Below the pieces are notes generated by a model. That model searched no databases, had not been told where the DNA came from, and saw only the letters and a program-made list of their open reading frames with translations. Positions 1 through 58,420 of a stretch of DNA of 58,420 nucleotides are shown one piece after another. This stretch comes from a virus, in IMG/VR virus record IMGVR_UViG_3300012936_000015, positions 1 to 58,420 of that record. One strand, written 5' to 3'. The number at the start of each line of letters is the position of its first letter. Positions within the stretch are counted from its first letter, which is position 1. The position numbers were made by a program, and so were the translations under genes.

Positions 1-20
1 CACACCACACCACACCAACC
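1..20. repeat. CACACC array, left end
   Basis: The window opens with a C/A-only strand made of CACAC and CACACC units. The same array, in the same orientation, fills the last 70 bases. Same orientation excludes inverted telomere-like ends and suggests one array cut by linearisation, or terminally redundant ends. Confidence 0.85.
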
Positions 21-22
21 AA

Positions 23-64
23 AGTAGGACAGCGACAGCAGGACACCGACAGCAGGACACCGAC
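23..64. repeat. Three 14-bp tandem repeats
   Basis: Unit AGCAGGACACCGAC occurs exactly at 37-50 and 51-64; a copy with two mismatches occupies 23-36. Short directly repeated units beside a low-complexity array and a hairpin cluster resemble iterons of a replication origin, but no function can be assigned from sequence alone. Confidence 0.8.
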
Positions 65-78
65 AAAAACACAGATTT

Positions 79-101
79 TAAATGTATCTTTAAAGAGACA
101 C
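79..101. repeat. 23-bp direct repeat, left copy
   Basis: It contains TGTATCTTTAAAGAGACA and matches 58329-58351 exactly over 23 bases. The core is a near-palindrome that recurs elsewhere in the window (2973, 10365, 35928, 56275). The two copies bracket the CACACC array if the molecule is circular. Confidence 0.85.
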
Positions 102-113
102 TTTCAATTATTT

Positions 114-268
114 GTGTTTCAGTTGGTTAAAACACGAATTTTAACAAAAAAGTTGAGCCGGTCTTCCTGATTGACAGACTGCGACTACCTCTGTTAGAGG
201 GGAAAACCTGCACACCAGAACGCCACGCCCTGCACGTAAGCGAGCTACGTCACGCAAGCCACTTGCGT
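114..268. other. Cluster of four local hairpins, noncoding
   Basis: Stems seen: GTGTTT/AAACAC (114-135), CCTCT/AGAGG with loop GTT (188-200), ACGTA/TACGT (234-250) and ACGCAAG/CTTGCGT with loop CCA (252-268). The stretch from about 150 to 275 is richer in G+C than its surroundings and has no convincing ORF. It could be a structured RNA or a hairpin-rich origin; no known RNA family or tRNA is recognised. Confidence 0.5.
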
Positions 269-286
269 AAGCCATAGGAAAATAAA

Positions 287-318
287 TTTGGTGGTTATAT
301 ATATATATATTATATTTG
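287..318 (+). promoter_or_regulatory. Bacteroidota-type promoter P1
   Basis: TTTG (287-290), a 20-nt spacer, then TATATTTG (311-318): an exact match to the Bacteroidota -33/-7 form TTTG-N19/21-TAnnTTTG. The spacer is an alternating AT tract. Transcription would begin near 323 and run into the structured stretch at 340-403. Confidence 0.7.
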
Positions 319-339
319 CTTTGAAGTATTCATAATGAG

Positions 340-403
340 AAAAGGGCAAGACCAAGGACAAGGGGTTACGAGGTTGAGTCCTTTTCTTTTTTCTACCCCT
401 TTT
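340..403 (+). ncRNA. Candidate small RNA or attenuator between P1 and P2
   Basis: Downstream of P1 there are two purine-rich arms, AAAAGG (340-345) and AAGGGG (360-365), and two pyrimidine-rich arms, CCTTTT (380-385) and CCCCTT (396-401), with a U-rich run at 382-392. The arms can pair in more than one way, so this could be a short terminated RNA or an attenuator before gene 498-1658. A 25-codon ORF (335-412) also fits but looks unlike a protein. Confidence 0.4.
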
Positions 404-404
404 A

Positions 405-436
405 TTTGGTAATGTCTAAATTTTGTCTTATATTTG
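405..436 (+). promoter_or_regulatory. Bacteroidota-type promoter P2
   Basis: TTTG (405-408), 20 nt, TATATTTG (429-436). The stretch around the -7 box is repeated at the promoter before 2319, so the two are copies or under the same constraint. It drives gene 498-1658; the predicted start near 441 gives a leader of about 57 nt. Confidence 0.75.
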
Positions 437-456
437 TTTATTATTAACCGAGTTCT

Positions 457-475
457 ACCTCTCATTTATAGAGGT
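457..475 (+). promoter_or_regulatory. Leader hairpin before the amidotransferase gene
   Basis: ACCTCT (457-462) and AGAGGT (470-475) form a 6-bp stem with a 7-nt loop in the 5' leader. The leader of the 56618 gene has a comparable 5-bp hairpin with a 7-nt loop, so the two + strand units share a leader architecture. Confidence 0.45.
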
Positions 476-497
476 TGCTCACTAAAATTTATAAACT

Positions 498-1658
498 ATG
501 TGTGTTATAATAGTCAAGCAAAGCAAAGACAAAAAAGTTTCGCGAGGAGTTCTTAAAACCTCAAGCAAAGTAAATCCTCACGGATTGGGGGTTGTGTGGT
601 TAGATACATTTGAAGTATCTTATCATAAATCAAAAGATTACAAAGTATTAGATGTTAACAGACCTTATATTGCTCACTTTCGTTATGCGACAGTAGGTAA
701 GGTCAATCGTGCAAATACACACCCTTTCGTGTGTGGTAATAATGCAGATGAGTTGCTTATGATGAATGGGAGTATCTATTCATTAGGCGACCAACAAACG
801 TGTGACACTAAAGTTCTTGCTAATCAATTAGGCGACAAGCCAAGACAAATGTGGAAACAAGAGTTATCAAAATACGATTGTAGATTTACCACAATCAATA
901 CCCGTACGCGTACCTTTCAAATATATAATAAGGAGTTATGGACAAGAAAGAATGGGGTTTGGTTCAGTAAGGACAATGTGTTATTGGACAACGTGGTTGC
1001 AGTATATGGTACACTAAAAAAAGGTTACTCAAACTATCATCATTATTTAAGAAGTTCAAAGTATGTAGGTGGTGGAGTAACACAAGACAAGTATCCTCTA
1101 TTGATTGAGGGATTGCCTTATATGGTAAATAAAAAGGGGGTAGGTCATAACGTAGAGGTGGATGTATTCAAAGTATCCAACACCAAACTTGCAGACTTAG
1201 ACACCTTAGAGGGACACCCTCGTTGGTACAAGAGGGAGATAATACCCATTAAGCTAAAGAGTGGTAAGGTTATTGATTGTTGGTTGTACTTTAATGACAA
1301 ACATATTGGTAAGCATACCCAAATGCACAAGACCTACACTCAGTCGTTCTTTGGTTACAACAGACCAACGTGGAGTAACAAGTGGAATAACTATGGATTA
1401 AGTAAAAGAAAAGCACAAGTGCCCTCGTACGAACCAAAAGAGTTCGATTGGTCTCAGTCCACGTTTGACTTTGACAATGATTTGAAGGTAGACACCTTTC
1501 GCGAGGACGAAATTTTACGCGAAGAGGATTTGTACGATAGAAAACCATTCTGTGTAAATTGTTATAGCGATTTAGACTTTGACGGATTTTCAAACTATCA
1601 TTGTTCCGGTTGCGATAGTTGGTTCACGGAGAACGAAGTGTTAACAGACAATATATAA
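498..1658 (+). CDS. Class II glutamine amidotransferase - gamma-glutamylcyclotransferase-like - zinc ribbon fusion
   Basis: Three domains are visible in 386 residues. The start MCVIIV places Cys2 as the Ntn-type nucleophile of a class II amidotransferase; HFRYAT (about 59-65), THPF (about 74) and NG (about 90) are the substrate and oxyanion motifs. A GGCT/AIG2-like domain follows, with VYGTLKKG near 168 and LDTLEGHP near 234, which includes the conserved acidic residue. The C terminus has two CxxC pairs at about 351-372, a zinc ribbon. Known: the first fold releases ammonia from Gln or acts on gamma-glutamyl bonds, the second cyclises or removes gamma-glutamyl groups. Inferred: partner of the amidoligase at 57279-58274, just upstream on a circular map. 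Regulated by P2 and its leader hairpin. Confidence 0.85.
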   Translation: MCVIIVKQSKDKKVSRGVLKTSSKVNPHGLGVVWLDTFEVSYHKSKDYKVLDVNRPYIAHFRYATVGKVNRANTHPFVCGNNADELLMMNGSIYSLGDQQTCDTKVLANQLGDKPRQMWKQELSKYDCRFTTINTRTRTFQIYNKELWTRKNGVWFSKDNVLLDNVVAVYGTLKKGYSNYHHYLRSSKYVGGGVTQDKYPLLIEGLPYMVNKKGVGHNVEVDVFKVSNTKLADLDTLEGHPRWYKREIIPIKLKSGKVIDCWLYFNDKHIGKHTQMHKTYTQSFFGYNRPTWSNKWNNYGLSKRKAQVPSYEPKEFDWSQSTFDFDNDLKVDTFREDEILREEDLYDRKPFCVNCYSDLDFDGFSNYHCSGCDSWFTENEVLTDNI

Positions 1659-1667
1659 TATAAATGT

Positions 1668-1698
1668 GTGGGGGTTGTTTATTTAAAGACACCCCCAC
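1668..1698. terminator. Hairpin after the amidotransferase gene
   Basis: GTGGGGGT (1668-1675) pairs with ACCCCCAC (1691-1698) across a 15-nt loop that contains TTTAAAGACA, a half of the dispersed TTTAAAG motif. There is no strong T-run after it, so it may stabilise mRNA or attenuate as well as terminate. Confidence 0.5.
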
Positions 1699-1713
1699 TT
1701 AAAAAACAAAATT

Positions 1714-1893
1714 ATGAACAAAGCAGATAAATTAATAAAAGACATCTATCACAATATCAATGAGTTGTTGGAACAGAATCATATGGTACACGGAGACAAT
1801 AATGAGTGTGGGGGTAGAGTGTTGGGTATAAGGCAAGAATACAACAAGGTATTAGATAGGATAGAGGAGTATTGGGGATTAGAACAATTTTAA
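1714..1893 (+). CDS. Small hypothetical protein (59 aa)
   Basis: Starts at an ATG in the AAAATTATG context shared by several + strand genes. The product is predicted to be helical and carries a CGG turn in the middle and a WGLEQF end. No family is recognised. It lies between the fusion gene and two more small acidic genes with gaps of about 20 nt, so it is probably co-transcribed with them. Confidence 0.6.
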   Translation: MNKADKLIKDIYHNINELLEQNHMVHGDNNECGGRVLGIRQEYNKVLDRIEEYWGLEQF

Positions 1894-1915
1894 CAATTAA
1901 ATAATAAATAAAATT

Positions 1916-2071
1916 ATGAGAACAATGGAAATCGAAAAATTTATAGAACAATATATTTTGCCCACAGAAACATCACACACAAGATATTTATACTCAACGG
2001 GCGAAATAGATTACGATACTGAGTATTTAATAGAGTGTGCAACAGAATTAGGAATCAAATTAGAAAAATAA
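1916..2071 (+). CDS. Small acidic hypothetical protein (51 aa)
   Basis: ATG in the AAATTATG context; the product is acidic, begins MRTMEIEKFI and ends GIKLEK. No family recognised. The next gene begins 5 nt after the stop, which supports one operon. An alternative start is Met4. Confidence rests on start context and spacing, not homology. Confidence 0.6.
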   Translation: MRTMEIEKFIEQYILPTETSHTRYLYSTGEIDYDTEYLIECATELGIKLEK

Positions 2072-2075
2072 AATT

Positions 2076-2252
2076 ATGGAAACAAGAAACGATTTAGATT
2101 ATGCAAATTCTCAACCAAATGAGAATGAATTAGAACTAACAGATTTAAAAGAAGAGTTAGAGTGGTGGAGAACTTATGGAGAATATGTAAATACAAATTA
2201 CTCAGGCGTATGTGCAGAGGCTTCTGCTTATGCAGACGGAGATGTAGATTAA
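2076..2252 (+). CDS. Small acidic hypothetical protein (58 aa)
   Basis: Starts in the same AAAATTATG context. Strongly acidic, with EELEWWRTYGEY in the middle and an Asp-rich end (ADGDVD). Acidic early phage proteins sometimes mimic DNA to inhibit host enzymes, but nothing in the sequence shows that here. Followed by promoter 2263-2294, so it ends its transcription unit or reads through. Confidence 0.6.
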   Translation: METRNDLDYANSQPNENELELTDLKEELEWWRTYGEYVNTNYSGVCAEASAYADGDVD

Positions 2253-2262
2253 CTAAATAGAA

Positions 2263-2294
2263 TTTGGAGTTGTTCAAATTTTGTCTTATATTTG
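2263..2294 (+). promoter_or_regulatory. Bacteroidota-type promoter P3
   Basis: TTTG (2263-2266), 20-nt spacer, TATATTTG (2287-2294). The -7 box overlaps a TTG that could be read as an upstream start codon of the next gene, which argues that the real start is the ATG at 2319. Confidence 0.75.
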
Positions 2295-2318
2295 TTTAAT
2301 AAATTAAATTATAATAAT

Positions 2319-2561
2319 ATGAAACAGTTTAAAAAAGACTTAAAAAAAATTATCAAATCAATGTTTAACACCACGTACGAAAGATTAAAACTATTAGTCT
2401 TATTACTTATGACCATTGGTTCATTGGGTGTTGGAATATACATCATAGGAACAACAATAGGAAGTTGTGGTTGGAATATACTCTATTTCTTATTGGGTTG
2501 TGTAGGTGTGTGGTTCGGTATTGGTATGATAGATATGTTTAAAGATTCATTTAAAAACTAA
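2319..2561 (+). CDS. Small membrane protein (80 aa)
   Basis: A basic, amphipathic N terminus (MKQFKKDLKKIIKS) is followed by two hydrophobic segments at about residues 23-44 and 50-70, separated by a short SCGW turn, and a short polar tail. Two-TM inner-membrane topology is inferred. The start at 2319 was preferred over a TTG at 2292 because that codon lies inside the -7 box of P3. No family recognised; early expression suggests host takeover or exclusion, but this is speculation. Confidence 0.65.
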   Translation: MKQFKKDLKKIIKSMFNTTYERLKLLVLLLMTIGSLGVGIYIIGTTIGSCGWNILYFLLGCVGVWFGIGMIDMFKDSFKN

Positions 2562-2581
2562 CAAATTAAAATTTTAAAATT

Positions 2582-2971
2582 ATGGGAAGGTATTATTCAG
2601 GCGACATAGACGGAAAGTTTTGGTTCGCAGTTCAAAGTTCAGATTGTGCAGATAGATTTGGTTCAACGGGTTCGACACCAAACTATTTAGATTATTGGTT
2701 TGACGAAAGTCACTTAGATTGTATTAAGAAAGAATTAAGTGAGATAGAAAAAAACTTAGGAGAAAACTTAGAGTTGCTCGAAGAGTTTTTTAAAACCAAC
2801 AATGGTTACAACGAACAGATGATTAAAGATTTCTACAAAGAAAAAGGTAAAACGATAGGAGACGGAGACCTTAAGCATTTAATCGAAGAGTACGCAGACT
2901 ATGAGTTTGGTAAGAAAATCAGAGATTGTGTTAAGGAAACCGGAGAATGTAGTTTTACGGCAGAATTTTAG
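2582..2971 (+). CDS. Hypothetical phage protein (129 aa)
   Basis: Starts MGRYYSGDIDGKFWFAVQSS and is soluble and acidic, with Cys residues at about 21, 36 and near the C terminus. I recognise the RYYSGDI...GKFWFAVQSSD opening only as a recurrent phage or mobile-element protein of unknown function. It is the last gene before a strong terminator at 2996-3018, so 2319-2971 forms a two-gene unit from P3. Confidence 0.7.
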   Translation: MGRYYSGDIDGKFWFAVQSSDCADRFGSTGSTPNYLDYWFDESHLDCIKKELSEIEKNLGENLELLEEFFKTNNGYNEQMIKDFYKEKGKTIGDGDLKHLIEEYADYEFGKKIRDCVKETGECSFTAEF

Positions 2972-2972
2972 T

Positions 2973-3018
2973 GTGTCTTTAAAGACACGAAAAGAGGGGA
3001 CTTTTGTCCCCTTTTTTT
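2973..3018 (+). terminator. Perfect palindrome followed by an intrinsic terminator
   Basis: GTGTCTTTAAAGACAC (2973-2988) is a perfect 16-bp palindrome just after the stop codon. Then GGGGAC (2996-3001), loop TTTT, GTCCCC (3006-3011) and a 7-T run form a strong intrinsic terminator. The same GGGGAC/GTCCCC arms recur at 34728 and 58301. Confidence 0.85.
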
Positions 3019-3044
3019 ATGCTCAAAAATAAATAAACACTCAC

Positions 3045-3075
3045 TTGCTTTTAATCTAATTTTATACTATCTTTA
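3045..3075 (+). promoter_or_regulatory. Bacteroidota-like promoter P4
   Basis: TTGC (3045-3048), 19-nt spacer, TATCTTTA (3068-3075), a near match to TTTG-N19-TAnnTTTG, between a terminator and the ATG at 3098. Predicted to start the long replication operon. Confidence 0.55.
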
Positions 3076-3097
3076 TACTAAAATTAAATCAAATAAA

Positions 3098-3424
3098 ATG
3101 CAAGATAGAATTAAATTAACAATAAGTAGATTAGAAAAATCTAAAAACCCCTCGGCTTTTTATATTGAAAAGTTGAAGGAATTACTTCAGAGTCCAACCA
3201 AAGAAAAGTGGGTAAACACCGGACAGTATCACAATGCAAAAATTTTCAAACGAAACTATCCAGAGTTTGACATACCTAAAGGAGTTAAGCAGGTAATGTT
3301 TTATGCAGGAGATTATATCGTGTGTTTACACAACGATACTTTCGTATGGAATGGTTGCGAGTTCAAAGACCTAAGTGATATTGAAAATTGTATTTGGAAT
3401 AAAGAAAGTAAAAACTATGAGTAA
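3098..3424 (+). CDS. Hypothetical protein (108 aa)
   Basis: First gene after P4. The N-terminal 40 residues are helical and basic (DRIKLTISRLEKSKN); the rest looks like a small beta domain with GDYIVCLHNDTFVWNGCEF. No family recognised. Its last codons overlap the ATG of the next gene by 8 nt, so translation of the two is coupled. Confidence 0.65.
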   Translation: MQDRIKLTISRLEKSKNPSAFYIEKLKELLQSPTKEKWVNTGQYHNAKIFKRNYPEFDIPKGVKQVMFYAGDYIVCLHNDTFVWNGCEFKDLSDIENCIWNKESKNYE

Positions 3425-3692
3425 AGAAAAAATACAACAAGTAAGCAGAAAGGTTTATGAGATGTTAGCATCTAAGAATGATGCGTATGGAGATTCGGCA
3501 CTGAGTCCTATAAATATATTTAGTAAAGGAAACGCAAGTGAATCCTTGTGTGCAAGAATAGACGACAAATTAGCGAGAATAAAAAATCGTGGGTTGTCAG
3601 ATGAAACCGAAGATACACTCTTTGATTTATGTGGATACCTTATATTATTAATAATAGCAAAAGAAAACGAAAATGAAAAAAGAGATATTTAA
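3417..3692 (+). CDS. DUF1599/Nmad-like small protein (91 aa)
   Basis: KVYEMLASKNDAYGDSAL, ARIDDKLARIKN and DTLFDLCGYLILL match the pattern of the DUF1599 family (K..DYG near the start, R..DK.aRi, and D..DL.gY.il.l near the end). Known: these small all-helical proteins resemble MazG-type nucleotide pyrophosphatases and are linked to phage nucleotide or DNA modification; the reaction is not established. ATG at 3417 is preferred over the longer reading from 3375 because it overlaps the previous stop. Confidence 0.65.
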   Translation: MSKEKIQQVSRKVYEMLASKNDAYGDSALSPINIFSKGNASESLCARIDDKLARIKNRGLSDETEDTLFDLCGYLILLIIAKENENEKRDI

Positions 3693-3972
3693 TCAGTATG
3701 TAAAAAACGTTGCTCAAGCTTTTGAAGTTCAGGCATCAGACATTTTTACTAAAACAAAAGAAAGAACAAAAGTTGACGCAAGACACCTTTTATACTACCT
3801 GTGTAAAAAAAGACCTATGCGAATAACATACATTCAAAAGTACATGGAGGACAGAGGATATAAAATAAATCACTCTTCTATTATACACGGCATTACACAA
3901 GTAGAAAATAGAATAGAACAAGACCAAGATTACTTAACACTTATAGACAGAATTGCTAATCAAGATGTATAG
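3673..3972 (+). CDS. DnaA domain IV-like DNA-binding protein (99 aa)
   Basis: Residues about 32-80 match the DnaA C-terminal domain: KVDARHLLYYLCKKRPM corresponds to the first helices, and HSSIIHGITQVENRI to the signature helix (DHTTVIHA... in bacterial DnaA). The AAA+ ATPase domain is absent. Known: domain IV binds DnaA boxes. Inferred: marks a phage origin or competes with host DnaA. It overlaps both neighbours by about 8-20 nt in a tight replication operon; a second DnaA-like protein is at 11170. Confidence 0.75.
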   Translation: MKKEIFNQYVKNVAQAFEVQASDIFTKTKERTKVDARHLLYYLCKKRPMRITYIQKYMEDRGYKINHSSIIHGITQVENRIEQDQDYLTLIDRIANQDV

Positions 3973-4372
3973 TATCGACCAAGTATTTCAACAAGCATTA
4001 ATAGACAGAGAAAGTGCATTACTTAATAGTAGCTTATACCAAGCAAGACTATTGCGTGGTATAAAAATAGTTAGGGACAATGAAACTTTAGAGATTGAGA
4101 TATTTAATACCACAATAGGTGGAGATTTTTATAAAGAAATAACTCCAGAACAATATAAACTTTTTTTAGATAATGGTTGGAAAGTTGGGGTTTATGTTAT
4201 ATCTTTGTCTAACTATCGTAGAAAACTTGTTAAGATTGAACAGAGTATTAAAGACGAGTTAAGCAATAGAAAAAACGCAAAGAGTATTAAAATGGCTAAG
4301 CAACGTAGACTAACCATTCTTAAAAACTTTAGCGAAGTGTCAAACAAATTAAAAGAATTACAAAATGAGTAA
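3965..4372 (+). CDS. Hypothetical protein (135 aa)
   Basis: Starts at ATG 3965 inside the end of the previous gene; an upstream TTG at 3953 is less likely. The middle (GDFYKEITPEQYKLFLDNGWKVG) resembles a small folded domain and the C terminus is a basic helix (RKNAKSIKMAKQRR) ending in a possible coiled coil. No family recognised. It overlaps the annealing protein gene by 8 nt, so a role in replication or recombination is plausible. Confidence 0.65.
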   Translation: MYSIDQVFQQALIDRESALLNSSLYQARLLRGIKIVRDNETLEIEIFNTTIGGDFYKEITPEQYKLFLDNGWKVGVYVISLSNYRRKLVKIEQSIKDELSNRKNAKSIKMAKQRRLTILKNFSEVSNKLKELQNE

Positions 4373-4967
4373 ATCAAAAAATTATTACAAAGAACTATCA
4401 GAACTACCTATTAAAAGATTAGTAGAAAAAAAAGGTGGGTTAGATTATTTATCGTGGTCTAACGCATGGGATATGTTAAAGAAAGTATATCCTAACGCAC
4501 AAAGAAAAGTTTATGAATGTGAGTCTACCGGACTTAATTATTTTTCAGACGGAATCAGTGCTTACGTAAAGGTGGGTATAATAGTAAATGATATAGAGCA
4601 TATTGATTACCTGCCGGTTATGGACTTTAGAAACAAATCTATACCTATGGCTAAAATGACATCATTTGATGTTAGCAAAACTATTCAAAGAGCAACGGCA
4701 AAGGCTATTGCAATGCACGGGTTAGGTCTTTCACTTTGGACAGGAGAAGATGTTCCCTCTCAACCCAAACCAAGTTTAGAAAACAAACAAATTACTTTAG
4801 ATATTGGAAGTGATTCGTGGGGTAAAGCATTAAAATATGTTGTTGCAAATAAGCATTTGGGCATTGAAAAACTTGTAGCTATGTTATCTAAAAAATACAA
4901 AGTAACAAGTGTGGTAAAAAAAGAGATTGAGAAAACTATTAACATGAATACTTTACAACCTAAATAA
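4365..4967 (+). CDS. Single-strand annealing protein, DUF1071/Sak3-like
   Basis: LDYLSWSNAWDMLKKVYPNA near residue 25, LPVMDFRNKSI near 85 and FDVSKTIQRATAKAIAMHGLGLSLWTGED near 100-130 match the DUF1071 family, which belongs with phage single-strand annealing recombinases. It promotes annealing of complementary ssDNA and works with a 5'-3' exonuclease and an SSB, both encoded downstream (5526 and 6277). About 200 residues is usual. The C-terminal 50 residues are Lys-rich. Confidence 0.8.
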   Translation: MSKSKNYYKELSELPIKRLVEKKGGLDYLSWSNAWDMLKKVYPNAQRKVYECESTGLNYFSDGISAYVKVGIIVNDIEHIDYLPVMDFRNKSIPMAKMTSFDVSKTIQRATAKAIAMHGLGLSLWTGEDVPSQPKPSLENKQITLDIGSDSWGKALKYVVANKHLGIEKLVAMLSKKYKVTSVVKKEIEKTINMNTLQPK

Positions 4968-4969
4968 TT

Positions 4970-5089
4970 ATGGAAAATATATTAACAATAATTTTAGTGG
5001 GAGTTGCATTTGGTATGGGTGTCTTAGCCGGTATGTATATAGTAACTCAAATGTCTAAATGGATAACTAAACAAATAAAAAAGAAATAG
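4970..5089 (+). CDS. Single-TM micropeptide (39 aa)
   Basis: A short start (MENIL) leads into one hydrophobic segment of about 22 residues and a basic tail (KWITKQIKKK), so the C terminus should face the cytoplasm. It sits two nucleotides after the annealing protein and two before the next gene, which supports real translation. Function unknown. Confidence 0.6.
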   Translation: MENILTIILVGVAFGMGVLAGMYIVTQMSKWITKQIKKK

Positions 5090-5091
5090 CT

Positions 5092-5214
5092 ATGTGTTGG
5101 AATACAGAACCTTATCAAGAGTTAGTAGATAAAAAAGAGTGCTTATATTGTGGGGAAGAATCTAACAATGATTTTTGTTCAAAGGGTTGCAGTAAAGCTT
5201 ACTTTAATGATTAA
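5092..5214 (+). CDS. Small zinc-ribbon protein (40 aa)
   Basis: CLYCGEESNNDFCSKGCSKA has the four-Cys pattern CxxC-x8-CxxxC of a minimal zinc finger. Spacing to the previous stop is 2 nt. A nucleic-acid or protein contact role within the recombination operon is inferred. Confidence 0.6.
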   Translation: MCWNTEPYQELVDKKECLYCGEESNNDFCSKGCSKAYFND

Positions 5215-5221
5215 TAATAAC

Positions 5222-5303
5222 AAAGGGGGGATAGTAATGAGTAACATAATTATGTCGTCTCCGTTACTCACCCATGAAGGGACTTTGTGTACTTTTCCCC
5301 TTT
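5222..5303 (+). promoter_or_regulatory. Structured leader with mutually exclusive pairings, possible attenuator
   Basis: TGAGTAAC (5238-5245) pairs with GTTACTCA (5263-5270). AAAGGGG (5222-5228) can pair with CCCCTTT (5297-5303), but so can AAGGG (5277-5281), which would make a compact terminator with a T-run at 5301-5305. Two arms competing for one pyrimidine arm is the layout of an attenuator. It occupies the gap before 5324 and the exonuclease gene. Confidence 0.5.
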
Positions 5304-5323
5304 TTGTTTTAACTTAAAAAACT

Positions 5324-5524
5324 ATGATTAAAAAAATAAATATTAAAGACTTAGCCTATTTATTAGCAAGAAAAAAAGTAGAAAAAAAATTTAAGAAAAG
5401 TGGATACTCCCCATACAAACATTGCATTGAAGAGTATGTCGGTCAATCTTTTACTAAAGAAGCCCAGAAGATATTCGATAAAGAGTATGCAGATTATTTA
5501 GAAACAATCAATAAAGCAAATTAA
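5324..5524 (+). CDS. Hypothetical protein (66 aa)
   Basis: Small basic protein (MIKKINIKDLAYLLARKKVEKKFKK...), helical, no membrane segment and no recognised family. It is the first gene after the structured leader and ends 1 nt before the exonuclease start, so it is in the same operon. Confidence 0.65.
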   Translation: MIKKINIKDLAYLLARKKVEKKFKKSGYSPYKHCIEEYVGQSFTKEAQKIFDKEYADYLETINKAN

Positions 5525-5525
5525 A

Positions 5526-6254
5526 ATGTCAAACGAAATATTAGAACTGTTAAAAGATGATGAGCAGTATTACAGTGGGGTGGGTAAAGAATACTTATCT
5601 AATTCAGATATTGGAACACTATTAAAAAACCCAAGAGAATTTGGTGCTGATAGACCGGACAACATAAACTTTATGAAGGGTCGCTTGTTTCATCAATTAA
5701 TTTTAGAACCAAACAAGGTCAAGAATATAAATTGTATTGATGTTAGTTCTCGTAATACAAAAGCATACAAAGAATATAGTAACGGAAGTATTGTGTTATT
5801 ACAAAAAGAAGTAGACGAAATTATAAAGCTAACCAAAGTTATGTTGGGTAATGTAGATTTCTTTGATATGATAAGAGAAAAGAATAATCAATACGAAGTA
5901 CCTATGATAAAAGAAATAAAAGGGGTAATGTGGAAAGGTAAAGCAGATATTGTAAACGAGCATGTGCTTATAGATTTAAAAACTACAAGCGACATATCTA
6001 AATTTAAATGGTCGGCAAGAGATTATAATTATGATAGTCAAGCTTACATATACGAACAACTTTTTGGTAAACCTTTATTCTTTTTGGTGGTTGACAAACA
6101 AACTCAAGCTTTGGGAATGTTTGAACCAACTCCAGAGTTTTTAGAAAAAGGAGAAAGAAAAGTAGAACAAGCAATAAGTGTATACAATCAATTCTTCAGT
6201 AAAGACGCAGAAGAAGATATAGAAACTTATTACATTAACGAACAATTAAATTAA
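5526..6254 (+). CDS. PD-(D/E)XK exonuclease (RecE/DUF3799-like)
   Basis: YLSNSDIGTLLKNPREF near residue 22 and GRLFHQLILEP near 51 form the N-terminal part typical of RecE/YqaJ-like nucleases. WKGKADIV (about 137) with LIDLKTT (about 149) gives the catalytic D...D/E-x-K pair, and SQAYIYEQLFGKP follows. Inferred: resects dsDNA ends for the annealing protein at 4365. Length is normal for the phage family. Confidence 0.8.
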   Translation: MSNEILELLKDDEQYYSGVGKEYLSNSDIGTLLKNPREFGADRPDNINFMKGRLFHQLILEPNKVKNINCIDVSSRNTKAYKEYSNGSIVLLQKEVDEIIKLTKVMLGNVDFFDMIREKNNQYEVPMIKEIKGVMWKGKADIVNEHVLIDLKTTSDISKFKWSARDYNYDSQAYIYEQLFGKPLFFLVVDKQTQALGMFEPTPEFLEKGERKVEQAISVYNQFFSKDAEEDIETYYINEQLN

Positions 6255-6276
6255 TTATTAACTAAATTTTATAAAC

Positions 6277-6540
6277 ATGTCAGAAAAAGAAAAAATTTTC
6301 GCAGATGGTTTCTCTTTTAAAACGAGAGAAAATCAACCCGACTTTGTAGTCGGTAGAATGTCAATCAAAGTAGAAGACGCTTTAGCGTTTTTGAAAGAAC
6401 GTTCAAGTAATGGTTGGGTAAACCTAAATATCAATAGAGCAAGAAGTGGTAATTATTATTGCGAACTTGATACATGGAAACCTACAAACAACACAACAAG
6501 TGCCCCCGTAGAGGAGGTTAAAGAAGATTTACCCTTCTAA
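6277..6540 (+). CDS. Small SSB-like protein with acidic tail (87 aa)
   Basis: A compact beta-rich body (GWVNLNINRARSGNYYCELDTWKP) is followed by a flexible linker and an acidic end, EEVKEDLPF. Ending in acidic residues plus Pro-Phe is the hallmark of bacterial and phage ssDNA-binding proteins, where it docks partner enzymes. No classical OB-fold motif is certain, so SSB is inferred from the tail and from the neighbours: annealing protein, exonuclease, then primase-helicase. Confidence 0.65.
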   Translation: MSEKEKIFADGFSFKTRENQPDFVVGRMSIKVEDALAFLKERSSNGWVNLNINRARSGNYYCELDTWKPTNNTTSAPVEEVKEDLPF

Positions 6541-6557
6541 TTTTGATGTGTGAACTT

Positions 6558-6617
6558 GAGAAGGTCTGTCATATTCCTTCTCAGGGGGGAGGTATCCATA
6601 AGCCTCCCCCTTTTTTT
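6558..6617 (+). terminator. Double-hairpin intrinsic terminator
   Basis: First stem GAGAAGG/CCTTCTC (6558-6564 and 6576-6582); second stem GGGGGAGG/CCTCCCCC (6585-6592 and 6603-6610) followed by seven T residues. Strong terminator of the 3098-6540 unit. Confidence 0.85.
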
Positions 6618-6705
6618 GTGCCGAAATGTCAAAACACAATACTAATAATATATATTAATGAAAATTTATTTTATAATTTATTTTATTTTTTTTAAATTCA
6701 GTTTA

Positions 6706-6777
6706 AAATCGACATTATCGACACTAACATTGATAATCAGAGACTTACGTCAAACAAAACGACACTAAAAACGACAT
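6706..6777. repeat. CGACACTA repeat region before the primase gene
   Basis: CGACACTA lies at 6719-6726 and 6760-6767, with shortened forms CGACATT (6710) and CGACAT (6772). The stretch 6706-6740 aligns with 55651-55685 with only about six mismatches in 35 bases. The preceding 6640-6705 is very AT-rich. Together this fits an origin with iterons and an unwinding region, or an operator for the primase operon. No clear TTTG/TAnnTTTG promoter is seen here. Confidence 0.6.
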
Positions 6778-6781
6778 AGCA

Positions 6782-9199
6782 ATGACACAAAACATCACTA
6801 TATTTAAAAACATAAGAGAAACAGCTACACCCTTTTATAGAGAGGTATCAGTTGTGTTAGATAGAATACAAGAAGGTTCATCAAAAGAACTTGTAAAAAA
6901 AATTAGATTAGAAAAAGATAAATCAACTCGTAACGAGCTGAAAAAAGATTTACCGGCTATATGTTTTTCAGGAAAGTTTAATAAAAGAAATGATAATTCA
7001 ATAGTAGAACACAGTGGAATTATATGTTTAGATTTTGATGGATATAAAAAACAGAAAGATTTATTATCAGACAAAGAGCAGATAAGTAAAAACAAACATG
7101 TGTATTCTGTTTTTATTAGTCCTTCTGGTAATGGCTTGAAAGTTTTAATTAAGATACCACAAGACGCAGATAATCACGTGCATTACTTTAATTCTTTAGA
7201 AAAGCATTTCTCTTCGCCTTACTTTGATAAGACTTGTAAAAATCTTAGCAGGGTGTGCTATGAAAGTTACGACCCATTAATATATATAAATGAAAACTCT
7301 TCGGTATGGGATGTAATAGAAGACATTGAATACACAGAAGTAAATGTTCATAGAGACCCACCAACTATTCCTATCACAGATGAAAATAAAATTGTAGACA
7401 TATTAATAAAGTGGTGGCAGAAAAAATACCCAATGGTAGAAGGACAAAGAAATCAGAATGTGTATGTTCTTGCTATGGCTTTCAATGATTATGGAATAAA
7501 TAAATCGTTAGCATCATACGTACTTAATAATTATGCAACACAAGACTTTAATTTAAATGAGATACAAAGAACTATAGACAGTGCATATTCTCACTCTCAA
7601 AACTTTGGAACTAAATACTATGAAGATGAAGAGAGACTTAATATTATTAAATCTAAATTAAGAAGAGGGGTAACTAAAAAAGAAATCAGAAGTCAGTTAG
7701 AAGAAACAAGCTTAGATGATAAGACCATAGAAGCAGTGCTAAACAAAGTAGAAGAAGAAAACAAACTGAAACAATTTTGGACTAAGAATGATAAAGGAGT
7801 TATTAAGATAGTGCATATACTATTCAAACACTTTTTAGAAGACAACGGGTTTTACAAGTATTGTCCAGAAGGTAGTAAGAACTATGTCTTTGTAAGGGTA
7901 ACCAATAACCTTATAGACCATACGTCCGAAAAAGAAATCAAAGACTTTATATTAGACCACTTAATACAATTAGATGATAGCTCTATATATAATTATTTTG
8001 CTGACCAAACAAGATTGTTTAGGGAAGAGTTCTTAACATTATTATCTACGATAGATATTTACTTTATAGCAGATACCAAAGACTATGCTTATTTATACTA
8101 CAAAAATTGTGCAGTTCAAATAAGTAAGAATGAAATAAAAACAATAGACTATTTAGATTTAGGAGGTTATGTATGGAAAGACCATATTATAAATAGAAAC
8201 TTTAATCTATGTGATTCTCAGGATTGTGATTATAAAAGGTTTGTTTACAATGTTTGTGGGCAGGATAAAGAAAGAACACTATCTATGGAGAGCACAATAG
8301 GGTATATGTTACACGGACATAAAAACTTATCTTATTGTCCCGCTATTATATTAAATGATGAGGTAATATCAGACAACCCAGAAGGTGGTACGGGTAAAGG
8401 AATCTTCATGAACGCATTAGCACAAATGAAAAAGGTGGTAACTATAGATGGTAAGTCTTTTGCTTTTGAAAGGTCATTCGCTTATCAGCTTGTATCAGCA
8501 GACACTCAGATATTAGTATTTGATGATGTAAAGAAACATTTTGATTTTGAAAGACTGTTCAGTGTGGTAACAGAAGGTTTGACCTTAGAAAAGAAAAATA
8601 AAGACGCGATTAAAATACCTTTTGCAAAGTCTCCTAAGATAGCTATAACTACTAACTATGCTATAAAAGGGGCGGGTAATTCTTTTGCTCGTAGAAAATG
8701 GGAATTGGAATTGCATCAACATTATAATAAATCATACACTCCCTTAGATGATTTTGGTAAGCTTTTGTTTGGTGATTGGGGAGATGAGGAATGGTGTCAG
8801 TTTGATAACTACATGATTGGTTGTTTGCAGAATTATCTAACATCAGGATTACATAAAAGTAAGTTTGTAAACCTTAAGGTTAGACAGTTATCGGCAGAAA
8901 CTTCTCACGATTTTATAGAATGGTGTGGACTTATTAGGGGTTCTCAACCCAACCCTAAGCTTGTGGTAGATGTTAAAAATTATAAACATCAATTATACTT
9001 AGAGTTTATAGAAGAGTACCCTGACTATGCACCCAAGGCAAAAATGACAATCTCCAGGACTCGGTTTTATAAGTGGTTAGTATCTTATGCTTTATTTAGA
9101 GAGGGCATACAACCCGAAGAGGGTAGAGATTCAGCAGGAAGGTGGATAAGAATAAGAAGTAAAAAAGAATTAGAAGTCCAAACAAATATAGAGTTTTAA
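6782..9199 (+). CDS. Primase-helicase (BT4734/VirE_N-like primase, SF3 helicase)
   Basis: The N-terminal part has ICLDFDGY (about 80) and FISPSGNGLKVLIKI (about 117), the BT4734-like archaeo-eukaryotic-type primase motifs, then a PriCT-like helical region (WWQKKYPMVEGQRN, about 215). The C-terminal half is a D5-type superfamily 3 helicase: Walker A PEGGTGKG near 535, Walker B ILVFDDV near 578, and KIAITTNYAI near 620 as motif C. It should prime and unwind phage DNA. There is no DNA polymerase gene nearby, so a host polymerase is probably used. Confidence 0.88.
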   Translation: MTQNITIFKNIRETATPFYREVSVVLDRIQEGSSKELVKKIRLEKDKSTRNELKKDLPAICFSGKFNKRNDNSIVEHSGIICLDFDGYKKQKDLLSDKEQISKNKHVYSVFISPSGNGLKVLIKIPQDADNHVHYFNSLEKHFSSPYFDKTCKNLSRVCYESYDPLIYINENSSVWDVIEDIEYTEVNVHRDPPTIPITDENKIVDILIKWWQKKYPMVEGQRNQNVYVLAMAFNDYGINKSLASYVLNNYATQDFNLNEIQRTIDSAYSHSQNFGTKYYEDEERLNIIKSKLRRGVTKKEIRSQLEETSLDDKTIEAVLNKVEEENKLKQFWTKNDKGVIKIVHILFKHFLEDNGFYKYCPEGSKNYVFVRVTNNLIDHTSEKEIKDFILDHLIQLDDSSIYNYFADQTRLFREEFLTLLSTIDIYFIADTKDYAYLYYKNCAVQISKNEIKTIDYLDLGGYVWKDHIINRNFNLCDSQDCDYKRFVYNVCGQDKERTLSMESTIGYMLHGHKNLSYCPAIILNDEVISDNPEGGTGKGIFMNALAQMKKVVTIDGKSFAFERSFAYQLVSADTQILVFDDVKKHFDFERLFSVVTEGLTLEKKNKDAIKIPFAKSPKIAITTNYAIKGAGNSFARRKWELELHQHYNKSYTPLDDFGKLLFGDWGDEEWCQFDNYMIGCLQNYLTSGLHKSKFVNLKVRQLSAETSHDFIEWCGLIRGSQPNPKLVVDVKNYKHQLYLEFIEEYPDYAPKAKMTISRTRFYKWLVSYALFREGIQPEEGRDSAGRWIRIRSKKELEVQTNIEF

Positions 9200-9200
9200 A

Positions 9201-9446
9201 ATGAAATGGAACTTACACAGAGCAATGCTCAACTCTTACTACGTAATCATTAGGGGATATGACCCTTACTTAATTATAACAAAGGGTGGAGGGTTCTTTG
9301 CTCATGACCCCACGGGTGATTTAGATAAAGAAGAGGTTGAGGGTGTTCTAATATATTTTGAAGAAGAAGAAGACTATGCTAAGTGTCAAGAAATAAATGA
9401 TTTTATAAAACAAAGATGGAGTTTAGAAAATACCAATCAGAAATAA
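9201..9446 (+). CDS. Hypothetical acidic protein (81 aa)
   Basis: Starts 1 nt after the primase-helicase stop and overlaps the SF2 helicase start by 31 nt. The middle has GGGFFAHDPTGDLDKEE, and the C-terminal half is acidic and helical. No family recognised. The tight spacing suggests co-expression with the two helicases. Confidence 0.65.
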   Translation: MKWNLHRAMLNSYYVIIRGYDPYLIITKGGGFFAHDPTGDLDKEEVEGVLIYFEEEEDYAKCQEINDFIKQRWSLENTNQK

Positions 9447-10645
9447 TAGACAAAGGGGTAGGTGTGATATTAAAGCACGGCTTTCTATATTTAGCTATGG
9501 AGGTTAGAACAGGTAAGACATTAACAAGTTTAGGTATAGCTCAAAGCTTGTTTGTAAACAATGTACTGTTCATAACTAAAAAGAAAGCTATACGTTCTAT
9601 AGAAAGCGACTATCAAAAGTTATCTCCAAAATTTAAATTGGTAGTAATTAACTATGAGTCTCTTCATAAAGCACCGATAATTAAATGGGATATGGTTATT
9701 TGTGATGAGGCTCACAGTTTAGGGGCGTTTCCTAAACCAAATAAAAGAGCAAGGGCTGTAAAGGATATTATATTCAAAACACGTGCCAAAGTAATACTTT
9801 TGTCAGGTACTCCAACACCAGAGTCTTACAGTCAGTTATACCATCAAGTTTTTGGTATAATTAAAAACCCTTTTAATGATTGTGTAAACTTTTATAAGTT
9901 TGCTCACAAATACGTAAAGATAAAAGAAAGAAAAATAAATGGACTGTTTATAAGAGATTACTCTAATGGTACAGAACTCATTATAGATAAAATGAAACCA
10001 TACACTATAAACTTTTCTCAACAAGAAGCAGGGTTCAAAACAAAAATATCTGAGCAGGTTTTATATGTAGACATGGATGATATAACTTACGAAGTAAGCA
10101 GTAAACTAAAAAGAGACCGAGTAGTAGAGGGGGAAGAAGAAATTATTTTAGCAGACACACCGGTAAAGCTAATGATGAAGTTACATCAGTTGTATTCAGG
10201 AACTATAAAATTTGAGAGTGGTAACAATATGGTTTTAGATTATAGCAAGGCGAACTTTATAAAAAATAACTTTAGTGGTAGAAAGATAGCGGTCTTTTAT
10301 AAATTTAAAGCAGAGCTCGAGGCTTTGAAAATAATCTTTGGGGATGATATAACAACAGACCTAAGTGTCTTTAAAGAGACAAATAAAAACATAGCATTGC
10401 AAATAGTTAGTGGAAGAGAAGGTATATCTTTGAAAGAAGCAGAACACATAGTATATTACAATATAGACTTTAGTGCCACAAGTTATTGGCAGAGCCGTGA
10501 TAGAATGACAACAAAAAACAGAATGAAAAATAGTGTTTATTGGGTGTTTTCTAAGGGGGGCATTGAAGATGATATATATAAAGCGGTTACTAAGAAGAAG
10601 GATTACACCGTAAAACATTTTAAAAAGGATTTACTATCTTTGTAG
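9416..10645 (+). CDS. SF2 (SNF2-like) DNA helicase
   Basis: Motif I EVRTGKT (about 28), motif II DEAH in ICDEAHS (about 98), motif III LLSGTPTPES (about 129), motif V REGISL (about 335) and motif VI QSRDRMTTKNR (about 361) mark a compact DEAH-box SF2 helicase of the SNF2/RapA-like phage type, 409 residues. It probably remodels DNA or branches during replication and recombination. The upper half of motif VI keeps the arginine fingers. A TATCTTTG box at 10635-10642 lies in its last codons. Confidence 0.85.
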   Translation: MEFRKYQSEIIDKGVGVILKHGFLYLAMEVRTGKTLTSLGIAQSLFVNNVLFITKKKAIRSIESDYQKLSPKFKLVVINYESLHKAPIIKWDMVICDEAHSLGAFPKPNKRARAVKDIIFKTRAKVILLSGTPTPESYSQLYHQVFGIIKNPFNDCVNFYKFAHKYVKIKERKINGLFIRDYSNGTELIIDKMKPYTINFSQQEAGFKTKISEQVLYVDMDDITYEVSSKLKRDRVVEGEEEIILADTPVKLMMKLHQLYSGTIKFESGNNMVLDYSKANFIKNNFSGRKIAVFYKFKAELEALKIIFGDDITTDLSVFKETNKNIALQIVSGREGISLKEAEHIVYYNIDFSATSYWQSRDRMTTKNRMKNSVYWVFSKGGIEDDIYKAVTKKKDYTVKHFKKDLLSL

Positions 10646-10647
10646 TT

Positions 10648-10887
10648 ATGACTGAACAGCAGATACAATCTAAAAGAATCAAGCAGTTAGAGTCAGAAGG
10701 GTATTATGTTATCAAGCTAACAACTACAAATAAAAACGGAATACCCGATTTATTAGCAATACCAAAAGATAGTAAAGTTTTATTCGTTGAGGTTAAGAAG
10801 CCTGGGGGTAAGCTTTCTAAGTTACAGGAATATAGAATTAAAGAATTAAAAAAACATGGAATTCGAACCGAAATATATAGAGGATAA
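10648..10887 (+). CDS. VRR-NUC nuclease (79 aa)
   Basis: GIPDLLAI near residue 33 and VLFVEVKKPGGKLSKLQ near 46-62 match the VRR-NUC form of the PD-(D/E)XK fold, with D and E-x-K as metal and catalytic residues; TEQQIQSKRIKQLESEG is the first helix with its Glu. Known members are standalone phage nucleases that cut branched or flapped DNA, often beside SNF2-like helicases as here. Confidence 0.85.
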   Translation: MTEQQIQSKRIKQLESEGYYVIKLTTTNKNGIPDLLAIPKDSKVLFVEVKKPGGKLSKLQEYRIKELKKHGIRTEIYRG

Positions 10888-11173
10888 AGATATTAAGTGT
10901 AGATTTGACGACTACTTTATAGACGAGCTTATCACATTACCGTATGATGCGGCCATTGGAATTATGGATGCGGTTAAAAAAAACTCACACCTTTTGCCAG
11001 AGAAAAATGATTGGTCACAATTGGTAGCGGGTGTTATAAAAGGAAAGTCTCCTTTCTTTTTTGAATTAGAATACATAAAAGAAAAAGGACAAGACCCCAT
11101 CTATTTGGATGTGTTAGAAATAAATTGTGACGATTATTTAGATTATATAAACTTAAATCAATATTTAAAATGA
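10856..11173 (+). CDS. Hypothetical protein (105 aa)
   Basis: Overlaps VRR-NUC by 32 nt and the next gene by 4 nt. Acidic, with CRFDDYFIDELITLPYDAA near the start and ILEINCDDYLDY near the end. No recognised family. Position in the replication operon is the only clue. Confidence 0.65.
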   Translation: MEFEPKYIEDKDIKCRFDDYFIDELITLPYDAAIGIMDAVKKNSHLLPEKNDWSQLVAGVIKGKSPFFFELEYIKEKGQDPIYLDVLEINCDDYLDYINLNQYLK

Positions 11174-11610
11174 AATTAACTGCTGAAGCACAAAGTGCAA
11201 AACAAATGGTAGAAAGAAGATATAACGTAAAACTACTTACTCGTTGTAGAACGTCACCTTATATAAAAGCCAGGTGCATGTTTTCAAAGTTATTATTTAA
11301 AAAGGGATATGGTTGTTTTGCTATAAGTAAAATGCTAAACCTAACCCACGCTACTGTATTAAATTACTTCAATAACTTCAATTGGTTTTACAAAACAGAT
11401 AAAGAATTTGCTGAAAGTTATGAACAATTTTATGAACAAATGCGTAATTCCTCTATAGTTTATACCGAAATGAACGAGTTTGAGTTAAAAAAAGAACTAC
11501 TTTTATTACAATCAGAGATAAAAAACCTATATTTACGCAACCGGGAGCTAGAAAACCAAAATAAAAAACTCAAAGAAAGCAAGGTTATGTATATAGAAAG
11601 TAGAATGTAA
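11170..11610 (+). CDS. DnaA domain IV-like protein with coiled-coil tail
   Basis: YIKARCMFSKLLFKKGYG (about 34) and ISKMLNLTHATVLNYFNNF (about 54) resemble the helices of DnaA domain IV, with THATVLNY at the place of DHTTVIHA. Residues about 100-142 are a coiled coil (LLLLQSEIKNLYLRNRELEN...). There is no ATPase domain. Known: this fold binds DnaA-box-like DNA. Inferred: a second initiator or transcription factor. It is less similar to DnaA than the 3673 protein, so some doubt remains. Confidence 0.65.
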   Translation: MKLTAEAQSAKQMVERRYNVKLLTRCRTSPYIKARCMFSKLLFKKGYGCFAISKMLNLTHATVLNYFNNFNWFYKTDKEFAESYEQFYEQMRNSSIVYTEMNEFELKKELLLLQSEIKNLYLRNRELENQNKKLKESKVMYIESRM

Positions 11611-11620
11611 TAAATTTATA

Positions 11621-11815
11621 ATGTCTAAAAAACCAAATGCAGTCGAAAGAAATAGACTAACTTACATTAATAATTTAATGGAGGAGGTCAACTCTGCTAC
11701 TGTCCAGGTTTATGAACATTTCGTAGATAAAGAATATACTGAAGCAAAGCACGCTACTTACAATTTAATTAAAAGACTTAAAGAAGTCATTCAATCCTTA
11801 GAAGATGAAGTTTAA
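11621..11815 (+). CDS. Hypothetical helical protein (64 aa)
   Basis: Short, helical, with LTYINNLMEEVNSATVQVYEHF in the middle and an acidic end; overlaps the phosphoesterase start by 11 nt. No family recognised. Confidence 0.65.
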   Translation: MSKKPNAVERNRLTYINNLMEEVNSATVQVYEHFVDKEYTEAKHATYNLIKRLKEVIQSLEDEV

Positions 11816-12524
11816 CTCAGATTTTCGTCCTCGTTTGAAGGGCAACAAAAAAAAAGCTTTTGATTATTTCACCAAAGATGAAAGAAGAATATTAGTGATA
11901 GGAGATATACATGCTCCTTTTGTTTTAAATGGATACCTGGAGTTTTGTCAAGAGGCTTATGCTAATCACAATTGTAATCAAGTAATTTTTATAGGGGACA
12001 TTTTAGATAACCACTATAGTTCTTTCCATCAGACCGACCCGAATGGTATGGGAGGGGGTCAAGAGCTTGAGCACGCTATCACCATAGTTCAAGAGTGGTA
12101 CAAAGCTTTTCCTGTGGCTGATGTGCTTATCGGTAACCATGACCGCATCATAATGAGGAAGGCTGTAGATTCAGATGTACCTAAACAATGGATTAAAAGT
12201 TATAACGAAGTTTTGGGAGTTGATTGGAATTGGACTGAAAGAATAGTATATGATGGTGTTCAATATGTTCATGGAGAAGGAGGTACTGCGCGTACAAAAG
12301 CAAAGAACGATATGATGTCAACCGTACAGGGTCATATACACACCCAATGTTACACGGAGTGGTTAGTGGGTAGAAACTTTAGAGTGTTTGGTATGCAGGT
12401 GGGATGTGGGATTGACGCAAAGTCTTATGCAGCAGCTTACGCAAAACATTTTAAAAGACAAGCCATCGGTTGTGGGGTGGTGTTGGGTGGACACACCGCT
12501 ATAAATTGCCTAATGAAGCTATGA
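11805..12524 (+). CDS. Calcineurin-like metallophosphoesterase
   Basis: The ordered motifs GDIHAP (about 33), GDILDN (about 66), GNHDR (about 110) and GHIHT (about 173) are the metal ligands of the dinuclear calcineurin-like phosphoesterase family. 239 residues is normal. Substrates range from phosphoproteins to DNA ends and cyclic nucleotides and cannot be chosen here; placement beside nucleases favours a nucleic-acid substrate. It overlaps the next gene by ATGA. Confidence 0.85.
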   Translation: MKFNSDFRPRLKGNKKKAFDYFTKDERRILVIGDIHAPFVLNGYLEFCQEAYANHNCNQVIFIGDILDNHYSSFHQTDPNGMGGGQELEHAITIVQEWYKAFPVADVLIGNHDRIIMRKAVDSDVPKQWIKSYNEVLGVDWNWTERIVYDGVQYVHGEGGTARTKAKNDMMSTVQGHIHTQCYTEWLVGRNFRVFGMQVGCGIDAKSYAAAYAKHFKRQAIGCGVVLGGHTAINCLMKL

Positions 12525-12934
12525 GATTTGAAACACAAGAAGATTTGTCGCGAGAAACAAAAGCGATAGAAAGATTTGTTAGACTGTTCAAAGGGACATA
12601 CAAAAAGCTAGGGCCTAATGATATTGATTTCCGCGTATTTGATAAAGACAAGAAAATTATAGCTTATGTGGAAGTAAAAGGTAAAAGCAGTTGGATAAAA
12701 AACGCTTTTCCTTTATACGTGGCCGCGAGAAAACTTGTAAAGCTTTGTGATAAAAGACTTAACCCTGTAGTTATGTGGGCTTGTAATGATGGTATCATAT
12801 ACGGAAAAGTACCAGAGCTTGTAGGTGAAATGAGATGGGGCGGAAGAAAAGATGTGCGAGACGAAAGTGTAAATGACCAAGAGCTCATGGTGTATTTTGA
12901 ATCTCAAAAAAACTTTAAGTATCTAAAGTATTAG
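12521..12934 (+). CDS. Putative PD-(D/E)XK nuclease (137 aa)
   Basis: NDIDFRVFDKDKKIIAYVEVKGK gives a D followed by E-V-K on paired strands, the core of the PD-(D/E)XK fold; a basic segment and VVMWACNDGIIYGKV follow. It may be a Holliday-junction or structure-specific nuclease. The ATG at 12521 is chosen over the longer reading from 12470 because it overlaps the upstream stop as ATGA. Last gene of the + arm; its stop lies 4 nt from the stop of the convergent 2915-aa gene. Confidence 0.65.
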   Translation: MRFETQEDLSRETKAIERFVRLFKGTYKKLGPNDIDFRVFDKDKKIIAYVEVKGKSSWIKNAFPLYVAARKLVKLCDKRLNPVVMWACNDGIIYGKVPELVGEMRWGGRKDVRDESVNDQELMVYFESQKNFKYLKY

Positions 12935-12956
12935 GAGTTTATTTTCTTTTAACTCC
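12934..12956. terminator. Weak hairpin at the convergent boundary
   Basis: GGAGTT (12934-12939) and AACTCC (12951-12956) could pair over an 11-nt loop between the two converging arms. It overlaps both coding ends and has no strong T-run. Confidence 0.3.
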
Positions 12957-15900
12957 ACCTCTTCTGCCGGTGCTCTTTCTACTACCACCACCTGTACTTC
13001 TGCTTTTTTTTCTACTTGCGTTTGGTCGATAAGAAGGACTGACACCTATAACATCATAGAAAGCTTCTTCACTAACTTCTCCTTGTTGAATTAATGTTCT
13101 AATAGGAAAATTAATATCTACACCGTCACCCTCTACACTTAACTGAAAGAATGGGTCAAATTGAAACCCTACCGCAAGCTCCGCTAAACTTTCTATTGTT
13201 TTAGCTCCCTTTTGTAGGGTGGATAAATCATCATTGGTCATAAACTTAAGGGTTTGGGTCATTACTCTGTTTAATGGGTTTACACCCTCTTGTACTTGTC
13301 TTGGGTTTTTCCCATCTATTTTATCAACAGCAAACTCTAGCGTGCCTCCTATAAGGGGTATTTGAGTAATAAGATTCATTCCCTTCATTGCTTTGCTCAT
13401 TTGTTCTAAAACCTCTTCTTTGTCTTCATCTTCCCCTTTGGTGTATTTAAATATGTTGGCCATAGCTACAAACAAAACGTTTGCTACACCCAAGTTTAAA
13501 ACTAAAGCTCTAATAGCATTAGAATCAACAGTACCTTTAGATGCCGCTCTATAAATATTAGTCATGCCCATATACACCTTGTTCATTTGTAGAAATAGGG
13601 TGCTACCAAACATAGTAAAAAATCTATTTGCAAAACCTGTTTTCATTTGTAATGGAATTTTTTCTGTTCCACCCCTTGTTTGCTGTGTTAATTCATAGTT
13701 TTCAAAAATTTCTGCTGCTACATCAGGGTCTACTCCTGCTCGTATATCAGCATTATAATTAGCCATATAACCCATAATACCCATAACATCACCTAACATG
13801 GTTGGAGAGCCCATAGCGGTTTTAAAAGCTCTTAAAAAGTCTCCCATACGTGTTTCCTTTTGACTAACACTACGGTCTACCGGACTACCAGACACTAAAC
13901 CATACAGGTCTCCCTCTAAACCCTTTTGAACCCTGTCTCTGAACACGGGGCTTAATTTATAGGCTTTTTGCAATTGCTTAGGAAGCGTTAGCATTATATA
14001 ACCCATGTCTGCCATAAAGGCAAGCAACTCAACAGGAGTAAGGGCCAAATCTAAAAGTTTAGTAGCACGGCTTTGTTTTTCTATTGGGGTTCTACTTCTA
14101 ATAAATTTATAATCTTCGAAAGCGTTAAAAAAAGATGAGGCTTGTTTAGGTATCTGCATCAACCTAAAGGCTAGAGCATAAGAAGTAAATTTGGTTTGTA
14201 GTTTTTCAAGAAAAGTCATTTGTCCGTCACTAATTGAGTCAGGATTAACGGCAAAGTTTATAGCTTGTTTTATACCTCTACCCAAACCGCTTGCGTCTAA
14301 TAAAACTTTTACTGCCGGTGTGTTAATAATAGCCGTTAAGTCTTTAACCCCTAACGCATAAGCCTTATAGTGCTCCATGCTGTTGACGTGATTTGTTAGA
14401 GTATCTAAAAAACCAACCCCTATTTTAACCTCACCTGTCTTATTGTTTCTTTCTTTTAGAGCCGAGTGTGTTTCGTCTGTAAATATGTTGCTAAAATTAC
14501 CCTTTATTAAAAGCTCTTCACTAGCTGATTTTCTCTCAAGTGTTTGGGTTGGAAAATAATTTTCTACATAATCTAAACTAATATCATTAGATTCCTTGTA
14601 AACCTTATTAACGCTATCAAAGTATTCGGTGCTTAAAAACTCAACTATCTTGTCAGCAAACTCTATGGTTTGAGGACCTAGTATTTTTTTTATTTCATCT
14701 ATTTTTTCGGGAGTAAAACCTTGCCTCTCAAGCTTAGCCCTTTGAACATCATTTTTACTTAAAGCATATATACGTAACAATTCGTCACCACTAAGCCGTA
14801 GAGTTTTCCCTTTTACATTTAAATCTATAATTCCAATGTAAAGCTTTTTCCTTATTTCTTTGTATCCTTTTGTTATACCAGGGATAGAGTTAGCTATTTC
14901 ATCAAATTTTTTATTTACCTTTTCAATTCCCAACAATTGATTTCTACGCATCTTTCTAAGTGGTTTGTAAATGTTGTTGTTGAAAAAGTTTTTACCTTCC
15001 AAGCTTCTGTCTAATATTTCAGTTAGCGTACCTAAGTGTGCAAGATATGTTTTAAAAAAGTCTCTTATACCTATAATGCTATCAAATTTTAAATTCAACT
15101 TTTTAAGGTATTCTTTTAAGTTTTTGTATAGTTTTTTATCTTTAAATATTTGGTTAATACTAGCCCTGTCTTGGTTTAACTCATTTTGATTTTTAGGAAT
15201 CTTATTACCGTCTTTGTCAGTTGTAAATAACTCTGGATATGTTTCTTCTATTTGTTTTGTTGCTTGCTCACTTAATCTCTCTTGTTTAGTAGCTCTCTCT
15301 AATCTTTTTAGTTGTAGTCTTCCAATAGATTCTGCCCTAGCTTCCTCTAATATTTTTAACTTAGCTTGTACTTCTTCCATACTCGCTGACATTATATCAC
15401 CTACAGTGTCAAAAGCTTTTATTTTATTAAGCATAGCTTGCTCTCTATCAGTCAGGGTTTCAGGATTGTTTAGGGCTTTTGATATTAACTCAGACTCAGT
15501 TATTTGAAGTTGGTTAAAAATAGTTTCAGGACTTATGTCGTTTTTAATTTTTTGAATCTCCGCATTTCTAGTATCACTATCTGAAATTAGGGCAACTTTT
15601 AATATATTATTTACTTGCTTGAAAAAGTCACGACCTATTGCATCCAAACCTTTACTAACCTTTCTACCTCCCGGTGTAACCGCAGCAGCAGCCTTTTTCC
15701 TTACCAACTTTTTAATTTTTTCTATTAGTTGATTTTTGATTTTAGATTTTTGTTTATCAATAATCTTCATTACCTCCTCTGTTTTAGCCACGTAATTTTG
15801 AGGGGTGAGGTCTGTTATTCTTTTTAATAATGAGTTTATCTGAGTTTGACTATAAGTTTCAGACTTAGGTAAAACTTTTCTAATAAGAGTACGCAATTGG

Positions 15901-18900
15901 TTTTGTAGACTCTTTATATCTTTTACTGCTAGTTTTTTATTCTTTATAATGTTTTTAATAGCACTTATTTCCTTTTGAATAGTTGGGTTAGATGTTATCC
16001 TTAAACTATTATCTAAGGCTACCTGCATAGCCATTTGAGTGTCTTTATTTTGTTTTTGATATAACTCACTTTCTTTTAATAATCTTTGCGCTTCTGCTCT
16101 TACGTCAGCATAGGTTCTAACTCTTCTTGCTCTTCTTTTACCTTCTGAAGTGGTGTAAGCAAATTTGTTGAGCTTGTTTTTTATCTCATTAAATAATCTA
16201 AAACCTTCTATAGCCCCACCGTCTATGTTTGTAAATTCAGTTGGTAATGTAACGTTTTCATCTACTTGTATTCTAAGAGCTTCATTTATATCTCTAGCCT
16301 TAAACCCTCTTGATTGCAAAACACTCTTAATAGATGCGTCTGATATGCCTTGTTGTCTTCCCTTATTAACTATATCAATAATAGAATCTGTAGAACTAAA
16401 CATAACATCAGGATTCTTTAATTGTATAAGTTGCTTATCAGTAAGCTTTATTTCTTTACCAGAAAATATATCTGCTAAAGCTGTTCCTAAAAACGTGTCG
16501 AGTGTCATGTTCTCAATATCGCTTACAGTTAAATCTTTGGACATCTTAAATTGAGACTTGATGTAAGTCCACATTCCTTGCAACCAATTTTTAAATTTAG
16601 AAATTAAACTAGCACTTGCAATATCTTCTCCCTTGTTAGCTATAAGTATAGCCATAGTTTCATTTACAGCACGCTTTACATCACCATTAAATTTACGTAG
16701 TTGTTTTTTGTAAAGCTGAGTCTGCATAACAAGCTCAGTACCCTTTTTGTAAATCTCTCTACCCTTTTCAGTAGTTTGTAGGTAATTTGTCCACACGTGT
16801 CCAAACTCGTGAATAGATGTATTAAAGAGTTCTGATTGACTATTATGTACTTCAGGGTTTATCCATATATCTCCATCCACGGTAACACCATAATAAGTGA
16901 CACCATCTCTGGTATAGTTTCTAACATCTTGTCTATTTATTACATTGTTAAAAGCCTCTTGTGTTGAACTTATGTTTACTGAAGGAAAAGACTTATTCAT
17001 AAAAGCCAACAGTTGTGTGTTGTTGTTTACAGGGTCACCCTCTGTAACTAAACCACTAATAACTTTCATAATCTCACTTGATGTTAAAGGGCCGTAAATA
17101 TTATAAGCTTGATTGACAGCATCAACCAACATTTTTTCATCTTTAAAACTAAATTGAGTTTCACCCATAACCTGCCTTTCTTTGTTTCTTAATACTTGCA
17201 TACTAGGGCTTTTTCGCATTGTGGGCTTTCTCCTTGTAGTTTTTCCTTTTTCTTCTAAAGCAGACCATGTTCTTTCTGCTCTTTCCGAAGTGTAGTTTTT
17301 ATCAGACTTTAAAGGTTGGTTATATGTTTCTTGCACGTAATCATTAGCAGATTCATACATTTGTTGACCCAACCCTAAACCTTGTAGTTCCGGATGTATT
17401 TCTGAAATAGTAACCGTTCCATTTTCTTTGCTCATCTCAATTCCCTCTTTACCAGAAACCATTTCTAATCTACCAACCAACTGACCATCGGCATGTAAAA
17501 ACACACGAGTTTTAAAAGGATTTACTTGATAGAAGTCTCTTTGCTCTTTGGTCATTTTACTCCCGTCCATTACCAAAAACTTAACCTCTGTTTCTTTGTT
17601 CTTTATTCGCTCAACTAAATCAGCATCCAATTCAAAAGATGGATTGTTGTTTTTAAATATACCGGTGGTAAACATCATACCACCACGGCTTCTTTCTGGA
17701 GATAGTTGATTAACTAAATTATTAAAAGCGTTTTGAATACCACCCTCCACCGGAGCTCTCTTCATTTTGGGAGTGTTAGATTTTTGTTGACTTTTAAACT
17801 CAACGAACTCTGCATTATCATCTATCTTTCCTTCTGTTTTAAACTCAACGTTTGTACCTCTATTTTCTCTTTTTATTCGAGCTATTTCTTTTCTATTTTC
17901 TCTCTTTGCTTCTTTAATGTCTTCTTTATAAGATTCAATTTCCGACTTAGCTTCTTCTCTTAATTCTATTTTATCGTCTCTTGTTAATCCTTTCTTAGCA
18001 AGGTCTTGTTTTAATTGTTGTTGGACTGAAGCGATTTCATTATTTAAATCCTCAATTTGACCATCAAGATTAGCATTTGCCTCATCAATTAATTGTTGAT
18101 TATTTAAATTAGCCTGAGTTTGTGTGTCTTCCTGTAAGCTTTTTTCTAAATCAACAACCCCTTGCATATCACTTTCTATCTCTGCTAACCTGCTTTCGTT
18201 TTCTGTAGCTAACTGTTTTTGAAAAGGGGTTAGCTTTTTATTGTTCATGTTTTTATTAGCAATCTCTGCAAGTAAACTATCTAGCCTTTCATTCTCTAAC
18301 TCGTTATTAGCATATCTATTTTTATCTGTACGCGTAGCTTTTGCCGGTGTTGGAATAGCCGGAGTTTCAGTTTCTACTTCAACCTCTTGCTCTTGGACTT
18401 GAGTAGTTTCGCTTTCAGGGGTAGTTTCTTGTTGGGTGTCTCTTGTTCCCATTGTTGCGCCATCTGTGGTTTGTTCGCCCACATCCACGCTCTCTGTTTT
18501 TGACTCTTGAATGGCATCGTCTAATATTTTTTTACGTTTATTATTTAATAAGTTTTTTACCTCGTTGTCGTTTGACACTACAGCATTTTCTAATTGACTA
18601 TCGGTCATTTTATCTAAGTCTCTTACAAACTGAGCCTTGGTTCTCATTTTACCATCAATCATGTAAACTGCTTTTCTTGATGGTTGTGATTGAACATCTC
18701 TTAAGGCATTTACATTTATGCCGTCTTTAACAATATTACCACTGTTTACTATCTGTGCTAACTCAGCATCTATATCTGCTATGGTGTTAGTGTTGATTTG
18801 TTTTAAATTATTAGTTCTTGAAAGGTCAGACTTAGCACTTAATAATTCCATAACTCGACTCACCGTTTTGTTAGATGCGTTTTTGCCTAACATCTCTTTA

Positions 18901-21686
18901 GCGGTTCTTTTAAACCCAATGTTTTTTTGTATCTGTTGGTCTTGCTCTGCACTTATTTTATTTAAGTTTCTCATGTTAGTAGACCAATTAGATATTTGAG
19001 CATCACTAACTGATTGATTGGCCATAAAATCAAAATCAATAAGATTATTAGCGAGCTTGGTGTTGTTACGTGTAGCGGTCTCAACTAATAAATTTACTCC
19101 GGCACTTGACGCATTGTTACCTAAACCACCCCATGATTCTAAAAATATTTCTTTACCATCAATTTCTTGACCCGCATTAACTTGCGCTAACAATTCACCG
19201 AAACCTTCAGCAAGAGGGTCAAACACGGCACGTTCTGCTACTTGACCGGCCACCTTTCTTCCTGTACTTACAAAAGGTCCAGACAAGCTGCTAAACACAC
19301 GACCTGCCAACCTTTTTGATATAAGGTCTACTAGTAGTATTGGAATACCTCTTTTAACACCTAGTTCTCCACCCTCTTTCCAAGCCTCCTTGTCAGACAT
19401 AGCTTTTTTTACTTCTTCAGGATTTGTTAAATCATAGCCCTGCTTTTCAAACCCCTCTATCAATGAGTTAGTGTATTCTAAAATAAAAGAAGATAGGGAC
19501 ATACCTGTATTAAAACCCTTTTTTGCCCCAATCAAACCCCCTGGTATTGCTCCTGCACCACCTGTCGTTGCCGCTCCTATTCCTGCACCACCAAGTGCTC
19601 CTCCCACCGTAGTTAGAGGAACAATCCAAGAGCCGTAAGGTAATAGCTGTGTTAAACTTTCTGCCATTAAAGCTACACCATTAGCAACAGCCATAGGAGC
19701 GTTTAAACCACTCTCTCCTAATACATATTGTTTAGCTTCTCCATCTTTAGCTCTGTCAAATCGGTAAAGAAGTTTAGATTGTCGAGGGTCTCTTGAAGCC
19801 ATTAGCTCAGCAAGTCTTTCTTGAACTTCTTCATCTGTTCCATCTATTAATCCAAGTTTCATTTTCAACAAAAGATTTCCCACCTTCCCTCTTTTCAAAG
19901 CGTTACCCAAAGAAATCTTGAAAGCCTTCATACCCGTTACATATTCCCTCATTAGGTTTTCATCATTTTTTCTACTGTAAAATGTTTTAGCTAATTCATA
20001 TTTATAAGCAGAAAACTCTCTAGTCTTTTTTACTAATTCATTTTGATTCTGAAGAGCAAGTATTTGATTTACCTGCTGTTCGTTTTCAGGCACAATACTA
20101 TCAAGCTGTTCTATTGGAACACCAAATGTTTGAAGGGAAAGAACTTCTAGTTGGTCTTTATAGTCTAAAGCTTCTTGATTTATTTTTGCTGCATTTTTTG
20201 CTTTTACCTCAAACGCATTTTGTAGTTGTAAATCTAATTTATCTCTTAAGTCTTCTCTTTCTGAAGACATTACTACGTCTCTTAAATCATCTCGTTGAGC
20301 CTCTAAAGACTTTATCTGATTCTCAATATCAGGGTCTAAATTACCTTCAAAAAAATATTCACCATAAAGTTTTTGTTCTTCCGGTGTTAAGTCACTAAGC
20401 TTTGTACCCTCATCTAATGATTTTAAAAAAGACACGTCATTACGAGCCTTTTCATAATTTTGAAACATTTCTTGTTCTGCAAAATAATCTAAACCATTTT
20501 CAGCATATATTTCTTGCGCTAATATTTCCGGAGCATCCACATGTTTCCAAGCTCCTTCAGCAAACTTTTTAGCCTCTTCTTCAGTATCAAAATAATATGC
20601 TTCATCTCTTGTTTTAGCAAACGCTAAAGCGTTTTCCCAATCGTTACCCTCAAACTCTTCCCACCTATCCGGAAAACTACTTTGTATCTCAGGGTTTGCA
20701 GGAAACAACATTGGAAAAGCCACAAACCTACCATCTTCTTCTGCATAAGACATTAAATGAGTAGATACCGAACCATCTCTATTTTGTCTACCCACCTTTC
20801 TGCTACGTTGAGCTTTGACCGCTTTAGTTATAAAATCATCTACTTGAACCTCTCTTTCTTCGGGTGATGTAGAATACTTTACAATAAACTCTTTTAAAGA
20901 TTTAGAAGACTCGGGGTCGTTAGTATTTACACTAACCTCTATTGAGTTCAGCCCGTCTAAAGTTCTAACTAAAACTTTATTACCTAAGCCTGTTGGTTCA
21001 AAAACAAAACCATACTTTGAAAACTTAGTAGTTAGATAATCAACTACTTCTCCTTCCTTTTGTTCGGTAAGTGAATCGTCTATTGTTACTATATCTTTTT
21101 GAAAAGGTATGTTTTCAAACAATAAATTGTTTTTTGCTGATTTCTTTTTTTCTCTTTCTATTTCAAGTTCTATTTGTCTTTCTTTCTCATATCTAAGTCT
21201 ATCTTCTTCTGCTTGCTTATCTAGCTTTTCTTGAAACTGTTGTCTTGTTACTACAGAACCATCTTCTTCTTCAACTAATTCGTCTTTAGGTAGTTCAGGA
21301 ATTTGAGCTGATATTTGGTCACTTCGTGCAGGTTCAGGAGACATGTCAATCTGCTCCTTTTCATATTCTGTTAAATCTAAGTTTTTTAAATACTGTGAAT
21401 AATCAGGTAAAGGTTTTTTATCTTCTGACGAATCCGAAGAACCATCCTCTGTAGGAGATTCCGTAATAGTGAGGTCGAGGTTTTTTTTTTCAGGTAAGGC
21501 TTTGTTGCCAATCAAAACAGAAAATTCTTCTAGGCTGTCCGTATAGCCTTCTTCCTTGGCTATTTCGTAGGATATTTTTAAAGCATCCAAGTCAGTAGCC
21601 AAAAGGTTAATAAAGTCTGACTTACTTTTTCTATACCCTTCTTCTATTGCTAAGTTATAGGCTAAATCTAAAGCATCTTCATTCAT
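12939..21686 (-). CDS. Giant polyvalent internal virion protein (2915 aa)
   Basis: The N terminus has two tandem ~30-residue repeats with EEGY (LAIEEGYRKSKSDF and IAKEEGYTDSLEEF). A Gly/Ala-rich hydrophobic stretch at about 690-730 looks membrane-active. Residues about 1340-1470 carry a GNAT motif (LQGLGLGQQMYESA), and HEFGH near 1627 with a downstream Glu near 1674 marks a zinc metallopeptidase. Long charged coiled coils cover about 1100-1330 and 1850-2100. A hydrophobic segment near 2720-2750 and a very basic tail follow. Known: phage polyvalent proteins combine such domains and enter the cell with the DNA. It occupies the T7 gp16 place in the ejection series. Last gene of the late arm. Confidence 0.8.
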   Translation of the reverse strand: MNEDALDLAYNLAIEEGYRKSKSDFINLLATDLDALKISYEIAKEEGYTDSLEEFSVLIGNKALPEKKNLDLTITESPTEDGSSDSSEDKKPLPDYSQYLKNLDLTEYEKEQIDMSPEPARSDQISAQIPELPKDELVEEEDGSVVTRQQFQEKLDKQAEEDRLRYEKERQIELEIEREKKKSAKNNLLFENIPFQKDIVTIDDSLTEQKEGEVVDYLTTKFSKYGFVFEPTGLGNKVLVRTLDGLNSIEVSVNTNDPESSKSLKEFIVKYSTSPEEREVQVDDFITKAVKAQRSRKVGRQNRDGSVSTHLMSYAEEDGRFVAFPMLFPANPEIQSSFPDRWEEFEGNDWENALAFAKTRDEAYYFDTEEEAKKFAEGAWKHVDAPEILAQEIYAENGLDYFAEQEMFQNYEKARNDVSFLKSLDEGTKLSDLTPEEQKLYGEYFFEGNLDPDIENQIKSLEAQRDDLRDVVMSSEREDLRDKLDLQLQNAFEVKAKNAAKINQEALDYKDQLEVLSLQTFGVPIEQLDSIVPENEQQVNQILALQNQNELVKKTREFSAYKYELAKTFYSRKNDENLMREYVTGMKAFKISLGNALKRGKVGNLLLKMKLGLIDGTDEEVQERLAELMASRDPRQSKLLYRFDRAKDGEAKQYVLGESGLNAPMAVANGVALMAESLTQLLPYGSWIVPLTTVGGALGGAGIGAATTGGAGAIPGGLIGAKKGFNTGMSLSSFILEYTNSLIEGFEKQGYDLTNPEEVKKAMSDKEAWKEGGELGVKRGIPILLVDLISKRLAGRVFSSLSGPFVSTGRKVAGQVAERAVFDPLAEGFGELLAQVNAGQEIDGKEIFLESWGGLGNNASSAGVNLLVETATRNNTKLANNLIDFDFMANQSVSDAQISNWSTNMRNLNKISAEQDQQIQKNIGFKRTAKEMLGKNASNKTVSRVMELLSAKSDLSRTNNLKQINTNTIADIDAELAQIVNSGNIVKDGINVNALRDVQSQPSRKAVYMIDGKMRTKAQFVRDLDKMTDSQLENAVVSNDNEVKNLLNNKRKKILDDAIQESKTESVDVGEQTTDGATMGTRDTQQETTPESETTQVQEQEVEVETETPAIPTPAKATRTDKNRYANNELENERLDSLLAEIANKNMNNKKLTPFQKQLATENESRLAEIESDMQGVVDLEKSLQEDTQTQANLNNQQLIDEANANLDGQIEDLNNEIASVQQQLKQDLAKKGLTRDDKIELREEAKSEIESYKEDIKEAKRENRKEIARIKRENRGTNVEFKTEGKIDDNAEFVEFKSQQKSNTPKMKRAPVEGGIQNAFNNLVNQLSPERSRGGMMFTTGIFKNNNPSFELDADLVERIKNKETEVKFLVMDGSKMTKEQRDFYQVNPFKTRVFLHADGQLVGRLEMVSGKEGIEMSKENGTVTISEIHPELQGLGLGQQMYESANDYVQETYNQPLKSDKNYTSERAERTWSALEEKGKTTRRKPTMRKSPSMQVLRNKERQVMGETQFSFKDEKMLVDAVNQAYNIYGPLTSSEIMKVISGLVTEGDPVNNNTQLLAFMNKSFPSVNISSTQEAFNNVINRQDVRNYTRDGVTYYGVTVDGDIWINPEVHNSQSELFNTSIHEFGHVWTNYLQTTEKGREIYKKGTELVMQTQLYKKQLRKFNGDVKRAVNETMAILIANKGEDIASASLISKFKNWLQGMWTYIKSQFKMSKDLTVSDIENMTLDTFLGTALADIFSGKEIKLTDKQLIQLKNPDVMFSSTDSIIDIVNKGRQQGISDASIKSVLQSRGFKARDINEALRIQVDENVTLPTEFTNIDGGAIEGFRLFNEIKNKLNKFAYTTSEGKRRARRVRTYADVRAEAQRLLKESELYQKQNKDTQMAMQVALDNSLRITSNPTIQKEISAIKNIIKNKKLAVKDIKSLQNQLRTLIRKVLPKSETYSQTQINSLLKRITDLTPQNYVAKTEEVMKIIDKQKSKIKNQLIEKIKKLVRKKAAAAVTPGGRKVSKGLDAIGRDFFKQVNNILKVALISDSDTRNAEIQKIKNDISPETIFNQLQITESELISKALNNPETLTDREQAMLNKIKAFDTVGDIMSASMEEVQAKLKILEEARAESIGRLQLKRLERATKQERLSEQATKQIEETYPELFTTDKDGNKIPKNQNELNQDRASINQIFKDKKLYKNLKEYLKKLNLKFDSIIGIRDFFKTYLAHLGTLTEILDRSLEGKNFFNNNIYKPLRKMRRNQLLGIEKVNKKFDEIANSIPGITKGYKEIRKKLYIGIIDLNVKGKTLRLSGDELLRIYALSKNDVQRAKLERQGFTPEKIDEIKKILGPQTIEFADKIVEFLSTEYFDSVNKVYKESNDISLDYVENYFPTQTLERKSASEELLIKGNFSNIFTDETHSALKERNNKTGEVKIGVGFLDTLTNHVNSMEHYKAYALGVKDLTAIINTPAVKVLLDASGLGRGIKQAINFAVNPDSISDGQMTFLEKLQTKFTSYALAFRLMQIPKQASSFFNAFEDYKFIRSRTPIEKQSRATKLLDLALTPVELLAFMADMGYIMLTLPKQLQKAYKLSPVFRDRVQKGLEGDLYGLVSGSPVDRSVSQKETRMGDFLRAFKTAMGSPTMLGDVMGIMGYMANYNADIRAGVDPDVAAEIFENYELTQQTRGGTEKIPLQMKTGFANRFFTMFGSTLFLQMNKVYMGMTNIYRAASKGTVDSNAIRALVLNLGVANVLFVAMANIFKYTKGEDEDKEEVLEQMSKAMKGMNLITQIPLIGGTLEFAVDKIDGKNPRQVQEGVNPLNRVMTQTLKFMTNDDLSTLQKGAKTIESLAELAVGFQFDPFFQLSVEGDGVDINFPIRTLIQQGEVSEEAFYDVIGVSPSYRPNASRKKSRSTGGGSRKSTGRRGGVKRK

Positions 21687-21693
21687 GACTTAA

Positions 21694-23808
21694 TTATTTG
21701 TTATAGTTCTTAAACCTATCTTTTTTATTTGTTCCGCCTCCGCCATCACCGCTTGCTCCTCTAAAAACACCATCACCACCATTCCATTGTTCTGCAGCGT
21801 CTATAATACCTAGTTGCATAAATAACCCTGCATTATTAAACTTCTCCCAATCTCCTTCTTGGAACATAGATATATAATCACTTGGTCTAATCTTTTTCCC
21901 ATCAGCCTTAGCTGCACTATTAAATAAGTCTTCTATGAGTTTGTTAAACAAATCCACATTAGCTTTGTCTTTATTTTCATCTGCATTTGTAGGTATAGTA
22001 ATTGGTGCAGTCATAATCTCAGGGTAGAATATAGTTATTGAACCATCATCTCCATCGCCACCATTTAAAGTTACTTTTTTACCATCGTCATTGGTATAAG
22101 TTATATCACTAATATTTTGTGTAATAGAACCGTCATTAGAATATGATTCAGTAGTTAAAAAGCCTAATATTTCTTTTGCATTTTTAGCAAACATATCAGC
22201 ATTTTTTGTAGAGCTAAATGCTAAATTCTTATATTCTAACAGAAAGTCACTTGGTCTTTCGATTTTATTATTTGCATCTTTTCTTTCAGACATATTAAAA
22301 TCAGCTTGGTCTTTTTTTATCGTAAGGGTATAGTCTCCTACACCATCACCTTTTTGCATGTCTTTATACAGACCTGAGTTAGCAATAGCTTTATTTAGAT
22401 TGTCTATATCTCTTCCTCCATCAACATGAGTTATAATAGCTTCTATAAACTCGGCAGGGTTGTCTCCTCTTGGTATTGGAGGTACTTCTATAAGATTCCC
22501 GTCACTATCTTTTTTAGTTATAAGAACATCATCACCCACAACTCTAATACTAAAAATATCCTCATTATCCCCTCCAATAGTAGAAAGAATTTGTGTAACA
22601 TCTTCATCGTCACCTGTCCATAATCTTGCTAGGTTTCTTACATAGTTTTCTGCTCCTTTTTTAGAATCAGACCTGTCAAATTCAGTACTAGTTAGAGCTC
22701 TGTCTTGAGCCCCTACTTTAATTTTTCTGTCTAACTGACCCAATATTTGTGTCTCAAGCATGTCTTGTATAACCTTATATTGTTTCTTTCCATTTTCAGT
22801 AGAAAAGTCAGGAACTAACAAACCGCTGTTCATTCTTTCAGGGTCATTTACCAATAGTATTTTATTTTCGTCTCCTGCCGCCTCATTAGGGTCCATGGTA
22901 AATTCATATTCTTCACCGGTATTAGGATTAAACTTTATATAGTCCATTAATATACTACCATTATCAACGTCATTTGTCATGCTACTATTAATCCAATTTT
23001 TTAGTGCTTCTTTAAACATAGGATTTTCTCTAGCATCGGTTATTGTTATCGGCCTTCCAAATTCTTTTTCTAACTTATCATAAGATGTAGATAGCTGATT
23101 TTCTATTTCATCTAACCTGCCCTCTAAATCATACTTGTCTATTCTTTGCTTAACTCTGTTTCTTAACTGCTGAACTTCTGCAAAATCATTTTGGTCTTGA
23201 CTTATACCACCCGTTAACTGCCCTTCTTCATCCTTTGCTCTTTTACCCAAAACAACTCTAAAGTTAGTAGGGTTAATATATAGAGCATGGTTTTCTAATT
23301 TACCCAAAGACTCTGCTTGCATCATTTGAAACTGTTCTTGTGCTGCAGAGCAGTCAATTACCTTTCCGTCAGGACCGGGTTTACCACAATTTTGCATACG
23401 AGCCATAGCCTCATCATAATCTTTATTCCATTCTTCCATAATGGCAAACGTTTGATTTGTGCCATCTTTTAAATTTTGAACTGCAACTGTATAATCTTTT
23501 AGGGATATATTACCACTTTTTAAATTCCTATCTAACATAAGCATGGCCTGCTTAGCATTGTCCGCATATTCAAGCAAAGTATCGTTTCTACCGGCATGAT
23601 TACCTAAAGGAGCATTGTCAAGGGTGGTTTGAATTGCTTCAGATTCTTCTTTTATTTTATTTCTCTGAAGTTCTTTTTCGGTCTGAACCGCCTGCATTGT
23701 TGTGTCAAGCTTGTTGCTTATAGCACTCCAATCTAAACTTTCTACAGCTTTACCTCTTGCGTAGCCCGTTGGCGCATTTCCTGATACATCTATTTTTCTT
23801 ACAGCCAT
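21694..23808 (-). CDS. Internal virion/ejection protein, T7 gp15-position (704 aa)
   Basis: Largely helical and acidic, with coiled coils (DNAPLGNHAGRNDTLLEY..., EVQQLRNRVKQRIDKYDLEG) and a Gly-rich basic tail near the C terminus (GGDGVFRGASGDGGGG). No enzymatic motif seen. By length (T7 gp15 is 747) and by order between a short helical protein and the giant protein it should be the middle component of the ejected channel or a crAss-type cargo protein. Homology itself is not demonstrable by eye. Confidence 0.6.
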   Translation of the reverse strand: MAVRKIDVSGNAPTGYARGKAVESLDWSAISNKLDTTMQAVQTEKELQRNKIKEESEAIQTTLDNAPLGNHAGRNDTLLEYADNAKQAMLMLDRNLKSGNISLKDYTVAVQNLKDGTNQTFAIMEEWNKDYDEAMARMQNCGKPGPDGKVIDCSAAQEQFQMMQAESLGKLENHALYINPTNFRVVLGKRAKDEEGQLTGGISQDQNDFAEVQQLRNRVKQRIDKYDLEGRLDEIENQLSTSYDKLEKEFGRPITITDARENPMFKEALKNWINSSMTNDVDNGSILMDYIKFNPNTGEEYEFTMDPNEAAGDENKILLVNDPERMNSGLLVPDFSTENGKKQYKVIQDMLETQILGQLDRKIKVGAQDRALTSTEFDRSDSKKGAENYVRNLARLWTGDDEDVTQILSTIGGDNEDIFSIRVVGDDVLITKKDSDGNLIEVPPIPRGDNPAEFIEAIITHVDGGRDIDNLNKAIANSGLYKDMQKGDGVGDYTLTIKKDQADFNMSERKDANNKIERPSDFLLEYKNLAFSSTKNADMFAKNAKEILGFLTTESYSNDGSITQNISDITYTNDDGKKVTLNGGDGDDGSITIFYPEIMTAPITIPTNADENKDKANVDLFNKLIEDLFNSAAKADGKKIRPSDYISMFQEGDWEKFNNAGLFMQLGIIDAAEQWNGGDGVFRGASGDGGGGTNKKDRFKNYNK

Positions 23809-23817
23809 ATTTAATAA

Positions 23818-24585
23818 TTACATGTTAAAATTTAGTAGATAAGGATTGGTGTTCTGCTGCTGATTATATTGACTCAATGATGTTGGCATTGTAGGTTGCA
23901 TACTTTGTATTTGTTGATTAGCCATCTGAACACTAGAAGGATTAAGCGACATCATACTAGTCGGAGGAGTAATATTACTTCTATAATTACCTTGAAAGTT
24001 TAACCCTGACAAATCAGTAGTGGCTTGGTCTGCTTTGCTAAATAGTGGAGTAAACTCTGAAGCTGCCATACCACCAAGTTTGATGGTGCTATCTATCCCT
24101 TGCTGTATCATTTTAGTACGAGTCGCTGCCGCATCTGCCGCTCTTTCTACATTACCTTGGTATTGACCTAAATCTAAAGCAACTTTAGCGTCTCTCAAAG
24201 CCATTTCTTCTTCTACCGTAGCTCTCTCTAATTCTTGCAGAGCACCAATTTGTTGATTTTGAATGTTTTGCTCTTGTGCTTGCTGAGCCTGTAAAACCTT
24301 TCCCGCAGTAGCCGCACCACCTCTTTCATCACCCTCTACCGCTTGTTGCATTTGTGCTGTAGAAGCCACAAGGTTTTGTTCTCTTGCTCTTTCATAAGGC
24401 TCCATAGATAAACTTAGCTCTTCCATGTAATTAGTTTCAAGCTTTTTACGAGCATCTTTCATAAATTTAGCCGCATCTCTTTCAGCTTTTGCTTGTATCT
24501 TTTTTTGTTTATTAGCTTGAATAAAACTACTCCCTGCACTTACGGCCGCACCTGCCGCCATTACTATTGTTGTTGCTGCTGCCAT
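23818..24585 (-). CDS. Internal virion protein, T7 gp14-position (255 aa)
   Basis: Begins with a short Ala-rich hydrophobic segment (MAAATTIVMAAGAAVSAGSS), then a long charged coiled coil with Q- and A-rich parts (about 30-160), and ends in a Pro/Gln/Asn-rich tail. This architecture is usual for phage internal proteins that assemble the DNA-ejection channel in the outer membrane. Spacing of 1-9 nt to both neighbours places it in the ejection operon. Confidence 0.65.
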   Translation of the reverse strand: MAAATTIVMAAGAAVSAGSSFIQANKQKKIQAKAERDAAKFMKDARKKLETNYMEELSLSMEPYERAREQNLVASTAQMQQAVEGDERGGAATAGKVLQAQQAQEQNIQNQQIGALQELERATVEEEMALRDAKVALDLGQYQGNVERAADAAATRTKMIQQGIDSTIKLGGMAASEFTPLFSKADQATTDLSGLNFQGNYRSNITPPTSMMSLNPSSVQMANQQIQSMQPTMPTSLSQYNQQQNTNPYLLNFNM

Positions 24586-24586
24586 A

Positions 24587-24997
24587 TTAATATACTTTTA
24601 TCATTTCTTGACTATATTGGTCTCCCGCATTATAACCAAGTTTTTCATAGGTTTTTATTAGTTTCTTATGCCTTAACAAAGCATAGCTATACTTTTTATT
24701 TTGTTTTTTACAAATCTCTCCTAACGTTAAAATTAAAAGGTCTAAAGCCTCTTCTCTTTGAGGTATCTTACGGTATTCTTTGTTTGATATAATCCAATCT
24801 ACCCAACCCACTTTAGAGTTTGTATTATAAACAAAACCTGCACAAACAGGTATATCTTTGTCCCAAACCATTACTCCCCCCGTCCCATTCTCAGGTAAAA
24901 AATCTCTTTGCGGAGGAGTCCACTTCCATTGTTTCCACCAAGGAACTAATATATTATCATAGTCCTCTGTTTTGAGTGGTGTTAAATTTAATTCCAT
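24587..24997 (-). CDS. GNAT-like protein, T7 gp13-position (136 aa)
   Basis: GGVMVWDKDIPVCAGFVYN, WVDWIISNKEYRK and an adjacent helix fit the GNAT fold, although the usual Q/R-x-x-G-x-G acetyl-CoA loop is degenerate. T7 gp13 has 138 residues and is likewise followed by gp14, gp15 and gp16. It could be a structural GNAT relic needed for assembly of the ejection proteins. It is preceded by a -7 box at 25005-25012 only 8 nt before the ATG. Confidence 0.6.
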   Translation of the reverse strand: MELNLTPLKTEDYDNILVPWWKQWKWTPPQRDFLPENGTGGVMVWDKDIPVCAGFVYNTNSKVGWVDWIISNKEYRKIPQREEALDLLILTLGEICKKQNKKYSYALLRHKKLIKTYEKLGYNAGDQYSQEMIKVY

Positions 24998-25004
24998 TTC
25001 ACTA

Positions 25005-25012
25005 CAAAGATA
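25005..25012 (-). promoter_or_regulatory. Late-arm -7 box before the ejection genes
   Basis: Read on the minus strand this is TATCTTTG, an exact TAnnTTTG box, after a T-rich run. No TTTG is visible 19-21 nt upstream. The ATG at 24997 would leave almost no leader. Confidence 0.45.
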
Positions 25013-25035
25013 ATAAAAAATAAAGATAAGTTTTA

Positions 25036-25968
25036 TTATGGGTTGCTTTTCATTACCTCTGAGCCTATAGAAAATAATTCTACCGCACTAGAAGTAGTAA
25101 TTGATAATGTTATTTCTGCATAGTCTCCTAACAAACCATAAGATTCAACTTGTGTGTTTTTTACAAGAGTCAACATATTAATTAAATCCGCCCCAACTAT
25201 ACTAGAGGCCGGAGAAGAAGTACCGGGTGAAATATCAACTTCTATCATAGGTTGACCTACAAAAGGTGAATCAGGTGGAACGGGAGGTGTAGCAGAGTAA
25301 TCATTATTTACACCTATAGCTGTTATAACTCCTGTCCAAAATGAAAAAGATATATTACCCGCTACAATGTTAGATGTAATAGTAAGGTCTCCTACTGCTG
25401 CTAAGGGTGATATTTCAAAACCTAAAGGAAAATTTATTCGGTAATTAGTACCCCCTAAAGATTCAACATTTCCTATTGGAAAAGTACCTATACCCGACAC
25501 TCCCCTTGAATTTATAGCATCACCACCTAACAAGGTCGGAATGGTACTTAAACCAACGTTAGAGTTGGTAACATTGGGGTTATATATATAACTATACATG
25601 TGACCTTCTTTGCTTGACACCCACTCTTGGTCACCATTTATTGTTTCATTAAAATTAGTAGTATGAGGAGTTGATTCAAGATTAGAAACGATAGATGTAC
25701 CCCAACCCACCCCGGTAGTACCTATTAAGTTTATAGATTTAAAAACTTTAGTTTCTAAACTAGACTCATTTAATACTGTAGTTACACTACTTGCAAACTG
25801 TTGACCATAAAAATTAGCACGCAAAGGGTTTGTGTTATGCCTATACAAATCACCACCCTTAAAAGTATATAAATAATTATTACTGCCCTGTATCCATTCG
25901 GGAACAAAGCTATAAAAAGAAGGCCACCCTTTTACTCCTTCGCTATATGTTAATGTGTATGTTGCCAT
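25036..25968 (-). CDS. Putative fibre or adhesin protein (310 aa)
   Basis: Beta-rich, Ser/Thr/Gly/Asn-rich composition, no signal peptide or TM, with PSFVPEW-like aromatic start (GVKGWPSFYSFVPEW) and repeated short strands. It lies between the muzzle/fibre group and the ejection genes. The opening MATYTLTYSEGVKGWPSFYS is one I associate with marine phage virion proteins, but no named family can be given. Receptor-binding or baseplate-associated role is inferred from composition and position. Confidence 0.55.
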   Translation of the reverse strand: MATYTLTYSEGVKGWPSFYSFVPEWIQGSNNYLYTFKGGDLYRHNTNPLRANFYGQQFASSVTTVLNESSLETKVFKSINLIGTTGVGWGTSIVSNLESTPHTTNFNETINGDQEWVSSKEGHMYSYIYNPNVTNSNVGLSTIPTLLGGDAINSRGVSGIGTFPIGNVESLGGTNYRINFPLGFEISPLAAVGDLTITSNIVAGNISFSFWTGVITAIGVNNDYSATPPVPPDSPFVGQPMIEVDISPGTSSPASSIVGADLINMLTLVKNTQVESYGLLGDYAEITLSITTSSAVELFSIGSEVMKSNP

Positions 25969-25978
25969 AGTTTATTTT

Positions 25979-27382
25979 TTATTCATCTTCACATCTTACT
26001 ATTCTAGTTATTATTCCATGATTATCAATTTGTATCAAAGCAGTAGAAGATTCAGTGTCATAGTTCAAATCCACCTGATTACTAGTTCCAGGGAAAGTAA
26101 GGTCTATAGTTTTGTATTGATTTCCGTTTGTTATGTTCCCCGGATTTAAACCTAAAACTAAACTTACTTTGTACCATTGATATTTATTTGTACCACCCGT
26201 AGGATTAACCCCTGCCACTGCACCTTCATTCCACCTAAATTCTGAATTAGTTGGGTTTGGATTCATATAAGCAAAAGAATTAATTGCTAAAACATTATTT
26301 CCATAATTAGATTGCACATAAGCACCTATACCGCCTTCATATATAGAAACGCTTTCTGCCGCATTAAAAGTACTTACCATCCATAAAGTGTTTTGATAAT
26401 TAATAGTAGTCCCCGTACAACTAGGTGTTAAAGCACCATCGTTTGTTTCTAATAATAACTGACTCATATTAAAACCTTGAGGTGTTTGTGGGCATACAAT
26501 AGTAAATTCAAAACCTGTGTTATTATAACCACCTGCAAAATTTACCTCTACCTGTTGATTAAAAGATTGAGTTTTACATACAGGAATACAAAAAGTACCT
26601 ATTCGCAAGTCACAAGCTGCTACACCTGTGTTAGCTTGAACAACACCCGCTCCATCTAATCCCATAACAGCCATTTCGGTTACAGTATCATCACCCCTAC
26701 CACTACTAGCATTGTAATTACTTATTTCTATTTGCTGTGAAGAACCGGTAGGTAAAAACTGTGCTGTTGCATCATCCCATTCTTGAACATCAAAAACAGT
26801 AGAATCAGGTGACGCAGCATTATTAGAAATCGGAGGGGCAGGATAAGTGCCTATATTCCAACTACTAGATATACAACCCGGACTACCACTACCGGTCAAA
26901 CCCGCAAAATTAGTTGTATAATTACCCATAGTACCCACAAAAACTAAATTGTCATACACATTAGTGCTACCACTTGTATTATTATTAGCTGCATATCCAT
27001 TAAACTGCGCTACACCTTCTGCTATTATCTGTCCTTCAAACTTACACGCTATAGCATCAGGTTGGTTATCGGGGTCTATAGTTACTAAACACACCCCTTG
27101 ACCTACACCAAGGTCCGCATTTACTTTGTAAAGATTTGTAATCTGTGGGTCTACATTATAAACCGTACCACAAACAATAGTTGCAGGCTCACAAGTAGGG
27201 CAATTTAAACCCGGTCCTAAAGAGCATACACCTCCTGCTGCATTAGTTAAGTATCTAACAGTAACACCGTTTGAATAATATCCTTGTGGAGCACATGTAG
27301 TAAGTGCCGCATCTGTCCACACACCGGAAGCATACTCAAAGTTGTCTGTATTTATAAAATAAGGTCCAATAGTTGCAGGCAT
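25979..27382 (-). CDS. Putative tail fibre/receptor-binding protein (467 aa)
   Basis: Starts MPATIGPYFINTDNFEYASG, and the N-terminal 80 residues have WTDAALTTCAPQGYYSNGVTVR and a CPTC pair. The rest is beta-rich, low in Lys, rich in Gly, Asn and Thr, and has many Cys (CISSS, CDLRIGTFCIPVC). Extracellular virion fibres often look this way. It follows the muzzle-type protein by 31 nt. Function inferred. Confidence 0.55.
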   Translation of the reverse strand: MPATIGPYFINTDNFEYASGVWTDAALTTCAPQGYYSNGVTVRYLTNAAGGVCSLGPGLNCPTCEPATIVCGTVYNVDPQITNLYKVNADLGVGQGVCLVTIDPDNQPDAIACKFEGQIIAEGVAQFNGYAANNNTSGSTNVYDNLVFVGTMGNYTTNFAGLTGSGSPGCISSSWNIGTYPAPPISNNAASPDSTVFDVQEWDDATAQFLPTGSSQQIEISNYNASSGRGDDTVTEMAVMGLDGAGVVQANTGVAACDLRIGTFCIPVCKTQSFNQQVEVNFAGGYNNTGFEFTIVCPQTPQGFNMSQLLLETNDGALTPSCTGTTINYQNTLWMVSTFNAAESVSIYEGGIGAYVQSNYGNNVLAINSFAYMNPNPTNSEFRWNEGAVAGVNPTGGTNKYQWYKVSLVLGLNPGNITNGNQYKTIDLTFPGTSNQVDLNYDTESSTALIQIDNHGIITRIVRCEDE

Positions 27383-27413
27383 AATTAATTATTTTTTTTT
27401 GTTAATATTATAT

Positions 27414-30400
27414 TTAAGTACATACATTACAATTATTTAGTATTATTGAGACTAAATTTTCATATCCGGCTAAAACTGTGGGGTAAGCTCCGGCCGCACT
27501 TACACATATAGTTACCGGAACCCCTGGAGTTAAAGCTTGTGTTTGAGTTACCCCCGAAGTGTCAGTATAAGTAAAGCTAATCAAAGCTCCATTTCCTGTG
27601 TTCTGAACACTATTTGTAGATATAGTGTATGAAGAAGTTTGTGCTGCCGGACAAGCGCATTGACAACACACTTGGTCTATATTTGCAGGGTCTTCAGTAG
27701 CGGAAGGAAAGTGACATAACTCTACAGCAGTGGAAACCCTATAATCATATATTAGATATAAGACCTCTTGCCCTCCACCTCCTGCCGCAGCAGGCATAGT
27801 GCCCGTTACGCTATTTACAACTTCAGATGGTGTAGTAACAGTAGGATTTAAAGCAGGATATGTTGCATTAGCTAAAAGGTTCTGAACTCCCGCATAATTA
27901 CTGCAGTTAAAAGTAGGTCCTAAACCCGCAGTGTTTAATCTAAAAAACCCTAACCTATGTCTTGTAGTGTCAAACACAAAATTATCTGTAGATAAAACCT
28001 GTGTAGAGCGCACAGTAATAGTAGAACCATCCGTGGGAAATTGGTCTTCACCCTGAAAACCTGTTAAAGGGTCACATAAAGAAACAACATAAGCTCCCAC
28101 GTTTCCTAATAAACCATTCGGCATATTAAGTAAGAAATCCGGAGTAGTGCTATTGTCAGGAAACACCGGAGACACAAAAGAACCGGCTGTATAAGTTAAT
28201 TGATTATGAACTCTTTCAGGAGAAGGTATTGCATATTGAGGAGAGTTAACAACTAATCTTCTAATAACTAATTCTGTAGGAACAGGACACTGAACCACAA
28301 ACGTAACGTTAAGAGCAGTGGTGTCAAAAAAAGCTATACTTGCAGTAGTGGGGTTTTGAGTAGATTTAGTAAACGATAAAAAATTAGTACCAACAGCAAC
28401 ATAATTAACACCATTATAAGTTGCTGTTATTACATCTACAATAGTTTCAGTTTCCACTGTTACCACCCCTACTGTTGTTCCTAATTCCACGTCAAATACA
28501 ATAGTGGTTGTGTTAAATTGATAATTAAACGTTGCACCACAAGCAATGGGAGGAACTTCACTTGGCAAATTTCTATCAATATTACTAAACACATATTCGC
28601 TCATGTATGGGTCATATCCTCCTAATTTTATTTCATTAGATTCTGCTATAAACAAATCTCTAAAGAAACTTCTCATACCATATTCTGAAATAACTTCTAA
28701 CTGTTCTGTACTATGACTCCCCCCCTGTAGTTTGATTATAGCTCCTCTTTTTTCATCACTAAAAAATTTATTGTAACCATACTCAGCATAGCTTTCGGGG
28801 TTTTTACTTATACCATATTCTTCTAACCTTGCTATTTGTGTTCCTAAAACCACAGGTGTAGCCGTTACAGCACCACCACCCGTTGAATCAGATAATAAAT
28901 TTTTACCTGATAACACATAAGAAATTTTATCTTCTTGTAATACAAGAATATCACTTTTTCTACCTACTAATTTTTGAACAGGACCAAATGAATCTTCAAG
29001 AGGTTTAAAATTAAGAAGACCTAAGTTAAACTCATTTAACTTGTTTATATTACTAAAATCATTGTAAACCCCGCTGTAAGTTAAATCTGCATATCTTTCT
29101 GCTCTACCATAGTCTTGTGAAGCAGTAGATGTTACCCTATTACCTAACGCGAAAGAATCTCCTTTTGCTGAGTCTCTAATGGTATAACTTTCACAACCAT
29201 TACCAAAACAATAACAATTATAATTACTTAATAAAATTAACGCAGGGGTTCCTGCTGCTATATCTTGGTCTTGGTCTCCTGGAGCAGTTCCGGATAAATG
29301 ATTACCATTAGCCCCTATAGGGTAGTTATCTGCACCTTCAAACCAAACATCCGGCAAGCCATCAGTAGGGATGGTTTCAAAAATTAATAAATTTACCGCT
29401 CTAAAAATAGTTATTTCACCTGAAACTTTTGACTTAGCCTTGTCAGTTGTTCCACAAGCTTCAGTTCCACTAATTAAAAATCTTATGTTTTGGTTACCTG
29501 AATCCTCAAACCATTGATAATAATTAACACACTCTTCTCCGTTACCATTTAAAGCATCTATATTATTTGTGGTAATATTTATATATGTATTACTTATATC
29601 ACATGCTCCATCATTACCTACAAAAGCTTCACCTGAATTTTCTTCTATAATGTTCCCAATATTTTCAGAGTTCCACCAATCAATAACAGTAGCATAAGTA
29701 TCTCCTACAATAAAATCACTTGGTTCATATTTATATGTTCTACGCTCACAGTAGCCTCCACCACCCCACTTTCCTCTTCTTTCGAATTCTAACCTTATAC
29801 GAACTCGTGTACCCGCGGGCAGTTCCAATGGTGCTCCATAGGTATTTGTAGTTGCATCAAAAGCATTAAATGCAGAAGGGCCTAGTTTTAAAACAGGACA
29901 TCCTGAACCGCTTCTTGTTTTTGATTGCCAACCCGTAGTGGTTATAGCATCTGCAGGAATATCTAAATTAACACCACTTGCTTTAATTTTCATATATACA
30001 CCTGCCGGAGCATCCGTAGAAGGACCTGAAGGGTCAGCAGGGTCTATAGGTATTTTAATAAATCCTTCTGGTTGAGATTTTTTTTCTAAAACTGTTAAGT
30101 ATTTACAAGAATTTATAGGACCGGACATATCTGCTTTAACTACCAAACGAGTACCATCTTCTACTTTTCGTGCATTTTCTCCTTCTAATAAAATATACGC
30201 ATCTGCTGAACCGGTAGCTTGAAACACTTGATTTGCAAAAATTGTTTCGTACGTAGTCCCCGATGGTTTAATGCAAAACTTATAACTTTGTGCCCACCAA
30301 GGAGCTATTTGTGAAGTTGGTATTTCGACACGTATTCTGTTTTGAGTATCACTTGAACTACATCCAATATGCACAGCATTATTTAAACTTGTAAAAGCTG

Positions 30401-32309
30401 TAGTTGCTCTTTTAAAAGCATCCATATAAACTATACCAACCTCATATCCCCGATTACTATGTAAACTAGGTGGGGCTGCAGGTGTTGTATAAAACACTTC
30501 AACTTCTTTTATTCTATAGTAATGTAAATAAGACTTGGAATCATCAGTGGTGTCATTAGGGGTTTGACAATATCTAATAGCAGGAAATGTAAAAATTAAA
30601 GAATCTCCCAACGCAGATACTTGTATGCCCTGCCCATAAGCATCTACTCCATAATCTACTTTATACAAACCAAAATCAGTAACAAATGGTGGTTGAGCGG
30701 GTTGATAAGGACTTAATGTAGTGGTGAACCCTTCAGGAACTTTTTGATTCCAAAGGTCTGTTAAGCTATTTCCTAAATCAGCAGTAACCATAGGTTGTGC
30801 ACCAAAAGTTCCAATAGCGGTTAAAAAATTAGGATTAGCTGCTAAATCAGCTACACCACCAAAATCAAGAGGTAGTGTGTAATCAAACTCTATTGTAAAG
30901 GGTGTAGGTGGTACGGCTTGAGCAATTGTAGCTTGCGGGTTAGTTGCAGTAGTCCCACCAAGAATCTGCTGATTAAAACCTGACAAACTTTCTATAGAAA
31001 AACTTAACACTGAGCCCGCCAACAAAGTACTTGCAACACTGCTTAAATCTAAAGTAAACTGAGCGTTTGCAACAGTTTCAGGTGCGGGGCCAATATTATA
31101 AGTAAAAGGACCAAAACTAGCACCCGTAGTTAAGTCTGCCTCTCCTATATCATCAGATTGAACAGAACACTGATAGTCAATTCGAGTTTCAGGAGAGTTT
31201 GGTTCATCTGCATTTTTTAAATCATAGTTTTCAACATAGTTTCCATAAACCAATCTATTACCCATTATAGTTTGCGCCTTAGCAAACCTAGGCACGTTAT
31301 CATATAATCTTAATATTTCTGAATCGGGTAAAACAGTAAGTATCTTGCTAGTATCAAACTGTCTGCTTAAAAATATATTATCAGCTATATTGTCTTTGCT
31401 GATTCTTTCCATTATTTTTATTATGCTATTATCATTATCTTTCCATAACAATTCAATACCTGTAACCAATTCGCTTCCCGTGTTAAAGGTTATATTAGCA
31501 AGATTAAAATTATTTATCATTCCCTCATTTAAAAAACTTTGAGGACTAAAAGCAAATGATTTAGGAATAAAAGCAGGGTTGCTAAATTGTGAAGTAGCTG
31601 AATATTCACCATCAGCATAACGATACCTATATGCAAAAGAAATAAACCTTTCTTCTAAAAAATCTATTTCATCAGGGCCACTAGATAATGAAACTGTTGG
31701 TGCATAAGTAGGAGGTTTTTTGATAACTCTTATTTCTTCAGCAGAAAAATTATCTGTACTTATTACGTTACCCCCCGAAATTGTTGGCGCACCATAAGCT
31801 CTATTTACATTAATACATCTTGGAGGGTTTCTATCATCTGTCCATAAAAGTAAATCATCTACTAAATTTACTCCTGTAATTACAAATTGAGGATTAAAAT
31901 TTAAAGTGCTCCTATTAGCTGTTCCCTCTTGAACGCTAACCAAGTGGTAAGATATTTGTCCCGTGTTATCGTTAAAAGATACAACCAAATCTAATATGGT
32001 GGTTGTTACAACCCCCCCACCTACTGCTCCCGTAAATGCCGGGTCATGAACAAACCAATAAATAGTTTCGCTTTCATTATCAGGGATAGAACCTATACAT
32101 ACTGCACTGTCAGAAAGTTCTGTATTGTTAAACTGAAGAGTAGTAATTTTAGTATTACCCCTAGTTATTTCTATTGAACCAATTTCGGTATCTTCTGTAG
32201 AACCTAAACGCAAATTTTGAGCGTCTACATATTCTCCGGGTGGCAGTAAACGTTCATCTACCGACTTATTCATTTTACCTGCCGCAAATGTTCTTTTTAC
32301 CTGTACCAT
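27414..32309 (-). CDS. Muzzle/tail stabilisation protein (1631 aa)
   Basis: The start, MNKSVDERLLPPGEYVDAQN then LRLGSTEDTEIGSIE and RGNTKI, is a conserved opening of large tail proteins annotated as stabilisation or muzzle proteins in crAss-like and marine Bacteroidota phages. The body is beta-rich with KYLTVLEKK, FFRDLFIAES and Cys pairs, and the C-terminal region has CCQCACPAAQ and ends in CNVCT. It should form the distal tail tube or nozzle below the ring proteins, the counterpart of T7 gp12. Overlaps the upstream ring protein by one base. Confidence 0.75.
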   Translation of the reverse strand: MVQVKRTFAAGKMNKSVDERLLPPGEYVDAQNLRLGSTEDTEIGSIEITRGNTKITTLQFNNTELSDSAVCIGSIPDNESETIYWFVHDPAFTGAVGGGVVTTTILDLVVSFNDNTGQISYHLVSVQEGTANRSTLNFNPQFVITGVNLVDDLLLWTDDRNPPRCINVNRAYGAPTISGGNVISTDNFSAEEIRVIKKPPTYAPTVSLSSGPDEIDFLEERFISFAYRYRYADGEYSATSQFSNPAFIPKSFAFSPQSFLNEGMINNFNLANITFNTGSELVTGIELLWKDNDNSIIKIMERISKDNIADNIFLSRQFDTSKILTVLPDSEILRLYDNVPRFAKAQTIMGNRLVYGNYVENYDLKNADEPNSPETRIDYQCSVQSDDIGEADLTTGASFGPFTYNIGPAPETVANAQFTLDLSSVASTLLAGSVLSFSIESLSGFNQQILGGTTATNPQATIAQAVPPTPFTIEFDYTLPLDFGGVADLAANPNFLTAIGTFGAQPMVTADLGNSLTDLWNQKVPEGFTTTLSPYQPAQPPFVTDFGLYKVDYGVDAYGQGIQVSALGDSLIFTFPAIRYCQTPNDTTDDSKSYLHYYRIKEVEVFYTTPAAPPSLHSNRGYEVGIVYMDAFKRATTAFTSLNNAVHIGCSSSDTQNRIRVEIPTSQIAPWWAQSYKFCIKPSGTTYETIFANQVFQATGSADAYILLEGENARKVEDGTRLVVKADMSGPINSCKYLTVLEKKSQPEGFIKIPIDPADPSGPSTDAPAGVYMKIKASGVNLDIPADAITTTGWQSKTRSGSGCPVLKLGPSAFNAFDATTNTYGAPLELPAGTRVRIRLEFERRGKWGGGGYCERRTYKYEPSDFIVGDTYATVIDWWNSENIGNIIEENSGEAFVGNDGACDISNTYINITTNNIDALNGNGEECVNYYQWFEDSGNQNIRFLISGTEACGTTDKAKSKVSGEITIFRAVNLLIFETIPTDGLPDVWFEGADNYPIGANGNHLSGTAPGDQDQDIAAGTPALILLSNYNCYCFGNGCESYTIRDSAKGDSFALGNRVTSTASQDYGRAERYADLTYSGVYNDFSNINKLNEFNLGLLNFKPLEDSFGPVQKLVGRKSDILVLQEDKISYVLSGKNLLSDSTGGGAVTATPVVLGTQIARLEEYGISKNPESYAEYGYNKFFSDEKRGAIIKLQGGSHSTEQLEVISEYGMRSFFRDLFIAESNEIKLGGYDPYMSEYVFSNIDRNLPSEVPPIACGATFNYQFNTTTIVFDVELGTTVGVVTVETETIVDVITATYNGVNYVAVGTNFLSFTKSTQNPTTASIAFFDTTALNVTFVVQCPVPTELVIRRLVVNSPQYAIPSPERVHNQLTYTAGSFVSPVFPDNSTTPDFLLNMPNGLLGNVGAYVVSLCDPLTGFQGEDQFPTDGSTITVRSTQVLSTDNFVFDTTRHRLGFFRLNTAGLGPTFNCSNYAGVQNLLANATYPALNPTVTTPSEVVNSVTGTMPAAAGGGGQEVLYLIYDYRVSTAVELCHFPSATEDPANIDQVCCQCACPAAQTSSYTISTNSVQNTGNGALISFTYTDTSGVTQTQALTPGVPVTICVSAAGAYPTVLAGYENLVSIILNNCNVCT

Positions 32310-33232
32310 TATTTAATCCATTTTTCTCTACCTCTTAAATTCATTAAGAGTCTGCCTGAGTGAATATTACTTAGTCTAAGCTTAGCATTTCTCATCAAAG
32401 CACTTTTTCTTTTTCTTTTCCTAGCAACTATATATTCTTGAACACCAAACTTACTTGATAGTATTGCATAATCTATATAAGCATATAAATAATCTTCAAA
32501 CAACTTGTTTACAGAAACTTTTGAGTCATTACCTCCTTCCATTCCATCGGAAATATATTCTAAAACACATTGCTCACCAATCATAGTAGAGTTAAAATTT
32601 ATAACACCTCCCTTTTTATCTATTCTAAATGTAGGATTCATATTAGCTGTTTCTGTGTTTAAGCCATAGCGAGCTCCTATATTATAATCAAAATACCAAC
32701 TACCTTCATAATAATATCCCTCTTGTCCATCAAAAGGATTGTTTTGATTTAGGTATATACTTTTTTTAGTGCCAGATATTCTATCTAAATCTAGGGGAGA
32801 AAATTGTGGACTAAGTATATTACCATCTTGGTCATATAAATAATTACCTTGATTATCTTTTAAATATGCCAAAGCTGTATTAGCTTGTATGTTTTCTGTT
32901 AATGGTCTTAAACAACCATCTTTGTATAAAGATATTCTAACCCAATTTACATAATCAGGAGGTAGTATCATAAAAGCTTGACTATTAACCTCTACTTGTA
33001 ATATTTTAACTTCTTTAAAAGCATCATAGTTTAACTCTTGAATTGCCCTTTTAGCATGAAATAATACTTTATATCTCTCTTCGTTGGACACAAGTGTGTC
33101 ATTATCATTATAGATTAACATATAATTATTAACTATATCAACTAAACTAATATATTGATAAGACCCCCAATTTGTGTCTATAGGAGATGCACCATTATTT
33201 GTATAATATTCTAAGTCTGATATATAAGCCAT
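32309..33232 (-). CDS. Ring/tail connector protein (307 aa)
   Basis: FHAKRAIQELNYDAFKEVKI (about 53), ILPPDYVNWVRISLYKDG (about 88) and VARKRKRKSALMRNAKLRLS near the C terminus are features I associate with crAss-like and marine-phage connector (ring) proteins located between portal and muzzle. The basic C-terminal helix would contact the DNA channel or neighbours. Next to a second connector-like protein at 33235. Confidence 0.65.
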   Translation of the reverse strand: MAYISDLEYYTNNGASPIDTNWGSYQYISLVDIVNNYMLIYNDNDTLVSNEERYKVLFHAKRAIQELNYDAFKEVKILQVEVNSQAFMILPPDYVNWVRISLYKDGCLRPLTENIQANTALAYLKDNQGNYLYDQDGNILSPQFSPLDLDRISGTKKSIYLNQNNPFDGQEGYYYEGSWYFDYNIGARYGLNTETANMNPTFRIDKKGGVINFNSTMIGEQCVLEYISDGMEGGNDSKVSVNKLFEDYLYAYIDYAILSSKFGVQEYIVARKRKRKSALMRNAKLRLSNIHSGRLLMNLRGREKWIK

Positions 33233-33234
33233 AA

Positions 33235-34302
33235 TTATTTAGTTTTTTGTTCATTATCTTCAGCAGCCTCTAAAGCTTGACCATATTGAACCGCTTGAAC
33301 TTCTCTAATTGTAAGTCCTCCATATTGTAAAATTCTTGCTACTAAATCTTGAAAATTATCATCGGGTAACTCAAAATCTTGATAGTCAGCAGCACTCTCG
33401 TTAAATAAAGCTCTACCCGATACTGTCAAATAACTCCAATTAGGTCTTTTAGGGTATCTTATATATTGACAAAATACCATTCCTTTTTCATTTATAGTTT
33501 CAATAGGATATATTTCTGCAGCTTGATTGCCCGAATCTTTATCTCCTCGTAAAACGTATGCAGGGAACTGAGTGTTTGGGGCTGTCAAGTTAGAACCTGT
33601 TAAGTTAAATATTTTTTTCTGACTAACCTTTTCTATTTCTATCAATCCTTTTTTAGAAAATATTTTAAAAGAAGGTAATGTAGCTCCGTTTCTCCATATA
33701 AATAAATCTGATGTATATATTTGCATAGGAGGACCGGGTGTTACAAAAGACATTAAAGTAGATACAGGATATTCTGTAGCAGGGTCTCCTGCAGGTAGTA
33801 AATTAACTACGTAGTCACCAACAGACAATGCGGGACCTGTATCAAATCCAAAGTTTCCTCCTATATTATTACCTTTATCGGGAAAAGCAGTAGGTAAAGA
33901 AGTAACAGAAGCAGCAGGTATATCATATAATAAAGTAGGTAAATAAAACAATTTATTTATAAAATAATAATCATAAGGTAAACTATACAAATTATTTATA
34001 ACATTGCTATTAGCATTAACCGACCAATTTGCCGATTGAGGTTGAAAACTTTGATTAGTCAAAGCTACCGTTTCTGAAAAAATACTAATAGTTTCTTCTA
34101 TGCCTTTTGCAATATCAGGGTAGCCTGTATCTGCTCTTCTAGTTGCTCTCTTTGCGATTTGCATATTATAGTCCATAAACAAATCTTCAAAAATATCTAA
34201 CTGTGCTTGATGAGCAAACAAGTTAAATTCTTGCGGAGTCATATATCCGTAATTATTTTTGTTCAGCAGAGCTAAACACATTTGGTATACTTGGTTAATC
34301 AT
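33235..34302 (-). CDS. Ring/tail connector protein (355 aa)
   Basis: The start, MINQVYQMCLALLNKNNYGY, then MTPQEFNLFAHQAQLDIFED, is a conserved opening of short-tail connector proteins in this phage group. The middle is beta-rich with DYYFINKLFYLP, and the C terminus is helical (FQDLVARILQYGGLTIREVQ). It probably sits between portal and the 307-aa ring protein. A -7 box at 34308-34315 lies 6 nt before the ATG. Confidence 0.65.
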   Translation of the reverse strand: MINQVYQMCLALLNKNNYGYMTPQEFNLFAHQAQLDIFEDLFMDYNMQIAKRATRRADTGYPDIAKGIEETISIFSETVALTNQSFQPQSANWSVNANSNVINNLYSLPYDYYFINKLFYLPTLLYDIPAASVTSLPTAFPDKGNNIGGNFGFDTGPALSVGDYVVNLLPAGDPATEYPVSTLMSFVTPGPPMQIYTSDLFIWRNGATLPSFKIFSKKGLIEIEKVSQKKIFNLTGSNLTAPNTQFPAYVLRGDKDSGNQAAEIYPIETINEKGMVFCQYIRYPKRPNWSYLTVSGRALFNESAADYQDFELPDDNFQDLVARILQYGGLTIREVQAVQYGQALEAAEDNEQKTK

Positions 34303-34307
34303 AAATA

Positions 34308-34315
34308 CAAAGATA
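34308..34315 (-). promoter_or_regulatory. Late-arm -7 box before the ring protein
   Basis: Minus-strand TATCTTTG preceded by a T-run. It is 6 nt from the ATG at 34302, so a transcript from it would be leaderless or nearly so. Confidence 0.45.
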
Positions 34316-34343
34316 ATAAAAAAAAAAGGTGGGCTATTTTTTT

Positions 34344-34706
34344 TTAAGGTATCCGTTTCATAGAAATGTTTGTTATAAATAAAGGTGGTAATTGTTGTAC
34401 CGGTGGCGCATAAGGTTCGGGTAAAGGAAAATCATAACTTACTTCAGTAGAACCCATGCCTGTTCTTGCTGTTTGAAAAGCATTTTTAAAGCCTGTAATA
34501 ACTCTTTTGTTTATATCTTTAGTGTGAGTTAGTTGAACAAAAACTCCAGAGTTATAATAAATATTTATTTGAGTATCACTAGCTCGTTCACAGAATAACA
34601 TACCCTCTACCGGCAAGTATTCTTTTTGATAAGGATTTATAGCACTTTCTGTTTTATTCCAAAAATAAAAACATATATACTTATAATTTTGTGAAACTAT
34701 TGACAT
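34344..34706 (-). CDS. Hypothetical virion-associated protein (120 aa)
   Basis: The start, MSIVSQNYKYICFYFWNKTE, has no signal peptide; a body with EGMLFCERASDTQINIYY and a Pro-rich C terminus (PLPEPYAPPVQQLPP) follow. Unknown family. Located between capsid and connector genes, with its own -7 box at 34711-34718 downstream of a terminator, so it starts a transcript with the ring and muzzle genes. Confidence 0.6.
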   Translation of the reverse strand: MSIVSQNYKYICFYFWNKTESAINPYQKEYLPVEGMLFCERASDTQINIYYNSGVFVQLTHTKDINKRVITGFKNAFQTARTGMGSTEVSYDFPLPEPYAPPVQQLPPLFITNISMKRIP

Positions 34707-34710
34707 AAAG

Positions 34711-34718
34711 CAAAGATA
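34711..34718 (-). promoter_or_regulatory. Late-arm -7 box fused to a terminator T-run
   Basis: Minus-strand TATCTTTG directly follows the T-tract of the terminator at 34728-34743, so the same bases end one transcript and lead to the next. ATG lies 5 nt away. Confidence 0.45.
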
Positions 34719-34727
34719 ATAAAAAAA

Positions 34728-34743
34728 GGGGACTAGTGTCCCC
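34728..34743. terminator. GGGGAC/GTCCCC terminator after the 106-aa gene
   Basis: GGGGAC (34728-34733), loop TAGT, GTCCCC (34738-34743); on the minus strand it is followed by seven T residues. Arms are identical to those at 2996 and 58301. Confidence 0.85.
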
Positions 34744-34769
34744 TTCTTTACTAAGTAGCGATTTAACTA

Positions 34770-35090
34770 TTAACCTATTGCAATACTTGAAATAGTTGCT
34801 GCCGCTCCTGTAGCATCAACTAAACCGGTTAAATCAACATCATATTTTGGACTTTTCCATGATGTTTGAAGAGCCGTAAGTATGGAGTCTTGAATACGGT
34901 CTTTTGCGCTTTCGTCAGAAGCTGCAAAAGCTGCACTAAAAGTAATAGTTGCAACATCTGTATTTGCATCTGAACCATAATACGTTAACGTAACCGTAGA
35001 TGTACTAGCTTGCAGTACTGTTATAACTCCGTTTATAGATAATAATTGTGGTGTTCCCCCATCTATAGGGAATGATAAAAATTTTTGCAT
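34770..35090 (-). CDS. Small virion protein, possible decoration protein (106 aa)
   Basis: Beta-rich and low in charge, with MQKFLSFPIDGGTPQLLSIN, a Thr/Ser-rich middle and an Ala-rich end (VDATGAAATISSIAIG). A strong terminator follows, so it can be expressed at its own level, which is usual for abundant capsid decoration proteins. Family name uncertain. Leader from the -7 box at 35132-35139 is about 42 nt. Confidence 0.6.
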   Translation of the reverse strand: MQKFLSFPIDGGTPQLLSINGVITVLQASTSTVTLTYYGSDANTDVATITFSAAFAASDESAKDRIQDSILTALQTSWKSPKYDVDLTGLVDATGAAATISSIAIG

Positions 35091-35131
35091 AATATAAAAA
35101 ATAAAATATTTATGTGAGACTATTCTCGATA

Positions 35132-35139
35132 CAAAGATA
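35132..35139 (-). promoter_or_regulatory. Late-arm -7 box before the 106-aa virion gene
   Basis: Minus-strand TATCTTTG. Between the end of gene 35146-35883 and the ATG at 35090. No -33 TTTG seen. Confidence 0.45.
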
Positions 35140-35145
35140 CATTAT

Positions 35146-35883
35146 TTATTTAAGTGTTTTCTCAAGCAACTTTAATGCCTGCTCACCTTCTTCACTCTGT
35201 AAATAACTCGCAACTATATATACATCGTCTTCACCGGCAGGAACTACCACCATTCTCTTTTTATTTGATTTGGTGTTGAAATAAATATCTTTGCCTCTTT
35301 TTAATAAAATTCCTTCATCAAAAAACATTTGAACTTTTGCATTGAACTTTAACTGAGGGTCATTGATAAGATTAATAAACTCTTCAGGTTCATTTTTAGC
35401 AAAGACCAATATATCTCTTCTTATTTCTGCCGTACTTATTCTTGTAACATCTCCAAATAATACTCTACCAATCTCAACAACTTGCTCAACACTTAAAGAA
35501 CGAGCTTCTATAAGAGCATCAACCTGTAAATTTAAAGTTTCTACATCTTGTCTAGCATCTTTTTCATTGTTTATTTCTTCAAACTTTGTGCCATTTAAAG
35601 GATGTATTTCTAAAAATTTTTGCAGTAATTGATTTTGTTTTGGAACAAATAACATTCCATCTTCGAATATAATTGGTTCTAATATTACATTAGAATCTTG
35701 TTCATCTTCATAAATGCTTTTTTGATTAGCAGAATACCTAAGAGGTCTATTGACTCCTGTTTCTTCATCAAAGTGTAATATGGGAAATCGTCTTGTGTGA
35801 CGTGTGGGAAGCATATAGGATAGGGGTTGTTTGTTGCTTAATAACCTATATGACTTATCTTCAAATTTTTGTTTCTTTTTCAT
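35146..35883 (-). CDS. Hypothetical head-associated protein (245 aa)
   Basis: Basic N terminus with THTRRFPIL, then an acidic, helical middle (INNEKDARQDVETLNLQVDA) and NLINDPQLKFNAKVQMFFDEGIL. Located just downstream of the capsid gene and before the decoration-like gene, the place where crAss-like phages have auxiliary capsid or ring proteins. No recognised family. Confidence 0.55.
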   Translation of the reverse strand: MKKKQKFEDKSYRLLSNKQPLSYMLPTRHTRRFPILHFDEETGVNRPLRYSANQKSIYEDEQDSNVILEPIIFEDGMLFVPKQNQLLQKFLEIHPLNGTKFEEINNEKDARQDVETLNLQVDALIEARSLSVEQVVEIGRVLFGDVTRISTAEIRRDILVFAKNEPEEFINLINDPQLKFNAKVQMFFDEGILLKRGKDIYFNTKSNKKRMVVVPAGEDDVYIVASYLQSEEGEQALKLLEKTLK

Positions 35884-35925
35884 TTTAATTTAATTTAATA
35901 TAATTTACTATTTAAAAGATAATAA

Positions 35926-35949
35926 GAGTGTCTCCTTAAAGAGACACTC
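35926..35949 (-). terminator. Terminator after the major capsid gene
   Basis: GAGTGTCTC/GAGACACTC with a 6-nt loop; on the minus strand a T-rich stretch follows. The arms contain the dispersed TGTCTC...TTTAA...GAGACA motif seen at both ends of the window. Confidence 0.75.
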
Positions 35950-35966
35950 CAATTATCAACCATCAA

Positions 35967-37421
35967 CTATGCGTTGAAAATTACAAAGTTGTTAGCACCT
36001 AAAGTACAAACACATCTTTCTGATAAAAAGTTTACTTGCATTTTATCAATATCAGATGCAGATGCACCTCCTGCTGAACCTGTAATCCACGTTTTGTAAC
36101 GTCTGTCTTCAGCTTGTGAAGCTCGGTATCTTACGTGTAAGAAAGGTCTTTTTGCATTTTTACCAAGAATTTGGTCATAAACGGTTGTAGAACCCGCAGG
36201 CACTAATAAACCATTTACTGCACCTCCTCCTGCTACTGCAGATAGACCTCCTCTCATTGTTGGGTCATTTAAGTATTTCCAATCTGACTTGTAAAAGTCA
36301 TATCCTCTTCGGAATCCTGTGAAACCTAGATTCAATGCCATTTCCTCATCATTATCGAATAAACCATAAGATGTACCACCTACACCATAAGAGTTTTGTG
36401 CCGCTAACATATCATCGATGTCAAAACCGAAGTCTCTGTTTACAAACACTACGTTCTCTTCAATAGCACCTTGCTTATCTAGTCTTGAAATAACTGTATC
36501 CCAATCAGCTAGAGCAACAGGGTTACCACCAGCCCAAACGTTTCCTCTTTGGTTTATAGTGTAAAAAATTCCTTCAGAACCTTTATTACCTATGCCATCA
36601 GCGTTAGTAGTAGCTATACCTGCCACACCTGAACCCGGGTCAGCCGGAACTGCTTCAATCATTGCAGTTTCAAGATAATCGTCAAAACGTAATCTTGTTT
36701 CATGCTCTGATTTTAAATACCATAAGTATCCTGATGCACCATCTTCAGTAGTCACTTCTACCCATCCTATTTGCGCCATATCTGAACCTGATACTGTGTA
36801 AGTATCTTTTAAGATAATTGGCGAATTATTAAAGAATAAGTCGTCAGCTTCTAATGAACCTTGCATACCTTGAGCTCCTTTTACAAATTCAGAACCGTAA
36901 ATAAATACAGTAAATGTGTCAGCCGCTCCACATGTAAAACCTGCTGCATCATAAAACTTTACAGTAAAAGTGTCTGCTGCACCGGCATTTAATGTAACAT
37001 TTGAAACTATCGCTTTATGAGAAGAAGAACCATTATTGTTTTGAATAAAAACAGTTTGACCTTTTCTAATAGCGATGTCAGTAGTAGCAGGAACATATCC
37101 CGCTTGAGCGTTTACTATAAATTGCTGTGTGTCTACAGCAGGAGCTACCGCTCCACCACCTGGTATTGCTATGTTTGTATATTTTGTATGTAACCTTCCT
37201 TGCTCCGCCCAACTAATTTGGTCAGACATTGAAGGCATTTCTGCTCCCACCATTCTTAAGAATGAAGAGATAGTTCTATTACCATATCTTTCAAATTCCT
37301 TTTCAAAAGTATCAGGTAGATACTGATTCAAGAAATCAAAATTAGTAATATAGTTTGATTGTAGGGCTACTTGCTCCGCATTTGGAAACAACTGAAACCC
37401 TGGGGTTGCTTGTATTGCCAT
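35967..37421 (-). CDS. Major capsid protein
   Basis: 484 residues beginning MAIQATPGFQLFPNAEQVAL, located immediately after the scaffold-like gene, ended by a strong terminator, with a beta-rich middle (VNAQAGYVPATTDIAIRKGQ...) and a helical segment resembling the HK97 spine (DTVISRLDKQGAIEENVVFV). The lack of an N-terminal delta domain fits a separate scaffold. It would form the icosahedral shell. The fold class is inferred; length and place match crAss-like and podovirus capsid proteins. Confidence 0.75.
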   Translation of the reverse strand: MAIQATPGFQLFPNAEQVALQSNYITNFDFLNQYLPDTFEKEFERYGNRTISSFLRMVGAEMPSMSDQISWAEQGRLHTKYTNIAIPGGGAVAPAVDTQQFIVNAQAGYVPATTDIAIRKGQTVFIQNNNGSSSHKAIVSNVTLNAGAADTFTVKFYDAAGFTCGAADTFTVFIYGSEFVKGAQGMQGSLEADDLFFNNSPIILKDTYTVSGSDMAQIGWVEVTTEDGASGYLWYLKSEHETRLRFDDYLETAMIEAVPADPGSGVAGIATTNADGIGNKGSEGIFYTINQRGNVWAGGNPVALADWDTVISRLDKQGAIEENVVFVNRDFGFDIDDMLAAQNSYGVGGTSYGLFDNDEEMALNLGFTGFRRGYDFYKSDWKYLNDPTMRGGLSAVAGGGAVNGLLVPAGSTTVYDQILGKNAKRPFLHVRYRASQAEDRRYKTWITGSAGGASASDIDKMQVNFLSERCVCTLGANNFVIFNA

Positions 37422-37443
37422 TTTTAACTAATTTTTTTTATTA

Positions 37444-38583
37444 TTAACTCTTTTTAAAACTTTTTATTCTTAAACCACGTCCACTATCAGTGTTTAGTGA
37501 TTTAATTCTCATCCCTCCTTTACTAGTTACTTCAGGTGCGTTACGTGTAGACATTTTTATATTTTTAGTCTTACGCATCACATCTTCAGCAGCAGCAGAC
37601 TTGCCTTGCTCATAAAAGAACTGAGCAAATCTTTGGGGATTCATAGCCGCAGATAATGCCATGTGATATTTAGAAGCATCTTTAATTAAGCCATTTTCAT
37701 CTAAATGTTTAGATAAAAACTTTTCAGGACTTAACTGTTGCTTTTTAATATCATCAGCGCTACCGGGTGAATAAACTAGTTTTTGCTCCCCTATTTGCAA
37801 TTCAAAACCTTTGAACTCAGGATTAAAAACCTCGTTGGTTCGTTTAATAAAATACTCACGTTTTCTATTAACTTCCTCTTCAGCCGTCTTTGCGTCCTTA
37901 ACATATTGCTTATAGTTTTTTAAAATATTTTTATCCTCATCCGAAAGACTTTCTCCTCTTGACTCAACAGGTTGTCTGTAATTTTCTTTGAGTGAATTAA
38001 AATATTTCTTTGCCTTAGCAATATTCTTTTTTTTCTCTAACTTCTTTTTTCTTATAACATCAGGCTCGTCAACTTCTTTGTCATAAGAAAAGTCTTGTAG
38101 CATATAGCTAACATCTTCTTCATCTAATCCCTCTTCAGTAGCCATATAGTACTCTTTTAGTAGAGTATCTTCAGGTATGGTGTTAAAGTCTTTGTTAAGC
38201 TTAACATAGTCTTCAAAACCTCTACCCGTTTCTTTTCTATATTTTAAATAAGCAGAAACATCTTCAGGCAACTCTTCTTTATCCTCTCTCTCCCTGAATA
38301 ATTCATCTACCGATTTTATTTCTTTATTATACCTTTCATTTATATGTGAAAGTATATCATCTTCACTTAAGGCTTTTTTCTCTTCTTCCTGAGCCTTTTG
38401 TGTCGGAGGAACATCTTGTGTTTTTTCAACACTATTTGTTTCCTCTTTAGTTTCTGCAACAACCTGTTCTGTAGCTTGTTGTTTTTCTTCGTGTTTTTGT
38501 AGAAGTTCTTTTTCAATCTCTTGTTTAGATTTTTCTTCTACATGCTCTACAGCTTTTACTTTTATGTTTTTATTTAATTCCAT
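37444..38583 (-). CDS. Scaffold-like head assembly protein (379 aa)
   Basis: Highly charged Glu/Lys-rich protein with long coiled coils from residue 1 to about 130 (HVEEKSKQEIEKELLQKHEE...), few aromatics, and a basic C-terminal tail with GGMRIKSLNTDSGRGLRIKS, usual features of phage scaffolds that use a basic C-terminal tail to bind capsid subunits. Located 22 nt upstream of the capsid gene in the late operon. Confidence 0.75.
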   Translation of the reverse strand: MELNKNIKVKAVEHVEEKSKQEIEKELLQKHEEKQQATEQVVAETKEETNSVEKTQDVPPTQKAQEEEKKALSEDDILSHINERYNKEIKSVDELFREREDKEELPEDVSAYLKYRKETGRGFEDYVKLNKDFNTIPEDTLLKEYYMATEEGLDEEDVSYMLQDFSYDKEVDEPDVIRKKKLEKKKNIAKAKKYFNSLKENYRQPVESRGESLSDEDKNILKNYKQYVKDAKTAEEEVNRKREYFIKRTNEVFNPEFKGFELQIGEQKLVYSPGSADDIKKQQLSPEKFLSKHLDENGLIKDASKYHMALSAAMNPQRFAQFFYEQGKSAAAEDVMRKTKNIKMSTRNAPEVTSKGGMRIKSLNTDSGRGLRIKSFKKS

Positions 38584-38599
38584 TAGATATAATTTTATA

Positions 38600-38607
38600 C
38601 AAAGTTA
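38600..38607 (-). promoter_or_regulatory. Late-arm -7 box before the scaffold/capsid genes
   Basis: Minus-strand TAACTTTG, an exact TAnnTTTG box, 17 nt from the scaffold ATG at 38583. No -33 TTTG seen. Confidence 0.45.
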
Positions 38608-38627
38608 ATAATTTATTTAATACAGAT

Positions 38628-38876
38628 TTAGACATAAGGTTTTGTGACCTTAGCCCTTTTAGTGTTAGCCACAAACTGCTTTCCTTTTCTACCACCTCTC
38701 TTCTTTTTACGAGCAGTTTTTGCCCTTTCAGCTTTTGACATTGACATTGCTTTTTTATAAGGCAAGCACCTGTCAGGGTTTTTTTTATTCTTACTTGTAC
38801 CACAAGCACCCTTAATAGAACCATCTGTTCCTATTCTAACCCATTTTTCGCTTACCCATTTTTTTAGCTCTCCCAT
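38628..38876 (-). CDS. Small basic protein (82 aa)
   Basis: MGELKKWVSEKWVRIGTDGS, then GACGTSKNKKNPDRCLPYKK, with a highly basic C-terminal half. I associate the W...WVRI...CG...RCLP pattern with a recurrent small protein of marine phages (DUF5872-like is possible, uncertain). Positively charged, so DNA or packaged-DNA contact is likely. Two bases from its neighbour. Confidence 0.65.
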   Translation of the reverse strand: MGELKKWVSEKWVRIGTDGSIKGACGTSKNKKNPDRCLPYKKAMSMSKAERAKTARKKKRGGRKGKQFVANTKRAKVTKPYV

Positions 38877-39170
38877 TTACTTTTTTTTATGTTTTTTTCT
38901 TATTGCTTCTTTTCCTTTCTTAAATATATTTGCTATTTTATTTTTGCCCATAACCTTAGCTCTTTGCTCGGCTACTGTTAAGATTTGTATTTTTCTAGCA
39001 AAAGGCTTAGAAATATTCTTTACTTTTCTTACAGTCTTATGTGCATCACTAACTGTAGCAAATTTAATACTTACAGTATCTTTTGGGTTTTCATCCGTAT
39101 ATAATCTTCTACCAGAACCTTTAGGTTTTTTACCCGTTCCTACTTTGGGGTCTTTATTTTTTCTTTGCAT
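38877..39170 (-). CDS. Small basic protein (97 aa)
   Basis: Strongly basic, with GTGKKPKGSGRRLYTDENPKD, KTVRKVKNISKPFARKIQIL and a KKHKKK tail. I start it at MQRKNKD (39170) because the longer reading from 39188 runs deeper into the upstream gene; both remain possible. Unknown family. Probably a packaged or DNA-binding protein. Confidence 0.6.
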   Translation of the reverse strand: MQRKNKDPKVGTGKKPKGSGRRLYTDENPKDTVSIKFATVSDAHKTVRKVKNISKPFARKIQILTVAEQRAKVMGKNKIANIFKKGKEAIRKKHKKK

Positions 39171-39312
39171 GAACCTTTTGAACATCAAAAGCTGCAGATA
39201 AACTAGCTCCCTTGTGAGCTTTAAATTTACCCGTATGCTTCATTAATTTATATGAATTACCTTTTTTCATCCAATGAAAACCTGCCGGAGCTTTTACCAT
39301 TTTTTTTGCCAT
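39154..39312 (-). CDS. Small basic protein (52 aa)
   Basis: MAKKMVKAPAGFHWMKKGNS begins a Lys/His-rich micropeptide (HTGKFKAHKGASLSAAFD) that ends KKK. The FHWMKKG and KAHKGA motifs recur in small phage proteins. It overlaps the next gene by 17 nt. Confidence 0.65.
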   Translation of the reverse strand: MAKKMVKAPAGFHWMKKGNSYKLMKHTGKFKAHKGASLSAAFDVQKVHAKKK

Positions 39313-39323
39313 AGTTGTATTTT

Positions 39324-39482
39324 TTATTTTTTACCTTTTGCACCCTTAGCATAATTAGGGTCTTTACAATATTTACTTGCGCCCATTGCGGCATAAGCTG
39401 ACCATTTACCATATTTTTTCATAGCCCATGCTTTTCCCGCGGGACAAATTTTATTACCTTTTTTCTTTCTTGTTCTTGCCAT
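39324..39482 (-). CDS. Small Cys/Lys-rich protein (52 aa)
   Basis: MARTRKKKGNKICPAGKAWA, then KKYGKWSAYAAMGASKYCKD. Two Cys and a KYCKDPNY end typical of a recurrent marine-phage micropeptide. The start at 39482, just after the portal stop, is chosen over a longer reading inside the portal gene. Function unknown. Confidence 0.7.
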   Translation of the reverse strand: MARTRKKKGNKICPAGKAWAMKKYGKWSAYAAMGASKYCKDPNYAKGAKGKK

Positions 39483-39483
39483 A

Positions 39484-41928
39484 TTATCTAGGTCCGAATT
39501 GCGCCAAATCAAAACCATCTAAAGTGTCCTCATTAGATTCAAACTTTTGAGGCGGTAGATTGTTTTTCTTTTGGTCTATTAATCTACTTTGTTGATTATT
39601 TTGTTGTGTTATTCTATCTGCCTTAGCCTTTTCTCTTTGAGTCTCTCTTGATTGTAAAGCATTTTCACTTATGTCTCTAAGTTTTAAATTATACTCAAAC
39701 TCTTCTCTCATAAGTTGAGATTTTAACTGAGCCTCCTGTTTCATTTTTTCTACCTCAAACTGTATCTCTGCCTGCTTAAATTGTAATTTAGATTGTATCT
39801 CAGCTTGTTGTTTTTGCATTGCAAGTTGAGCAGCCATTTCTTGAGACTTTAATTGTTGTTGCGATTGCATAGCCTGTTGTTGCATTTTCATTTTTTCTTC
39901 CCTATCTTGCTTTTGCATACGCTTTACTTTTAACAACTGATTAGCAAGCTTTATGTTTTTTATCTCTCTAATATCTATTGCATCTTCTAAATTTATATCT
40001 TGTTTAGAAAGAGCCATCTGTATATTAGCTTCTAGCTTTTGTTTTTGCTCTTCGTCTGGAGAAACTTCTATAAATATACCAAAGTCATATATGTATAAAT
40101 CTTTTATGTCATTTAAAATAGAAACATTATACTTTCCTATTTTATTAATAAATGAATCTTTAAAATCAGAGTACTCTAATATATCAGCTACCCTATATGA
40201 TAAACCCTCTGCTAGTCTTCTATATAAAAACAAACTACCATCTAATATATGTCTAGTTGCAGTATTTGAATTTAATGCTGCTAGTTTTTGAACACCAACT
40301 AAAGAGTTAGGGTCAGGTGTGCTTCCGTCTCTAGCTTCATTTAACCCTGTAACCGCCCTAATCATGTTTAGATAATGATTGTAGTTGGATACTAAAGTTT
40401 GAACTTTACCCGCACCTGAGTTTGTATTTAGAGGTGTAATAGGTGTTCTAGCTTGATTAAAGTCACCATCTTGTGTGTAACTTCTACCTATAACACTACC
40501 TGTTTGAAAGTACAAACGCAAAGCATCTTCAGGATTATATTCATTACCTGTTCCTAAGTCTACTTCATTTAAACCATCTGCATCAATAAATACACCATCC
40601 GGAACAGTACGAGCAATAACTTGTTGTAACTTTAAATGAGTAATTTGTATTAAGTCAGCAAAAGGAATCATTCTTCTTACCAAAGATTCTATAACACCTT
40701 TATACATTCGTGGTGCTACAGCCACATAATTAGGTAGTGCATGCTGATGAGCTGACTTTGGTCTTACCATATTACTTGCCAACTCCCACTTTAATAAAAT
40801 GTTAGTACCCATAACCATAATACCATTGTACCAAACATCAATAGTCTTTTCTACTTTTTCAAAGTTACCCTCATCCATCATTTCTTGCGGTGGATTAAAG
40901 TCGTCACTTTTAGGAATCATTCTTACGTTTCCGTTCTCTGAAGTCTTTTTCTTATAAACAATTTTTTTAGTAGTTTTATAATTAAAGTACATTAACGTAG
41001 CAGTATCTTTATAAAAAATATCATTCTCATAATATTGAGCTACATTATAATAATTATACCAACTTTGACTATACTGTGTAATTTCTTCTAAATCCTGATT
41101 AGTTAAAGATTGGTCTATCTTTAACAATTCCGTAACAGGAACAGTTTTTATTTCACCCCAATAAAAACAATCTTTAAAATGTGGGTCTTCTGTATAGCTA
41201 TATACTACATTAGCAGGGTCTACATAACTTATCTTAACACCACTTCCTTCTAAGAACTCATGCTTTGCAATAGCAATACCCAAAGTGGTTAAATCATAAT
41301 CATACCTTTTTCTGAGGTCTTCATAATGGTTTTCATCAAACATGGTATTGATAGCTTCTTCTTCAGCTATTTCAATAGCAGGCTTATATTTAAGCTGCAT
41401 ATATAACTGTAACTCTTCATCCGTTTCTGGTAGTTCTTCAGGGTCCATACTAAAAGGGTCTACACCACCTTTTTTTTGAATAATCTCTAGTATGGGTTTA
41501 GCTGCCATTTGCCCCTCTATCATGTCTTGATATTTACTTCTCTTAGATTGAGACATAGCATCTTGTGCATAGGCTTTTACTTTAAACAATCTATCTGACA
41601 TTCCATTAACAACAATGTCAACAAATTTAGGAAGTATGGGTACAGGTGTCCAATCTAAATTTAAATGAGAAAGGTCACCATCTATAGCAATTTCGTTTTT
41701 ATATTTAGCAACTGATTGCTCTCCCCTTGCATATAATCTTAATCTGTGAAAATCTCTCCACTGACTATAATATCTGCACTGACTAGAGTCTTTTCTAAAC
41801 CACTCATATTGTATAGCTTGCCCGATTTGAAGACCGTACTCTTTAGTGGCCTTTTTCTCATCCGAAACGAATTGAGTTGGAAACGCTGCTTGATTTATTT
41901 CTATGGTTACTACTTTGTTGCTTTTCAT
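39484..41928 (-). CDS. Portal protein (814 aa)
   Basis: VDPANVVYSYTEDP near residue 233 and DFHRLRLYARGEQSVAKY near 65, an aromatic WR-rich region and a central wing domain are as in crAss-like portals. The C-terminal 150 residues are a Gln/Met-rich coiled coil (KMQQQAMQSQQQLKSQ...), longer than in simple podovirus portals. It forms the dodecameric ring through which DNA is packed and to which the ring proteins attach. Its start overlaps the terminase stop by ATGA, the usual packaging order. Confidence 0.8.
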   Translation of the reverse strand: MKSNKVVTIEINQAAFPTQFVSDEKKATKEYGLQIGQAIQYEWFRKDSSQCRYYSQWRDFHRLRLYARGEQSVAKYKNEIAIDGDLSHLNLDWTPVPILPKFVDIVVNGMSDRLFKVKAYAQDAMSQSKRSKYQDMIEGQMAAKPILEIIQKKGGVDPFSMDPEELPETDEELQLYMQLKYKPAIEIAEEEAINTMFDENHYEDLRKRYDYDLTTLGIAIAKHEFLEGSGVKISYVDPANVVYSYTEDPHFKDCFYWGEIKTVPVTELLKIDQSLTNQDLEEITQYSQSWYNYYNVAQYYENDIFYKDTATLMYFNYKTTKKIVYKKKTSENGNVRMIPKSDDFNPPQEMMDEGNFEKVEKTIDVWYNGIMVMGTNILLKWELASNMVRPKSAHQHALPNYVAVAPRMYKGVIESLVRRMIPFADLIQITHLKLQQVIARTVPDGVFIDADGLNEVDLGTGNEYNPEDALRLYFQTGSVIGRSYTQDGDFNQARTPITPLNTNSGAGKVQTLVSNYNHYLNMIRAVTGLNEARDGSTPDPNSLVGVQKLAALNSNTATRHILDGSLFLYRRLAEGLSYRVADILEYSDFKDSFINKIGKYNVSILNDIKDLYIYDFGIFIEVSPDEEQKQKLEANIQMALSKQDINLEDAIDIREIKNIKLANQLLKVKRMQKQDREEKMKMQQQAMQSQQQLKSQEMAAQLAMQKQQAEIQSKLQFKQAEIQFEVEKMKQEAQLKSQLMREEFEYNLKLRDISENALQSRETQREKAKADRITQQNNQQSRLIDQKKNNLPPQKFESNEDTLDGFDLAQFGPR

Positions 41929-44171
41929 TGTATTATTTCACTCCTTAATCCACGGTTATTATACCTTGCAAAGTTAATACTTATTTTTGATTGTTTTTTG
42001 TTTGATGCGTATAGATGCTTCTGATTTGCCATAATCGCCAAGCCTGAACTAATAGTAGCATCATAATCAGTTCGATTATTTATATCAAATTTAGCCCAAT
42101 CTTCTAATGTTCTTATAAAAGGCATACTGCCCATAATGTCACTTTCTCTATAGGTTTCTGTTAAATCTAAACCTACATATTTTTCTACATAAGACTCTAT
42201 AGCTGCGGCATGAGCTTGCTTTACATCTTCAGAACTATTAGGTATACCACCTAGTTCCTTTTCTGTTTTAGAAAGTTTTAACAATGGTTTATCAGGTCTG
42301 TTTATTGAAAACCCTCTATATCCTCTGTTTTTTAAATGATACAATAATCTTGGCTTATTGTTTTCTACTAAAATAGGCATACCGTAAAAAACACAAGCCA
42401 TTAAAACTTCTTCAAAAAATATTTCTGCTGTTTGAGGTCTTGCAATGTATTCTAAAAAAAACTCATTGCTAGGTATTTCATCCATATTAAATTTGGTCAA
42501 CCCATGTAATGCACCATTAGAACCTTTACCACCAACTGTTCCTGATATATCATAAGAGTCACAACCAAAAGAACCTAAGTGCTCGTTGCCTGGATACTTA
42601 ACACCCCTTCTTTCTACTACATTATTTTGCATTTGTTTTGGTAGCAACCAACTTATTAAAAACCTTCCTCTACTATTTGGAGTCCATATAACATTACTAT
42701 CCTTAATTCCATTTGCCCAACTAAAACTACCCCTAGTCAAATGGTGTTCTTTAATTAAAGAATCATTATAATCTATTTGTTGATATATTTTAGTTAAATT
42801 AAAAAGAGAAGACTTGCTTTCATCTCTAAATGCGTGAGACTCTGTTCTAGGAAACTGTCTATAAAACTCATTCAAAGCATCGGCATCTGATTTTAACGAA
42901 TCCACTTCTGCTTTCCAATAATCTATAGCTCCTTGATATATATACTCCCCATCTACACCCTCTACTTCTTTTTTAGGATTATAAAAAACAGGCATACCAT
43001 ATCTATCTATAAAACCCTCCATATTCCACTCCATGGGTATAAACAAAGAATACATTCCACTTTTTGTTTGACCATTTGCGTTTCTTGTATTTACATTAGA
43101 GTCTTCAAATAGTTTTTTAAAATTACCACCCCCTTTAGATAAAGCATTAGATGTAGAACCCATTAAACACTTCCCTATTATTTTACTACCTAATCTTAAA
43201 CATGTTTTAGTAACCCTCCAATTATTTAAAATGTTATTTGGCTTCACCCACTTACCACTTTCATCATGTACTAATAGCAATAATTTTTCCCCATCATAAG
43301 AGTTGTCGTCAGTATTCTTCCAATCTATTGTAGTGTCTAAGCCATACAGCTCTTCATTAGCCACATCATACATATTTTTTTTTGTAATCTTAGATGCAGG
43401 TATTCTAAAAGCTAATTCAGTTTTTGGTTTATCCATACCATCTTGAATAGGCTTGAAAAAAAATGGGAGTCTGCTAGAAATAGGAACTACTTTGTCAGTA
43501 AACATTTTTTTTGCATCAGAACCGGTTTTAGATAATATACCCACTCTTGAATCTTTTGCTAATGTTCCTACATTAATACATTCTGAAGAGCCCATATATG
43601 AAAAACCCGACCTTCTTATTTTTAAATAAGTCATGCCAAAGCATCTTTTGTCAGCTCTACAAGCCTCCCAAAACAAAAAGAAAATTCTATTTGCCTCTCT
43701 ATAATCAGGATAACCAACATCTATATTAGTCCATTGTAAATACATATAATGAGACCCTGTAATATAAGTGGGTTTGCCTTTATTCATAAACCAATAACCA
43801 TCCTCTCTTTTATCAAACTCATTCTCTATATAATCTACCCACCTACTTTTAAATTCTTTAGGAGCATCATTCCATTGAAATATAGAGTTTATCTTAGACA
43901 AAGATTTTGGCAATTCTTTTCTTTCCCAATATTGTTTAGTAGTATTATCATCTCTGCTATAACACTTCTTAGGAGCTTGAGGAAGTCCTATTATAAGTCC
44001 TGATATATTTATTATATCACCAACTCGACCCGTTTTAGAAATGTTTACAAAATCATATTTTTCATTATACCCATACCGCCAAGTTCCACCTCTATTTTTA
44101 TTGGACAAAACTCTTTTAGGTATGTAGTTATCTAAAACTTTATATAAACTATTTTGAACGTCTTTCTGCAA
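41925..44171 (-). CDS. Terminase large subunit (748 aa)
   Basis: ATPase: KIRRSGFSYMGSS (about 188) is a Walker A-like loop of the phage type, KLLLLVHDESG (about 294) is Walker B, and a coupling STSNAL motif follows. Nuclease: FGCDSYDIS (about 534) supplies the first Asp and LVENNKP (about 604) a ligand region of the RNase H-like fold. It packages DNA into the prohead. The only available start in frame is TTG at 44171, 23 nt inside the upstream gene, so the start is uncertain. A -7 box at 41969-41976 lies inside its 3' end. Confidence 0.85.
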   Translation of the reverse strand: MQKDVQNSLYKVLDNYIPKRVLSNKNRGGTWRYGYNEKYDFVNISKTGRVGDIINISGLIIGLPQAPKKCYSRDDNTTKQYWERKELPKSLSKINSIFQWNDAPKEFKSRWVDYIENEFDKREDGYWFMNKGKPTYITGSHYMYLQWTNIDVGYPDYREANRIFFLFWEACRADKRCFGMTYLKIRRSGFSYMGSSECINVGTLAKDSRVGILSKTGSDAKKMFTDKVVPISSRLPFFFKPIQDGMDKPKTELAFRIPASKITKKNMYDVANEELYGLDTTIDWKNTDDNSYDGEKLLLLVHDESGKWVKPNNILNNWRVTKTCLRLGSKIIGKCLMGSTSNALSKGGGNFKKLFEDSNVNTRNANGQTKSGMYSLFIPMEWNMEGFIDRYGMPVFYNPKKEVEGVDGEYIYQGAIDYWKAEVDSLKSDADALNEFYRQFPRTESHAFRDESKSSLFNLTKIYQQIDYNDSLIKEHHLTRGSFSWANGIKDSNVIWTPNSRGRFLISWLLPKQMQNNVVERRGVKYPGNEHLGSFGCDSYDISGTVGGKGSNGALHGLTKFNMDEIPSNEFFLEYIARPQTAEIFFEEVLMACVFYGMPILVENNKPRLLYHLKNRGYRGFSINRPDKPLLKLSKTEKELGGIPNSSEDVKQAHAAAIESYVEKYVGLDLTETYRESDIMGSMPFIRTLEDWAKFDINNRTDYDATISSGLAIMANQKHLYASNKKQSKISINFARYNNRGLRSEIIQ
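41969..41976 (-). promoter_or_regulatory. Late-arm -7 box before the portal gene
   Basis: Minus-strand TAACTTTG within the last codons of the terminase gene, about 41 nt from the portal ATG. Could give portal extra expression. No -33 TTTG seen. Confidence 0.35.
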
Positions 44172-44427
44172 AACCTTGTTTAGTATCTATTTTTTTAACA
44201 TTATCTAAATCTTTTAAACTTTCTTCTTCTCCATCTATTCTGTTTAATATTTCAAAAGCATCAAAGATTGCTAGCTTTTTAGTTGCTGCTGCATTTTTTA
44301 ATCTATCTGCCGCCAACTCGTCCTCTGGGTCAGGTTTAATAATTTCTTCTTTAGCCACTTTAATTAACTGCCTAACCGCTTTTCTACCCGCTTCTATAAT
44401 TTGTAATTTTAATTCTTTTGAATTCAT
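44149..44427 (-). CDS. Possible terminase small subunit or packaging accessory protein (92 aa)
   Basis: All-helical, charged protein (KELKLQIIEAGRKAVRQLIK..., EELAADRLKNAAATKKLAIF) just upstream of terL, overlapping it by 23 nt. This is the usual place of the small terminase subunit, but the family cannot be identified by eye and it lacks an obvious HTH. Function inferred from position. Confidence 0.5.
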   Translation of the reverse strand: MNSKELKLQIIEAGRKAVRQLIKVAKEEIIKPDPEDELAADRLKNAAATKKLAIFDAFEILNRIDGEEESLKDLDNVKKIDTKQGFAERRSK

Positions 44428-44428
44428 C

Positions 44429-44899
44429 TTAAGATAGTTTTAAAAACATTACTTGAACTAACCTTGAATCATTTCCTTCGCCAAAATTATCATATATATT
44501 TCTGGAGTGCTTATGGTAAGAATCAAAAGCCACTAACCTATTATACTTCATGTTTACAGTACAACTTTTCGAATTGTCTTCATTATAAAATGTTGTACCT
44601 GCTCCTTCAGGATATGTTTTATTTAAATATAACAAAATGGTTTTGTCGCCCATCATTTCATCTGAATGAATGTAATTTGGTTCTTTTTGTTTAAAAGGAG
44701 ATTGTCTTACAAAATTATACTTTACATGATAATCGTTAAATAACATCAAAACTAATTTTTGCAACTCATCGTTTTCTCTTAGCTGAATTCCTTTAAATAT
44801 ATTTTTACCATCTTCAACATCTACAAAATTATTTGATAATATATCTGAAACGTACTTATCAGGGTTTTTTATTATATCATCAAAAATAATTAGATTCAT
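44429..44899 (-). CDS. 2OG-Fe(II) oxygenase (156 aa)
   Basis: IHSDEMMGDKTILLYLNK (about 77) gives the His-x-Asp iron ligands; FDSYHKHSRN (about 125) gives the distal His; DSRLVQVMFLK near the C terminus gives the Arg that binds 2-oxoglutarate. This is the compact prolyl hydroxylase-like form found in many marine phages. The substrate is unknown: capsid, host protein or nucleic acid base are all possible. Located between packaging and structural genes. Confidence 0.85.
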   Translation of the reverse strand: MNLIIFDDIIKNPDKYVSDILSNNFVDVEDGKNIFKGIQLRENDELQKLVLMLFNDYHVKYNFVRQSPFKQKEPNYIHSDEMMGDKTILLYLNKTYPEGAGTTFYNEDNSKSCTVNMKYNRLVAFDSYHKHSRNIYDNFGEGNDSRLVQVMFLKLS

Positions 44900-45459
44900 A
44901 ATTTTATAGTTATTTGGTGGTCGTATATTCTGTACACCTTTTCATCATCTAACATAAACTCATACTCTACATTAGGAACAAACGAAACTATGTCACCATT
45001 GTTTACACCCTTGCTTTTTAAATAATCATTAGCATATAACATTTCCCCCATCAAAGGCTCGTTAGAAGTATTTTTAAAAATTATACTTTCTTTTTTTTGA
45101 ATAGGCTTGACAAAGCAGTATCTATCATAAGTATTCCATCCACTTTTATTTTTAAATAAAAAAAACTGCTCATTATCTACTAAAAAATAATCATCTTTTA
45201 AAAAGCTTTTACCACTTTTTTGTTTACCACCTATGTCATAATAATATTTAAAAACATTATGATGAACTAACAAAACATCCCCTTTCTTAATATCTCCATT
45301 GTAATTTATTGGAGTTTCTATTACTTCAGCTTCTCTATTTGAAAAACTTGCATCCTCTTGAGATGTGCTAATTATAATGTCTTTACCTCCTATATTTTTA
45401 GTGTTATTGTATCTTTTTTTATTTACAGGAGATACTATAAACTGTGTGGGGGACCTCAT
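44896..45459 (-). CDS. Possible GroES-fold protein or virion protein (187 aa)
   Basis: INYNGDIKKGDVLLVHHNVF followed by a DIGGKQ turn, and VYRIYDHQITIKL at the end, resemble the beta-barrel pattern of co-chaperonin-like phage proteins (GDxVLV, and a final strand). No clear mobile loop. This could be a second GroES-like cofactor next to the true groES at 53637, but the evidence is only pattern. Overlaps neighbours by 1-4 nt. Confidence 0.4.
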   Translation of the reverse strand: MRSPTQFIVSPVNKKRYNNTKNIGGKDIIISTSQEDASFSNREAEVIETPINYNGDIKKGDVLLVHHNVFKYYYDIGGKQKSGKSFLKDDYFLVDNEQFFLFKNKSGWNTYDRYCFVKPIQKKESIIFKNTSNEPLMGEMLYANDYLKSKGVNNGDIVSFVPNVEYEFMLDDEKVYRIYDHQITIKL

Positions 45460-45683
45460 TATATATTTATATTATATTCTAAAGACACAGGAACAGTGCT
45501 ACTAAACTCTTTCCATTTTAAAATAACATCACCTTCTCTAATATAAATTTTTACAGACTGAGAGTCTTCATCAAATTTAATAAGTTCTATGGTGTGATTT
45601 CCGCCCAAAACAGTTTGGCCTACGATATAGTGCATAGCTCCCGACTTGTAGTCAGGACCTACAGATATTTTTCTAATTTCCAT
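45459..45683 (-). CDS. Conserved small phage protein (74 aa)
   Basis: The opening MEIRKISVGPDYKSGAMHYI followed by VLGGNHTIELI and the EYNINI end are familiar from marine phage genomes without an assigned role. Beta-rich, no membrane segment. Overlaps the downstream gene by one base. Confidence 0.65.
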   Translation of the reverse strand: MEIRKISVGPDYKSGAMHYIVGQTVLGGNHTIELIKFDEDSQSVKIYIREGDVILKWKEFSSTVPVSLEYNINI

Positions 45684-45693
45684 TTTATTTTAT

Positions 45694-45960
45694 TTAAACA
45701 ACAATTTTAACGCTGTAGTTTCCTCCACCGTCATTAGTTTTGTATAATTGCCCTGTGCTCAGTCCTGCCGCTATAGCTGCAGCATTATTAGCCGCAGTAG
45801 GTAAATTAATTACTGCTCCCGTAGTAGCTCCACCTAACAATCCTAATAGTTGTTGTGCAGTAAAGTTTTTAGTAGCGTTGCTACTATTAACATCTGTACC
45901 AATTAATTTGTCTGTTAACTCCGGATTTGTTACGTCTGTATATGTACTAATTTTAGGCAT
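45694..45960 (-). CDS. Virion-associated protein with fibre-like N terminus (88 aa)
   Basis: DKLIGTDVNSSNATKNFTAQ is the recurrent head of fibre or spike proteins that attach to a virion; the rest is Ala/Gly-rich and ends with a short beta hairpin (QLYKTNDGGGNYSVKIVV). Possibly a truncated fibre or an adaptor. Its start overlaps the previous stop by one base. Confidence 0.6.
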   Translation of the reverse strand: MPKISTYTDVTNPELTDKLIGTDVNSSNATKNFTAQQLLGLLGGATTGAVINLPTAANNAAAIAAGLSTGQLYKTNDGGGNYSVKIVV

Positions 45961-46283
45961 TATTTATTTTTTTTTAATTGTTCTTCTCTTTTTACTTTAA
46001 CCTCCTCTGGAGTTATTTCTTTCATATATTCAGATTTTTGTTTAGTAGAAACCTTTCCTGTCTCTAAGCTAATTTTAGCATCTTTTCCATATTTAGTAAC
46101 CATTACTCTTTCTTTCTCTACTAATTTGGTTTTTATTATACCAAGTACTTTTTTAACGTTTTCTTGTTCTAATATATTATCAGCTAATTTAAGTTTAGCT
46201 GAATTTAAATCTTGAATAACTTTTTTAATATCATCTAACTCTTCCTTAGTTAAATAATCATCTATTAATTCTTCTTTTGACAT
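45960..46283 (-). CDS. Hypothetical coiled-coil protein (107 aa)
   Basis: Two long helices with heptad character (DDIKKVIQDLNSAKLKLADN, LGIIKTKLVEKERVMVTKYG) and a Lys-rich C terminus. Similar short coiled-coil proteins accompany phage virion genes. Promoter box at 46308-46315 upstream. Confidence 0.6.
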   Translation of the reverse strand: MSKEELIDDYLTKEELDDIKKVIQDLNSAKLKLADNILEQENVKKVLGIIKTKLVEKERVMVTKYGKDAKISLETGKVSTKQKSEYMKEITPEEVKVKREEQLKKNK

Positions 46284-46307
46284 TTTGATTAAATTTTAAA
46301 TTATATA

Positions 46308-46315
46308 CAAATATA
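46308..46315 (-). promoter_or_regulatory. Late-arm -7 box before the 107-aa gene
   Basis: Minus-strand TATATTTG, identical to the early -7 boxes, in the 32-bp gap between 46316 and 46283. No -33 TTTG seen. Confidence 0.45.
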
Positions 46316-46609
46316 CTAATATTTTCCTTGTCTGTTTTTTGGAGAAGATTTTGTTGAACCTCCTTTACCGGCCCACAATACTTTGCACGCCCAATACTGA
46401 GCACTTAGCTTACTTTTCTTTTCACCACACTTGTGTCTAGCTCTAAAACTTTTACGTGCTGCAGTAGAGTAATTATGCCCATAACCTTTAGCACCAAAAT
46501 GAATAAGCTTTTCTTTACCACCCTCACAAGCTTTTACCATTCTTTTTTTACCTAGCCTAGTACTTCTCATCACCTTATTACAAGGCATATCTTTTTTACT
46601 TCTTCTCAT
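46316..46609 (-). CDS. Small basic Cys-rich protein (97 aa)
   Basis: GAKGYGHNYSTAARKSFRAR, then HKCGEKKSKLSAQYWACKVL; strong positive charge, four Cys. I recognise the RARHKC...YWACK.LW pattern as a recurrent marine-phage protein without known role. Positioned beside holin and YkuD genes but also near packaging genes. Its start overlaps the holin stop by 4 nt. Confidence 0.7.
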   Translation of the reverse strand: MRRSKKDMPCNKVMRSTRLGKKRMVKACEGGKEKLIHFGAKGYGHNYSTAARKSFRARHKCGEKKSKLSAQYWACKVLWAGKGGSTKSSPKNRQGKY

Positions 46610-47001
46610 TGTTTTTTAACCTTTTCAAGTGACCTTCCTCCAAAATAACTCGCTACAATTGTAATTAACACAAGCTGTAAAAGGTCAACCCATTTTCCTT
46701 CAACTTTGAAATCAATAAAGCCTGCATCAATAAATATTAGTAACATAGTACATACAATAACAAAAACTAAAACAAGTGGTCGTACATTTTTACTTAACCA
46801 CGAATCACTTGCCATGTCTACTTTCCATCTATCCGTTATATTTGCTTCTATTTTTGCTTGATGGTTTAAAACTAATTCTTTTAATTTTCTTTTAGCTTCT
46901 TTTTTTTCTGCATCTGTAGTAACTAAATTGTCTACAATCGCTCCCGCAGAATCAAGTAGCTTACTTGCACCATCTCCTAATATTTTATTTAAAACTTTCA
47001 T
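46606..47001 (-). CDS. Holin, 3-TM GTA-type
   Basis: ITDRWKVDMASDSWLSKNVRPL at about 55-76 is the signature of the 3-TM holin family first seen in gene-transfer agents. Hydrophobic segments follow at about 76-96 (LVLVFVIVCTMLLIFIDAGF) and about 108-125. It should make the inner-membrane hole that ends the infection. It is followed directly (by overlap) by the YkuD-like enzyme gene upstream in transcription order. Confidence 0.8.
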   Translation of the reverse strand: MKVLNKILGDGASKLLDSAGAIVDNLVTTDAEKKEAKRKLKELVLNHQAKIEANITDRWKVDMASDSWLSKNVRPLVLVFVIVCTMLLIFIDAGFIDFKVEGKWVDLLQLVLITIVASYFGGRSLEKVKKQ

Positions 47002-47606
47002 ACTAATAAATCTTTACTATCTAATAATGTATATGTAAAACTATTACCCCACTTATCGCGTGCTACTCTGCATATATCCATAAACTCATGCCAATCATCA
47101 TTAGCAGCTATTACTTGACAACCTGCTGACCATTTATCTACTTGGGTAGATTTTTTTCCTCCCCACTTTGTTGCTCTATGAATATTAATTCCAAACAATC
47201 CCGTTTGTGTATTGTCATTACTTAAATCAAACTTACCGTCTTTATTAGCATCACGATATACTGTGACCGGTCTACATTGCCCTAACGCTTCGTATCTACC
47301 TTGGTGTAATCTTATTTTATGAGAACCGCGAAACTGACCTTCCTTCAATACGGCCACCCCTTCCTTTCTCATTATATTCTGCTCCCAATATCTTCCGGGG
47401 TCAGTAGTGCAATCATAACAATAAAACTCCCAATGACCATCACACATAAAAGATAAAGTTATTTTATCATCAAACTTATTAGTAACTTCTGTTCCTGTTT
47501 CAGAGTTTCTTACTCCAACTATGTTGAGATTATAGTCTCCGTTTTCAAACCATGCAAAACCTTTACTCTTTACTGTTTTCTCTATTATGTCTTTTGATAA
47601 ATTCAT
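46998..47606 (-). CDS. YkuD/L,D-transpeptidase-like lysis enzyme (202 aa)
   Basis: INIHRATKWGG then VDKWSAGCQVI has the H...(S)xGC pattern of the YkuD domain (His about 145, Cys about 165), and DANKDGKFDLSND (about 125) looks like a calcium-binding loop. The known fold forms or cuts bonds between peptidoglycan stems using Cys. Placed next to the holin, it is a candidate endolysin or cell-wall-modifying enzyme; no classical phage amidase or lysozyme is seen elsewhere. No signal peptide. Confidence 0.65.
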   Translation of the reverse strand: MNLSKDIIEKTVKSKGFAWFENGDYNLNIVGVRNSETGTEVTNKFDDKITLSFMCDGHWEFYCYDCTTDPGRYWEQNIMRKEGVAVLKEGQFRGSHKIRLHQGRYEALGQCRPVTVYRDANKDGKFDLSNDNTQTGLFGINIHRATKWGGKKSTQVDKWSAGCQVIAANDDWHEFMDICRVARDKWGNSFTYTLLDSKDLLV

Positions 47607-47608
47607 AA

Positions 47609-47968
47609 TTACATAAATTTCTTTAATACTAATTCTTCTACTTTTTTTTGAGCCTCCTTAATACATAATTGAAATGTTAAATCAGCTTCATGTTTCTCGA
47701 CTACTTCTTTATTATAAAATATAATAACTGTAGGAACAGAAAGTATTTTGTATTTTTTTACAAGATTAGGAGAGTCTTCTACATTAACCATATAAGTTTT
47801 TACATCCTTAAACTTAGATAAGTCAACCATATTATCTTTATTCCATTCTGCATAAAACTCTACAACAACAATATCTTCTTTTAAAGCATCACTAAAATCA
47901 TCTTCTTTAATTGACATCTGACCAAAAGAAAATGCCGTTGTTAATAATAATAAAAATAAAAACTTCAT
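47609..47968 (-). CDS. Secreted thioredoxin-fold protein lacking catalytic Cys (119 aa)
   Basis: Signal peptide MKFLFLLLLTTAFSFG, predicted cleavage before Gln17. VVVEFYAEWNKDN has the thioredoxin strand and W, but WNKDN replaces WCGPC, and VPTVIIFYN keeps the cis-Pro loop. Such a protein cannot be a disulphide oxidoreductase and may bind or chaperone proteins in the periplasm. Overlaps the next gene by 4 nt. Function inferred. Confidence 0.7.
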   Translation of the reverse strand: MKFLFLLLLTTAFSFGQMSIKEDDFSDALKEDIVVVEFYAEWNKDNMVDLSKFKDVKTYMVNVEDSPNLVKKYKILSVPTVIIFYNKEVVEKHEADLTFQLCIKEAQKKVEELVLKKFM

Positions 47969-48252
47969 TTTTGTATTACTTCGTACAAACGTTCATCCAT
48001 TACATCTAATTTTTTTTCTATAGCATCTAAACTTTCTTTATTAGATAAAACAGTTTGTCTTATTAATTCATTTTTCATGTTTATTTCATTAGCACTTGGG
48101 TAATCATCAAACTTTTCTACTTTAACTTCTATAGCGTTAACTTGACCAACTAAATTATAATAAGTTCCAACTAAACCTACAACCATTACAACAAAGCTTA
48201 TTAAAAACTTCAAGTCGGTACTTACTTTTGTGTTCTCGCTTATTTTAGCCAT
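47965..48252 (-). CDS. TM plus coiled-coil protein, possible spanin-like (95 aa)
   Basis: Short N-terminal polar part, one hydrophobic segment (LISFVVMVVGLVGTYYNLVG, about 17-36), then a coiled coil to the end. This is the topology of inner-membrane spanin or holin-associated proteins, and the neighbours are a periplasmic Trx-like protein and lysis genes. No lipobox partner was found. Confidence 0.5.
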   Translation of the reverse strand: MAKISENTKVSTDLKFLISFVVMVVGLVGTYYNLVGQVNAIEVKVEKFDDYPSANEINMKNELIRQTVLSNKESLDAIEKKLDVMDERLYEVIQK

Positions 48253-48815
48253 TTTACTTTTCCGTTTTGAATATAAATACTTTCAGGCTTTCTAATTGAC
48301 TGCCCATTTAAATTAAACATAATATTACTACCTTTTGAATCTTCAATTATTTCTATAATATTAGTGTTACATGGTAGCCCTGTATCACAATCAATAAACT
48401 CTTCTATATATATCCACTCTGTTTCTGTTATATACAAAGTGTCTAATATATCTTCATAAACATATACTGTATCTATTTCAGTAATAGTATTAGTTATAAA
48501 TACAGTATCAGTTAAATTAATATATTCTATTACATCTACATATACCGTATCACATTCTATTATCTCTATAGCACAATCAACAATAGATGTTGGGCCTTCT
48601 GTGTTTTCATCTGAAGCATCTACACAATCTTCCCATCCATCATTTATCCAAGAAGCTTGAACGCAACCATTAGGGCTATACTCTGTCCAATTATTTTCAT
48701 CATCACCACAATAAAAGCCACCTGCTTGTGAACACACCAAACAATTATTATTGTATTCTTGTGAAAACAAGAACCCGCTAAACAAAGTAAATAGTAGTAA
48801 TATGTATTTTTTCAT
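48240..48815 (-). CDS. Secreted LDL-receptor class A-like protein with T9SS-like C terminus (191 aa)
   Basis: Signal peptide (MKKYILLLFTLFSGFLFS) before Gln19. Residues about 33-68 have NDGWEDCVDASDE, the D..DC.D.SDE Ca-binding core of LDLa modules, with Cys pairs. Residues about 80-150 hold four DTVYV/DTVFI-type repeats. The end, FNLNGQSIRKPESIYIQNGK then VKWLK, resembles short C-terminal sorting motifs of the Bacteroidota type IX system. Suggests a host-exported surface protein. Overlaps the next gene by 13 nt. Confidence 0.6.
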   Translation of the reverse strand: MKKYILLLFTLFSGFLFSQEYNNNCLVCSQAGGFYCGDDENNWTEYSPNGCVQASWINDGWEDCVDASDENTEGPTSIVDCAIEIIECDTVYVDVIEYINLTDTVFITNTITEIDTVYVYEDILDTLYITETEWIYIEEFIDCDTGLPCNTNIIEIIEDSKGSNIMFNLNGQSIRKPESIYIQNGKVKWLK

Positions 48816-48817
48816 AC

Positions 48818-49834
48818 TTAAAAGAATAAATAGTTAAACCCAAATTTTAATTCATATACAGGTTTCATCCAATACCTCTGGTGTGTTCCTTCTACAAAGA
48901 TTCCTAAGTTCTTTGTTATACGTGAACCAAACACAACTCCTGCATCCCATTCCGCCCAATCACTGTTCTCGACTCCATACTCAAATGAGTAATCATCAAG
49001 CCCATAATGCAAAGGTAGTAAATTATACCATATATGAATCCATAGTTTTGGAGTCCATTTATAGTATGAAACGCCTAAAACAGCGCTAATTTCGTTTTGA
49101 TTGCCTAATTTTTCTAGTTCTTTCTCGTTAAAAGACGCAACTGCGTTGCCAAAATAATGTTTGTAAAACTCATCATTTGATGTTGCAATAAGCTCTTCAC
49201 CACTAAACCAATGCCAATCTCCTCCTACAAATTGCCTACTGTAACCAAAGTCTGCAGCCAACTCAACAAAAGTAGTTTCACCTGGAGTCCAAAAGTCTTC
49301 TATAGGATTAACTCCGTATACAGGGTGGTTACGAAAACATACACCTGCAGTAAAATCCCATGACCCCTTCGTAATTCTAAACCGACTATCCAAAGATGTG
49401 TATTCTAAATTTACTCTTTGATTGTCGGTGTATTGTATTTTAGAAACTGTTTTATCTCCGAGATAACGTAACCAAAAATTAGCATTATTAAATGTTTCAC
49501 CACGATGGCGTATAAAAGAATAATTAAGGAGATACTCCCAACCATTAGCGTTCCCAACAGTAACGTTGTCTGAAACAGTTCTTTCAGTACCGTAGTACCA
49601 CGTTTTAACTTTATATTCATAATCAAATCTAGCAATTTTTCTAATACCTATAGTTAAATTGTAGTCATAGGGGTTAATTTTTGTTACATCTTCATACCCT
49701 CTATCAATAGCTATATAGTTTTCTCTTTCCACCATAGACGTTCCCATAGTAAAAGAAGTATATAGTGTAGAGTATTTAAAAAATTGTCCAAAAGAAAGTA
49801 ATGGAAATAATAGTAATAGCAATAATATTTTCAT
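48818..49834 (-). CDS. Phage-encoded outer-membrane beta-barrel protein (338 aa)
   Basis: Signal peptide MKILLLLLLFPLLSFG with cleavage before Gln17. The body is a succession of amphipathic beta strands rich in Tyr/Trp/Phe (YNLTIGIRKIARFDYEYKVK, LDSRFRITKGSWDFTAGVCF) and ends in Phe (FGFNYLFF), the BAM-recognition type of C terminus. It should be inserted in the host outer membrane. Known only as a recurrent protein in related marine phage genomes; role could be exclusion, receptor blocking or lysis. Confidence 0.7.
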   Translation of the reverse strand: MKILLLLLLFPLLSFGQFFKYSTLYTSFTMGTSMVERENYIAIDRGYEDVTKINPYDYNLTIGIRKIARFDYEYKVKTWYYGTERTVSDNVTVGNANGWEYLLNYSFIRHRGETFNNANFWLRYLGDKTVSKIQYTDNQRVNLEYTSLDSRFRITKGSWDFTAGVCFRNHPVYGVNPIEDFWTPGETTFVELAADFGYSRQFVGGDWHWFSGEELIATSNDEFYKHYFGNAVASFNEKELEKLGNQNEISAVLGVSYYKWTPKLWIHIWYNLLPLHYGLDDYSFEYGVENSDWAEWDAGVVFGSRITKNLGIFVEGTHQRYWMKPVYELKFGFNYLFF

Positions 49835-49959
49835 CGTCCTTGACCTCTATAAAGTTTTACATAATTAGTAGCTCCCTTTGTAGGTGAAGACTTGCTTTTG
49901 CTGTGTCTTTTGTGCTTGGTCTTTTTGTTGGGTTGAAACCGAAATACGTTTTTTGCCAT
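49831..49959 (-). CDS. Small basic protein (42 aa)
   Basis: MAKNVFRFQPNKKTKHKRHS... with a KLYRGQGR end and high Lys/Arg/His content. The end overlaps the barrel gene start by ATGA. It shares 95 nt with the 49865-50017 ORF in another frame; I rate it as the more likely real gene because short, basic proteins ending KKYRGQGR-like recur in this phage type. Confidence 0.55.
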   Translation of the reverse strand: MAKNVFRFQPNKKTKHKRHSKSKSSPTKGATNYVKLYRGQGR

Positions 49960-50017
49960 CTTTTATAAAGTATTTTATTTTATAATTACCCCCCAATGTT
50001 ACTCCTGTTGTCCACAT
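49865..50017 (-). CDS. Alternative small ORF overlapping the 42-aa gene (50 aa)
   Basis: MWTTGVTLGGNYKIKYFIKD, then a Gln/Lys-rich part ending FTYKGSY. Its start lies 2 nt after the upstream gene's stop, good spacing. It shares 95 nt with the 49831-49959 gene in a different frame. Both could be translated; one may be a shadow. Beta-hairpin like N terminus. Confidence 0.35.
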   Translation of the reverse strand: MWTTGVTLGGNYKIKYFIKDGKKRISVSTQQKDQAQKTQQKQVFTYKGSY

Positions 50018-50018
50018 A

Positions 50019-50594
50019 TTAATTAAATATAGCGTGAATTGTGCCTGTAAATACAGGAGTTCTCCTTAAAAACATAGCCTGAAGTGGTATTAGTTGTGAC
50101 ACAGAACCTGTCGGCAGTGCTGTATCAGCTGTTAGGGTTATACTATCAAATAACTCAGTCATTATATTAAAATTTGCAGAAGCAGCAGAATTAGTTTTAC
50201 ACGTTACATATAAATTACAAGGTCTGGTATTTCTTTTAAATATCATTACACTACCTCCTACAAAACCAACACGGTCACTTAACTTAAGCGTGGTTTGATT
50301 TACTACCTCCACAATGGTGCTATAAGAACTATATCTTGGATTATAAAATGTATCACCAATTTCAAAAACTCCATTTCTTAACTCAGTTTCAAATTCTGGT
50401 GAAGCGCCTGGAGGGCCTACTGTAACCTCTGTATTAGGAACAGCTCCCCCAACTACCGTTATATTACCATAAGCCTTTATCAAGTTTGCAGGATTAGGTA
50501 TGGGAGTGCTTGATGAGCCTTCACTACCACTAGCTGAATGAGCACTATCAAGTATTTTTATTATTCTTGTTCCGTATGAATTTGTTATTGCCAT
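50019..50594 (-). CDS. Hypothetical virion-type protein (191 aa)
   Basis: MAITNSYGTRIIKILDSAHS... with NITVVGGAVPNTEVTVGPPG, beta-rich with a Thr/Ser-rich N terminus and a C-terminal PVFTGTIHAIF. Resembles small head or tail surface proteins. No family recognised. Confidence 0.55.
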   Translation of the reverse strand: MAITNSYGTRIIKILDSAHSASGSEGSSSTPIPNPANLIKAYGNITVVGGAVPNTEVTVGPPGASPEFETELRNGVFEIGDTFYNPRYSSYSTIVEVVNQTTLKLSDRVGFVGGSVMIFKRNTRPCNLYVTCKTNSAASANFNIMTELFDSITLTADTALPTGSVSQLIPLQAMFLRRTPVFTGTIHAIFN

Positions 50595-50608
50595 GTCTAT
50601 ATTTTTAT

Positions 50609-50827
50609 TTATTTATCATAAGGAAAAATTCTGTTTAAGGTGTCTCTTCGTTTACCACACCCGCAATCTTTTCCTGTTGCTTTTGCTACCGCATCTACAG
50701 CTTTTTTTATTCCTGTAGCTTTGGTAAATTTCTCTATTGTATCCCCCAACCCTCGACTCCTTTGGTTAGAAGGTACATAATCATTTGCTTTAGGAGCTAA
50801 GCCTAATAAATGTCTTCTTGTGGGCAT
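50609..50827 (-). CDS. Small conserved phage protein with CGCGKRR motif (72 aa)
   Basis: RGLGDTIEKFTKATGIKKAV, then GKDCGCGKRRDTLNRIFPYDK. I recognise GLGDTIEKFTKATGIK and KDCGCGKRRDTLN as recurrent in marine phage genomes. Three Cys and positive charge; role unknown. ATG at 50827 is preferred over the upstream TTG at 50836. Confidence 0.75.
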   Translation of the reverse strand: MPTRRHLLGLAPKANDYVPSNQRSRGLGDTIEKFTKATGIKKAVDAVAKATGKDCGCGKRRDTLNRIFPYDK

Positions 50828-50829
50828 AC

Positions 50830-50997
50830 TTAACAATTACAATTTTTATTAAAACCTATGTTAAATATAATAAATTTAGCACATCCTCTTGACATGTCTC
50901 CTTTGATTTCTAACAAAGTCAACCCTCCTATTCTGCACTCTATTGCTATTTTATCCCACTGTCTTGCGTTACTTGAAAAATAATTTACAAATTTCAT
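50830..50997 (-). CDS. Small Cys-rich hypothetical protein (55 aa)
   Basis: MKFVNYFSSNARQWDKIAIE begins a small protein with two Cys in the middle and a CNC end. Located between two conserved basic micropeptide genes with 2-3 nt spacing, which supports translation. No family recognised. Confidence 0.6.
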   Translation of the reverse strand: MKFVNYFSSNARQWDKIAIECRIGGLTLLEIKGDMSRGCAKFIIFNIGFNKNCNC

Positions 50998-51000
50998 ATT

Positions 51001-51468
51001 TTATTTTTTTAATTTTTTTCTTTTTAACCCTACTCTTTGTGTTTTAGGAACACCTTTGTAGCTTTTCTTTTTAACTCTTCTACCCTTTAAAGTATCAACA
51101 GTCTTACTCGTCTCCATGTGTTTTCTGTTGTATTTTAAAACTTTTTTGCTCTTTGCTGTTGGCCCTTTTATCTTTTGTTTTACAACTCTTCTTTCTGTTA
51201 ACGTTCCCTCTTTAGGTCTATCTACCTGAACCTGTTTCATCCCCCCTTGTGTTTTTACAACTTTTCTTTTTCTGCCCGTTATAGGATTTTTATATCTTCT
51301 AGTGGTAACTGTTCTTCCAAATACATCTTTTGATTTGGTTTGTTTATATACAGGCTTAACTGCTTTTTTAACTGCGGCAGCAGTTTTTTTAGCAGCAGTC
51401 TTTATGCCTTTTCGCGCTTTACGCAAAGCATTACCTACTTTAGTGCCCCCTGGTTTTTTCTTAGCCAT
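51001..51468 (-). CDS. Histone-H1-like basic protein (155 aa)
   Basis: Lys/Ala-rich N terminus (GKTAAKKTAAAVKKAVKPVY-like) followed by a basic body with many Arg/Lys clusters (KNPITGRKRKVVKT, KGRRVKKKSYKGV). Predicted to be disordered and to bind DNA. Largest of the basic cluster; could condense packaged DNA or be ejected with it. Function inferred from charge only. Confidence 0.6.
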   Translation of the reverse strand: MAKKKPGGTKVGNALRKARKGIKTAAKKTAAAVKKAVKPVYKQTKSKDVFGRTVTTRRYKNPITGRKRKVVKTQGGMKQVQVDRPKEGTLTERRVVKQKIKGPTAKSKKVLKYNRKHMETSKTVDTLKGRRVKKKSYKGVPKTQRVGLKRKKLKK

Positions 51469-51476
51469 TTTTATTA

Positions 51477-51677
51477 TTATTTATTTTTACAACCAAAATT
51501 TTTAGCGTAATTAGCCATCTTAACTACACTTTCTGTATACTTTTTAGTATTCTTCATTACAGCATCGGCAGCGGAACAGGCATCTTTGAACCCGTTCCTT
51601 TTTGCCCATGATGTGAATTTCCCTTCATTTTTTTCTTTTATGGCGGGAAATTTCTTAGTTCTGCCCTTCATCGCCAT
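51477..51677 (-). CDS. Small basic conserved phage protein (66 aa)
   Basis: FTSWAKRNGFKDACSAADAV and KYTESVVKMANYAKNFGC: the F.WAKR.G...A...VM......KM.N.AKNFG pattern recurs in marine phages. Helical and basic. Overlaps its neighbour by one base. Confidence 0.7.
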   Translation of the reverse strand: MAMKGRTKKFPAIKEKNEGKFTSWAKRNGFKDACSAADAVMKNTKKYTESVVKMANYAKNFGCKNK

Positions 51678-51931
51678 TACGACTTGCGCATTACTCCTGT
51701 TCTATTACTACCAACTTTAGTTTTAAAAGCATATTCTAATTTGCTTTTTACACTTTTTGGATAGTGCTTGTCTTCCATCATTGAATGGTTGCCCATATAA
51801 GCGTGACCATATTTTGACTTAGACATTCCTTTAGACTCGTCTCTTCTAGACTTCATAGATTGCTTGTGAGAACCTTTATGTTTCATTCCCAAAGACTCAT
51901 CTAATCTTGCGTTATAACCTTGATGTTTCAT
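51677..51931 (-). CDS. Small basic protein with SRRDESKGM-type repeats (84 aa)
   Basis: DESLGMKHKGSHKQ and DESKGMSKSKYG repeat a DES.GM.K.. unit; the protein is rich in Lys, His, Met and Ser. Similar short DESxGM proteins occur in related marine phages; role unknown. Confidence 0.65.
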   Translation of the reverse strand: MKHQGYNARLDESLGMKHKGSHKQSMKSRRDESKGMSKSKYGHAYMGNHSMMEDKHYPKSVKSKLEYAFKTKVGSNRTGVMRKS

Positions 51932-51949
51932 TTTTTAACAATTTATTAA

Positions 51950-52114
51950 TTAGTACGTACTTTTCATTTCACTTCCATAACCTGGATTCATTTTTAATGA
52001 ACCGTTATTTAATTTAGCAAACTCATTGGCTTGAGCTTTCCCAACTGTGTTGTATGGAAATTTTTTTACTTTCATTTTGCCCGTATCCGGACAACTGTAT
52101 TTTACTGTTGGCAT
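51950..52114 (-). CDS. Small basic protein (54 aa)
   Basis: MPTVKYSCPDTGKMKVKKFP, then YNTVGKAQANEFAKLNNGSL and a GYGSEMK end. A single Cys and positive charge; recognised as a recurrent marine-phage micropeptide of unknown role. A -7 box lies 20 nt upstream at 52134-52141. Confidence 0.7.
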   Translation of the reverse strand: MPTVKYSCPDTGKMKVKKFPYNTVGKAQANEFAKLNNGSLKMNPGYGSEMKSTY

Positions 52115-52133
52115 ATTATATATTTTTATTTTA

Positions 52134-52141
52134 CAAAGATA
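52134..52141 (-). promoter_or_regulatory. Late-arm -7 box in the basic-protein cluster
   Basis: Minus-strand TATCTTTG just before the 54-aa gene. No -33 TTTG seen. Confidence 0.4.
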
Positions 52142-52147
52142 ACAAAA

Positions 52148-52567
52148 TTATGCTTTCTTCTTTTTATCTTTTTTATTTAAACTCTTACTTGTAGCGCTAA
52201 TAGTTCTAATAGCTTCTCCAAACTTACCCTGTTTAATATTTTTTACAGTGTCTTTTGCTCCTTTATAAACTTTATAGGCATTAGTATCTTTAGCCTTATT
52301 AACCTTATCTACTACTTTTTTAACAACCTTACCTACTTTAGTATTTTTTGCTTTTTCTACTTTTGCTTTTACTTTGTCAGCAGCCTGTTCTATTCCTGTT
52401 TTACCGGTAGTTTTCTTTATAAACTTCCTAGTTGTTTTTCTATTTTCTTTAGCCTTTTTTTTATCATCTTTAGACATTAAGACTTTACCTTTCTTAGCTT
52501 TTTTAATAGCTCTTTTTTCAAATCTTTCTTCTCTTTTAGCGCGTAATTTATCTCCGAATCTACTCAT
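52148..52567 (-). CDS. Lysine-rich helical protein (139 aa)
   Basis: Almost all of it is Lys/Ala/Val-rich helix (KTGIEQAADKVKAKVEKAKN...), like bacterial histone-like or LEA-type proteins. Highly positive. Likely DNA compaction or packaged protein, inferred only from composition. Confidence 0.55.
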   Translation of the reverse strand: MSRFGDKLRAKREERFEKRAIKKAKKGKVLMSKDDKKKAKENRKTTRKFIKKTTGKTGIEQAADKVKAKVEKAKNTKVGKVVKKVVDKVNKAKDTNAYKVYKGAKDTVKNIKQGKFGEAIRTISATSKSLNKKDKKKKA

Positions 52568-52571
52568 AGTT

Positions 52572-52793
52572 TTATATTTTTCTACCTGTATAGGTTTTCT
52601 TTTTACCTTTTTCTTTTAATTTATCTTTAGTTGCTTTGACTATTTTTTTTCCTAACTTATAACCTGCTTTAGCCATTGTATATGCTGACTTTAAAGGGTT
52701 AGGTGCTGTGCCTGTATACATAGCTCTAGACGTATCAAGCTTTTCAGTAGCATACTTTTTTTTCTCTTTTTGTTTATTACCAAATCTACTCAT
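52572..52793 (-). CDS. Small basic protein (73 aa)
   Basis: MSRFGNKQKEKKKYATEKLD begins it, with KKTYTGRKI at the end. The MSRFG start is shared with the 139-aa protein at 52148 (MSRFGDK), so the two may be duplicates. Positive charge. Role unknown. Confidence 0.6.
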   Translation of the reverse strand: MSRFGNKQKEKKKYATEKLDTSRAMYTGTAPNPLKSAYTMAKAGYKLGKKIVKATKDKLKEKGKKKTYTGRKI

Positions 52794-52794
52794 G

Positions 52795-53052
52795 TTACAT
52801 TTTTTGTTTGGTTCGCTTACCTCTAAAATAATTTACTTCTTTTCTCTTTTTTCCTTTTTTATCAAACTTCTCAACTTTTCTTAAATTATTAACTGCGTTA
52901 TTTCTTTTTACTTTAGTAACTACTTTTTTAACACTTCCATCTTTTCTTTTTTTCACTTTTATTTTCGCAGATTCTCCATCCATCTTAGCTTCATATTTTA
53001 AAGTTTTATTGTTTTTTCTTTTTTTATCTCTTAGTTTTTTTAATATAGCCAT
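52795..53052 (-). CDS. Small basic protein (85 aa)
   Basis: Lys/Arg-rich throughout (MAILKKLRDKKRKNNKTLKY...KIKVKKRKDGSVKKVV), with beta-strand-like KMDGESAKIKVK. Role unknown; same basic cluster. Confidence 0.6.
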   Translation of the reverse strand: MAILKKLRDKKRKNNKTLKYEAKMDGESAKIKVKKRKDGSVKKVVTKVKRNNAVNNLRKVEKFDKKGKKRKEVNYFRGKRTKQKM

Positions 53053-53054
53053 AG

Positions 53055-53195
53055 TTATTTCTTTTTATTTTTAGCAATGAATTTTGCTTTAGGGTCTGCT
53101 GCAGTAATATTTGGATTATTGTCTAATCCATATTTTACACTCTGCATGCCAAGGTTGTTTTTCTTGCCATTCATTTTTTTTCCAAGTTTTGACAT
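53055..53195 (-). CDS. Small basic protein, first gene of the late arm (46 aa)
   Basis: MSKLGKKMNGKKNNLGMQSV, then a KYGLDNNPNITAADPKAKFI body and a KKK end. First of the basic cluster and next to the divergent control region at 53203-53221. Confidence 0.6.
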   Translation of the reverse strand: MSKLGKKMNGKKNNLGMQSVKYGLDNNPNITAADPKAKFIAKNKKK

Positions 53196-53202
53196 AATAG
53201 TT

Positions 53203-53221
53203 TATCTTTGTAGCAAAGTTA
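53203..53221. promoter_or_regulatory. Face-to-face promoter switch between regulator and late arm
   Basis: TATCTTTG (53203-53210, +) and CAAAGTTA (53214-53221, which reads TAACTTTG on the minus strand) lie 3 nt apart. The two polymerases would overlap, so firing of the winged-helix gene (ATG 53237) and the late basic-protein gene (ATG 53195) should exclude each other. Confidence 0.5.
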
Positions 53222-53236
53222 ATAAAATAAAATTTA

Positions 53237-53671
53237 ATGAATTCGAATTACCTAAAGTATTGGAGAGTCATAAGATACTTCATAAAATCTAAGTATAAAC
53301 TTACACAAGCTGACTTAGACATTTTAATTTTTCTTTATGATGAGAGTTATTTTTCTAAAGACAAATTCAAAGAGTTTGACGAGCTGCTCAGTTGGAACAT
53401 AAATAGATTTGATAACTTACTCAGAGATGGGTGGATACAAGTATTTAGAAAATACGATGGTAAAAGAAAAGCTCTCTATACTTTATCTTATAAGTCAATA
53501 AGAATGATTAGTTCTATATATAAAAAATTAAGTGGGGAAGAGATACCCACTAGTCCTTCAGCCAATCCTATGTTTAAAAGAAAAGTTTCTTATAGCGACA
53601 AGGTTTATAGAAATATGATAATAGAAATGAACAGGATTATAAAACAACAACGACATTCATCTGACGAATAA
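53237..53671 (+). CDS. Winged-helix (MarR-like) regulator (144 aa)
   Basis: YKLTQADLDILIFLYDESYF, then FDNLLRDGWIQVFRKYDGKR and YTLSYKSIRMISSIYKKL give helix, recognition helix, wing and final dimer-like helix as in MarR-type DNA-binding proteins. It is the only + gene between the two late genes at its sides, so it may control the late promoter on the other strand. Its 3' end overlaps groES by 35 nt in convergent orientation. Confidence 0.7.
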   Translation: MNSNYLKYWRVIRYFIKSKYKLTQADLDILIFLYDESYFSKDKFKEFDELLSWNINRFDNLLRDGWIQVFRKYDGKRKALYTLSYKSIRMISSIYKKLSGEEIPTSPSANPMFKRKVSYSDKVYRNMIIEMNRIIKQQRHSSDE

Positions 53672-53894
53672 TAGCTACCACCTCATTGTTTAGTAACATG
53701 GTGTGTCCTGAGTTCTGGTCATAGTATATCTCGTCACCTTCCTTTATAATCTCAACATCTGTACCTACGTTTAACACTTTACCTTTTCTATATCTTAACT
53801 TAGACGTTTCTTCTCCTGAAAGTAAAAGGCCTGACTGCGTAGTTACTTCTTCATCTATTGGTTTTATTATAATATATGTTCCTATTGCTTGCAT
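53637..53894 (-). CDS. groES: Co-chaperonin GroES
   Basis: 85 residues with GTYIIIKPIDEE (first strand) and a mobile loop (EVTTQSGLLLSGEETSK, about 16-32) in which GLLL stands where host GroES has an IVL-type hydrophobic tripeptide, then GKVLNVGTDVEIIKEGDEIY. Caps the GroEL ring. It overlaps groEL by 13 nt and lies downstream of it, the reverse of the bacterial groES-groEL order. Its stop region overlaps the + regulator gene. Confidence 0.85.
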   Translation of the reverse strand: MQAIGTYIIIKPIDEEVTTQSGLLLSGEETSKLRYRKGKVLNVGTDVEIIKEGDEIYYDQNSGHTMLLNNEVVAIIRQMNVVVVL

Positions 53895-55504
53895 GTTGTA
53901 TCGTATGAACGTGCCATTGTAATAATAGCGTTAGTACTAAGTATGGTGTTTGCTACCGATATTGCGTTACTTAATGCACTTACAGTAACTTTAGTAGGGT
54001 CTATAACTCCTAAATCTATCATTTTACCCTTTTTTTCTGTTACTACATTATATCCTTCGCCTTTTCCAAGTTTAGATGATAGGTAAATATCTTCTATATT
54101 TAACCCTGCATTTTCAAGTATTTGTTTTAATGGAGACAATAAAGAGTCTAATAAAATTGCGTAAGCAATTTTTTCGGCATCAGATTTTCCACTTTTTAGT
54201 TCTGAAGAAATATTCATCAAGGCTACTCCACTACCTGGCAATATCCCGTCAGATAAAGCAGAACGAACCGCACAAACTGCATCATCTACCCTGTCATACA
54301 GTTCTTTTTGCTCTAAATCAGTATTACCTCCTACATGTATAACCCCTACACCTCCGGTCAATGAGGCTATACGTGATAGTATAAACTCTCTATCAGCTTT
54401 GGTCTTAGCTCTTTTGTGAGCATCTTTTAACTCAGACACTCTGCCCTCTAACTTTTCTTGATGCTCCTCATCTTTTGGTGAACAAAGGACGACAGTGGAG
54501 TCTCTCCCAACTATCACCTTGGACGCTCTCCCTAAATCGGAGAAGTTTACAATACTCAAGTCGTCCCCTGTTTTCTCAGAAAAATAAGTTGCACCTACTG
54601 ACATGGCTATGTCTTGCATTAACTCATGAGTTTTCCAACCAAATGAGGGTGGTGGTATAACACACACCTTCAATCCTCTTTTCATAACGTTAGCCGCTAA
54701 CGTATTAACAACATTAGCTGAACATGGAGCTATAATAAGTAGTTTTTTACCTTCTTGAATAATTGGTTTTAATATTCCTTCTATATTTAATACATTACTT
54801 ATCTCTGCATCAGACACAAGTATGTTAACATTTTCTAATATACACTCGTCTTTCTTTTGATTATTAACAAAAAGAGTGCTTGAATAACCCCTATCTATCT
54901 TTATTCCTTCAGTGGTTTCAGAATAAGTTTCTGAATTAGAAGACTTTTCCACTGTCACTATCCCGTTTTCTCCTACCACATTGTAAGTTTCAGATATTAT
55001 ATTTCCAACAAACTCATCATTGTTAGCAGAAATAGTAGCCACATGGTTAATAGTATTCTTGTCCACTTTGACACTATCTCTTTTTAACATCTCAATTATT
55101 TGAATAGTATATGAAGATAGTGCTCTAATAACTTCAGTAACACTAACATCAGGGTTCTTACCTAATAGTCTTGTAGTATTCTTAACTATAGACTCAGTTA
55201 AAACAATAGCCGTGGTTGTTCCGTCTCCGGCTAAAGTAGCTGTTCTTTCAGCAGCTTGTTTCATTATTCTAACTGCTAAGTTTTCAACAGGGTCAAGAAG
55301 CTCAACTGCTTTTGCAACTGTCACTCCGTCTTTGGTAACAGTAATGCTTGCCGTATGGTCTGGTGATTCTATAAGCACAGTATTGCCTCGCGGCCCTAAC
55401 GTGCTCTTTACTGCATTTGCAATTTTAGTAATTCCTTTGATTAATTTATCTCGACCTTCCGAACCGAAGTCAAGCTCCTTGGGGATGTATCCTGTATTAT
55501 TCAT
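53882..55504 (-). CDS. groEL: Phage-encoded chaperonin GroEL
   Basis: 540 residues, full length. TLGPRGNTV (about 35), TKDGVTVA (about 57), GDGTTTA (93-99, ATP binding) and GGVGVIHVGG...RVDDAVCAVRSAL (about 385-415, with the catalytic Asp near 405) are the family core. The C terminus ends TTCKQ and lacks the GGM repeats of host GroEL. Known phage GroELs are rare and fold capsid or other proteins. First gene of a two-gene unit, with a -7 box at 55532-55539. Confidence 0.93.
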   Translation of the reverse strand: MNNTGYIPKELDFGSEGRDKLIKGITKIANAVKSTLGPRGNTVLIESPDHTASITVTKDGVTVAKAVELLDPVENLAVRIMKQAAERTATLAGDGTTTAIVLTESIVKNTTRLLGKNPDVSVTEVIRALSSYTIQIIEMLKRDSVKVDKNTINHVATISANNDEFVGNIISETYNVVGENGIVTVEKSSNSETYSETTEGIKIDRGYSSTLFVNNQKKDECILENVNILVSDAEISNVLNIEGILKPIIQEGKKLLIIAPCSANVVNTLAANVMKRGLKVCVIPPPSFGWKTHELMQDIAMSVGATYFSEKTGDDLSIVNFSDLGRASKVIVGRDSTVVLCSPKDEEHQEKLEGRVSELKDAHKRAKTKADREFILSRIASLTGGVGVIHVGGNTDLEQKELYDRVDDAVCAVRSALSDGILPGSGVALMNISSELKSGKSDAEKIAYAILLDSLLSPLKQILENAGLNIEDIYLSSKLGKGEGYNVVTEKKGKMIDLGVIDPTKVTVSALSNAISVANTILSTNAIITMARSYDTTCKQ

Positions 55505-55531
55505 TAATTTAAATTTAAGTTTAATTTACTG

Positions 55532-55539
55532 CAAATATA
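55532..55539 (-). promoter_or_regulatory. -7 box before groEL
   Basis: Minus-strand TATATTTG, 28 nt from the groEL ATG. A TTAG stands 20 nt upstream where TTTG would be expected, so the -33 is weak. Confidence 0.45.
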
Positions 55540-55650
55540 GGAATTATTTTCTTATACCACTAACTTTAGTTATGTCAAAATTTTTTACTCTATTTATATA
55601 TATATATTTTCCCTCCTTATTAAAAAAAAATTCATAAAAAAACCTTCTCC

Positions 55651-55752
55651 AAATTGACATTTTCGACACTACCCTTGATTATCAGTTAGTTAGCTATCTA
55701 TTTTCGACACTAAAATCGACACTAATAGTGTCAATAATTAACACTATTTTTG
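55651..55752. repeat. CGACACTA repeat/operator region, second copy
   Basis: CGACACTA at 55664-55671, 55705-55712 and 55717-55724, then an inverted copy, so that GACACTAATAGTGTC (55718-55732) is a palindrome. 55651-55685 matches 6706-6740. TATTTTTG (55745-55752) is a -7 box right after it, so the palindrome would sit over its -33 region. Possible origin or repressor operator shared by two distant loci. Confidence 0.65.
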
Positions 55753-55756
55753 CAAT

Positions 55757-55825
55757 ATGGCTATAGATATAACAAATTACTTATATATACTTATAATGAT
55801 TATTATGTTTTTGTTGGGGCTATAA
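55757..55825 (+). CDS. Possible 22-aa membrane micropeptide
   Basis: MAIDITNYLYILIMIIMFLL then GL: one hydrophobic helix after a short polar start. It begins 4 nt after the -7 box at 55745-55752, so a transcript would be nearly leaderless. Only length, hydrophobicity and promoter support it. Confidence 0.35.
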   Translation: MAIDITNYLYILIMIIMFLLGL

Positions 55826-55832
55826 AAGAAAA

Positions 55833-55849
55833 GGGAGCATATAGCTCCC
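55833..55849 (-). terminator. Terminator after the 68-aa gene (minus strand)
   Basis: GGGAGC/GCTCCC with a 5-nt loop; on the minus strand the stem is followed by TTTTCTTTT. Ends transcripts of 55877-56083 before they reach the repeat region. Confidence 0.75.
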
Positions 55850-55876
55850 TAATCCGTGTCAAACAAAGGGGTAAAA

Positions 55877-56083
55877 TTATTTCTTAAACAATTTCTTCAT
55901 AGAAGACATCATCTCTTCTTTCATTTGCTTTTGTTGCTCTGCAAGTTCTATACCCGCAGCAATATCTCTTATCAAGCTTGAGCTCTTCATTGCTCGTCTC
56001 ATTTTAGCGGCACGAGTAATTCCCATTTCTGAATCAGGTCTGTCATTTACTAACCTGCCGTTTTTTATATGTAGTCCGTCCAT
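55877..56083 (-). CDS. Hypothetical protein (68 aa)
   Basis: MDGLHIKNGRLVNDRPDSEM, then a helical basic part with a KMRRAMKSSSLIRDIAAG stretch and a Met/Lys-rich end. Start 56083 is chosen because the longer reading from 56119 would begin inside the -7 box at 56109-56116. No family recognised. Flanked by its own promoter and terminator, so it is monocistronic. Confidence 0.6.
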   Translation of the reverse strand: MDGLHIKNGRLVNDRPDSEMGITRAAKMRRAMKSSSLIRDIAAGIELAEQQKQMKEEMMSSMKKLFKK

Positions 56084-56108
56084 AGTAGTGTTATTTATCT
56101 GTGATATA

Positions 56109-56116
56109 CAAAGATA
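56109..56116 (-). promoter_or_regulatory. -7 box before the 68-aa gene
   Basis: Minus-strand TATCTTTG, 26 nt from the ATG at 56083. No TTTG is seen 19-21 nt upstream. Confidence 0.5.
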
Positions 56117-56119
56117 CAA

Positions 56120-56537
56120 AAATTTATTAGATATATGTAGTGTTTAGGCTCCCCCCCATCCTACACCTACCACCGCCCACAGCAAACCGATTTTTTTTTA
56201 GGGGGTGGGGGTTGTTTTTTTGTCCGTTAGTCTCAATTTTTTTGGAATTTTTGCCGGCTCTGTATCTCTGTTAGTGTCTCTTTAAGGATACAAACCACAC
56301 CGAACAACGCGAACCCCTTCCCCTCTCTCTCTGTTGTCCCCTTCCCCCTTTCCCCCCTTCCCCTCACTACATAAAAAAGCTTTAACACATAAAGAGGAAA
56401 GAGACCACCCCCGAACGCGTGCCGATTTACACAAATAAAACATAGTGAAAAGCTCTAATATAATTGACTGAATAACAGATATAAACAACACAAAGTTTAT
56501 AAAATGTTAAAATTTATTTTTTATTTCGTGTTTTTTC
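56120..56537. other. Noncoding region with C-run/G-run and polypyrimidine tract
   Basis: A C-run (56151-56157) faces G-runs GGGGGTGGGGG (56201-56211) about 43 nt later, followed by a T-run, which may terminate + strand transcripts. A C/T-only rich stretch covers about 56308-56365. TGTCTCTTTAAGGATACA (56275-56292) is another copy of the dispersed motif. No credible gene. May serve in origin, packaging or control. Confidence 0.5.
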
Positions 56538-56568
56538 TTTGTTTTAATCGAGAATTAAACTATATTTA
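56538..56568 (+). promoter_or_regulatory. Bacteroidota-like promoter before the 209-aa gene
   Basis: TTTG (56538-56541), 19-nt spacer, TATATTTA (56561-56568). Near-consensus. Drives the unit with the amidoligase. Confidence 0.6.
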
Positions 56569-56583
56569 AACAATTATTAATCG

Positions 56584-56600
56584 GAGGGACTATAACCCTC
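56584..56600 (+). promoter_or_regulatory. Leader hairpin before the 209-aa gene
   Basis: GAGGG (56584-56588) and CCCTC (56596-56600) with a 7-nt loop, 17 nt before the ATG. Counterpart of the leader hairpin at 457-475. The GGAGGG arm resembles a Shine-Dalgarno site but is locked in the stem and too far from the ATG. Confidence 0.4.
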
Positions 56601-56617
56601 GTAAAATTTTTAAAATT

Positions 56618-57247
56618 ATGAGAAATTTATTAGAGTTAGAGACTACAATCCTAACAGAAAATCAAACATTAAGAAACGGGTTCAGAGTTGAGGAAATCAA
56701 CGAGAATCTAAATCAAATTTTTGCCGGTGGACTATCTAAGTTCAATTCATCTGTAAAAATGGCGAAAGTAGTCAAGAAATCAATGGACTTTTTTAATTCT
56801 GAGGAGTGTCAAAATCAGTTAAATGAGGAGGGCATTTCGTGGACTAAGGAAGAGTTTTTTATGAAGTTATTTGGGTGGAAGAGGGCATTTGGTTACAAAA
56901 TGCTAAAACTTGCAGAGGTTCATCCGAGTACAATTAGAAGTTTTGTGAACAAAATGCAAACACTCAGAGATAATGGAGAAGACACCAAAGAGACCTCAAT
57001 AAGTGTTGAAAATTGTTTGAAGTTTGTTCGAGGTGGTGGAGAAGAAACCAACAACGAACCGACCACACCAAACCCAACCACTTTGCAAATGGTTTGCTTA
57101 ATAGACGGGATGAAGAAAAAAGTTGTAGTTAAATTAAACGGACAAATTAAGTGTGATTTAACAGATGAACAACTTGAGTTACAAATTGAAGTTTTAAAGC
57201 AAATTGTACTAAATAACCAAGCAGAACGCGAGGGGATGGGAAATTAA
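56618..57247 (+). CDS. Hypothetical protein upstream of the amidoligase (209 aa)
   Basis: ISWTKEEFFMKLFGWKRAFG followed by YKMLKLAEVHPSTIRSFVNK looks like a helical DNA-binding segment, then an Asn/Thr/Pro-rich linker (EETNNEPTTPNPTT) and a C-terminal part that ends in a helix with acidic/Leu repeats. No family is recognised. 31 nt before the amidoligase, so it may be its regulator or substrate. Overall acidic. Confidence 0.6.
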   Translation: MRNLLELETTILTENQTLRNGFRVEEINENLNQIFAGGLSKFNSSVKMAKVVKKSMDFFNSEECQNQLNEEGISWTKEEFFMKLFGWKRAFGYKMLKLAEVHPSTIRSFVNKMQTLRDNGEDTKETSISVENCLKFVRGGGEETNNEPTTPNPTTLQMVCLIDGMKKKVVVKLNGQIKCDLTDEQLELQIEVLKQIVLNNQAEREGMGN

Positions 57248-57278
57248 ATAAATCAATAACAAATTAAATTTAAAAATT

Positions 57279-58274
57279 ATGAATAATTCAATCGGTATAA
57301 CATACCAAAACACAGGACTAACGAGCCGAGGAACTTTAAGAAGTTATCACTCGAGCCCGAGCCCTAACTTTATTAATAAAACCCCTTATAACGTTGATTT
57401 ACGTGGGTTAAAACCAACAGAGAAACGAAGACTGTTAACTTTTGAGGGTGGCGAATTTCACTCAAATTATGCAGTCGGCTTTGAAATTGAAAAGACCTAT
57501 TTCAACAGATTTGAAAACAACGATAGAGGTTCAAGAATCGGAGAACTTGCACTTTTTAAGGGGTTCGAACTTGATTCGAGTTGTGGAGTTGAAGCAATTA
57601 CCCACATTTTACCATTGCTTCCTCGAGGCTTATGGAGAAATAAGGTTTACAATATGTTTCACCAAGCTAAGCACATTTTAGAGGATGAATTTTCACCGAG
57701 TAATTCAGATTGTGGTGGACACATTACTTTATCTTGTAAGGGGTTAACGTCAACGGAGTTATTCGAAAAAGTAGCTAAATACTCAGGTCTAATTATGAGC
57801 CTTTACCGAATGAGGTTAACTAACCCTTATTGTAACCATAATATGACCTTTAGAACCTCTAACTATGATTGGATTAATGGGACACTGAGCCGAACCGGTC
57901 GCAGAAATACGCGTATTTCCTCATATAAGTACGCGTTCTGTAAATTGGGCACAAATGGAACGATTGAATTCAGAGTTCCCCCAAGAGTTACCGGAGTCAA
58001 GCAGTTAATGAAAAGATACGAATTATTTTATGAGTTGATTGATTGTGCCGTTAATGAGGTTGGTTGGTCTAAGTTTATGAACCGAGTTAAGCCGATTATA
58101 TTATCAATGTATCCGGACAATGAGAACAAAGCGAAGTTAATTCTTAGCCAAGCGAAGTATTTTCAAAGGTTCATTAATACTAACGGACTGAGAACCTCTG
58201 AAGTAACAGATATTTATATGGAGTGTAACACTCCAGAGAGACAAGAAAAGAGAAAAGAGTGGTTCAGATTGTGA
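57279..58274 (+). CDS. Amidoligase (Amidoligase_2/GS-fold COOH-NH2 ligase, 331 aa)
   Basis: YAVGFEIEK (about 65) is the G-x-E-x-E strand that binds metal-ATP; LDSSCGVEAITHILPL (about 97) matches D.S...E....PL; GGHITLSC (about 145) gives the G-x-H; and GTIEFRVPPRVTG (about 227) is the E-F-R motif. Together these identify the glutamine-synthetase-like amidoligase family, which joins a carboxylate to an amine using ATP. No substrate can be deduced. Inferred partner of the GATase-GGCT fusion at 498. Ends before a strong terminator at 58300. Confidence 0.8.
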   Translation: MNNSIGITYQNTGLTSRGTLRSYHSSPSPNFINKTPYNVDLRGLKPTEKRRLLTFEGGEFHSNYAVGFEIEKTYFNRFENNDRGSRIGELALFKGFELDSSCGVEAITHILPLLPRGLWRNKVYNMFHQAKHILEDEFSPSNSDCGGHITLSCKGLTSTELFEKVAKYSGLIMSLYRMRLTNPYCNHNMTFRTSNYDWINGTLSRTGRRNTRISSYKYAFCKLGTNGTIEFRVPPRVTGVKQLMKRYELFYELIDCAVNEVGWSKFMNRVKPIILSMYPDNENKAKLILSQAKYFQRFINTNGLRTSEVTDIYMECNTPERQEKRKEWFRL

Positions 58275-58299
58275 ATCACTTTTTTAATTCTTTTAAATG

Positions 58300-58325
58300 G
58301 GGGGACTTTGTCCCCCTTTTTTTTT
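58300..58325 (+). terminator. GGGGGAC/GTCCCCC terminator after the amidoligase
   Basis: GGGGGAC (58300-58306), loop TTT, GTCCCCC (58310-58316), then nine T residues. Strong intrinsic terminator with the same arms as those at 2996 and 34728. Confidence 0.88.
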
Positions 58326-58328
58326 GGC

Positions 58329-58351
58329 TAAATGTATCTTTAAAGAGACAC
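58329..58351. repeat. 23-bp direct repeat, right copy
   Basis: Exact match to 79-101, including TGTATCTTTAAAGAGACA. It sits between the last terminator and the CACACC array. Confidence 0.85.
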
Positions 58352-58420
58352 CACACACCACACCACACCACACACCACACCACACACCACACACCACACC
58401 AAACACCACACCACACACAC
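58352..58420. repeat. CACACC array, right end
   Basis: About 70 bases made of ACACC and ACACACC units on one strand, with a single CAAAC interruption. Same orientation as at 1-20, so the array is probably continuous across the ends. Its length may be shortened or expanded by assembly. Confidence 0.85.

Follow-up and report, generated by a model that had tools for sequence, protein, structure and literature searches.

The window analysed here, a 58,420-base stretch that is the complete virus record IMGVR_UViG_3300012936_000015, originates from a marine bacterial virus and encodes a divergent amidoligase and a three-part fusion protein, neighbours across the joined ends of the record. We read this pair, with somewhat better than even confidence, as a gamma-glutamyl amide writer/eraser module, carried by a tailed phage whose hosts are probably Bacteroidota. 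Remodelling of host peptides by phage amidoligase cassettes has been predicted for years, and the available portions of PMC5498523 and PMC10945688 demonstrate no target. The compact two-protein form occurs in hundreds of viral contigs, most of them unstudied, and is the smallest among the systems compared, thus representing one of the easiest cassettes to test, and the leader RNA and ribozyme-bounded genes of its relatives open the regulation of the module to testing as well.

Amidoligase and fusion protein

The two genes and the domains assigned to them are as follows.

57279 to 58274, plus strand: divergent GS/GCS-fold amidoligase, 331 aa (motifs, AlphaFold model, hhalign)
498 to 1658, plus strand: fusion of a class-II glutamine amidotransferase (GAT-II), a gamma-glutamylamine cyclotransferase (GGACT) and a zinc ribbon, 386 aa (PF06094, structure, 26 aligned homologues)
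498 to 989, plus strand: GAT-II (Ntn) domain, residues 1-164, Cys2 as nucleophile (invariant residues, EgtC/GlmS fold)
987 to 1352, plus strand: GGACT/AIG2 domain, residues 164-285, catalytic Glu238 (PF06094)
1551 to 1613, plus strand: C-terminal CxxC...CxxC zinc-ribbon-like motif, C352, C355, C369 and C372 (conserved cysteines)

The amidoligase frame is open from ATG to TGA, and all motifs named in the sequence-only reading were located, with GFEIEK at residues 67-72, D99-S101-E105 followed by P112-L113, GGHITL at 146-151 and TIEFR at 228-232. Alignment of the window protein with 22 relatives (23 sequences, identity down to about 33%) revealed that G67, E69, E71, E97, D99, S101, E105, H148, E230 and R232 are invariant. 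The suggested search with the Amidoligase_2 profile was negative: hmmscan with PF12224 (cut-off 22 bits) matched neither the window protein nor any of the 22 relatives at E<=1. A PF12224 search of the window's record found none either, but its controls were blank too, which makes that search uninformative by itself. Scans of Pfam and PHROG, using single sequences and per member, yielded only weak matches to 'amidoligase enzyme' families (phrog_7469, 0.0041; phrog_2443, 0.029), a sequence-profile search of solved structures recovered no amidoligase, and BLASTP against the PaP3 amidoligase gave nothing significant. Profile-profile comparison by hhalign with phage amidoligases that do pass PF12224 (set A5: C75C1, Bacillus, Porphyromonas and Arthrobacter phage proteins) however produced a match of 95% (E 2.5e-8) in which GFEIEK, the HIxx motif and IEFR line up, compared to 0.2% for an unrelated control. 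The AlphaFold model (pTM 0.85) resembles GS and YbdK/GCS; all 50 structural matches listed are of GS or GCS type, the best being YbdK with Z 9.0 over 199 residues. Based on the invariant residues, the profile-profile match and the predicted fold, the product is assigned as a putative GS-fold amidoligase in the broad sense, divergent and outside PF12224 by the Pfam criterion. The proposed identity is thus upheld by fold, motifs and profile-profile match, but not by direct matching of the family profile.

The fusion had been anticipated as a GATase/GGCT protein, and is present as such, although more precisely as GAT-II, GGACT and zinc ribbon. Residues C2, R62, G67, H75, N90-G91 and D103 are invariant in the 26 aligned homologues, and the best structural matches of the GAT-II domain are EgtC (Z 11.8) and the GlmS glutaminase (Z 11.7). 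The expected family profiles were recovered for one half only: GGACT lies well over the PF06094 cut-off (2.7e-21, 76.8 bits versus 22.8), whereas GAT-II stays below those of PF13522 (20.1 bits versus 27; 6.7e-4) and PF13230 (18.6 versus 23). The predicted structures of both proteins, each modelled alone, agree with the assignments, the GGACT domain matching the human and mouse enzymes with Z 17. It carries the YGTL motif at 170-173, and E238 corresponds in the alignment to the catalytic-site residue E82 of human GGACT, which is mutated in structure 3jud; structure 3juc represents GGACT complexed with 5-oxoproline. The GGACT domain is connected to the zinc-ribbon-like motif by a linker (residues 283-347) that was modelled with low confidence (pLDDT <50), and the cysteines of the motif are invariant or nearly so in alignment A4 and missing from the distant C75C1 homologue. 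Unlike GGCT, GGACT acts on gamma-glutamyl-amines, which points towards isopeptide or gamma-glutamyl-amine chemistry of the fusion.

Genome junction and gene order

The surroundings of the pair comprise a conserved gene and an intergenic region that is split by the ends of the record.

56618 to 57247, plus strand: conserved upstream gene, 209 aa, ending 31 nt before the amidoligase (tblastn matches in 91 loci)
58275 to 58420, plus strand: left half of the intergenic stretch that spans the junction, with a CACACC-rich tract (aligns inside relatives' contigs)
1 to 497, plus strand: right half of the same intergenic stretch, up to the fusion gene (aligns inside relatives' contigs)

An exact terminal repeat of at least 10 nt is absent from the window ends, and a low-complexity CACACC tract is present at both. 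When the ends are joined, the sequence aligns continuously over 1551 nt, at 85.7% identity, with the contig of L003, a close relative, and in L003/L008 the junction stretch sits mid-contig (59 kb), again with a CACACC-like tract. Since this close relative aligns through the junction, we conclude that the ends join and that the adjacency of the genes is real; the assembly of the window probably broke within the CACACC tract. The distance from the amidoligase stop to the fusion ATG is 643 bp on one strand, in good agreement with the roughly 640 bp suggested earlier. A GC-rich structure at 140-300 of the junction was considered and discarded as unconvincing (z -1.67).

Some further features of the window were recorded. 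A palindromic TGTCTCTTTAAAGAGACA-like repeat occurs at 83, 2971, 10364, 35928, 56274 and 58333, with nine matches when both strands are counted versus 0.04 expected. Phage-encoded GroES and GroEL are located at 53637-55504 on the minus strand (phrog_5725, 4.2e-129; phrog_3188, 6e-13), and GroEL relatives are present in 92 fetched loci. The 209-aa upstream gene gave nothing over cut-off in the Pfam/PHROG scan.

Conserved linkage in related phages, the other expectation for the pair, was surveyed in 80 viral contigs collected by the amidoligase profile, 61 of which extend at least 4 kb downstream. The fusion follows the amidoligase on the same strand in 60 of these 61, and in the remaining contig (L062, which is that of L027) it lies 4.9 kb from the amidoligase. 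The two genes are separated by as little as 79 bp or as much as several kb, and the intervening genes differ among relatives; hence gene order and strand are kept despite turnover of the genes between the pair. A third conserved partner in the gap was sought and rejected, small gap families reaching up to 37 loci and none being present in the window. These small conserved proteins (for example 53 aa, MESQHYFKVYYG...) occupy up to 37 of 74 gaps, including those of L013, L014 and L015. Outside phages, a plasmid search found separate GGCT proteins only, and the bacterial genomes with the fusion amount to two contigs, labelled Cytophagales and Flavobacteriales.

Transcription signals, leader hairpin and hammerhead ribozymes

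Three signals flank the genes in the window.

58299 to 58325, plus strand: intrinsic terminator 3' of the amidoligase (GGGGGGACTTTGTCCCCC followed by a T run)
405 to 436, plus strand: Bacteroidota-type promoter (TTTG...TAnnTTTG) of the fusion gene (pattern and conservation)
450 to 480, plus strand: conserved RNA hairpin in the 5' leader of the fusion gene (covariation)

The amidoligase starts 31 nt past the upstream 209-aa gene and is followed by the terminator, which is also found in L003, L004 and L011. As the terminator separates the amidoligase from the fusion, the pair probably does not form one transcript in the window. The promoter pattern has six matches versus 3.7 expected and is thus not above chance by itself, whereas L003, L009, L010 and L012 retain both the site at 405-436 and its spacer. 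The promoter type, together with the two Bacteroidota-labelled contigs carrying the fusion, suggests a Bacteroidota host.

The leader hairpin follows the pattern GRGU-UCU-6bp-loop-6bp-U-RCYC in the window and about 40 relatives. Two-sided changes were detected in eight of nine pairs, with all cells pairing, in alignment A7 (20 sequences), and in 10 of 10 pairs in a set of 20 further leaders found by the model (A9), all of which are placed 6-11 nt upstream of the fusion start; the model matches the window with E 4.3e-15. No Rfam family matches the hairpin, which is a candidate new cis-regulatory RNA. Similar leaders and promoters had been proposed for the two genes, and in relatives L015, L020, L026 and L027 a hairpin leader indeed precedes both; in the window, however, only the fusion has a Bacteroidota-type promoter and hairpin leader, and the proposal fails there.

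Many relatives carry hammerhead ribozymes near the pair. Matches to Rfam RF00008 were obtained in 17 of 24 relative records, nearly all under the gathering score, while a structure-based scan detected 72 hammerheads in 124 loci (some of these loci overlap in a shared contig), with 71 in the coding orientation, and none in shuffled sequence. They are of types I and III (L010, L012, L025, L069, L075 and others) and typically found 25-60 nt past the stop codon of the amidoligase, downstream of the fusion or upstream of the amidoligase. Within 130 nt past the amidoligase stop of 84 distinct relatives, 63 have a hammerhead core, five including the window have a terminator and none has both, compared to 11 core patterns in 375 random stretches. 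The window's clade displays a terminator in place of the hammerhead after the amidoligase, and the window itself has no hammerhead. Clustered hammerheads bordering phage genes are already known (available part of PMC3088659); a steady association with the amidoligase-fusion pair is not described in that part. Hammerheads inside the PaP3 cassette were also considered and rejected. Two hammerhead-like cores of PaP3 (L124) lie at 44076-44106 and 45422-45444 on the minus strand, at the other end of the early region and outside the amidoligase cassette.

An elaborated reading, in which the eraser gene of a widespread gamma-glutamyl isopeptide writer/eraser of phages is placed under a dedicated 5'-leader RNA and the mRNA ends are cut by hammerheads in most relatives, appears improbable to us as a whole; within it, the leader RNA would perhaps sense the pathway product.

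Possible roles and comparison with known systems

Aggregated, the amidoligase, the fusion, their adjacency and their linkage stand as originally proposed, while the PF12224 match and the leaders and promoters shared within the window do not. In the reading that we prefer, a gamma-glutamyl amide writer/eraser, the amidoligase would use ATP to activate a carboxylate via an acyl phosphate, as in GS/GCS enzymes, and then join it to an amine, with a presumed gamma-glutamyl specificity. Acting jointly with the ligase, the fusion would reverse or feed this chemistry through two active sites: the Cys2 Ntn amidotransferase domain may take glutamine or a gamma-glutamyl amide and release ammonia or a free amine, and the GGACT domain may convert a gamma-glutamyl-amine (isopeptide) to 5-oxoproline and amine. 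Encoded beside replication genes, the module would act early in infection and exchange gamma-glutamyl or amide linkages of a host molecule, the most plausible target being envelope or peptidoglycan stem peptides.

One specific substrate for this general scheme is held as a tentative possibility, namely a rewiring of peptidoglycan side chains that would keep competing phages or lysins from recognising the wall and result in superinfection exclusion. Amidoligase-type ligases act on carboxylate/amine pairs like those in stem peptides, and from this knowledge of the family the ligase type is suitable. The same role has already been hypothesised for homologous RIO-1, phiEco32 and LUZ24-like cassettes (PMC5498523, available part; PMC11945000), yet experimental proof was not found in the available parts of these two sources. 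Moreover, no signal peptide is obvious by eye in either enzyme, implying that they would have to act on cytoplasmic precursors, and the window module is devoid of the two other cassette ligases. Rather unlikely, in our estimation, is a role in small-molecule or nitrogen metabolism, with a gamma-glutamyl protecting-group or nitrogen-salvage cycle similar to EgtA/EgtC or the gamma-glutamyl cycle, where the ligase adds Glu to an amine and GAT-II or GGACT takes it off. This would be congruent with the equal structural proximity of GAT-II to EgtC and GlmS, with gamma-glutamyl-amines being GGACT substrates (as hinted by the 5-oxoproline in 3juc) and with the growth effect ascribed to similar genes of a Planctomycetes phage, although the available text of PMC10945688 does not assign that effect to single genes. 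Furthermore, no metabolic partner gene was found beside the pair.

It is quite improbable that the pair attaches peptides or glutamate as tags to DNA bases or to a protein of the phage or its host. Such a role is modelled on the amidoligase systems reportedly surveyed by Iyer and colleagues (2009), and would make use of the GGACT domain as what family knowledge depicts as a natural eraser of Glu-lysine isopeptides, and of the zinc ribbon, which could bind a macromolecule. However, no conserved tag peptide was found beside the pair in the window, the gap frames differ among relatives, and no base-modification gene was seen among the scanned window proteins; DNA or capsid tagging receives no specific support in this analysis. 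Least probable is that two unrelated auxiliary genes are neighbours merely through a gene order common to close phages. The variable spacing and the varied genes in between would fit, but the constancy of order and strand in 60 of 61 loci despite such turnover speaks against it, as does the fact that the same activities adjoin in distant phages. By analogy with the published phage cassettes (available part of PMC5498523), a cell-wall or gamma-glutamyl-metabolite role is favoured for the writer/eraser module.

The individual phage domains have folds and catalytic residues in common with YbdK/GCS and glutamine synthetases, with EgtC and the GlmS glutaminase, and with human GGACT, at identities of only about 10-30%. 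Both protein families are shared with the published circular genome of Podoviridae sp. ctfjg026 (MW202828.1; 35% and 45% identity), where the pair is 58 bp apart with chaperonin genes upstream, and the amidoligase frame (L001 9308-11032) is extended by ~230 aa at its N-terminus, with a second, partial match to the amidoligase profile in the added part. Phage C75C1 (CDS20/CDS25) encodes a GAT-II-GGACT fusion that shares 40% identity with that of the window across 265 residues and is preceded on its strand, at 0.85 kb, by an amidoligase gene; this amidoligase is however a plain PF12224 member (3.5e-30), the zinc ribbon is lacking and the intervening genes are others. In Arthrobacter phage Salgado, genes 97-99 (GGACT, PF12224 amidoligase and GATase_6) provide the same three activities consecutively on one strand, but as three separate genes with a canonical PF12224 ligase and a canonical GATase_6. 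They are the expected unfused counterpart of the window pair.

The larger cassettes of phiEco32/LUZ24/RIO-1-like podoviruses (PaP3 orf42-48; MW202615; Pseudoalteromonas phage Slicky01) likewise combine a GS-fold amidoligase, a class-II GAT and GGACT, encoded together and adjoining replication genes as in the window. They have been proposed to generate unusual linkages in peptidoglycan side chains and to protect against superinfection (PMC5498523), and similar genes of a Planctomycetes phage have been credited with nitrogen, amino-acid and growth effects (PMC10945688); the available portions of the two reports do not demonstrate the chemistry. Amidoligase, GAT and GGACT, which jointly characterise the phiEco32/LUZ24 type, are all found in the window. 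The full cassette of PaP3, MW202615 and Slicky01 nevertheless comprises two amidoligase types, ATP-grasp, GAT and GGACT, while in the window GAT and GGACT are fused with a zinc ribbon, the ligase is too divergent for PF12224, and the ATP-grasp and COOH-NH2 ligase are missing. Phmmer with three cassette ATP-grasp proteins, which match each other at ~1e-20 or better, gave no match in the window, no RimK-type ATP-grasp was found in 20 relatives, and the COOH-NH2 ligase had neither a PF14395 match in the window's record nor a phmmer match. As these two ligases are absent, the pathway proposed for the larger cassettes cannot be transferred to the window pair in full. The pair is, then, a slimmed-down variant of a known phage cassette rather than a new kind of system.
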